IMG/VR virus record: IMGVR_UViG_3300030331_001942
Span: 1 to 32,111 of that record
DNA: 32,111 nt
Origin: a virus
Reading direction: 5' to 3' (one strand)
This document shows, piece by piece, positions 1-32,111 of this stretch (position 1 is its first letter; every line of letters begins with the position of its first letter). Position numbers and translations under genes: made by a program. A model generated the notes under the pieces. It saw nothing but the letters and a program-made list of their open reading frames with translations. It had not been told where the DNA came from and searched no databases.

Positions 1-101
1 GGGCAGAAAATACAGAGGCGTTGATATTTATGTTTTAGACCCAATATATGATTGGATGTTTACTGACGTATGGAAATGTATATTAGATAATAACCTTTTA
101 T
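1..101. repeat. Terminal direct repeat, left copy (circular overlap)
   Basis: Bases 1-101 recur at 32011-32111 with one difference: T at 99 is C at 32109. The simplest reading is that a circular, or circularly permuted, molecule was assembled with a short overlap, giving a unit length of 32,010 bp. The IbrA-like reading frame continues in frame across the junction. A true short terminal repeat is possible but less likely, because it would interrupt a gene. Confidence 0.9.
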
Positions 102-688
102 ATAATAAAATATATGACGAATTTTATCAAAAAGGAGTTGAACAAAATAGAATGAGAGTTTCTAGTTTACATCACGAAACATCTATAAAAACTTTATTAT
201 CTACACAAGAGATAGAGCCAAAAACGTGGGAACGTATAGCACATAAAGTAAAAGGAACAAATAGCATTAAACATGGAAAAGAATCTTCATTTACCTGTCC
301 AAAAGATTTGCCATTTATGTTTAACGATTGGCAAGAATACGGAGAACACATAATAGAAAATATAGTTCAGGATGAAAAACAAAAACAAAGATTGTATAAG
401 AAAATAAAAACAAAGAGAAAAATATATACAAGACATCAAATAAAAATAGATTTTTGGAAGGCTATTATAAATACAGTATTATTAGCAGATTGGGACTTCG
501 TTAAGTATGGCAATTGGGAGACAAGTTATCCGGTACAAACTTATAAAGCATTTAAGAAAAAAAATTATAAAAGAGTTATGCTAACCTCAACAAAATATTT
601 AACAGAGGATGAAAAAGAAATTTTATTACAAAAAGTAAAAGAATATGACAAAGACAGAAAAAATACTACAAAAAGAGTTTCAAAATAG
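1..688 (+). CDS. ibrA: IbrA-like PP-loop ATPase (PAPS-reductase family), C-terminal part
   Basis: This is the 3' part of a gene whose 5' part lies at 31469-32111. The first full codon is at base 2, and an internal ATG at 56 is not the real start. Joined through the terminal overlap, the gene has 410 codons including stop (409 aa). This half corresponds to the C-terminal region typical of IbrA/DUF3440 proteins, rich in Lys, Tyr and Trp, with the segment FTCPKDLPFMFNDW near the middle. It lacks the ECGLH motif of true PAPS reductases, so sulfate assimilation is unlikely. Its end overlaps the ParB-like IbrB gene by 44 bases, as expected for the ibrA-ibrB pair known from E. coli prophages. The biochemical role of the pair is not established. 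Confidence 0.88.
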   Translation, partial: GRKYRGVDIYVLDPIYDWMFTDVWKCILDNNLLYNKIYDEFYQKGVEQNRMRVSSLHHETSIKTLLSTQEIEPKTWERIAHKVKGTNSIKHGKESSFTCPKDLPFMFNDWQEYGEHIIENIVQDEKQKQRLYKKIKTKRKIYTRHQIKIDFWKAIINTVLLADWDFVKYGNWETSYPVQTYKAFKKKNYKRVMLTSTKYLTEDEKEILLQKVKEYDKDRKNTTKRVSK

Positions 689-1325
689 TAAAGACAAAAT
701 AACATTTCTAAATAATATTAGAAGGTTTATACATGAGGAATTAAGTTTATTAAGTACGCAACCTGTAGATTTTATTCAATGGGTCTCAATAGACGATGTA
801 GAGCCTAATGACTATAATCCTAATAGTGTAGCTCAAAAAGAAATGGGACTTTTATATCGGTCTATAAAGCACGATGGATATACGCAACCTGTCGTTACGA
901 TATATGACGATGAAAGAAAAAAGTATATTATAGTCGATGGCTTTCACAGGTACTTTACTTGCAAAGAAAACGAAGATATAAAAGAACGTAACAATGGAAT
1001 GTTACCAATAGTTGTTATAAAAAAGGATATTAATGAAAGAATGGCTGCAACTATAAGACATAATAGAGCAAGGGGTGAACATTCAATAAAGGGTATGAGT
1101 AACATGGTATTTAATATGATGCAAAACGGATGGGAAGACAACGAGATTTGTAATCACCTGGGGATGGAAGCCGAAGAAATACTAAGATTAAAACATATTA
1201 CAGGGTTCAGTAAATTGTTCAAAGATGTAGAATATAAGAAGGCATGGGAAACTAAAAGACAAATAAAACTTAAATTTGAGTATAAAAATAAAAATGACAA
1301 AAAGCAACAAAATACAACACACTAA
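645..1325 (+). CDS. ibrB: IbrB-like ParB-domain protein
   Basis: A 226-aa protein with a ParB/sulfiredoxin-type N-terminal fold at about residues 40-140. It carries the nucleotide-binding box VDGFHR at 97-102 and the conserved stretch NDYNPNSVA at 55-63. The C-terminal part (about 145-190) contains RARGEHSIKGMSNMVF and HITGFSKLF, which I recognise from IbrB, the co-regulator paired with IbrA in E. coli eib prophages. The ATG at 645 lies inside the end of the IbrA-like gene, and the 3' end overlaps the small terminase gene, so translation is probably coupled. Proposed role: DNA binding or CTP/ATP-dependent nuclease-like activity working with IbrA. The partnership is known from the family; the activity here is inference. 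Confidence 0.85.
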   Translation: MTKTEKILQKEFQNSKDKITFLNNIRRFIHEELSLLSTQPVDFIQWVSIDDVEPNDYNPNSVAQKEMGLLYRSIKHDGYTQPVVTIYDDERKKYIIVDGFHRYFTCKENEDIKERNNGMLPIVVIKKDINERMAATIRHNRARGEHSIKGMSNMVFNMMQNGWEDNEICNHLGMEAEEILRLKHITGFSKLFKDVEYKKAWETKRQIKLKFEYKNKNDKKQQNTTH

Positions 1326-1653
1326 AAAAGCATTAATTGAAGCTTTGGAAAAATCGTTAGGCGTAGTGACTACTGCATGTAAACAAGTAGGTATAGACAG
1401 AACTACATTTTATCGATATTACAAAGATGATAAAGAATTTAAAATTCTTGTTGATGATTTAAGTAACGTAGCAAAAGATTTTGCAGAGAGCCAACTCTTT
1501 AAACAAATACAAGATGGAAACCCAACAGCAACAATATTTTATTTGAAGACTAAAGCAAAGGACAGAGGATATGTAGAGAGACGTGAGATTGAACATACAG
1601 GTGATGTCAAGTCAGAAATTATACAATGGAAACCGGCACAAAAAAAGAAGTAG
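1294..1653 (+). CDS. terS: Terminase small subunit (probable)
   Basis: A 119-aa protein directly upstream of, and overlapping by 28 bases, the large terminase. Residues of about 15-45 form a helix-turn-helix of the kind found in small terminase subunits (a TACKQVGIDRTTFYRYYKDD segment), followed by helical sequence and a charged tail. It would bind the packaging site and regulate the large subunit. An in-frame TTG at 1276 would add six residues, but the ATG at 1294 follows an A-rich leader and is preferred. It overlaps the end of ibrB by 32 bases. Assignment rests on position, size and HTH; an unrelated phage HTH protein is the alternative. Confidence 0.78.
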   Translation: MTKSNKIQHTKKALIEALEKSLGVVTTACKQVGIDRTTFYRYYKDDKEFKILVDDLSNVAKDFAESQLFKQIQDGNPTATIFYLKTKAKDRGYVERREIEHTGDVKSEIIQWKPAQKKK

Positions 1654-2801
1654 AGTGTAATGTACAATTCTATCAATGTTTAAATTCTAAAAAAAGAATA
1701 AAAATATTTCAGGGTGGGACAAGATCAGGAAAGACGTATGCTATATGCCAATACATTATACACTTGTTATTAACTTTAAAAACTCCCAAAACAATTACCA
1801 TTGCTAGGAAAACATTACCTGCAATTAGAGCCTCAGTATATAGAGATTTTATGTCAATACTAGAACAGTTAGGATTGTTATATCAAGGTAGCCTAAACCG
1901 AAGTGAATTTATATTTTATTATGGTAAACACAAAGTTGAATTTATATCGGTAGATGAACCCCAAAAAATACGTGGAAGAAAGCGTGATATTTTATTTGTA
2001 AACGAAGCAAATGAATTAAACTACGAAGACTTTAGGCAACTCATAATGCGTACATCAGGCGAAGTTATATTAGACTTTAATCCATCTGACCCTTTGCATT
2101 GGATATATGATGAGTTAATGGATCGAGACGATTCACAAACTTTTTATTCCACATATAAAGACAATGCTTTTTTAGAAAAAGAAATTGTAGATGAGATAGA
2201 AAGGTTGAGAGACAAAGACGAACAATATTGGAGGGTATATGGTATGGGTGAAAGAGCAACGTTTGCTGAAGGAATGATTTATAATAATTGGAAGTTTATA
2301 GATTATGAAGAGTTTCCTGAAACTGAAAATATATTTCTAGGACTAGATTGGGGATATTCAAATGACCCTACAGCAATAGTTGAAATAAGAAAGGTGAAAG
2401 ATAATTTCTATATTAAAGAACTATGTTATCAAAAGGCTATGACAAATCAAGATATTGCAAACTTTATAAAGTCAAAAGATTATGGAGATATTATAGTTTA
2501 TTGTGATTCAGCTGAACCTAAATCTATTACTGAAATACGTAGTCAAGGTGTCCTAGCTAAACCTAGTATAAAAGGACAAGGCAGTATTCAAGCCGGAATA
2601 TCTTTTATAAAACAATACAATATATTTGTAAGTAATTGCTCAAAGAATATTAAAAAGGAATATCAGTTTTATATTTGGGAAGTTTTAAAAGACGGAACTA
2701 AGACCAATAAGCCACGTGATAAATACGATCATATTATGGATGCAATACGTTACGGAATATATACAAGGTATAGTAACAAAGGTGATTTCTTCGTTGTTTA
2801 A
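1626..2801 (+). CDS. terL: Terminase large subunit
   Basis: A 391-aa packaging motor with an N-terminal ATPase and C-terminal RNase H-fold nuclease. Walker A is GGTRSGKT at 30-37 and Walker B with catalytic Glu is DILFVNEANE at 121-130. The nuclease acidic residues are visible in GLDWG (D241), VYCDSAEP (D294) and DHIMDAIRY (D372). Length and motif spacing match the PBSX/Terminase_3 type. The ATG at 1626 lies inside terS, so the two are translationally linked. It cuts concatemers or circular DNA and pumps it into the prohead through the portal encoded next. Confidence 0.96.
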   Translation: METGTKKEVECNVQFYQCLNSKKRIKIFQGGTRSGKTYAICQYIIHLLLTLKTPKTITIARKTLPAIRASVYRDFMSILEQLGLLYQGSLNRSEFIFYYGKHKVEFISVDEPQKIRGRKRDILFVNEANELNYEDFRQLIMRTSGEVILDFNPSDPLHWIYDELMDRDDSQTFYSTYKDNAFLEKEIVDEIERLRDKDEQYWRVYGMGERATFAEGMIYNNWKFIDYEEFPETENIFLGLDWGYSNDPTAIVEIRKVKDNFYIKELCYQKAMTNQDIANFIKSKDYGDIIVYCDSAEPKSITEIRSQGVLAKPSIKGQGSIQAGISFIKQYNIFVSNCSKNIKKEYQFYIWEVLKDGTKTNKPRDKYDHIMDAIRYGIYTRYSNKGDFFVV

Positions 2802-2810
2802 AAGATTAAT

Positions 2811-2818
2811 TAAATTTG
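2811..2818 (+). promoter_or_regulatory. Putative Bacteroidetes -7 box upstream of portal
   Basis: TAAATTTG fits the Bacteroidetes TAnnTTTG -7 element and lies 22 bases before the portal ATG in a 39-base gap after terL. A good -33 TTTG at 19-base spacing is not evident (a TTG occurs at 2794-2796, only 14 bases away), so this is tentative. Confidence 0.4.
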
Positions 2819-2840
2819 TGTAATTTTACAAATAAAAAAT

Positions 2841-5048
2841 ATGCCTACATTTTATCAAAGAATACAAAACGCCATAAAAGGATTTAGTCAAAATACGAAT
2901 CCTCAATACAATGAGTTTGTTTATAATTACTTAGGTAAAACTACAATATCTCATCATGAGAATGACGATAACTATATTAAAAAAGGTTATCAAAAAAACC
3001 CTACAATATATTCAATTGTAAACCTTATCACTAAATGTGCTGTAGCTATTCCCTTCAGTGTTTATGAAAAAAATAATAAAAAATCTTTTAAAGAATATAA
3101 AAGCCTAACTACAGGAACTCTTAACAAAGACAGTTTATTAAAAGCTAAAATAATTAAAAAGGATGCACTTATATTAACAGAAAACACAGAACTAGAAAAA
3201 ATATTAAACAGACCGAATCCTGCACAAAGTTATGCAACGTGGATGACAGAAGTTATTGCCTTTGGTAAACTTACAGGTAACAGATATATATATGGCATTG
3301 GACCTGAAACAAGAGAGAAAAAAATTTTTAATGAATTATATGCACTACCATCTCACCTTATAGAAATTAAAAGTAATGGCATATTTGAGCCGGTTGATAA
3401 ATATTGTATGACATATAATAAACAAGCCTACAATTTAGAAGCCGAAGATGTATTACATATCGCAGATTTTAATCCGGATTACGATGGAAGTGGTAGTCAT
3501 TTATACGGACAGTCTCCACTCATGTCAGGTCTCAGAAGTTTAACGACTAATAATGAAGCTGTAGAAACGTCTTTAAAATATTTACAAAATCAAACTGCAA
3601 GAGGAATACTTACAAGTGACGATGAGAGTTTAACTCCTACACAAGCACAACAATTAAAAGATGCTTTCAGAAGAAATTATCAAGGCTCATATAATGCCGG
3701 TGATATTATTATAACTCCTAAAAAATTAAGTTGGACAAACTTCGGATTAAGTGCAGGTGATTTACAATTAATAGAAAGTTACAACGCAACAATAAAAGAT
3801 ATATGTAATATCTATTCAGTACCGGTTCAATTATTAAATAATACAGATAGCTCAACGTACAACAATATGAAAGAAGCAAAGAAGGCTTTTTATGTTAATG
3901 CAGTTATTCCTGAACTGATAAAAGTAAGAGATGAATTAAACAGATGGTTAACACCGGCTTATGGAGAAAATTTATTTATTGATTTTGATTTTAATTCTAT
4001 TCCGGAGTTACAACAAGAGCAGGAAAAATTAGTTGATCAATTGACTAAATCTTATTGGCTAACACTTAACGAGAAACGAGAGGCTATGGGGTATGGTATA
4101 TCAGAAGATTCTGTATTAAACAACGTATTCGTTCCATCGAATTTATTACCAATAGATGATTTAGATTTAAGTGGAGATGCTAAAAACTTTTTTGAAGAAG
4201 CCTACGAAGAAAAAGAAGAGCCAAACCCAACTTTAAAAAAGGCTTTAAAAAAGAAAGCTGACGATCATAACGAAAAAGTAAATAATGCAAAAACAAAAAG
4301 GACTAATGTTAGAACATTATTTGCAGTATATAAAAGAGGCGTTGGAGCATATAGAACTAACCCATCTTCAGTAAGACCTAACGTATCAAGTGAACAACAA
4401 TGGGCGATGGGGCGTGTAAATTCTTTTCTTTATGTTTTAAGAAATGGAAGGTTTAGAAGTGGACAACATGATACAGACTTATTACCAAAAGGACATCCAA
4501 AAAGCACAAAGAAAAATGAAGATATATTATATACTGAAAAAAAATTAGTGCCTGGTATGACAGATGTATTTACGACTAGAAGGGAAGCAGAAGACAGAGC
4601 AGAAGAGTTAGGTGGTAGTGGATCACATAGCCATACTTGGGATGGTGAAGAAGTTTTTATGCCTTTCGAATCTCACGATGAATATAATGAAGCAATAGAA
4701 AATGAAAAAAGACATTATGATGATGAAGATAAAAAACAAGTTTTTGGTAACTATCCTAAATCAGCTGTATCAAATGCAAAAAAAGCAATTAAGATAAACG
4801 GAAAATATGATAACACATGTGCAACTAATGTAGGTAAACAAAGGGCACAAGATATTGCTAATGGAAGGTCTTTTAGTTTATCTGTATTAAAAAGAGTTTT
4901 TAGTTATCTCTCAAGAGCAAAAGCATACGACACCGGTGTATATGAAAAAGATGATAAACCTGTTTGTGGAACAATAAGTTACAATTTATGGGGAGGTGAT
5001 CCTATGTTAAGATGGGCAGAAAAAGAGTTGGCTAAATTAGATGACTAA
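2841..5048 (+). CDS. HK97-type portal protein with fused C-terminal modules
   Basis: A 735-aa protein. Residues 1 to about 445 are an HK97-family portal core: the vertex ring through which DNA enters and to which the neck binds. It is recognisable from NRPNPAQSYATWM (123-135), the GQSPLMSGLRSL region (223-234) and NIYSVPVQLLNN (323-334). Typical portals of this family are about 400-500 aa. The remaining 280 residues follow a charged linker (about 445-490) and contain three compact modules: about 470-550 (WAMGRVNSFL), about 562-618 (MTDVFTTRREAEDRAEELG) and about 636-735 (NYPKSAVSNAKKAI, ending in a Trp/Gly-rich NLWGGDPMLRWAEKEL). I have seen similar modules in marine phage structural proteins, with no known function. 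The gene overlaps the Mu F-like gene by one base. Confidence 0.93.
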   Translation: MPTFYQRIQNAIKGFSQNTNPQYNEFVYNYLGKTTISHHENDDNYIKKGYQKNPTIYSIVNLITKCAVAIPFSVYEKNNKKSFKEYKSLTTGTLNKDSLLKAKIIKKDALILTENTELEKILNRPNPAQSYATWMTEVIAFGKLTGNRYIYGIGPETREKKIFNELYALPSHLIEIKSNGIFEPVDKYCMTYNKQAYNLEAEDVLHIADFNPDYDGSGSHLYGQSPLMSGLRSLTTNNEAVETSLKYLQNQTARGILTSDDESLTPTQAQQLKDAFRRNYQGSYNAGDIIITPKKLSWTNFGLSAGDLQLIESYNATIKDICNIYSVPVQLLNNTDSSTYNNMKEAKKAFYVNAVIPELIKVRDELNRWLTPAYGENLFIDFDFNSIPELQQEQEKLVDQLTKSYWLTLNEKREAMGYGISEDSVLNNVFVPSNLLPIDDLDLSGDAKNFFEEAYEEKEEPNPTLKKALKKKADDHNEKVNNAKTKRTNVRTLFAVYKRGVGAYRTNPSSVRPNVSSEQQWAMGRVNSFLYVLRNGRFRSGQHDTDLLPKGHPKSTKKNEDILYTEKKLVPGMTDVFTTRREAEDRAEELGGSGSHSHTWDGEEVFMPFESHDEYNEAIENEKRHYDDEDKKQVFGNYPKSAVSNAKKAIKINGKYDNTCATNVGKQRAQDIANGRSFSLSVLKRVFSYLSRAKAYDTGVYEKDDKPVCGTISYNLWGGDPMLRWAEKELAKLDD

Positions 5049-5875
5049 TGTCTTTGCCAATAAAAAAACAAGTAAAACTAAATAGAAATAAATTTAGAAA
5101 AGCATATAAAAAAGGCTATCAAAAACTATATAAAACAACTGCAAGAAAAAATAATAAAATAGCTGTTAAGTTTTATAATAAAGGATTCAATAATGCCATA
5201 AAAGATTTCTTAAGAAATAATGAAATAATAACAGAAAATTATACTGTTTTTTTTCAAGAAAAAACAACTAAAGATATGTACCTAGAAATGTACAAACAAA
5301 CATCTTTAGCTTTTTATAGTTGGTATTTAAGCTCATATGAATCGTTTATAAAAAAACAAGTTAGTACGGAAGAAACGATGACAGATTTTATAACCCAATA
5401 TGTTCTTTACTCAGGTAGATTAAAAACAAAAATTGATTCAGTAAAAAAAACAGCTATAAAAAGTATAGTCAGTGAATTTACAAAGGCTATGAAAGATGAG
5501 CAATTTGCTAAAGAAAGTAGATTAGGTAAATCAAAAATTTTACAAAAGAGGTTGAATGGTAGAGCATTATGGGAAGCTAGAAGGATTGTAGTTACAGAAA
5601 CAACATTAGCATCTAACTTAGGAGCAGAAAAAGCTGCTATGACAGCATTTAAAAAAGAAGAGTTAGTGAAAGATTGGATTATTGGAAGTAGTTTTAATCA
5701 TAGAGTAGGACATCTTGAACTGGATGCACAAGACCCAATTCCTATGGATAAAAATTTTCAAAATCCAGTTACCGGAGTTTATATGAGAATTCCAGGTGAA
5801 GGGCCACCTAGCGAAACTATTAACTGTTCTTGTTCAGTTGCTTTCATTCCTAACCCAGAACTTTTCAACGAATAA
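5048..5875 (+). CDS. Minor head protein, phage Mu F / SPP1 gp7-like
   Basis: A 275-aa protein whose C-terminal third (about 170-270) matches the Mu F-like head morphogenesis domain: ARRIVVTETTLASN at 177-190, then HRVGHLELDAQ, then the terminal ETINCSCSV at 256-264. The N-terminal two thirds are basic and helical. Proteins of this family bind the portal and are packaged in small copy number. The ATG overlaps the portal stop (ATG at 5048, TAA at 5046-5048). Some relatives are fused to ADP-ribosyltransferase toxins; no such extension is present here. Confidence 0.9.
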   Translation: MSLPIKKQVKLNRNKFRKAYKKGYQKLYKTTARKNNKIAVKFYNKGFNNAIKDFLRNNEIITENYTVFFQEKTTKDMYLEMYKQTSLAFYSWYLSSYESFIKKQVSTEETMTDFITQYVLYSGRLKTKIDSVKKTAIKSIVSEFTKAMKDEQFAKESRLGKSKILQKRLNGRALWEARRIVVTETTLASNLGAEKAAMTAFKKEELVKDWIIGSSFNHRVGHLELDAQDPIPMDKNFQNPVTGVYMRIPGEGPPSETINCSCSVAFIPNPELFNE

Positions 5876-5896
5876 ACATATGTTAAAAAAAAATAT

Positions 5897-5904
5897 TATT
5901 TTTG
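5897..5904 (+). promoter_or_regulatory. Putative Bacteroidetes -7 box upstream of prohead protease
   Basis: TATTTTTG fits TAnnTTTG and lies 19 bases before the protease ATG, in the 48-base gap after the Mu F-like gene. No convincing -33 element is seen. Confidence 0.35.
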
Positions 5905-5923
5905 GGAATAAAATTGTATTAAT

Positions 5924-6604
5924 ATGATAATTTATAAACAAGCTCCAATTGCCGATATTGATGAAAAGGCTGGTATCGTCAAAGGCTATGGTTCTATTTT
6001 TGGTAATTTAGATTCTGATAAGGACATCATAGAAAAAGGAGCATATAGAAAAACCTTACAAGAAAACGGAAAACGAATTAAATACATTTATCAACACGAC
6101 ATTACAAAACCTTTAGGAGTTATGAAAGAGTTGTTTGAAGATGATAAAGGATTAGCATTTACTGCTGAAGTACCAAAAACACAACTTGGAAAAGATGTTT
6201 TAGAATTAATGAAGTATGGAGTAATTGAAGAAAACTCTGTAGGTATTATGCCAATAGTCAAAGAACATGACGATCAAAAACAAATAAGATATTTAAAAGA
6301 AGTAAAACTATATGAAGTTTCTGCAGTAACACTCGCAGCTAACAATGAGGCTAAGATTGACGAAGTAAAGAGTGAAAAAGAAAGACTAGAAAATATAGAA
6401 AAAAGATACAATAGATTAATCAAATTAGTTAAAGGTGGTAACATCTCAGACGAAATGGGGTATCTATTGGAATATGAACTTCAATGTTTAAAAGCTAATA
6501 TTGATTTCACAAAGCCGACTGAAGAAGTCACTTTGCCGGATAATAAACTTTCAGCAGAAGAAGTGTTTAAATTTTTGTATAACCGACTTGGTAACAAGTC
6601 ATAA
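5924..6604 (+). CDS. HK97-family prohead protease
   Basis: A 226-aa serine protease of the U35/S78 type that matures the capsid by removing the scaffolding part of the capsid protein. The start GIVKGYGSIFGNLDSDKDII (17-36) is typical. The catalytic His is H58 in YQHD and the Ser is S105 in EENSVGIMP. The conserved VKLYEVSAVTLAANNEA follows at about 128-144. The C-terminal 70 residues are charged and helical and may act in scaffolding. It stands just before the major capsid gene. Confidence 0.94.
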   Translation: MIIYKQAPIADIDEKAGIVKGYGSIFGNLDSDKDIIEKGAYRKTLQENGKRIKYIYQHDITKPLGVMKELFEDDKGLAFTAEVPKTQLGKDVLELMKYGVIEENSVGIMPIVKEHDDQKQIRYLKEVKLYEVSAVTLAANNEAKIDEVKSEKERLENIEKRYNRLIKLVKGGNISDEMGYLLEYELQCLKANIDFTKPTEEVTLPDNKLSAEEVFKFLYNRLGNKS

Positions 6605-6615
6605 ATTTTTATATT

Positions 6616-7863
6616 ATGTCACAAATTGATAATAATACACAAGAACACTTAGACAATTTGGCAAATGTGATTGACGAAAAAATTGAAAAAGCAAGTAAAG
6701 CGTCAGTTGATAATGCTAAAAACGAAGTGGACGAAGTGGTAAAAGGTGAGGTTGAAAACCTCGTCAATAAGTTTAATGAGGGCAATGAAGCTCTTAATAA
6801 ACGACTAGATGCGATTGAAGTTGAAAATAAGAAAAACAATTTCAATAAAACTTTTGCAAGTAAAAAAGAAGTGTTTGCTGATGCTATTAGTAAAAGCGAA
6901 TCTTTAAAAGCTATGCAAAATGGAACTACTGGAAATGCTTCCATGGAACTAAAAGGAGACGTTTTAATCTCTTCTGATTTTTCAGGAGCAAGTTCTTCAA
7001 GAGATGCTACTGGCGTTCAAACTGTAGATGGTATTAAAAAAGACCCATCTAATATTACGAACATGCTTGGTATCATTCCTGTAGGGAGTACAAATTCCAA
7101 TGTAATTAGATTTGTAAAAGAATCAGCTTATACTGACAACGCTGCTGCTACAGCAGAAGGTTCAGCCCCAAGTGATTCTGAATTCCAATTAACTGCAGAA
7201 GATGCTGTGGTACAGAAAATTGCTTCTATCATGACAATATCTCAAGAGATGTTAGACGATACACCGGCACTTTCTAGCTACCTTTCACAGCGTATTCCGG
7301 CAAAACTAAACACTGTAATTGATGATCAATTAATCGGTGGTAGTGGTTCTTCACCTAACCTTAAAGGGTTATTAAATGGTGGTACTGCTTTTGTTACTGG
7401 AGCATCAGGTGCTTTTTATCAGTCAATTGATAACGCACAAGAACTTGATGTTTTATATGTTGCACTGAATCAGTTAGCACTTGCTAATTACGCAGCTAAT
7501 GGAATATTGTTAAACCCAACTGATTTCCATAAAATCGCTTTGCTAAAAGATACAACTAATGAATACCTTAGAGGGAATTCAATTATATCAGCAGACGGAT
7601 TTTTAAGAATCAATGGAGTACCAGTATTTTTAAATAACAAATTAGCAGCTGGTAAATTCATCGTTGGTGATTTTGCACAAGGTTCACAAGTATGGCAAAA
7701 TGAGGGTGTTAAAGTTGACTTCGGATATGAGGACAGCGACAACTTCTCAAAGTATTTAGTATCAGTTAGAGGTATTGCAAGACTTGCACACTCTATTTAT
7801 TTACCAAATGCTTACGTACAGGGAACATTCTCAACTGCTAAAACAGCAATTGAAACTCCGTAA
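6616..7863 (+). CDS. Major capsid protein, HK97 fold
   Basis: A 415-aa capsid subunit. The first 90 or so residues are charged and strongly helical, as expected for the delta (scaffold) domain removed by the upstream protease. The mature part begins near a Ser/Gly-rich stretch (about 110-135) and contains the HK97 features TAEDAVVQKIASIMTIS and QEMLDD, QLIGGSGSSPNLKGLL (the P-domain and ring-forming segment) and a C-terminal VRGIARLAHSIYLPNAY. No separate scaffold gene is seen, consistent with a built-in delta domain. A terminator hairpin follows at 7886. Confidence 0.95.
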   Translation: MSQIDNNTQEHLDNLANVIDEKIEKASKASVDNAKNEVDEVVKGEVENLVNKFNEGNEALNKRLDAIEVENKKNNFNKTFASKKEVFADAISKSESLKAMQNGTTGNASMELKGDVLISSDFSGASSSRDATGVQTVDGIKKDPSNITNMLGIIPVGSTNSNVIRFVKESAYTDNAAATAEGSAPSDSEFQLTAEDAVVQKIASIMTISQEMLDDTPALSSYLSQRIPAKLNTVIDDQLIGGSGSSPNLKGLLNGGTAFVTGASGAFYQSIDNAQELDVLYVALNQLALANYAANGILLNPTDFHKIALLKDTTNEYLRGNSIISADGFLRINGVPVFLNNKLAAGKFIVGDFAQGSQVWQNEGVKVDFGYEDSDNFSKYLVSVRGIARLAHSIYLPNAYVQGTFSTAKTAIETP

Positions 7864-7885
7864 TATTTATTAAGTTACGTATATT

Positions 7886-7916
7886 AAAGGGTGGTTAATA
7901 GCCATCCTTTTTTTTT
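7886..7916 (+). terminator. Intrinsic terminator after major capsid gene
   Basis: AAAGGGTGG (7886-7894) pairs with CCATCCTTT (7902-7910) with one G-T wobble, across a 7-base loop, followed by an uninterrupted T run to 7916. A TATCTTTA box at 7918-7925, close to TAnnTTTG, follows at once, suggesting that head expression ends here and the connector genes restart. Confidence 0.8.
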
Positions 7917-7948
7917 GTATCTTTACACAAACAATAAATTTTTTAATT

Positions 7949-8140
7949 ATGAAAGTAAAAGTAAAAACTGAGATTGAAAGAGATGGAGTAATTTATAATG
8001 AAGGTGATGTAATTGACATTCCTGAAAATAATGTTCCTGTATGGGTTGCTAAAGGATGGGGTGAGGCTGTTAAGACAAAAGAGGAAAAGCCTTTCGCAAA
8101 AGAGACAAAAGAGTTTAAAGGGAAAAAAGAAAGTAAATAA
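7949..8140 (+). CDS. Small virion-module protein, unknown
   Basis: A 63-aa protein between the capsid and head-tail connector genes. The first 40 residues (VKVKTEIERDGVIYNEGDVI, then VPVWVAKGWGEAV) look like a small beta-barrel of the type found in many phages at this place, followed by a Lys/Glu-rich tail. Its position suggests a capsid-associated or head-completion role, but I know no assigned function. The ATG follows an A/T-rich leader downstream of the capsid terminator. Confidence 0.7.
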   Translation: MKVKVKTEIERDGVIYNEGDVIDIPENNVPVWVAKGWGEAVKTKEEKPFAKETKEFKGKKESK

Positions 8141-8142
8141 AA

Positions 8143-8706
8143 ATGATTTCTGTTCAAATAGATTCCACAACTGGAAGTGAGATCGTTAGTACAGCTGATA
8201 TTAAAAGCTATGCTAGGATTGAAACGTCTTCCGATGATACCATTATAGGTATAATGCAAACAGCTGCTAGAACTGCTTGTGAAGATTATATGAACAGAGA
8301 TATAGTTGCAAAAACTAGAACATATTTTCGTAGTGATATTCCAAACGGAAGTGGACATTATGACGGATTGTATGATCAAAGGTATAAAATTCTTTTGCCT
8401 TTTGCTCCAATTGCTAGTGTAACTTCAGTAAAAACCGAAAAGAGTGATAATACATTTGCAGATTTATCTTTTGAGAAATATGGAGCAGATGATAAGTATA
8501 TAGTTTTAAAGGGCTATGAGGCTTCGAATGTTAAAATAGAGTACGTGACTACCGGCATGTCAGATAGTAGCTTAAAACTCGCTATAATGCAGTTAGCATC
8601 GACTTATTATGATAACAGGACAGAGTTTGTTTCAACAAGTGTAAATAAAATACCTACGAGCATTAAAAAAATTTTAGATCCATATAAATATATAAGTGAT
8701 TTATAA
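8143..8706 (+). CDS. Head-tail connector (gp6-like adaptor)
   Basis: A 187-aa protein of the phage gp6-like connector family. Features are the early helical segment STADIKSYARIETSSDDTII followed by a conserved acidic helix with CEDYMNRDIV, then the ILLPFAPIASVTSVK strand, and the late LAIMQLASTYYDNRTE helix. It would form the ring under the portal. It starts two bases after the previous stop and is followed one base later by the head-closure gene. Confidence 0.88.
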   Translation: MISVQIDSTTGSEIVSTADIKSYARIETSSDDTIIGIMQTAARTACEDYMNRDIVAKTRTYFRSDIPNGSGHYDGLYDQRYKILLPFAPIASVTSVKTEKSDNTFADLSFEKYGADDKYIVLKGYEASNVKIEYVTTGMSDSSLKLAIMQLASTYYDNRTEFVSTSVNKIPTSIKKILDPYKYISDL

Positions 8707-8707
8707 A

Positions 8708-9034
8708 ATGAATGCAGGTGAATTACGAGACAGAATTACTATTAAAAGACTTACAAACAGTGCCGATGGGTATGGTGGTTGGACAAGTTCTAGCTCAACT
8801 GTAGCCACTATATGGTGTAAATTAACATTTACAAATGGAGAGATTGACATGGAAAACTCTAAAAGAGTTTTAAACAAAGGAGTTGAGCTGTTAGTTAGAA
8901 AAAATACTGCTACATCTAATATACAAAAAGGTGATTTACTTTTTCCTGAAAGGGACAATAACGAATATAGAATAAACTCAATATTAGAATTAAATTTATA
9001 TTTTTTTAAAATAACCGGAAGTAGGACACAATGA
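8708..9034 (+). CDS. Head closure / head-tail joining protein
   Basis: A 108-aa protein of the Phage_H_T_join family (SPP1 gp16-like). The opening MNAGELRDRITIKRL and the GGWTSSSSTVATIWCKL strand are characteristic. An in-frame GTG at 8696 would add four residues, but the ATG at 8708 gives the family's usual N-terminus. It overlaps the next gene by an ATGA junction. Confidence 0.88.
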   Translation: MNAGELRDRITIKRLTNSADGYGGWTSSSSTVATIWCKLTFTNGEIDMENSKRVLNKGVELLVRKNTATSNIQKGDLLFPERDNNEYRINSILELNLYFFKITGSRTQ

Positions 9035-9579
9035 GTGTAAAAGTTAAAATAAACAACAGGCAATTACAAACGCAAGTTCAAAAAGAGTTACGTAAAACAG
9101 ATAGTGACTTACACAAAACATTTGTAAAATCTTTAAGACGATTCAATGTTGCTTTCGTAGGCTTTGCAAAACAAAATGCTAGAGGCATGGCTCTTAAACA
9201 AGGTATCGTTTCTCACGATGAAAATTTAAAAAATTTAGAAGGTGGTTTAGCTGCTACTAGAGAATATTTTTATGCACCATATGTAGAGTTCGGAACTAGA
9301 GGCAAAACAAAAATACCACCAGGTTTTGAACAAATTGCTAAACAATATAAAGGTTCTTATTTTAAAAGCAATGTATCATTTAAAGAAGCTATTGTAGATT
9401 GGTTAAAAAAGAAAGTAAAAAAATCTGATAAAGAAGCTAACCAATTAGCATGGCCAGTAATGAGAAAAATAATGAAAGTAGGTACAGATCCAAAACCTTT
9501 TATTGCTCCGGCTCTTAAACGTGCTGAAAAGTTTTTAATAAAAGAATTAAATTTAAACATTAAAAAAATATTAAAATGA
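9031..9579 (+). CDS. HK97 gp10-like neck/tail protein
   Basis: A 182-aa protein matching the HK97 gp10 family: a helical N-terminus, then LAATREYFYAPYVEFGTRGK (about 73-92), an inserted Lys-rich helical segment, and the C-terminal signature GTDPKPFIAPALKRAE. Family members act at the head-tail joint or in tail completion. It overlaps both neighbours by ATGA. Confidence 0.88.
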   Translation: MSVKVKINNRQLQTQVQKELRKTDSDLHKTFVKSLRRFNVAFVGFAKQNARGMALKQGIVSHDENLKNLEGGLAATREYFYAPYVEFGTRGKTKIPPGFEQIAKQYKGSYFKSNVSFKEAIVDWLKKKVKKSDKEANQLAWPVMRKIMKVGTDPKPFIAPALKRAEKFLIKELNLNIKKILK

Positions 9580-10010
9580 AAGACCCATCTTTTGTTGTAC
9601 GTAAAGGATTGTTTGACGTATTAAACGGAAACATAACATATGATAGTTCTAATGTCCCTGTTTACAATGTTGTTCCTGATAATGCAACATATCCATATAT
9701 TATCATTTATTCACTTTCTTCTACAGATATTGAGCAAAATAAAGAACATTATATTACAGATGTTGAAACAAGATTAGAAGTGGTAACTAGATTTAGTTCA
9801 TCTAGTGGAGGACAATTACAAGCAAATCAAATTATAAATTCAATAAGTCAATTAATTATATTGAAAAGTGGATTGTTAAATTTATCTTCGGATAACTATA
9901 ATGTTTATTCACAAACAAATAATGGAATATCTTACCTTACTGAAGATTTGCCGGATCATACTTATTATAGAGGTGTCTTGTCAATGTCAGTAAAATTAGA
10001 GCAACTATGA
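9576..10010 (+). CDS. Tail completion / terminator protein (DUF3168-like)
   Basis: A 144-aa protein with the DUF3168/gp17-like pattern: an N-terminal helix (VVRKGLFDVLNG), VPVYNVVPDNATYPYIII, then TRLEVVTRFSSSSGG and a helix with ANQIINSISQLI. Proteins of this family cap the tail tube at the head end. It overlaps its neighbours upstream and downstream by ATGA, so it belongs to the connector operon. Confidence 0.82.
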   Translation: MKDPSFVVRKGLFDVLNGNITYDSSNVPVYNVVPDNATYPYIIIYSLSSTDIEQNKEHYITDVETRLEVVTRFSSSSGGQLQANQIINSISQLIILKSGLLNLSSDNYNVYSQTNNGISYLTEDLPDHTYYRGVLSMSVKLEQL

Positions 10011-10495
10011 GATTAGAGTTATATAGATACAGTTCACAAAAAGAAAGTACAATTGGAATATTATTTTTAGTAAACAGTGAAAACAACAAAAAAGAATTTT
10101 TATGTTATACTCTTGAAGATGAAAAAAGAACTAAAAAAGTTTATGGGGAAACTCGCATACCGAGTGGACAGTATTTCATCGAACTTAGGACAGAAGGTGG
10201 GTATCACAAAAGATACTCTCAACGTTTTGTGGATATACATAGAGGCATGTTTGAAATTTGTGATGTTCATAATGATCATATGTCTTTCACTCACGTACTT
10301 ATTCATTGTGGTAATACTGATGACGATACGGCAGGCTGTCTCTTGGTTGGAGATGTCTGTACGCAGAATGTTACGAAGGATGGATTTTTAGGACAATCAA
10401 CCTCAGCTTACAAAAGAATTTATCCAAAAATTCTTAAAGTATTAGAAGAGCAAAAAAAATTGTTAATTAAAATCATTAATTTTGAAGAAAATTAA
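10007..10495 (+). CDS. DUF5675-family protein, candidate peptidoglycan enzyme
   Basis: A 162-aa protein of the DUF5675 type. The N-terminal half is beta-rich with CYTLEDEKR and KVYGETRIPSGQY. The conserved core is VLIHCGNTDDDTAGCLLVG (97-115), holding H100, C101, D106/D107 and G110-C111, which resembles the His...Cys active site of L,D-transpeptidase-like folds. The gene stands at the head of a run of small membrane proteins and a holin, so an endolysin or other cell-wall role is plausible. That role is inference; no classical lysozyme or amidase gene is seen elsewhere in the window. Confidence 0.8.
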   Translation: MRLELYRYSSQKESTIGILFLVNSENNKKEFLCYTLEDEKRTKKVYGETRIPSGQYFIELRTEGGYHKRYSQRFVDIHRGMFEICDVHNDHMSFTHVLIHCGNTDDDTAGCLLVGDVCTQNVTKDGFLGQSTSAYKRIYPKILKVLEEQKKLLIKIINFEEN

Positions 10496-10505
10496 AACAA
10501 GCAAT

Positions 10506-10808
10506 ATGGACGATTTAACAAATAAAAAAGTCGCACTAGACTTAGATGGCGATGGAAAGAGTGATGTAAAAATAGACATAAAATTTCTAGGTCTTTTAAT
10601 AGGTGGTATAATAAGTTTAACTATGACTTATTCCTCTTTAACATCTGAAATAGAAATAGCTAAAACACTTCCGGAATATAAAATTCAACAAGACGATACA
10701 AAAGTAATTAATCAAAAAATTGATTATCTTATAAAAGAGTTGGAGAAATACGAAGAGCAAACGAATAGACGTTTAAATAGTTTAGAGGACAAAGTGTATA
10801 AAAAATGA
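10506..10808 (+). CDS. Small membrane protein with EF-hand-like loop
   Basis: A 100-aa protein starting at the ATG at 10506; an upstream in-frame TTG at 10482 is less likely. Residues 12-20 (DLDGDGKSD) form a DxDxDGxxD calcium-loop pattern, followed at once by one membrane helix (about 26-44) and a charged helical, probably coiled-coil, C-terminal part to the end. Similar proteins occur in the lysis region of marine phages. Next to DUF5675 and a holin it may be part of the lysis machinery, for example a regulator or spanin-like protein, but this is not shown. Confidence 0.72.
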   Translation: MDDLTNKKVALDLDGDGKSDVKIDIKFLGLLIGGIISLTMTYSSLTSEIEIAKTLPEYKIQQDDTKVINQKIDYLIKELEKYEEQTNRRLNSLEDKVYKK

Positions 10809-11008
10809 AAGAAATAAATCTTCCAAGAGTTTCAATGGATGAACAGGCTTTAAAAAAGCAAATGAAGATTAGTCAAACTATAAATAAAATAAATACGTTA
10901 ATGGATGTTGCAGAAGGAATGAATAGTCAACAATGGGACGGAGTTCAAAAACTCAATATTATAGTACAAATAGAAAATAAGTTAATAAAATTAATAGATG
11001 AATTGTAA
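10805..11008 (+). CDS. Small helical protein, unknown
   Basis: A 67-aa protein, all helical in appearance, with a middle DVAEGMNSQQWDGVQKLNI and a C-terminal IENKLIKLIDEL. It has no membrane segment. It is coupled by ATGA to the upstream membrane protein, and its stop codon shares a base with the start of the next tiny gene. I do not recognise it. Confidence 0.65.
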   Translation: MKEINLPRVSMDEQALKKQMKISQTINKINTLMDVAEGMNSQQWDGVQKLNIIVQIENKLIKLIDEL

Positions 11009-11130
11009 TGGCTGTGAATTTAGCGAATGTGGATTATGCCCTTTTGGGAATCACTCTTTCTAGTGCATTGTGTATTGGTGCTTTTATTATCTATGTATGG
11101 ACACATAATGAAGAAAAATACAAAAAATAA
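11008..11130 (+). CDS. 40-aa single-span membrane peptide
   Basis: The ATG at 11008 shares its A with the preceding TAA. The product is 40 aa with one long hydrophobic segment (about 12-31, from LLGITLSSALCIG to FIIYVW) and a short basic/acidic tail (HNEEKYKK), outer end N-terminal. Size, topology and position in the lysis-like cassette suggest an accessory holin or pinholin-type peptide; this is inference. Confidence 0.6.
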   Translation: MAVNLANVDYALLGITLSSALCIGAFIIYVWTHNEEKYKK

Positions 11131-11230
11131 AACCTTTTGTTACAGTGTAAAATGTTTTTGTAAAAACAAAGACGAAGCATATTATTGTTTAAATTATAAG
11201 GCAACTATAAGAATGATGACAAGAAGATGA
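11108..11230 (+). CDS. 40-aa Cys-rich peptide, candidate
   Basis: An ATG at 11108, inside the end of the previous tiny gene, opens a 40-aa frame ending at 11230, where its TGA overlaps the ATG of the holin gene. It contains four cysteines (CYSVKCFCKNKDEAYYC), suggesting a small zinc or disulfide knot, and is strongly basic. The start and stop overlaps on both sides support a real gene. Confidence 0.5.
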   Translation: MKKNTKNKTFCYSVKCFCKNKDEAYYCLNYKATIRMMTRR

Positions 11231-11619
11231 AAATACTAGAAAAATTATTTGGAGAAACGGCAAGTGGATTAGCAAATATTGTTGATAGGTTTGTTCAAAC
11301 AAAAGAAGAAAAGCACGAAGCAAAAAAAGAAATACAAAAATTATTTCAAAACTTTGAAATAGAAATGCAAAAGAACACAACTGAAAGATGGAAGTTCGAT
11401 AGTAGTTCTGATTCTTGGTTGAGTAAAAATATACGCCCAATTATATTATTGATACTTGTTGTTTCTACAATTCTATTGGTGTTTATAGATGCAGGTAAAA
11501 TAGAGTTTGAGGTCAAAGAAAGTTGGGTTGATTTATTACAAATTGTTTTAATTACTGTTATTGGGGCGTACTTTGGAAGTAGAGGTTTAGAAAAATACTC
11601 AAATAAAAATGGCTCGTAA
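11227..11619 (+). CDS. Holin, 3TM/GTA type (probable)
   Basis: A 130-aa protein with a soluble charged N-terminal helix (1-60), the conserved SWLSKNIRPIILL entry into membrane segment one (about 70-88), and a second membrane segment (about 100-117) ending in VIGAYFGSRGLEKY. This matches the 3TM-type holins known from gene transfer agents and many marine phages. It would form the membrane lesion that lets the endolysin reach the cell wall. The ATG overlaps the stop of the Cys-rich peptide. Confidence 0.82.
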   Translation: MKILEKLFGETASGLANIVDRFVQTKEEKHEAKKEIQKLFQNFEIEMQKNTTERWKFDSSSDSWLSKNIRPIILLILVVSTILLVFIDAGKIEFEVKESWVDLLQIVLITVIGAYFGSRGLEKYSNKNGS

Positions 11620-11752
11620 AAGATTTTTTGCTACAGCATATGAGCCGAAACCTAAAAAAAGAAGAAAGGGAATTCATAGTAAGAACAGGCACACAAATCA
11701 AAAAAACGGAAAATACTACAAAGGACCAAAATACAGGGGACAAGGTAGATGA
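11609..11752 (+). CDS. 47-aa basic conserved phage peptide
   Basis: The ATG at 11609 lies inside the holin end and opens a 47-aa, very basic frame. The pattern KKRRKGIHSKN, then NGKYYKGPKYRGQGR at the end, is one I recognise from many marine phages, where it is a small conserved protein of unknown function found near structural genes. The start of the HNH frame overlaps almost all of it in another phase. Confidence 0.7.
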   Translation: MARKRFFATAYEPKPKKRRKGIHSKNRHTNQKNGKYYKGPKYRGQGR

Positions 11753-12149
11753 ACAAATTTGCAATACTTGTAAAAAGTTATTACCTGTAAGTAAATTCTA
11801 TAAACGATCCAATAAAAAACCTGAGATACATTGTCGTGATTGTCGTAATAAAAAAAGAGATAAGAGACATAGGTATTGGAAACAACAATTTATTTATAAA
11901 TTAAGTGAGCATATAAATATTGAATGTGTTAAGTGTGGTTACGATAAATCATTTAGTGCTTTAGACTTTCATCACATAAAACAAAAAAACTTTTCAATAG
12001 CTAGAATAACAAGAAATTTAAGTGGTAAAAACTTTACAGACGGAAAAGTAGAAAAGATTTTATATGAGATATTAATAAATTGTGAAATACTTTGTTCTAA
12101 TTGTCATAGAGAGCATCACACTAAACATTTAATGAAACTTAAAAAATAG
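11640..12149 (+). CDS. HNH endonuclease with N-terminal zinc ribbon
   Basis: From the ATG at 11640 the product is 169 aa. Residues 41-68 hold CNTC...CRDC, a zinc ribbon. The HNH domain follows at 96-160: CVKC (96-99), the active LDFHHIK (108-114), CSNCHREHH (152-160). This is a free-standing phage HNH nuclease, either a homing-type enzyme or packaging-associated. Residues 1-37 are read in a shifted phase through the basic 47-aa gene, and the recognisable domain begins just after that gene's stop. The true start is therefore uncertain; an alternative is a later non-ATG start or translational coupling. Confidence 0.82.
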   Translation: MSRNLKKEEREFIVRTGTQIKKTENTTKDQNTGDKVDEQICNTCKKLLPVSKFYKRSNKKPEIHCRDCRNKKRDKRHRYWKQQFIYKLSEHINIECVKCGYDKSFSALDFHHIKQKNFSIARITRNLSGKNFTDGKVEKILYEILINCEILCSNCHREHHTKHLMKLKK

Positions 12150-12157
12150 TATATTTG
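12150..12157 (+). promoter_or_regulatory. Bacteroidetes -7 box upstream of fibre gene
   Basis: TATATTTG matches TAnnTTTG and lies right after the HNH stop, 18 bases before the fibre ATG. The leader that follows is A-rich. The -33 element is weak. Confidence 0.5.
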
Positions 12158-12175
12158 TAAATAAAAAAATATTAA

Positions 12176-15100
12176 ATGGCATCACTAACTGGAAATACAA
12201 TATCATCGTCATATTTTGGATTGTTAAAAACAAGCGATAATGCAGTTTTAAATTCTACATTAAGAATAATTGAAGATGGAGACGGAACTGACTCTAGCAT
12301 AAAATTATCTACAACTCAACTAGGTTTAGCAAATGGAACGACAACTGTTCCTTCATTAACTTTTTCAAGTGATAGTGATACAGGATTATATTATACTACA
12401 AATAAAATTAATGCAACAATAGGAGGCGTTACCAAACTTGAATTAGGTACTTCAAGCCTAAAATTGTCAGCTTATGGTAGTGGTAGTATAACTGGTACAG
12501 TAACACAAAGACTAGGTGTAACTTCTAGTGGAGAGGTTGTAGAAATTCCTATCGGTTCAGGAGCAGTTGATGGTAGTGGTACGGCAGGTAAGATTACAAA
12601 GTGGACAGATTCAGATACAATTGGTGATTCTATAATTTCAGAAAGCAGTTCAACAATTACTATTGGGGCATCAAGTCCTGTATTAAAATTTGATAATTTA
12701 GCCGGTGGTGGAGCTGACCCATCATTGACTGCAAGTGGTACTGACTTTACAATATCAACTACAAGCATAACTCCAATGACAATTGATCTTTCAGGTGGTT
12801 TGATAAAAATGGAAGAAAGTTTAGGTTTAGGTGGTATTGACCCTACATCTCGTCTAGAAATTTCAGGTGGATCTCTAGCTAGTGGAACTGTAACAAATAT
12901 TGGTATTTCAAGTGCTTTAACAACTGGTAGAACTAGAACATATGATAGTGGATCACTAGGTTCAATTAGTACAAGAGGAGATTCAAGTGCAATTGAAATA
13001 GCAGCCGGAAGTTCAGCCGGATATTTTTCAGGAATCGGTATGACTTCAAGAGGAGCAACGGCAGCTAGTGGAAGTATAATTGGATATACCTATGGAGCAG
13101 AGAGGTTTAGAGTGGACGCAGGTGGTGATTTTGGAATTGGAGTTACTAACCCATTACATCCTTTGCACGTGGGTGGAAATACACTTATTGAAGGAACTTT
13201 AACTGTATATGGAAACTCAACAATCGGAGACAATTTTGCAGATGCTCATGTTATAAATGGTAGCACACAAATAAGGTCAACTAACACTTCTACAATCGCA
13301 GTATTAGATGTAACAAGAGGCGATGCAAATAATGAAGCGGCAAACGCAACTGACTTCAGATTTGTTGCTAGCAATAGGCTCTTAACTTCTGAAAGAGCAA
13401 ACATGGAAATCTATACAAATGATTCACAAGATGCAGATTTAGGAGCAAGTATTGGTTTCGGTGGTAGGAATACAAATGCATCAACAAACGATAGTTTATT
13501 TGCTACAATAAAAGCAGGTAAAACAAATAATACTTCAGGCGAGTTTGGTGGTTATATAACAATCGGAACTGCTCAAAGTGATAGTGAAATTGTTGAAAGA
13601 TTTAGAATTGGTGAGACTGGCAATGCCACGTTTTCAGGTAATATTACAATTTCACAAAGTAATGCTTCTTCATCTGATTTAATAAATCAAAATACACACG
13701 GCACTGGTACATCAAGATTTATTGCACAATCAAATACAACTGACCAAAATGCACAACTTGTTTCAGATGATTCAAATAACATTTCTTGGGTAGGTACTTC
13801 TACTGGTGGCACAAATAGAATAGCTTTTATTAATAATACAAACGCATATTATGAAGGTGGTAATTTTGGACTGGGTACGACATCGCCAAAACATTATTCA
13901 GGAACAACTGGTAAAGTTTTATCTATACATAGTGCAACTCATAGAGGTATACTAGAATTAAGTGGTGCATCAAATTCTGATGAAGCAATTATTGGTGCAA
14001 TAACATTTGCTAACACAGAAAACACTTCGGCAAATGGTGCGTTATCTCAAATTTTTACTTATACAGAGACAAGCGATTCAAATGCAAGTGATGATAGTGG
14101 TGGACATCTAGCATTTTTAACTAGACCCGAAGCAGGTACAATAACAGAACGTATGCGTATCAAAAGTTCAGGGGCTATACAATTTAATTCTTACGGAAGT
14201 GGAACTCATACTGGAACTGCTACTAAATTTTTAGCAGTTGATTCAAGTGGTAATGTAATAGAAGAAGCTACAAGTACAATTGACGGTTCAGGTACTGCTG
14301 GAAAAATTGTTAAGTGGAGTGATGCTGACAGTATTACAGATTCTATAATGTCTGAAAGTGGAGACCAAATTACTTTAACAGCTGGGACACCATCCTTTAA
14401 ATTAAGTGATTCAAGTTCAGGTGGTAGCACAACTCATACTTTAGATGGAGTAAATTATACTTTATCTAATTTGTCTACAAATGGTAATATTATTTTATCT
14501 ACTGCTGGTACTGGAAGCGTAGGAATTGGAACGACTTCTCCTGATACAAATCTTCACGTTTTTGAAGCAAGTGCAGGAAGTGTGGATGCAAGTTCCGATG
14601 CCCAATTATGTGTTGAAAATAGTGGAGTAACTGCTATAAATTTATTGAGTGGAACTACAAGTCATGGTCAAATATTATTTGGCGATTCAGGTGATAATGA
14701 TGCAGGGCAATTAGGTTATGACCATACAGATAATGCAATGTACATTAGAACTAATGGTTCATCTGATAAACATTTGTTTGTATCATCTGCTGGAAATACT
14801 GGTATAGGCACGACTTCGCCAACGGCAAAAATGCAAGTATTTACTGGTGGCAATAGTGTAGATGCGGCAATGGTTGTTCAACATGACACTTTTGATGCTG
14901 ATAGAAAAGTGGGTATAGGATTTAAGTTAGGTGATACAAAAGTAAAAGGTGCCATTGCATTTATGTCTGATAGTTCTAGTCCAGGTACAAATGGTAGAGG
15001 TAATTTAATATTTTGCACCGATAGTACAGATGATACTGGTACTGTTTCACATAATGACCAAAAAATGGTAATTAAACATACTGGTAAAGTCGGTATCAAT

Positions 15101-17335
15101 GTATCAGACCCAGGTGAAATTTTGCACGTAAGTGGTAATATTAGAATTAATAATAATGATGAATTAAGAACTGTAGATACTGGTGGTGCAACAAGAACTA
15201 TATTGAGAACAAATGGAGACCAATTAGAATATGGATGGTCTGCTAACGGTCCAGTAAAGTTTATGGGCGGTGGTTCATATACGGAACGAATGAGAATTCA
15301 TACAGACGGAAACATAGGAATTGGAACGGATAGTCCAAGCACTAAACTAGAAATAGTCACAGCAGCAGGAACTGATGCTATAAAATGTAATATAGGTCAA
15401 AGTGCAGATATATTTATTGGTTTTGATTCAGCAAATCCAAGAGTTTTATTACAAGATAATAGTAATGTAACCACACACAACTTTGTGTCTAATGGTGATA
15501 ATTTTATCGTTGGTTCAAACATAGGTATTGGAAACACATCTCCAACAAGACCATTAGATGTTACAGCAGATAGTGGAGCAGTAGGTATAAAAATAAGATC
15601 AAGAAGTGCTAATGATTTTGCCTTTTTATCATTTACGCAAAATGATGGTGGCGGTACTGCTTTTGCAGAGTTATCAGGTCTTGGTAGTGGTGGTGGTTTA
15701 AGAATTGATACAGCAGGTTCAGAACGTATGCGGATTAATTCTAGCGGTAATATTGGCATTGGAACGAGTACAATAAGTCAAAGATTACACCAACATGTAG
15801 CTGATAGTGGTGCAAATTATCACGCTTTTACAAATACTGGCACTGGTACTGCATCAACAGATGGTTCTGTTGTAGGAATAGATGATGCTGAAAACTTACT
15901 TTTATGGCAACAAGAAAATCTTGATATAAGAATAGGTACAGCAGGTACAGATAGAATAAGAGTAAAAAATGACGGTAAAGTTGGCATTGGAACGACTAGC
16001 CCTGATGTTTTATTAGATGTTAGAGGGGAGATTGCAGTTGATTACAATGCAACCTATGGAATAAGATTTTATAATCAAGATAGAAATAATTGGGCATCAA
16101 TTGGTAATGATGTTGCAACTGGTGATTCTACTGCAGATTTATGTTTTAAAGATTCCACAGGTGAAGCAATGAGACTAACTGGTGGCAATTTAGGAGTTGG
16201 AACAGATACTCCAAATCCATTTAGCTGGGGACAAAAACATTTAACAGTTTCTTCAGGTGGTACAAATCAATACGCTGCTCTTGATTTAGTTGGTTCAGGA
16301 AATGGTGGTGGCTTTATAAATTTTGGCGGTGGAGATGGAAGTGGAACTGCTAATAATATTTTAAGAGGGAATTTAGGTTTTGAAGATGGATCAAAATTTA
16401 TGATAAATACAAATGGATCTAATTCAGGTTCAAGTTTAACAAATCGTTTTATTTTAGATAGAAACGGAAGAGTAGGTATCAATGCTACACCAACTGCTTT
16501 TACTACTGGATTGGTAGTTAATAGATGGTCAGGCTATGACGGAACTGGCGTTGATTGTCCTTTAGTTTCAAATCACGCTGCTCATGTAGGAGGAATGTTT
16601 TTAGCACAGGAATATGATAGTGCAAATGGAGACTTTTTAGGAAACTTTAGTTCAAATCATTCATCCGCAGCTTGTAACTGGGGGTGGGCAGTTAGAGGTT
16701 CAAGAAGTGGCGAAGCAACTTCGTCAGGTACAGGATGGGTAAGTACCGCAGATAATGCAAGCCATCCAAGATCAGCAATCAGACAAACTGGTTCAGCGAT
16801 TAGTTTTTGGTTTGCAGGAACAAGTTCAACTGCTATTGGATCAGAGATTACAATGACTAAAACTATTAACGCAACTGCTTTAGGAAACTTTGCAATAACT
16901 GGGCAATTATCAAAAGGAAGTGGATCATTTAAAATTGATCATCCTTTAGAAGATAAAAAAGATACACATCATTTAGTACATTCTTTTATAGAAGGACCAC
17001 AGGCTGATTTAATATATAGAGGAAAAATAGATTTAGAAAATGGTAAGGCTACAATAAATATTGATACAGAAGCCGGTATGACTGAAGGAACTTTTGTTTT
17101 ATTAAACACTAACGTACAATGTTTTACATCTAATGAATCAGATTGGGATGCTGTCAAAGGAAAAGTTGAAGGAAACATATTAACTATTGAGTGTAAAAAT
17201 AATAAATCTACAGCAACAGTTTCTTGGATGGTTGTAGGAGAGAGACAAGACCAACATATGAAAGATACAAATTGGACAGATGAAAACGGAAAAGTAATTG
17301 TAGAGCCTGAAAAAGTTGACGATGAAGATGAATAA
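12176..17335 (+). CDS. Large tail fibre / receptor-binding protein
   Basis: A 1719-aa Ser/Thr/Gly-rich protein. It carries about twelve copies of a GIGTTSPxxxLxV-like motif, for example near residues 216, 319, 563, 782, 875, 970, 1047, 1117, 1193, 1269, 1339 and 1432. These are short beta turns between strand bundles, as in long trimeric fibres. Two similar blocks with DGSGTAGKI, ESSSTITI and ESGDQITL suggest an internal duplication (about 90-180 and 660-750). The last 140 residues form a separate domain (GSFKIDHPLEDKKDTHHLVH) shared with fibres of other marine phages, possibly a trimerisation or intramolecular chaperone domain. It probably binds the host surface. It is unusual in lying upstream of the tail tube gene. 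Confidence 0.9.
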   Translation: MASLTGNTISSSYFGLLKTSDNAVLNSTLRIIEDGDGTDSSIKLSTTQLGLANGTTTVPSLTFSSDSDTGLYYTTNKINATIGGVTKLELGTSSLKLSAYGSGSITGTVTQRLGVTSSGEVVEIPIGSGAVDGSGTAGKITKWTDSDTIGDSIISESSSTITIGASSPVLKFDNLAGGGADPSLTASGTDFTISTTSITPMTIDLSGGLIKMEESLGLGGIDPTSRLEISGGSLASGTVTNIGISSALTTGRTRTYDSGSLGSISTRGDSSAIEIAAGSSAGYFSGIGMTSRGATAASGSIIGYTYGAERFRVDAGGDFGIGVTNPLHPLHVGGNTLIEGTLTVYGNSTIGDNFADAHVINGSTQIRSTNTSTIAVLDVTRGDANNEAANATDFRFVASNRLLTSERANMEIYTNDSQDADLGASIGFGGRNTNASTNDSLFATIKAGKTNNTSGEFGGYITIGTAQSDSEIVERFRIGETGNATFSGNITISQSNASSSDLINQNTHGTGTSRFIAQSNTTDQNAQLVSDDSNNISWVGTSTGGTNRIAFINNTNAYYEGGNFGLGTTSPKHYSGTTGKVLSIHSATHRGILELSGASNSDEAIIGAITFANTENTSANGALSQIFTYTETSDSNASDDSGGHLAFLTRPEAGTITERMRIKSSGAIQFNSYGSGTHTGTATKFLAVDSSGNVIEEATSTIDGSGTAGKIVKWSDADSITDSIMSESGDQITLTAGTPSFKLSDSSSGGSTTHTLDGVNYTLSNLSTNGNIILSTAGTGSVGIGTTSPDTNLHVFEASAGSVDASSDAQLCVENSGVTAINLLSGTTSHGQILFGDSGDNDAGQLGYDHTDNAMYIRTNGSSDKHLFVSSAGNTGIGTTSPTAKMQVFTGGNSVDAAMVVQHDTFDADRKVGIGFKLGDTKVKGAIAFMSDSSSPGTNGRGNLIFCTDSTDDTGTVSHNDQKMVIKHTGKVGINVSDPGEILHVSGNIRINNNDELRTVDTGGATRTILRTNGDQLEYGWSANGPVKFMGGGSYTERMRIHTDGNIGIGTDSPSTKLEIVTAAGTDAIKCNIGQSADIFIGFDSANPRVLLQDNSNVTTHNFVSNGDNFIVGSNIGIGNTSPTRPLDVTADSGAVGIKIRSRSANDFAFLSFTQNDGGGTAFAELSGLGSGGGLRIDTAGSERMRINSSGNIGIGTSTISQRLHQHVADSGANYHAFTNTGTGTASTDGSVVGIDDAENLLLWQQENLDIRIGTAGTDRIRVKNDGKVGIGTTSPDVLLDVRGEIAVDYNATYGIRFYNQDRNNWASIGNDVATGDSTADLCFKDSTGEAMRLTGGNLGVGTDTPNPFSWGQKHLTVSSGGTNQYAALDLVGSGNGGGFINFGGGDGSGTANNILRGNLGFEDGSKFMINTNGSNSGSSLTNRFILDRNGRVGINATPTAFTTGLVVNRWSGYDGTGVDCPLVSNHAAHVGGMFLAQEYDSANGDFLGNFSSNHSSAACNWGWAVRGSRSGEATSSGTGWVSTADNASHPRSAIRQTGSAISFWFAGTSSTAIGSEITMTKTINATALGNFAITGQLSKGSGSFKIDHPLEDKKDTHHLVHSFIEGPQADLIYRGKIDLENGKATINIDTEAGMTEGTFVLLNTNVQCFTSNESDWDAVKGKVEGNILTIECKNNKSTATVSWMVVGERQDQHMKDTNWTDENGKVIVEPEKVDDEDE

Positions 17336-17344
17336 AAAAACTGT

Positions 17345-17352
17345 TATATTTG
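17345..17352 (+). promoter_or_regulatory. Bacteroidetes -7 box upstream of 117-aa gene
   Basis: TATATTTG matches TAnnTTTG, 21 bases before the next ATG, in a 38-base gap. The downstream leader is A/T only and ends in the ATT ATGGC context also seen before the tape measure gene. Confidence 0.5.
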
Positions 17353-17373
17353 TATAAATTAAATTAAAAAATT

Positions 17374-17727
17374 ATGGCTAAAGACACTATCACTTATACT
17401 TGGGATTGCAGAACTGTAGACTGTTATCCAACTAAAGACGATAACACAGATGTTGTTTATAATGTTCATTGGAGAATTAATGCAACAAGCTCAAAATTGG
17501 ATAAAGATGATAACCCTTATTCAGCAACAATTTATGGTACACAAGTTTTAGAAACAGATGACATAAAAGATTTTGTTCCATTTTCTGACTTAGATAACGA
17601 GACTGTAACAGGATGGGTAACAAGCGTTTGGGGTGAAGATAAAGTTAAAGAATACGAAACCTCATTATCTAATGAAATAGCAGATAAAATAACTCCACAA
17701 TCAGTTACACTAGAAGTAAAGGAATAA
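17374..17727 (+). CDS. Small conserved phage protein next to tail tube gene
   Basis: A 117-aa protein with the pattern DVVYNVHWRINATS, YSATIYGTQVLE and FVPFSDLDNETVTGWVTSVWG, then a C-terminal helix ending in a short strand. I recognise this as a small family common in marine phage tail or fibre regions (possibly DUF7936), with no assigned function. It lies between the fibre and tail tube genes with its own promoter-like box, so a virion-associated role is likely. Confidence 0.7.
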   Translation: MAKDTITYTWDCRTVDCYPTKDDNTDVVYNVHWRINATSSKLDKDDNPYSATIYGTQVLETDDIKDFVPFSDLDNETVTGWVTSVWGEDKVKEYETSLSNEIADKITPQSVTLEVKE

Positions 17728-17750
17728 AAATTATTTTATCTTTTTTTATA

Positions 17751-17758
17751 TATCTTTG
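17751..17758 (+). promoter_or_regulatory. Bacteroidetes -7 box upstream of tail tube gene
   Basis: TATCTTTG matches TAnnTTTG, 30 bases before the ATG of the tail tube gene, in a 61-base gap. A clear -33 element is not visible. Confidence 0.45.
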
Positions 17759-17788
17759 ATTATTATTTAACATTAAAATTTATTTATT

Positions 17789-18226
17789 ATGGCGACAACT
17801 GGCGTTTTTAACGGAACTAAAATTTTATTCCAAATATCAACTGACGGTGGAGGTAGTTTTACAACTGTAGGACACTCAACTTCGGCATCAATAAGTTTTT
17901 CAATGGATACTCCTGAAGCTACATCTAAAGATAGTGGTGGTTATTCTGAAGTAATTGCAGGCGTAAGATCAGTTGAAATCTCATTCGATGGCGTTGTTGC
18001 TTATGATGATTCTTTCAATGTCGATAATTTTATCGATTTTGTTGTTGGACCATCTAATGGCAGAGTTAAAGTAAAAGCAAGTTTTGGAACTGCTACTTCA
18101 GGTGATAAATTCTACACTGTTGATGGATTTTTCTCTAGTTTAGAATATAGTTCAGAAGCAGAAAATCCTGTAACATATTCAGGAAGTTTTGTTGGAACTG
18201 GAGCTGTAACTACAGCAACTAGATAA
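17789..18226 (+). CDS. Major tail tube protein (TP901-1 type)
   Basis: A 145-aa protein that is mostly beta strand and follows the TP901-1 major tail pattern: GTKILFQISTDGGGSFTTVG near the start, then SISFSMDTPEATSKDSGG, the strand-turn VEISFDGVVAYDDSFN, and a C-terminal LEYSSEAENPVTYSGSFVGTG. It polymerises around the tape measure protein. It stands directly before the tail assembly chaperone genes, the usual order for siphoviruses. Confidence 0.9.
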   Translation: MATTGVFNGTKILFQISTDGGGSFTTVGHSTSASISFSMDTPEATSKDSGGYSEVIAGVRSVEISFDGVVAYDDSFNVDNFIDFVVGPSNGRVKVKASFGTATSGDKFYTVDGFFSSLEYSSEAENPVTYSGSFVGTGAVTTATR

Positions 18227-18268
18227 TCTATATTTTTATATTTCATTTTCTTTGATTAGATTTGGAAT

Positions 18269-18640
18269 ATGAATAAAAACAGAGGTTACTATTCATTAGA
18301 GTTGGGGGGTAAAAAACGTACTCTCCATTTCTCTATGAATTTTTGGGTTGAACTAACTCAACACTTGGATATTTCTCTTCAAGAATTAGGCGAAGCATTT
18401 AACGATAAAATGGCTTTATCAGGAATAAGAGGCATAGTGTATTGTGGACTTTTAACATATGATAGAGAAAATAAAATACAAGTTGATTATGACGTTTACG
18501 ATGTAGGGAATTGGTTAGAGGATTTATCGCAAGACGATGTAAATGACATTATGCAATCTATGACTGAAAGTAAACTTTTAGGAAACGAATTAAACGCAGG
18601 AATCCCAAGAGAACAAAAAAAAACTCAAGTGAAGAAATAA
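18269..18640 (+). CDS. Tail assembly chaperone, short form (G-like)
   Basis: A 123-aa product of normal translation, between the tail tube and tape measure genes as for lambda gpG. It contains a beta-rich start (SLELGGKKRTLHFSMNF) followed by helices with LDISLQELGEAF and LEDLSQDDVNDIM. Near its end the mRNA carries nine A residues where a -1 shift gives a longer product (see 18269-18975). It coats the tape measure during tail assembly and is not expected in the virion. Confidence 0.85.
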   Translation: MNKNRGYYSLELGGKKRTLHFSMNFWVELTQHLDISLQELGEAFNDKMALSGIRGIVYCGLLTYDRENKIQVDYDVYDVGNWLEDLSQDDVNDIMQSMTESKLLGNELNAGIPREQKKTQVKK

Positions 18641-18975
18641 CTTGGGAAAAATTAATTGATTATTATATCGGTCAAGTAGGTATTCCACCTGATAATTTTT
18701 GGAACTATACATTTAAAGAAAACTATTTATTAGCAGAGGCTTTTAACATTAAAAGTAATTTGGCTTGGGAACAAACTAGATACTTATCATGTATGATATA
18801 CAATATGAATATTACAAAAAAAAGTCAAGCTAAAAAACCTAAAGATTTATTTAAATTACCACAAGATAATATCAAGGTCTATGTGCCACCTAAATCAACT
18901 AAAGAAGAGTTTGAAAAAATGAAAGAGGATATAGAGTGGCTACAAAGAAACAACAAATTTAAGGAACTTAAATAA
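18269..18975 (+). CDS. Tail assembly chaperone, frameshifted long form (GT-like)
   Basis: The frame of the short form (18269-18622) joins by a -1 slip to the frame 18622-18975, giving about 235 aa. The second frame is open from 18574 to 18975. It has no good start of its own (only a TTG at 18760) and encodes clearly protein-like sequence: EEITWEKLIDYYIGQVGIPP, then FKENYLLAEAF, LAWEQTRYLSCMIYNMN and DLFKLPQD. This is the GT arrangement conserved across siphoviruses. The long form would recruit the tail tube protein to the tape measure. Efficiency cannot be judged from sequence. Confidence 0.85.
18616..18622 (+). promoter_or_regulatory. -1 frameshift slippery heptamer A AAA AAA
   Basis: A run of nine A residues (18615-18623) is read as CAA AAA AAA ACT in the short-form frame. 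The heptamer A AAA AAA at 18616-18622 permits tandem re-pairing, and the next codon after the slip is AAC at 18622-18624. The short form stops 16 bases downstream at 18638-18640. I do not see a strong hairpin or a Shine-Dalgarno stimulator nearby. Confidence 0.82.
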
Positions 18976-18979
18976 TTAT

Positions 18980-18987
18980 TATATTTG
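18980..18987 (+). promoter_or_regulatory. Bacteroidetes -7 box upstream of tape measure gene
   Basis: TATATTTG matches TAnnTTTG in the 27-base gap between the chaperone and tape measure genes, 15 bases before the ATG, followed by the A/T-rich leader that ends ATT ATGGC. Confidence 0.45.
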
Positions 18988-19002
18988 TTCTAAAATTTAA
19001 TT

Positions 19003-21447
19003 ATGGCAAACCCATTTATCATTCCGGTTAGAATTGATGCGAAAGGTGTTACTAAAGGATTAAATAACATCTCATCTAAATTTAAAAATTTTGGTAAAAA
19101 TCTTACATTAGCAGTTTCTTTACCATTAGCAGGTATTGCTACAGCTGCTTCTAAAATGGCTTTAGGCTTTGACGAATCGCTAACAAAAATTAACACTTTA
19201 GTTGGCGTAAGTAAAAAAGAGATTCAAAGTATGCGTGGAGAGGTTATGAAGATAGCCGGAGAAACAGCACAAGCACCTGAAGCTTTAGCCGATGCTTTAT
19301 TTACTGTAACCTCAGCAGGTCTTAGAGGAAAAGAAGCTATGGAAGTTTTAAACATGGCTGCTAAAAGTTCAGCATCAGGACTAGGTGATACTAAATCAGT
19401 AGCAGGAGCATTAACCGGTGTAATGCAATCTTACGCCAAATCAGGAATGACGGCACAAAAAGCAACGGATATTTTAACAGCAACAGTAAGAGCTGGTAAT
19501 CTTGAAGCCTCAGAACTAGCACCAGTATTAGGTAGGGTTACAGGTTTAGCCTCTACATTAGGAATAGGTTTTGAAGAAGTGGGAGCGTCAATTGCTACCT
19601 TTACTAGATTAGGAGTTAAGAGTTCGGAAGCAGTTACAGGTTTGTCAGGTATAATGAGAATCTTGGTAAAGCCAACTGATCAAACTAGAGATGCCTTATT
19701 GGGAATGGGAACTAGCGTTGAAGAGTTAAGAGCAAAAATACAAGAGGATGGGTTAGCAGCAGCGTTAGCAGATTTAGTTGCGCAAGTAGGTGACGACCAA
19801 GATGCACTTGGGGAATTAATACCTGATGTTTCAGCTTTAGCTGCGGTGTTAGGTACGGCAGGAGCACAAGGTGAGGATTATGTAAAAGTAGCAGAAGAGA
19901 TAGCAAACTCAACAGGACTAGCAGACCAAGTGTTTAAAGACACAGCAGAAAGTGCAAGTTTTAAATTTAAAAAATCTTTAAATCAATTATCAGTTGTAGG
20001 TACAGAAATTGGAAGTATGTTATTACCAGTTTTAGTTGATGCAACAACTTTCGTTGGAAATTTAGTTAAAAGATTTATGGAGTTAGATGGTACTACAAAA
20101 ACTTTAGCACTTGTCTTTGGTGGTATAGTCGCAGCTGCAGGTCCACTTATAACTGCTTTAGGTTTTATAATAAGTCCAATAGGATTAATTATTACAGGTA
20201 TTACAACACTAGGGGTTATAGTTTTTAAAAACTTTGATGCCATTGTAGGATTCGTAGCTGAAGTAATAAACAGTTTTAAAGATTTATTCAACTCATCTTT
20301 AATCTTAAAAGATCCAATTGAAGCTTTAGGTGTAGCTTGGGAGACAGTAGTTAATTTTTTTAAGGCAGGAATAAACTCATTATTAACAATCTTTGAAAGT
20401 TTTGGAAAAGTTATAAAAGCAGTATGGGAAGGTGACTTTGATAAAATTGGAGATATTGTCTCAAACACTTTTGATGACTTAAAAGGTGAGTTTAAATTTG
20501 CAGGTGAAAAATCTGCACAATCTTATGAAGAAGCATTTAATAAAACCTTAGATAAAAATTTAGCACCAACTACAAAAGAAGGATTAAAGACCTCACTTGC
20601 AAATACAGTAAATGACGTAAAAGGATTTTTTGCACAAAAGGGAAAAGAACTTGGAAGTTTCATAGGATTAGGTATGGCTACATCATTAGGTGGTACATCA
20701 ACTGGTGGAGGTGGAGGTGGTGATGCCCCAGGTGGTGGAGGAACAAGTGGTGGAGGAACTGGGACTGGTGATGGTACTGATAATCCAGTTACAAAAACAG
20801 TTGGGTTCTTAGAAGTTCTAAAAGAAAAATCTTTAGAGGTTGCAGAAATTGTTGGTAGCACTTTTGGAAATATGGCCATGCAAATAGTTGAAAGTTTTGG
20901 TTTAGCCACTGAAGGTATTCAAGGGTTTTTGACTAAAATATTAGAGGGTATGGTTCAAATAGCAGATATGATATTACAAGATGTTATAAACAGAAAAATA
21001 GCAAATATACAAATCGTAAAATCAGAAGCTAAAAAAGAAAAAAGTATAGCAACTATTAGAAAGGCAGGAGCAATACAAAATAAAATAATTAAAAAAGGTG
21101 AGATAGTAGCAAGTCAAGCATCAGCAACAGCATCAGCTATTGAAGGTGGAGCAAAGTCAGGAGCAGGTACTGGTATTGGAGCAATATTTACAACCCCTGC
21201 TTTCATAGCAACTTTAGTGGCTACAGTTTTAGGAGCATTTGCGTCTATTCCTAAATTTGCAAAAGGTGGTATCGTAACAGGACCAATGTTAGGTATGGTC
21301 GGTGAAGCAGGTCCAGAGGCTATCATTCCTTTAGATAAAATGAGTTCAGTGATGGGTTCACAAAAAGGTGAGTTTGTTCTTAAAGGATCAGATTTAATTT
21401 TAGCTTTAGATAGAGCAAATAATTTTCAATCAAGAATAACAGGATGA
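19003..21447 (+). CDS. Tail tape measure protein (TP901 family)
   Basis: An 814-aa protein that sets tail length. The N-terminal third is helical and Ala-rich with the TP901 core (KMALGFDESLTKINTLVGVS, then AETAQAPEALADALFTVTSAG). A hydrophobic block lies at about 364-420. A Gly-rich linker is at about 563-596. A second hydrophobic stretch (about 726-750) leads into the canonical C-terminal motif KGGIVTGPMLGMVGEAGPEA and IIPLDKM. At about 0.15 nm per residue, the length predicts a tail of about 120 nm, which is an estimate only. No lytic transglycosylase or peptidase domain is seen. It is followed two bases later by the distal tail gene. Confidence 0.94.
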   Translation: MANPFIIPVRIDAKGVTKGLNNISSKFKNFGKNLTLAVSLPLAGIATAASKMALGFDESLTKINTLVGVSKKEIQSMRGEVMKIAGETAQAPEALADALFTVTSAGLRGKEAMEVLNMAAKSSASGLGDTKSVAGALTGVMQSYAKSGMTAQKATDILTATVRAGNLEASELAPVLGRVTGLASTLGIGFEEVGASIATFTRLGVKSSEAVTGLSGIMRILVKPTDQTRDALLGMGTSVEELRAKIQEDGLAAALADLVAQVGDDQDALGELIPDVSALAAVLGTAGAQGEDYVKVAEEIANSTGLADQVFKDTAESASFKFKKSLNQLSVVGTEIGSMLLPVLVDATTFVGNLVKRFMELDGTTKTLALVFGGIVAAAGPLITALGFIISPIGLIITGITTLGVIVFKNFDAIVGFVAEVINSFKDLFNSSLILKDPIEALGVAWETVVNFFKAGINSLLTIFESFGKVIKAVWEGDFDKIGDIVSNTFDDLKGEFKFAGEKSAQSYEEAFNKTLDKNLAPTTKEGLKTSLANTVNDVKGFFAQKGKELGSFIGLGMATSLGGTSTGGGGGGDAPGGGGTSGGGTGTGDGTDNPVTKTVGFLEVLKEKSLEVAEIVGSTFGNMAMQIVESFGLATEGIQGFLTKILEGMVQIADMILQDVINRKIANIQIVKSEAKKEKSIATIRKAGAIQNKIIKKGEIVASQASATASAIEGGAKSGAGTGIGAIFTTPAFIATLVATVLGAFASIPKFAKGGIVTGPMLGMVGEAGPEAIIPLDKMSSVMGSQKGEFVLKGSDLILALDRANNFQSRITG

Positions 21448-21448
21448 T

Positions 21449-23653
21449 ATGGCATACGGACTTAGATTTGAGGATACTTTTTTTGATGTAGACGAACATA
21501 AGTGGCTACTAAGAATATTTAAAAGAAATTACACCGGCTCTAAAACAAGTAACAGTTTAACACTAGGGCCAAATGCAGTTCAAGTTTCATGGGAACAAAA
21601 GGGTGATGATTTTTTTTCACCAATAATTGGAAGTAGTTGTAAAATATCCATGTATGTAACAGAGGATTCAGGTGGTACTTTTTGGAATGACGAAGATACT
21701 AATTGGGAATCAGCTAATTTTAGTTGGGACGAAACTAATTTTGATTTTGTTCAACCCATAGATGATAGAGAATATAAGGTTGAATTATTATACGCAAGTA
21801 GTTACTCATCAGGAGATTATCAATACACATCTTATTGGACAGGATTTATAATTCAAGATCAATACAGTTTACCATTAAAACCTTTTCCATATTTGATTGA
21901 ATTTTATGCTAGTGATTTAGTAGGTACTTTAAAAGGATACCCATATAATGGAACAACTGAAAGGCCAACTTGTATAGAAGTTATAAAAGAGTGTATGAAA
22001 AATATAAATGAACAAAACGCAAGTGGAGATTCTTCAGCCTCTTTACAATTAGATTTTCAAACTCTATGTAGAATAAAACCTAACACATCAGTAAGTAATG
22101 GCGATCCATTCTTACAAACTTTTATAAGAAGTAAAGAATCAATGAGAGATGAGAACGACATACCAATAAATTGTAAAACAATATTAGAATCAATTTTACA
22201 AATGTTTAATTGTAGAATGTTTCAAAGGCAAAGTAAATGGGTGATTATATCAAATGATGCTATGGCTTTGTCTTCTTATAGTGGTACAGGAAAAGTTTTT
22301 ATTAATTACGATTATGATGACGTAAGTGCTTCGACAGGTACAACGGCTGTAAGTACACCTACAAAAAATGTAAACTCTAGCTTAACAAACGATACGATAC
22401 AACCATTAAACAATGATCTATTAAAGATATTAAAAAGACCATGTGTAAGAGCAAGAACAAATGTAAGAGTAAAAGACACTTTATTTAATGAGATAACAAA
22501 TGGAACTTACGAAAGTAATACTGCTCCTACCGAAAGTGCAGGTGGAACGCCAAGTTGGGGAAGGACAATTGATAACTGGCAAACAAGTAATGGCTTTGCA
22601 CAAAGTGATACAGAGTACGCTGTTAATTCTACAGCTGCAGATATCGGAACATGGCCAATAATAGTTTATGGAATAGAACCAGCTAGTGGAGATTTTTCTG
22701 CAATAACTATTGGAAATGAATCTAGTGCTTTTAATACTGAAGTTCTTAAAAATACAACTGGTTCACTAGGAACTATTGGAAGTGGTATTAGTTTTAAATT
22801 TTCTTATTATGCATATGATCCTGAAAAGCCTGCCTCTACATTATTAAATTATGAAATAAGGTACAGATTTAAAGTTGGAACTCACTTTTGGGATTCTGCC
22901 AATGAAGTATGGACTACAAATGCTACAGATGGCAACAACACAATTGTAGGAGCAAGTGCTCAACAATGGATAGAACATTTAGTTACTATGCCATCTCCAC
23001 CTGCAGCCGGCCAACTAGATTTAAGTTTTTATAGAAGTGAAGAAAGTGCTTTTGAAAATGCAGATTTTAGAATGTATTTTGATAATGTTATTATAATTCC
23101 TGATAGTAAACTAGAAATTTTTAGTACAAGAACAAATATTATTAAAGCTCCATATAACGATAACAGTGGTGTTTTAAAAACTGTTAAAAATAGATTTGGA
23201 CAACTAGAAGATATTATATATTCAAATTGTTTGGTAAGCAGTACAGGTTCAGCTATAACTAACTATACTCATTTTGACAATACAATTGTACCTTCAACTA
23301 CTCAATTAGAGGTTATGATGAATACATTAAGATTAAATGACCTAGCAGAAAGCAACGATTTATTTGAAGGAACATTTAGAAAAGTAAATACAACAGCTAT
23401 TAATCCGAGTGGTAACAGGGTGAACGCTTTAGAGCCAATAGATATGTTAACGAAACCAAAAATGAACTTCAGTACGTTATCCGGTATGGACAATGAACTT
23501 GCTATTGATCGTTTAGAATATAACATATCAAAGAATAGATATAAATTACATACACATACACCTGGCAATGTTTCTCCTGATACTCCAGTCACTCCGACAA
23601 TAACAGATATAAGGTATAACAGAAACTTTTATGAAAATACACCTGAAGATTAA
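21449..23653 (+). CDS. Distal tail / baseplate protein (probable)
   Basis: A 734-aa, beta-rich protein directly after the tape measure, where distal tail or tail-tip proteins lie. The N-terminal 150 residues (GLRFEDTFFDVDEHKWLLRI, then SCKISMYVTEDSGG) resemble the first domain of tail-tip hub proteins of Bacteroidetes phages. A middle part (about 170-265) contains LESILQMFNCRMFQRQSKWV. The central region (about 350-550) looks like a jelly-roll, carbohydrate-binding type insertion with NGTYESN and FRMYFDNVII. I cannot name the family with certainty. It ends the rightward transcription unit. Confidence 0.72.
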   Translation: MAYGLRFEDTFFDVDEHKWLLRIFKRNYTGSKTSNSLTLGPNAVQVSWEQKGDDFFSPIIGSSCKISMYVTEDSGGTFWNDEDTNWESANFSWDETNFDFVQPIDDREYKVELLYASSYSSGDYQYTSYWTGFIIQDQYSLPLKPFPYLIEFYASDLVGTLKGYPYNGTTERPTCIEVIKECMKNINEQNASGDSSASLQLDFQTLCRIKPNTSVSNGDPFLQTFIRSKESMRDENDIPINCKTILESILQMFNCRMFQRQSKWVIISNDAMALSSYSGTGKVFINYDYDDVSASTGTTAVSTPTKNVNSSLTNDTIQPLNNDLLKILKRPCVRARTNVRVKDTLFNEITNGTYESNTAPTESAGGTPSWGRTIDNWQTSNGFAQSDTEYAVNSTAADIGTWPIIVYGIEPASGDFSAITIGNESSAFNTEVLKNTTGSLGTIGSGISFKFSYYAYDPEKPASTLLNYEIRYRFKVGTHFWDSANEVWTTNATDGNNTIVGASAQQWIEHLVTMPSPPAAGQLDLSFYRSEESAFENADFRMYFDNVIIIPDSKLEIFSTRTNIIKAPYNDNSGVLKTVKNRFGQLEDIIYSNCLVSSTGSAITNYTHFDNTIVPSTTQLEVMMNTLRLNDLAESNDLFEGTFRKVNTTAINPSGNRVNALEPIDMLTKPKMNFSTLSGMDNELAIDRLEYNISKNRYKLHTHTPGNVSPDTPVTPTITDIRYNRNFYENTPED

Positions 23654-23759
23654 ATATCAATTCTAAGAGTTTTTTTTTAAAAAACGATACAAACTATACC
23701 TACATATACAAAAGTGTCTTAGAAGTACCTTAAAACGCTTACACATACCACTTAAACAT

Positions 23760-23819
23760 AAAAAAAGTGCCATCATCCATAACACATCAAGAAGTGGAAT
23801 CAGGCACTTAAACACTACA
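23760..23819 (-). terminator. Intrinsic terminator of leftward operon, in convergent gap
   Basis: On the minus strand AAGTGCC pairs with GGCACTT (23765-23771 with 23813-23819), with a second short pairing GG/CC inside after a small internal loop, followed by a run of seven T (23766 down to 23760). It lies 17 bases beyond the last leftward gene. A 10-base direct repeat CACTTAAACA occurs at 23749-23758 and 23815-23824. The rest of the convergent gap 23654-23835 shows no gene. Confidence 0.7.
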
Positions 23820-23835
23820 GGTCTAGTAGTATTTT

Positions 23836-24006
23836 TTATTTTTTCTCTAAACGCTTCAAAGATTTATCTTCAACGTCAATAAATTCATGTAGGATTTTTA
23901 TTTGCTCCTTATACGTATTGATAATTTTACGCCTATGTTCTAGGTCATGAAAGTTATCAGAACAAGAATCTAAGAAGTGTTGTTTTATCAATTCAGCAAT
24001 TTCCAT
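23836..24006 (-). CDS. 56-aa helical protein, unknown
   Basis: The last gene of the leftward operon. The ATG at 24006 opens a 56-aa frame (MEIAELIKQHFLDS to KSLKRLEKK), fully helical in appearance with a His/Arg-rich middle (FHDLEHRRKIINTY). It starts two bases after the stop of the previous gene, in the tight spacing usual for this operon. No family recognised. Confidence 0.6.
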   Translation of the reverse strand: MEIAELIKQHFLDSCSDNFHDLEHRRKIINTYKEQIKILHEFIDVEDKSLKRLEKK

Positions 24007-24008
24007 TA

Positions 24009-24257
24009 TTATTCTTTTATCAGCTTAACTCTTTTCTTAAGTTTTTGCTTTTCTTCTTTTAATTGCTTTTCCTTTTTAATTATAAACTTAGCTCTACTTT
24101 CTAACCAGTATTCCATATTGTTCGTTATTTCTTTTAACGGAACACATACAGTTACACTTTCTTTAAATTGATTTAAGTCTTCAGTGTACCCTTGAAAACA
24201 AGCATACTCTTCATCTGTATATAAACAGGTAGTTTCATTTACTTCTATTAGTTCCAT
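24009..24257 (-). CDS. 82-aa early protein, unknown
   Basis: An 82-aa protein with an acidic N-terminal half (ELIEVNETTCLYTDEEYACF) and a long basic helix at the C-terminus (about 50-82: RAKFIIKKEKQLKEEKQKL) that is probably coiled-coil. It has close neighbours on both sides. I do not recognise it. Small acidic/basic early phage proteins of this kind often bind host proteins, but nothing here shows that. Confidence 0.62.
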   Translation of the reverse strand: MELIEVNETTCLYTDEEYACFQGYTEDLNQFKESVTVCVPLKEITNNMEYWLESRAKFIIKKEKQLKEEKQKLKKRVKLIKE

Positions 24258-24260
24258 AAT

Positions 24261-24347
24261 TTAAAAACCTAGTTTAGTTACCAACGCAAACCACGTTGCT
24301 CCAAATAACAATATTAAAAATAAAATCGATTCAATAATTTTTCTCAT
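24261..24347 (-). CDS. 28-aa single-span membrane peptide
   Basis: The ATG at 24347 opens a 28-aa frame MRKIIESILFLILLFGATWF and a short tail ALVTKLGF. It is one membrane helix with a basic N-terminus. It lies three bases from the next gene in the leftward operon, which supports a true gene despite its size. Function unknown. Confidence 0.5.
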   Translation of the reverse strand: MRKIIESILFLILLFGATWFALVTKLGF

Positions 24348-24353
24348 AATTTA

Positions 24354-24476
24354 TTACTTTGTTTTACAAAAGATACAAACTCCGTTTTTTCTAGTTACAA
24401 CCCTGTAACAGTCATTTCTATTACAGAGCCATATGCCTAGAATTTTTTTTGTAAAAAATTTAATTATTTGTTTCAA
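24354..24476 (-). CDS. 40-aa Cys-containing peptide with TTG start, candidate
   Basis: A frame of 40 codons starts at TTG (24476), which overlaps the TGA of the upstream gene. It begins with a basic amphipathic/hydrophobic helix (IIKFFTKKILGIWL) and ends with four Cys in two pairs: CNRNDC and CIFC. A small zinc-binding peptide is plausible. No ATG is available in the frame, so the confidence is moderate. Confidence 0.45.
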   Translation of the reverse strand: MKQIIKFFTKKILGIWLCNRNDCYRVVTRKNGVCIFCKTK

Positions 24477-24742
24477 ACTATATGAGGATTTAACGCCTCA
24501 TCAATCGCTTTATCTCTAGCCTCAATAGCATCCTTATTCATTAAGTATGTTACGTCAGCAGGTACAGGTAATTTTACCTCGTGTCCTTCTTCGTCAGTAA
24601 ATGCAGTCATATAAGTTGCATCAATCTCTAAACGGTCAGGATCATCCGGCTGTATATAGCCATCATTAGTCATTCCTTTTTCCCAGTTAATAGTTACCTC
24701 AAACTGAAATATATCGTGTTCAAATTCTATAAAATGTATCAT
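24473..24742 (-). CDS. 89-aa early protein, unknown
   Basis: The ATG at 24742 overlaps the upstream stop in an ATGA junction and is preferred to a TTG at 24754. The product looks beta-rich at the start (IHFIEFEHDIFQFEVTINWE) with an acidic middle (QPDDPDRLEIDATY) and a helical end. It resembles small phage proteins of recombination or early regions, but I cannot assign a family. Confidence 0.65.
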   Translation of the reverse strand: MIHFIEFEHDIFQFEVTINWEKGMTNDGYIQPDDPDRLEIDATYMTAFTDEEGHEVKLPVPADVTYLMNKDAIEARDKAIDEALNPHIV

Positions 24743-25134
24743 GCTGTATAACAATTAAGTAAGTTTTTCTTTATCATCTCAGCTGAATCTAACCATGATT
24801 TATCAACAAAAAAGTTACCATCGTTAGTGTAACAATTATAGAGCAATCCACCTAATTTATTAAGGCTTTCTTCAATATCCTCATCTAACTTCACATCATA
24901 TTCCTTAAAGTCAATCATTTGATTTTCTCTATATTGTAAATTGTAAGCAGTAATATTACCAACATACATATACCATATCATTCTTCCGATATAATCTTCA
25001 GGACTTTCGTACCAACCATTACACCTCTCATTATAGTGTTTAAGGTCTTTGACCTCGTTTATCACTAGATCATTATTAGTTAAGTCTACAACAATCTTAG
25101 AAATAGACTTTTTACTATATAACATTACACTCAT
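24739..25134 (-). CDS. 131-aa early protein, unknown
   Basis: A 131-aa acidic protein. The N-terminal half has short strands (KIVVDLTNNDLVINEV) and a Trp/Tyr-rich segment (NGWYESPEDYIGRMIWYMYV), followed by helices. It is coupled by ATGA to both neighbours. No family recognised. Confidence 0.65.
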   Translation of the reverse strand: MSVMLYSKKSISKIVVDLTNNDLVINEVKDLKHYNERCNGWYESPEDYIGRMIWYMYVGNITAYNLQYRENQMIDFKEYDVKLDEDIEESLNKLGGLLYNCYTNDGNFFVDKSWLDSAEMIKKNLLNCYTA

Positions 25135-25295
25135 TTTTTATCAGTTTTAGAGTTAGACATATCATTATACATCGACTTAAAGCCTCCAAATAATAAATCC
25201 AATTCGTTCACTTCTTCCTTATCTTGCACTAGACCTTTGTTTTTTAGTTGCTTATAAGCATCAGTATATTTAATTAATTCGTTTATACTTTTCAT
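25131..25295 (-). CDS. 54-aa early protein, unknown
   Basis: The ATG at 25295 opens a 54-aa frame (MKSINELIKYTDAYKQLKNK, ending SNSKTDKK) whose TGA overlaps the next ATG. It is the first gene after a promoter-like sequence at 25331-25361, with a 35-base leader. Helical and charged, no family recognised. Confidence 0.6.
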   Translation of the reverse strand: MKSINELIKYTDAYKQLKNKGLVQDKEEVNELDLLFGGFKSMYNDMSNSKTDKK

Positions 25296-25330
25296 TATAT
25301 TAAATTAAGATTAAACATTTATTTATAACA

Positions 25331-25361
25331 TAAAGGTATAAAATTTTTTTTATATTACAAA
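25331..25361 (-). promoter_or_regulatory. Bacteroidetes-type promoter for the distal leftward genes
   Basis: On the minus strand TTTG (25361-25358) is followed after exactly 19 bases by TACCTTTA (25338-25331), a good fit to the TTTG-N19-TAnnTTTG promoter of Bacteroidetes. It lies in the 85-base gap between the nuclease gene and the 54-aa gene, the largest gap inside the operon. Confidence 0.65.
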
Positions 25362-25380
25362 AGAAAAGATAAATTTTTTT

Positions 25381-25752
25381 TTATCCTTTTTTGGTGGAGA
25401 ACTCACCTGGGTTGATAATTTTATTTTCGAGTAGCATTTCAAGTATTTCTAGCCAATCGTTTTTTTCCATTATGACATACTCACTATCATTAGGTTTTTT
25501 ATGATATATTAATTTATATAGTGGCAAGTTGGGTCGCATCTCTTTTAGTATCTTATGATAACTAGGATTATTAGCAGTTGCCTTACATTGAACAGCAAAT
25601 GGACTTGTATTAACTAAATCTATTTTAGCATCATCTATCATCTTACTGGCATATCGTGATGTCTCACAATACTTCCAACCGAATTGTCTAAATTCTAGTC
25701 TCACTTTCCTTTCGTAGTCGTGACCCTTTCGCCTTGATGTTATTCCCGACAT
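25381..25752 (-). CDS. PD-(D/E)XK nuclease, Holliday-junction-resolvase-like
   Basis: A 123-aa protein with the restriction-endonuclease-like core: E14 in GHDYERKV, D45 in AKIDLVN and the QCK triad residue K57 in FAVQCKATA. Arrangement and length are like archaeal-type Hjc resolvases and related small phage nucleases. It could resolve recombination or replication junctions before packaging. A short membrane-type frame overlaps its first 65 bases (see 25688-25816). The next gene downstream lies beyond an 85-base promoter gap. Confidence 0.78.
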   Translation of the reverse strand: MSGITSRRKGHDYERKVRLEFRQFGWKYCETSRYASKMIDDAKIDLVNTSPFAVQCKATANNPSYHKILKEMRPNLPLYKLIYHKKPNDSEYVIMEKNDWLEILEMLLENKIINPGEFSTKKG

Positions 25753-25816
25753 AGAGTAAAGTTAATAACCCAATTAATAAAACAGCTACAATTTTAATTA
25801 TTTTTTTTTTGATCAT
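25688..25816 (-). CDS. 42-aa membrane-type overlapping frame, candidate
   Basis: An ATG at 25816, inside the end of the DUF1599-type gene, opens a 42-aa frame with a basic start (MIKKKIIK), one hydrophobic helix (IVAVLLIGLLTLLYVG) and a basic tail that overlaps the nuclease gene in another phase. It would fill the 41-base gap between its neighbours. The hydrophobic segment is striking, but the start includes a ten-A run and the frame may be chance. Confidence 0.3.
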   Translation of the reverse strand: MIKKKIIKIVAVLLIGLLTLLYVGNNIKAKGSRLRKESETRI

Positions 25817-26120
25817 CTCTTTCTTTAAATAGAGCAAGACCTAAGTAGCAGTAATTTATTATATCAGCAAACCGGCTTTCAATAGGTTCAGATTTTTTTA
25901 GATTAGCATTTTTTAAATGTGCAAAAACGCTTTGAATTTGTTTGTCAAAAAAGACACCCCATACACGCATCTCAGAAACATCTAGCCTTTCAGCTGTGTT
26001 TTTAAAATTTTGTAATACGTCTTCATTTTCATTTGTGTATTCCGGTCTTTTATTTTTCATTATCTTTTGAGAAAGCTCCATTAAATCTTTCATTACTTTG
26101 TCAAACTCTTGTTGTGTCAT
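25794..26120 (-). CDS. DUF1599 / nucleotide-modification-associated domain protein
   Basis: A 108-aa protein that I recognise as the DUF1599-type (nucleotide modification associated domain 1) family: RPEYTNENEDVLQNFKNTAERL, then the conserved VFFDKQIQSVFAH helix and the C-terminal IESRFADIINYCYLGLALF. The fold is related to MazG-like all-alpha nucleotide-handling proteins. Members are common in phages, and some are linked by context with base modification. Role here unproven. It overlaps the upstream gene by ATGA. Confidence 0.75.
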   Translation of the reverse strand: MTQQEFDKVMKDLMELSQKIMKNKRPEYTNENEDVLQNFKNTAERLDVSEMRVWGVFFDKQIQSVFAHLKNANLKKSEPIESRFADIINYCYLGLALFKERDDQKKNN

Positions 26121-26359
26121 ATTACTTTTTTTAATATATCATATTTTATAGGATCAAGTTCTTTGATCTTACTTAGAAAAATTAGTTGTTGATTTTTAAT
26201 ATTTTCTTTTTCTTCGTCAGTTGAATCTATTCCTAATGTAGCCTCTAGGTTTGCCATTTTCTCCATTAAGGCATCAATTTTTAATTTTGTATTTTTGTTG
26301 CTTTGGTATGTTCCGTAATAAATACGTTTTTCATGTTTGCTTAATTCCTCTGCTGTCAT
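26117..26359 (-). CDS. 80-aa coiled-coil protein, unknown
   Basis: An 80-aa, entirely helical and charged protein (ALMEKMANLEATLGIDSTDE in the middle) between the exonuclease and the DUF1599-type gene, coupled by ATGA to both. It may be an accessory subunit of the exonuclease or a DNA-binding protein; no family recognised. Confidence 0.62.
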   Translation of the reverse strand: MTAEELSKHEKRIYYGTYQSNKNTKLKIDALMEKMANLEATLGIDSTDEEKENIKNQQLIFLSKIKELDPIKYDILKKVI

Positions 26360-27090
26360 AACGCTGTACTTTCTCTTACTAATTCACCGGTATCAAAAAA
26401 CCTTTTATATTTAGAAAATGCTATTTGCCAAGCCTTTCGACCTCTGTCTACAAGTTCCTCACCAAGTGAGTAAACCTCTATGTTATAGGGGTGTTTATTT
26501 TCTATTGCAACAAACTTAAATGTTTCTGCTTCATATCCTAACATATCAGAATAAAATACGCCTTGCAAATGATAGCAAAATCTGTAAATGTCATTTCTAA
26601 AAGAATGAGGATTCGAGTTCGATGTAGTTTTAACATCTAAGATAAATTTATCTAATTGTAAGCCATCCGGTCTTATTCTTACCGGAACACCTTCATATTC
26701 TAAATAATAAGATTTTTCAATTTCGTTACAAGATTCTATTAATTCTTTTGCTTCTGTATGCTCATTTAAGTTATCCATTATCATTTCTATTCCTTCGTGT
26801 TCTGCTTTTGTTATAATCGTACTACCTTCATTAGCTTTCATAAACTCATGCTTTTCAATTTTACCTGCAGTTGTTCTAGCATTTATTTCCGGTAACACTA
26901 CAATCGGTGTACTCGTATCGCCCAACACAACAGAGTGTACAGCAGTTCCGAAGTTCATAGCAGTAGTTGCTTTTTTAGGTTTGAAATTTAAGTAATGAAA
27001 TAAAGATTGTTGAAATATTATTTTAAGACCTGAAGCACTTATTCCTGTTTGTGAATGATACACTTCGTTAGTATCGGATTTTTTTATCAT
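26356..27090 (-). CDS. RecE/lambda-type exonuclease (PD-(D/E)XK)
   Basis: A 244-aa nuclease of the PDDEXK_1/DUF3799 type. Features in order: YHSQTGISASGLKIIF at the start, NFGTAVHSVVLG (about 46-57), RIRPDGL with the catalytic Asp, then FILDVKTTSN with the Asp and Lys of the D-x-K motif, and a YHLQGVFYSDML helix. It is probably the 5'-3' exonuclease of a phage recombination pathway, with the SSB-like gene next to it. The ATG at 27090 has a strongly A-rich leader and gives the family's usual start; an ATG at 27123 would add eleven residues. Confidence 0.85.
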   Translation of the reverse strand: MIKKSDTNEVYHSQTGISASGLKIIFQQSLFHYLNFKPKKATTAMNFGTAVHSVVLGDTSTPIVVLPEINARTTAGKIEKHEFMKANEGSTIITKAEHEGIEMIMDNLNEHTEAKELIESCNEIEKSYYLEYEGVPVRIRPDGLQLDKFILDVKTTSNSNPHSFRNDIYRFCYHLQGVFYSDMLGYEAETFKFVAIENKHPYNIEVYSLGEELVDRGRKAWQIAFSKYKRFFDTGELVRESTAL

Positions 27091-27113
27091 TTTATTTTCT
27101 TTTAAAAAGAAGG

Positions 27114-27149
27114 CAACCGGCATATTATAAACACATCCAAACAACCGGC
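27114..27149. repeat. Paired direct repeat CAACCGGC upstream of exonuclease gene
   Basis: CAACCGGC occurs at 27114-27121 and 27142-27149, 28 bases apart, which stands out in this AT-rich leader. It may be a protein-binding site controlling the exonuclease gene, or chance. Confidence 0.35.
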
Positions 27150-27195
27150 CACCTTCGTATTTTAACTAAACATAAAGCCTATGAAAAATTACCAA

Positions 27196-27459
27196 TTAAA
27201 ATGGTAAATCTTTAGCATCTTTTGTTTCTTCTTCTCTCTTATACTTTCGTGTATCGTTCCAAGTAACCATTACATCTTTTCCGTATTGATCAGCCTTAGC
27301 TTTTTTCGTTACACGCAGTCTAACAAATTTAGTCCCCTTATATTCTTCAACGACATCAGGGTTTTCATTTATTCTATTCAAATTTATAGTGACATTAAAA
27401 AACTCACCATATTGTCCGGTAGCAGTCTTTCCACTACCTAAGTAAACAGTTTCACTCAT
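27196..27459 (-). CDS. SSB-like OB-fold protein (probable)
   Basis: An 87-aa protein with a strand-rich body (YLGSGKTATGQYGEFFNVTI, then TKFVRLRVTKKAKADQYGKD) and an acidic/charged end closing in KDLPF. A C-terminal acidic tail ending in a hydrophobic Pro-Phe tip is the protein-interaction element of bacterial SSBs. Together with the neighbouring exonuclease this suggests a small phage single-strand-binding protein or recombination mediator. The body is shorter than classical SSB (about 110 aa for the OB fold), so this is a probable rather than a firm call. Confidence 0.6.
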   Translation of the reverse strand: MSETVYLGSGKTATGQYGEFFNVTINLNRINENPDVVEEYKGTKFVRLRVTKKAKADQYGKDVMVTWNDTRKYKREEETKDAKDLPF

Positions 27460-27473
27460 AATATTAATTTAAG

Positions 27474-27668
27474 TTAAAATTTATTTTTGGGAATAGTCCC
27501 AGTTGCACAATACCTTCCAAATATACTTGCTACTTCCAAGACATCATTAGTATCGATTTTCCAGTCTTCATTACATTTGACTTTTAATTCGTTTACTAAT
27601 TTAAGATACTCTATGGAAGCTTTCAAAGAACTTTGTCTAATAATTTGTGCTTGTTGATCAGTAATCAT
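27474..27668 (-). CDS. 64-aa early protein, unknown
   Basis: A 64-aa helical protein: ITDQQAQIIRQSSLKASIEY at the start and WKIDTNDVLEVASIFGRYCA near the end, then a short basic tail. It overlaps the HTH gene by ATGA and lies 14 bases before the SSB-like gene. I have seen similar small proteins in phages of Bacteroidetes, with no function known. Confidence 0.65.
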   Translation of the reverse strand: MITDQQAQIIRQSSLKASIEYLKLVNELKVKCNEDWKIDTNDVLEVASIFGRYCATGTIPKNKF

Positions 27669-27859
27669 AATTCAATTATTATAGATTTTAAAAAACCAAT
27701 TTTTACCATACGTTTGATTTCCATTAATTTAAAGTTATCAGGATTCTCAAACTTGTTATAAAGTGTCATTGTAGTAACACCTAATTCATTCGCTAATTTT
27801 CTTTTAGACATTTTCAACTCCTTGAGCCGACTTGTCAATTGTTGTTTTTCTAATACCAT
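27665..27859 (-). CDS. Cro/CI-type HTH regulator (small)
   Basis: A 64-aa protein with a helix-turn-helix at about 14-40: MSKRKLANELGVTTMTLYNK, typical of XRE/Cro-like regulators, and a short basic end. It is the first leftward gene, with a TAnnTTTG-like box only 10 bases before its ATG. It faces the AT-rich palindromes of the divergent region, which are candidate operators. There is no separate large CI repressor or integrase in the window. Confidence 0.8.
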   Translation of the reverse strand: MVLEKQQLTSRLKELKMSKRKLANELGVTTMTLYNKFENPDNFKLMEIKRMVKIGFLKSIIIEL

Positions 27860-28091
27860 TCGATGGAGTAAAGGTAAAAAAAATTATGTAGAATAAAAAA
27901 TATTATATGCTTTTTATTTTAAGGTGTATAAAATAATTTATATCTTAGTGGTACTTAATAAATAATGTAAAATCCCAATTATTATATATAATAATATAAG
28001 TAATCTTTTATATAATATTATACTTATTATTTATTTTTTTCTTTAAAAAAAATATAATACTATTATATATAATAATGTTAAATATTTCAGA
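27860..28091. promoter_or_regulatory. Divergent control region with AT palindromes (operators or origin)
   Basis: A 232-base gap separates the divergent operons. It holds the 18-base perfect palindrome ATTATTATATATAATAAT (27978-27995). Its inner 16-mer TATTATATATAATAAT recurs at 28061-28076, just before the rightward gene, 81 bases away. Between them lies TATAATATTATA (28011-28022, perfect palindrome) and the inverted pair ATAAGTA (27996-28002) / TACTTAT (28021-28027). The region is almost entirely A and T. These are candidate sites for the HTH regulator and the rightward promoter, or an AT-rich replication start. Confidence 0.6.
27869..27876 (-). promoter_or_regulatory. Putative -7 box for the leftward operon
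   Basis: TACCTTTA on the minus strand (27876-27869) is identical to the -7 box of the second leftward promoter (25338-25331). It lies only 9 bases from the ATG, so the transcript would be nearly leaderless. A good -33 element is not visible. Confidence 0.5.
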
Positions 28092-28430
28092 ATGGAAAAT
28101 AAACAATTTTTAGATGAATCTTCTATTGCCGAAAAGGTACGGAAGAGATTGGAAACTTTTGAGAACTGCGATGCTACCAAGAAGTGGGTTACATCAGTAG
28201 AGAACAGAGGCAAGTATCAACGTGATATTGATTTAGCTTTTTTTAAAGAGGTTAAAGAAATGATAAGTACACAAGCTAGATTGATAATACTATTAAATAT
28301 AAATCAGGTCGGACACCTTATGAGGTATGAAGAAACTATGAGAAAAAAATATCTGTCTCATGAGACTAAAATATTGGAAATGTATAAGGACATCGTTAAA
28401 TTGGTAGAGGACTATGGCAATAGAGGTTAA
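28092..28430 (+). CDS. 112-aa early protein, unknown
   Basis: The first gene of the rightward unit. It is a charged, helical 112-aa protein (IAEKVRKRLETFENCDATKK near the start, KEMISTQARLIILLNINQVG in the middle). It overlaps the helicase gene by 17 bases, so it is likely co-translated and may act with it, for example as a loader or accessory protein. No family recognised. Confidence 0.68.
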   Translation: MENKQFLDESSIAEKVRKRLETFENCDATKKWVTSVENRGKYQRDIDLAFFKEVKEMISTQARLIILLNINQVGHLMRYEETMRKKYLSHETKILEMYKDIVKLVEDYGNRG

Positions 28431-29361
28431 GGACTTTGACGACATACTAGCAAAAGATTATAATGAGAATGCATGTAAAGAGGTTTCTGTATTCGATGTT
28501 ATGGGTGAGATAAAAGAACACTTTGTAGATGGATACCCATTAGGTGAGACAAGTCACATAAAAAAACTGGATGCAAATTTTAGATGGAGAAAAGGTTTCT
28601 TATATGCCTTTAGTGGATACCCACAAAGTGGAAAATCAGAAATAATAAATTGGCTTATGGTAATACGTGCAAAAATGTACGGAGACAAGGTGTTAATGTA
28701 TTCGCCTGAGTCTAACACAAAAGAGTTAATATTAGATTTATGTAGAGCATACCTGGGGAAAAATGTTAATCCGGAGTTTCCTGATATATGTAGTGAGGAA
28801 GAGTTTGAAGGTGCATTGACTTTTATTGCTGAACATTTTATGTTTTTAGAAAATAATAATGATATGCCGACTATAAATGTTTTGATAGATAAGTTTGAAA
28901 AGTTTAGTGATAAAGGTTATAGTTCCTTCGTTATCGATCCACTTAACTGGGTTGTAGAAAGTAATGCCGGTGAAAGTAATTTATATCAATACCTGAAACT
29001 TACACTTACGATATTGAAACAATTTGCTAAGGCTACACAAAGTCTAATGATTTATGTTGAGCATCCTAAGACACCTGCACCTGTACGTGGTGTTATTCCT
29101 AGAGCAACTGCTTTCAGTTTAGCCGGTGGAACTATGCACTTCAATAAGGTTGATTGCATGGTAGTTATGCACAGATTAACAGATGACGATGTACAGATGA
29201 AAGTTAAGTCTGGAGAAATTTTATCGAGAATGTTAGAAAATAAAGAAAATCATATTAAATTTGTTGAGTTTGAAACTGTTAAAATGAAGTCACAAAGAAT
29301 TAACGGAGTTTTAGGCAGTTGTATAATTGAATATGATATAAAAACCGGAAGGTATAAATAA
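28414..29361 (+). CDS. DnaB/Twinkle-like replicative helicase (RecA fold)
   Basis: A 315-aa ATPase related to the C-terminal helicase domain of T7 gp4, Twinkle and DnaB. Walker A is GYPQSGKS at 68-75, Walker B is FVIDPLNW at 172-179 (D175), followed by MIYVEHPKTPAP (212-223) and AGGTMHFNKVDCMVVMHR, the sensor/arginine region. It has no primase domain, and no primase or DNA polymerase gene is seen in the window, so replication probably uses host enzymes loaded with this helicase. Confidence 0.88.
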   Translation: MAIEVKDFDDILAKDYNENACKEVSVFDVMGEIKEHFVDGYPLGETSHIKKLDANFRWRKGFLYAFSGYPQSGKSEIINWLMVIRAKMYGDKVLMYSPESNTKELILDLCRAYLGKNVNPEFPDICSEEEFEGALTFIAEHFMFLENNNDMPTINVLIDKFEKFSDKGYSSFVIDPLNWVVESNAGESNLYQYLKLTLTILKQFAKATQSLMIYVEHPKTPAPVRGVIPRATAFSLAGGTMHFNKVDCMVVMHRLTDDDVQMKVKSGEILSRMLENKENHIKFVEFETVKMKSQRINGVLGSCIIEYDIKTGRYK

Positions 29362-29369
29362 ATACAAAT

Positions 29370-29570
29370 ATGACACAAGAACAATCTTTACAAGTTATCG
29401 TTCAAGTTTGTGAGAAAGCAAACAAGAGTGGCCTTTTTACTTTAAGTGAATCTCATTTGGTACTTCAAGCATTAGAACAGTTTGGCGTAAAACCACAAAT
29501 AGCAAATGAGGTGGAACAAGCTGAAGAAGCAAAAGAGGTCAAGTCCGAAACTAAAGAAGTCAAAGACTAG
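29370..29570 (+). CDS. 66-aa early protein, unknown
   Basis: A 66-aa protein with a helical body (QSLQVIVQVCEKANKSGLFT) and an acidic/basic repetitive tail (EEAKEVKSETKEVKD). Similar small proteins occur in marine phages near helicase genes. Function unknown. Confidence 0.62.
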   Translation: MTQEQSLQVIVQVCEKANKSGLFTLSESHLVLQALEQFGVKPQIANEVEQAEEAKEVKSETKEVKD

Positions 29571-29829
29571 ATATACATTTAATTGTTACGAATCTAACGA
29601 AAAAATACTAGGCTCTACAGATGATCCCTGTAGAACAACTATGTCTTTATGGACTATTTATAAGTCTAAAAAAAAAAAAGTTTCATTTGACATAAACAAA
29701 AAATCTAAGTATTTCCAATCTGACCATGAGTTGAGTTTTTCAGATATAGACGGAAAAAAAATATACAAATACCAAAATAATATTATTACAAGAGACAGAT
29801 TTGTAATACTTTTAGGCTGTGAAACCTAA
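29506..29829 (+). CDS. 107-aa protein, unknown (start uncertain)
   Basis: The frame 29506-29829 overlaps the end of the 66-aa gene. The first part (RWNKLKKQKRSSPKLKK) is a shifted reading of that gene's tail. The part after it (TRYTFNCYESNEKILGSTDD) looks like the beginning of a normal protein, beta-rich with Lys and Tyr. An internal ATG at 29641 would give a shorter product. A +1 frameshift from the upstream gene is conceivable. No family recognised. Confidence 0.55.
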   Translation: MRWNKLKKQKRSSPKLKKSKTRYTFNCYESNEKILGSTDDPCRTTMSLWTIYKSKKKKVSFDINKKSKYFQSDHELSFSDIDGKKIYKYQNNIITRDRFVILLGCET

Positions 29830-30136
29830 AGGAAAATTAAAAGCATTAGACGAAATAAAAATAATTATATCAAAATACACTAAGATTGCTAAACGTGGAA
29901 AGGTAAATAAAGGTGATGATATACAGTGTTATAAGTTGATATATGCCATAGCTGAATTGTTTCCTGCGTACTCAAAAGACAGGGAAAAAAATCCGGAAGT
30001 TGAAATTTTATTAGACAAGGCGTGGGTCTTGTATTTTTTTTTTAAAGAAAACATAGAAGGAAAAAAAACAAATTATATTAATATTGTAAATAAATATTCA
30101 ATATATGAAAAAATTAATACCGATAGAACAAATTAA
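29819..30136 (+). CDS. 105-aa protein, unknown
   Basis: The GTG at 29819, overlapping the upstream end, opens a 105-aa helical protein (KALDEIKIIISKYTKIAKRG near the start, EILLDKAWVLYFFFKENIEG near the end). It overlaps the ParB-like gene by 32 bases. No family recognised. Confidence 0.6.
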   Translation: MKPKGKLKALDEIKIIISKYTKIAKRGKVNKGDDIQCYKLIYAIAELFPAYSKDREKNPEVEILLDKAWVLYFFFKENIEGKKTNYINIVNKYSIYEKINTDRTN

Positions 30137-30641
30137 AACAAACGACTCAAATCCAAGATTAATCAAAGAATATAAATTCCTAGAACTTGTTAAATCTCTA
30201 AAAGATTTTCCTGAAATGTTAGAAAAAAGACCTCTAGTTGTAGATGAAAACAACGTGGTCCTTGGAGGTAACATGAGATTAAAGGCACTATATCAAGCCG
30301 GTATAAAAGAAGTGTGGGTTGATGTTGCAAAAGGTTGGAGTGATAAACAAAAAAAAGAATTTATAATTAAAGATAATGTAAACTTTGGGCAATGGGACTG
30401 GGATATACTAGCTAATGAATGGGACTTAGATCAAATTGTAGACTGGGGACTAGAACAACCTATGTTTAATAATTTAGACTACGATCCAAATACCTCACCT
30501 TCAATTGACAACTCCGATATAACACAAGAGCAAATAGAAAAAAGAGCAGTTGAGTTGGCAAACGAAATGAAAGAAACGTTTAAAAAAGATTCGGATGTTA
30601 TTTGTCCTAATTGTGGACATGAATTTAAAGTCAAACTATGA
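30105..30641 (+). CDS. ParB-like nuclease-domain protein with C-terminal zinc knuckle
   Basis: A 178-aa protein. Residues of about 1-75 form a ParB/sulfiredoxin-like fold: KLIPIEQIKTNDSNPR, then the box VVLGGNMRLKAL (51-62). Residues 85-120 (IIKDNVNFGQWDWDILANEW) are the segment usually found in ParB domains that are fused to DNA methyltransferases. Here the methyltransferase part is missing and replaced by a short CPNCGHEF end (167-174), half of a zinc ribbon. A methyltransferase-like protein is encoded two genes on (30907). Its role may be DNA target handling for modification. Confidence 0.85.
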   Translation: MKKLIPIEQIKTNDSNPRLIKEYKFLELVKSLKDFPEMLEKRPLVVDENNVVLGGNMRLKALYQAGIKEVWVDVAKGWSDKQKKEFIIKDNVNFGQWDWDILANEWDLDQIVDWGLEQPMFNNLDYDPNTSPSIDNSDITQEQIEKRAVELANEMKETFKKDSDVICPNCGHEFKVKL

Positions 30642-30910
30642 TACGTAAATCTAAGGTGAAAGCCTTATTAGAAAACGCAAGTTACAGATTTGCAAAAACT
30701 ATGCCTAAGTTTCCACACTATTACACTATGAAAGATACTTGGAATGACCATTACGAGTTTGAAGAAGTTGTCAAACATATTAGAAGATATGGAATAAAAC
30801 AAAAGTTTTTTAAAACAACTTTCATTTATCTATACATTGATGACTATAAGTATTGGACAATGGGAGCTCCAGTAAACGAAACAATTTTAATAAATAGAGA
30901 AAAATTATGA
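30638..30910 (+). CDS. 90-aa conserved phage protein, unknown
   Basis: A 90-aa protein between the ParB-like and methyltransferase-like genes, coupled by ATGA at both ends. The pattern KFPHYYTMKDTWND, FEEVVKHIRRYG and the end YKYWTMGAPVNETILINR is one I recognise from many phages, often close to ParB, methyltransferase or PAPS-reductase-like genes. No function is known. The repeated context suggests a part in the same system. Confidence 0.7.
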   Translation: MIRKSKVKALLENASYRFAKTMPKFPHYYTMKDTWNDHYEFEEVVKHIRRYGIKQKFFKTTFIYLYIDDYKYWTMGAPVNETILINREKL

Positions 30911-31482
30911 AATATCATTCAGCATTAAAAAAAGTAGAATACTATGAAAGTATAGCAGAAGAAACTTATTACAAAGTAAAAAACTCAATAGCATTTCATC
31001 ACGATGTAATTAAAAATACAGGTTTGCCAAAAGTATATTCTAAATGCGATGTACTATACTCAGAGCCGTCTTGGAGTGGTGGTATAAAAAACTTTGATAA
31101 AAGAGCAAATACTAAAACAACTTACGATGCGTATGCAAATGCCATAAACAATATTATAAAAACTACAGATATTCCAATACTATTAATAGTAGGTGTAAAT
31201 GATTCAAAAAGATTAAGACGACCTTACGAAAGTCATAACACAACAATACACGATACACCTGCTAAATTAAACGTATATAACTTCACTTACAAAGGACCAC
31301 TTAAAGATAACTATGCTATTATAAATCATTTATCAGAACACTTTAATTGTATTGGAGATTTTTCATGTGGATATGGGAATACCGGTGAGATTTTTTTTAA
31401 AAAAAATAAAAGTTTTGTAATGTCAGATTATAATAAAAAATGTATAGGATACATAAAAGAAAATATTTGTGAAGATTTATAA
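30907..31482 (+). CDS. Methyltransferase-like protein with unusual motif IV
   Basis: A 191-aa protein with the motif order of beta-class DNA methyltransferases (motif IV before motif I). Motif IV-like sequence is SEPSW at 52-56 after CDVLY, where N6A/N4C enzymes have S/D/N-PP-Y/W. Motif I-like is DFSCGYGNTG at 151-160, followed by FVMSDYNKKCIGYIKEN, the SAM-site pattern. There is no obvious large target-recognition domain. It could be a real but diverged methyltransferase, a non-catalytic relative, or an enzyme of another chemistry. Its end overlaps the IbrA-like gene by 14 bases. Confidence 0.75.
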   Translation: MKYHSALKKVEYYESIAEETYYKVKNSIAFHHDVIKNTGLPKVYSKCDVLYSEPSWSGGIKNFDKRANTKTTYDAYANAINNIIKTTDIPILLIVGVNDSKRLRRPYESHNTTIHDTPAKLNVYNFTYKGPLKDNYAIINHLSEHFNCIGDFSCGYGNTGEIFFKKNKSFVMSDYNKKCIGYIKENICEDL

Positions 31483-32111
31483 AGACAATGATGTATATGA
31501 AGAAAGTTTAAAGAGATTAAACTTTATATATGACGAGTTTGAGAACGTAGTTTGTAATTTTTCCGGAGGCAAAGATAGTACAATATTATTACACTTATGT
31601 TTAAAAGTAGCAAGAGAACGAAACAGATTACCATTAAATGTTCTTTTTATAGATCAAGAAGCCGAATGGCAACACACTATTGATTACGTTGCTTCCGTTA
31701 TGACCAGTAAAGACATTAAACCTTATTGGTTTCAAATGCCAATATCGATGACTAATAACACTTCATCCTATGAAAGATATGTAAAATGTTGGGATGAATC
31801 TAACAAAGAAAATTGGGTACATGAAAAGCATCCTATATCAATAAAAGAAAATACGTATGGCACTGAAAGATTTCACGAACTTTTTGGAGCAATAGTTAGA
31901 AAAGAGTTTGGACATTTAAAAACTGCTCAACTAAGAGGCGTAAGAACTGAAGAATCACCTGCAAGATTATTGGGACTTACAAGCGAACTAACATATAAAC
32001 ATATAACGTGGGGCAGAAAATACAGAGGCGTTGATATTTATGTTTTAGACCCAATATATGATTGGATGTTTACTGACGTATGGAAATGTATATTAGATAA
32101 TAACCTTTCAT
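31469..32111 (+). CDS. ibrA: IbrA-like PP-loop ATPase (PAPS-reductase family), N-terminal part
   Basis: The 5' part of the gene completed at 2-688. The start is GTG at 31469, overlapping the previous gene by 14 bases; it gives MKIYKDNDVYEESLKRLNFI, matching the IbrA start I know. Residues 32-38 are SGGKDST, the PP-loop that binds ATP, and 60-67 are FIDQEAEW. GAIVRKEFG and QLRGVRTEES follow at about 150-175. The family adenylates substrates through the PP-loop; DndC of phosphorothioation systems is a distant relative, but the iron-sulfur Cys cluster of DndC is not apparent here. The C at 32109 differs from T at 99 and changes Leu to Ser in the overlap. Confidence 0.9.
   Translation, partial: MKIYKDNDVYEESLKRLNFIYDEFENVVCNFSGGKDSTILLHLCLKVARERNRLPLNVLFIDQEAEWQHTIDYVASVMTSKDIKPYWFQMPISMTNNTSSYERYVKCWDESNKENWVHEKHPISIKENTYGTERFHELFGAIVRKEFGHLKTAQLRGVRTEESPARLLGLTSELTYKHITWGRKYRGVDIYVLDPIYDWMFTDVWKCILDNNLS
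32011..32111. repeat. Terminal direct repeat, right copy (circular overlap)
   Basis: Identical to bases 1-101 except C at 32109 for T at 99. Position p at the left end equals p + 32010 here, so the circular unit is 32,010 bp. The mismatch near the contig tip may be a read error or a population variant. Confidence 0.9.

Follow-up and report, generated by a model that had tools for sequence, protein, structure and literature searches.

A putative programmed -1 frameshift in the tail assembly chaperone locus of environmental phages, with repeated exchange of the slip site

Two overlapping open reading frames (ORF1 and ORF2) of an environmental phage most likely form a single gene expressed by programmed frameshifting of the phage lambda G/GT kind, with a probability of ca. 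93% that refers to the frameshift itself and not to the agent of the slip. They are found in a complete IMG/VR virus record of 32,111 bases (hereafter the window, meaning this whole stretch of DNA), and sequence comparison supports their joint expression on five grounds: the conserved -1 relation between the two frames, the presence of a slip site in the proper phase, the lack of a start codon for ORF2, the gene order, and a predicted fold of ORF1 that resembles tail assembly chaperones. No prior link of this family to frameshifting was found in PHROGs or in the literature searched and, as judged from the sequences compared, the ORF1/ORF2 family is a new and strongly conserved example of the G/GT frameshift. 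The two features that were not expected are the repeated exchange of the slip site and, in lineages where this site is a run of A's, the strict length of 9 to 10 A's. The coordinates of the corresponding features are given in Table 1.

Table 1. Features of the window in and around the ORF1/ORF2 pair.
Feature	Positions	Strand	Match or remark
Gene 5' of the tail tube gene, PF25590 (DUF7936)	17374..17727	+	Pfam match E=4.7e-21
Major tail (tube) protein gene	17789..18226	+	PF06199 E=1.6e-18; phrog_1407 major tail protein E=7e-27
TAGATTTG, promoter-like Bacteroidota -7 motif	18257..18264	+	4 nt 5' of the ORF1 ATG
ORF1, predicted short tail assembly chaperone (gpG-like), 123 aa	18269..18640	+	phrog_2115 'tail protein' E=2.5e-8; AlphaFold2 model
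ORF1 stop codon TAA	18638..18640	+	
A9 slip tract (putative)	18615..18623	+	
In-phase slippery heptamer A_AAA_AAA	18616..18622	+	
Entire open stretch of the -1 frame, 133 codons + stop	18574..18975	+	
ORF2, putative -1 frame extension (gpT-like), 117 codons + stop, without its own start	18622..18975	+	phrog_16333 E=1.8e-11
7-bp hairpin flush with the tract, not conserved	18624..18646	+	
Tape measure protein gene	19003..21447	+	PF10145 E=1.2e-21; phrog_991 E=1e-57

In Pfam comparisons, the gene 5' of the ORF1/ORF2 pair matches PF06199 (tail tube) and the gene 3' of it PF10145 (tape measure), giving the order tail tube - ORF1 - ORF2 - tape measure, and PHROG matches locate the genes for the terminase, the portal, head morphogenesis and the major head protein farther 5'. 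Between these head genes and the tail tube gene, positions 12176-17335 are occupied by a 1719-aa ORF having no Pfam match.

An initial annotation, made from the letters of the window alone, had proposed that a nine-A tract near the end of ORF1 allows the slip A AAA AAA. The tract is indeed present, its first base lying at 18615 and thus one base before the start initially assigned (18616), and the postulated heptamer occurs in phase as A_AAA_AAA shortly 5' of the ORF1 stop. Positions 18600-18640 read GAATCCCAAGAGAACAAAAAAAAACTCAAGTGAAGAAATAA, and the last codons of ORF1 are CAA AAA AAA ACT CAA GTG AAG AAA TAA. The -1 frame opens past a stop at 18571-18573 and closes at the stop at 18973-18975, so that the long open frame described initially extends for 117 codons beyond the slip site and ends before the tape measure gene; at the base composition of the window, an open frame of 117 codons is expected by chance with P ~3e-5. 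This frame contains no ATG, GTG or TTG 5' of the conserved ORF2 domain, the earliest TTG being found at 18760. Runs of eight or nine A's are not rare in such an A-rich sequence (37 matches to A8 for 27 expected) and the significance of the tract therefore resides in its position, frame and conservation and not in the tract alone. Two longer runs occur elsewhere in the window, an A12 at 29668-29679 (+) inside a predicted ORF (29506-29829) and an A10 at 25801-25810 (-) near the stop of another (25794-26120); runs as long as these are rare in related phages.

The family was gathered by scans of IMG/VR viral contigs, which yielded 318 sequences (317 loci and the window). Both ORFs are held by 313 of them, 255 of which are left once identical copies are removed. 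ORF2 lies in the -1 frame relative to ORF1 in all 313 loci and no fused copy was found. An in-phase heptamer of the form X_XXY_YYZ is present inside the overlap in 254 of the 255 non-identical loci, where the site classes are GGGAAAG, which is the lambda-type heptamer (79 loci), A9 (58), A10 (51) and A_AAA_AAC_CCA_AAG (46), followed by the minor classes A_AAA_AAG_GGA_AAG (8), A_AAA_AAG (7), CCCAAAG (4) and GGGAAAC (1), with one locus having none. This last relative (L017:3974-3992, TACAGAAGAAGCAAAGTAG) carries either an error or an unusual slip site. In some loci the ORF1/ORF2 overlap is as short as 10-16 nt, which pins down the point of the slip, and in several phages GGG AAA directly after a stop codon opens the -1 frame. 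The ORF1 stop adjoins the 3' end of the heptamer in 36 of 78 representatives, which belong to several site classes. At the end of ORF1 in L164, L216 and others, two overlapping heptamers occur in tandem and mutually in phase, as A_AAA_AAG_GGA_AAG or A_AAA_AAC_CCA_AAG.

Searches for the family outside viral contigs gave little, a first scan of genome contigs returning nothing and a second one returning only three contigs labelled as MAGs (L327, L328 and L329). In all three the two frames again stand in the -1 relation, the sites found being A_AAA_AAG, A_AAA_AAG_GGA_AAG and GGGAAAC. They are assigned to MAGs of Rhodobiaceae, Woesearchaeota and Gammaproteobacteria, and are probably mis-binned phage contigs.

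The lack of a good start for the second frame, already noted initially for the window, extends to the family, since no ATG, GTG or TTG was found 5' of the conserved ORF2 domain in 248 of the 249 loci in which the ORF2 motif was found. The initial annotation had further suggested that relatives be aligned for a conserved A-tract: the tract proved not to be universal, and what replaces it is another slip site and not a start codon. This bears on the possibility that ORF2 is a separate gene with a non-canonical or coupled start of its own, the overlap reflecting ordinary gene packing. Overlapping phage genes are often translationally coupled, and in two cultured Cellulophaga phages, phi12:1 and phi18:2 (see below), ATG codons occur 5' of the tract in the ORF2 frame, one being the annotated start in phi18:2. 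Packing alone, however, would also yield +1 or gapped arrangements, when only -1 was found in the 313 loci, and the slip heptamers are kept while the surrounding amino acids vary; together with the near-complete absence of start codons, this makes a separate ORF2 very improbable. Even less credit can be given to an error of sequencing or assembly, in which the true gene would be a single in-frame ORF and the length of the A-run would be wrong. Long homopolymers are error-prone on some platforms, but all 313 loci share the frame break, over half of the non-identical loci have heptamers that are not homopolymers, and the three MAG-labelled contigs show the break as well. The GGGAAAG and CCCAAAG classes refute such an error at the level of the entire family.

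HMM comparisons assigned all 46 aligned members of the ORF1 family to phrog_2115 and all 47 aligned members of the ORF2 family to phrog_16333. The function of PHROG 16333 is listed as unknown in PHROGs, and the PHROG family tables examined contain no frameshift link between the two families. Against Pfam, ORF1 relatives gave sub-threshold matches to Phage_TAC_11, and ORF2 relatives gave weak, sub-threshold ones to Phage_TAC_6 and to Minor tail protein T (Phage_tail_T); ORF1 had no significant sequence match to a characterised tail chaperone. Structural matches of the AlphaFold2 model of ORF1 (pLDDT 79) in BFVD include several proteins annotated as tail assembly chaperones as well as a protein of Cellulophaga phage phi18:2, and no match was obtained when the PDB was searched for this fold. 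The model of ORF2 has a weaker structural match to another protein of phi18:2. At the profile level, ORF2 matches gp55 of that phage with a probability of 96.7, and the profile of ORF1 gave no match to gp54.

Taken together, the gene order, the fold match of ORF1 and the association of a -1 frame, a slip site and a startless ORF2 across hundreds of loci support the lambda G/GT logic that was proposed initially. Most expression would stop at 18640 and give the short chaperone, and a minority would slip at the A-tract and continue in the -1 frame to 18975, giving a predicted ORF1-ORF2 fusion. On the model of lambda, the tape measure protein would be coated by the short form and the extension carried by the fusion would recruit the tail tube subunit, thereby setting up tail assembly.

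The distribution of the slip sites was followed on a FastTree phylogeny of 214 joined protein rows. The site classes need 17 changes on this tree, nine of which concern the A-tract class, with at least five forced by well-supported (starred) branches, and nine pure A-tract clades are found. The slip site has thus been exchanged repeatedly when the -1 relation never changed, and, on this comparative evidence, the family has at least four slip sites that can replace one another, of which the A-tract is one. Relatives that have GGGAAAG, CCCAAAG or A_AAA_AAG and lack a long run must use the ribosome, which indicates that ribosomal slipping operates in the gene family, and these short-run classes are best read as ribosomal.

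The length of the runs suggests that the situation may differ in A-tract lineages. All-A tracts are 9 or 10 long in all nine clades, the two registers and two lengths occurring in all four combinations, and neither A7 nor A8 occurs at the slip site in any of the 109 non-identical A-tract loci. The other genes in the loci of the family contain in-phase A_AAA_AAA 99 times in an A7, 35 times in an A8 and 3 times in a longer run (134 of 137 in runs of 7-8), so that a run of at least nine would arise by chance in ca. 2% of cases per independent lineage. When these other genes were compared with synonymous-codon shuffles in two sets, runs of at least nine were depleted in both (3 vs 9.9 and 1 vs 6.3), A7 was depleted in neither, and A8 was at most mildly depleted (11 vs 12.8; 12 vs 18.6, the latter in phages with other heptamers). 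The clade lengths, the background and the shuffles converge on a length that is selected at the slip site and that other genes avoid, the threshold being near nine. A length of at least nine A's thus looks selected, and ribosomal slippage is then not to be taken for granted in these lineages. Polymerase slippage might also select for earlier closure of the third (+1) frame, but a comparison of A-tract phages with the others revealed no clear difference (median 8 vs 10 codons).

Two agents of the slip have to be weighed for these tracts. In a purely ribosomal -1 event, tandem lysyl-tRNAs would slip on A_AAA_AAA (18616-18622), a longer run merely raising efficiency. The window and every A-tract relative have this heptamer in phase, the ORF1 stop frequently adjoins the slip heptamer in the family (see above), ribosomal sites occur elsewhere in the family, and efficiency rose with run length in an E. 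coli reporter carrying another gene family, for which Antonov et al. measured 10% frameshifting with 7 A, 40% with 9 A and 63% with 11 A, the agents not being separated in that assay (PMC3711429). A7 and A8, however, would contain this heptamer too, and in-phase copies of them are frequent in other genes, yet they are absent from the slip site, and a simple need for the heptamer leaves unexplained why runs compensate in length between registers. A purely ribosomal mechanism is considered the main alternative for the A-tracts, at somewhat less than even odds.

Alternatively, the RNA polymerase of the host would add or remove A's on the tract and the altered mRNA would be translated normally, the fusion resulting in the window from one added A (an A10 mRNA). 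This would account for a run length of 9-10 in all nine A-tract clades whatever the register, and for the avoidance of runs of at least nine in other genes of the same loci. It also agrees with Baranov et al., for whom a nine-A run conserved among homologues is a sign of purposeful transcriptional slippage (PMC1088944), and precedents exist in Thermus dnaX, cited as slippage on nine A's (PMC3711429), and in Citrobacter tssM1 with 11 A's (PMC4256274). On the other hand, in-phase A_AAA_AAA is unavoidable in any run of at least nine, so that the register of the run cannot separate ribosome from polymerase; one study of a poly(A) construct could not detect slippage by the E. coli RNA polymerase (PMC6260861); and the literature searched yielded no slippage data for a Bacteroidota polymerase, nor any paper connecting tail assembly chaperones with transcriptional slippage. 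As no all-A run falls outside the range of 9-10, RNA polymerase slippage is favoured by a small measure as a participant in A-tract lineages, and the odds that it is the main agent there appear about even. A more inclusive scenario, regarded as possible but just short of even odds, is that the frameshift has switched repeatedly between ribosomal sites (GGGAAAG, CCCAAAG and A_AAA_AAG) and polymerase-slip tracts (A9/A10), selection holding the tract at 9-10, so that the recoding that yields the same fusion would be translational in some lineages and transcriptional in others.

Cultured phages provide a further element in this respect. Isolated phages searched with ORF1 and ORF2 of the window at normal thresholds returned nothing, and Cellulophaga phages were reached by a permissive sequence search combined with the structure search. 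The ORF1/ORF2 pair is present in five Cellulophaga Helsingorvirus isolates, namely phi12:1, phi12:3, phi17:1, phi18:1 and phi18:2 (loci L330-L335). In phi17:1 the tract is A10 and ORF2 is in the -1 frame, whereas in the four other isolates, as deposited, it is A9 and ORF2 is in the +1 frame, the call for phi12:3 being based on an ungapped match of equal length. A ribosomal -1 slip would dead-end in these A9 isolates, and only a mechanism indifferent to length would serve both arrangements, which speaks for the polymerase; the difference could also stem from sequencing errors in the homopolymer. The run lengths as deposited are either incorrect or a natural variation served by length-agnostic slippage. 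One of the isolates, phi18:1, has no RNA polymerase gene (PMC11946311), and proteomics data of its infection of Cellulophaga baltica are public (PXD066074, MassIVE MSV000098485; PMC13288928).

The initial annotation had also reported the absence of an obvious stimulating hairpin. This is almost correct: the window has a 7-bp hairpin flush with the tract (Table 1), but that hairpin is absent or weak in near relatives and no conserved stimulator was found at the window site. A comparison with Rfam gave no match. Downstream folding at the window site gave no signal (z = +0.3, and +0.64 in a second computation), and no hairpin was detected 5' of the run (z = -0.16 for the upstream 50 nt; -1.09 for another interval). 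Mean downstream z values are weak for A9 (-1.0), A10 (-1.1) and GGGAAAG (-0.7), and clearer for A_AAA_AAC_CCA_AAG (-2.2, n=7) and A_AAA_AAG (-3.2, n=2), which is suggestive of a stimulating structure in the CCCAAAG-type and A_AAA_AAG classes only. These two classes (L146, L161, L215 and related loci) fold downstream more strongly, with z of ca. -2 to -3, than the A-tract classes. Stimulators are known to be absent at some frameshift sites of tailed phages (PMC5009743).

Regarding the host, the best matches of the terminase among isolates are Bacteroides phages, with 38-41% identity. TAnnTTTG is a Bacteroidota promoter motif, and it occurs within 45 nt 5' of 7 of the 28 genes of the window, whereas 2,000 random draws gave 0.94 on average and never more than 5. 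These data and the Cellulophaga homologue of ORF2 make a Bacteroidota host likely, in line with the Bacteroidetes phage of the initial annotation. The copy of the motif that precedes ORF1, TAGATTTG, is found at the same spacing from the ORF1 ATG in six representatives of nearby phages; the ORF1 mRNA may be nearly leaderless, a possibility limited to the window and its near relatives.

Several consequences follow. A recoded function can be assigned to PHROG 2115 and PHROG 16333 in hundreds of environmental phages, and annotators should join the two. The family also represents a natural experiment in slip-site turnover, in which one gene and one required product are combined with at least four slip sites. 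The run pattern, six A's then G or 9-10 A's but never 7-8, makes the question of ribosome versus polymerase testable in cultured marine phages. Should polymerase slippage prove true, the ratio of the short form to the fusion would be set by the RNA polymerase of the host in some phages and by the ribosome in others.

When compared to known systems, the pair most closely resembles the tail assembly chaperones G and GT of lambda, which are produced by a -1 frameshift (Levin 1993; Xu 2004; reviewed in PMC5009743) in a 30:1 ratio of products. Both have a short chaperone gene between the tail tube and tape measure genes, a startless -1 extension and a heptamer near the end of the first ORF, and the GGGAAAG of lambda is the site of many relatives of the window. 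They differ in that the window has A9 instead of GGGAAAG and in that similarity to gpG and gpT is not significant. Transcriptional realignment on A-runs, as in Thermus dnaX and IS elements (9 A each) and Citrobacter tssM1 (11 A) (PMC3711429, PMC1088944, PMC4256274), shares with the A-tract lineages a conserved A-run (9-10 A's) close to the 3' end of the first ORF and an extension in another frame; relatives of the window arrive at the same product through ribosomal heptamers, as is the case for dnaX and IS elements. The difference is that the A-tracts of the window family always contain an in-phase ribosomal heptamer, mRNA slippage being a candidate mechanism here. Among described families, PHROG 2115 and PHROG 16333 contain ORF1 and ORF2, respectively, by HMM. 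Finally, the Cellulophaga Helsingorvirus phages share with the window the order with the tail tube and tape measure genes, a homologous ORF2 and A9 or A10 at the same junction, but their ORF1 is too divergent for a sequence match and their ORF2 is in the -1 frame with A10 and in the +1 frame with A9; in phi18:2, the pair corresponds to gp54 and gp55, which are annotated as two hypothetical proteins.
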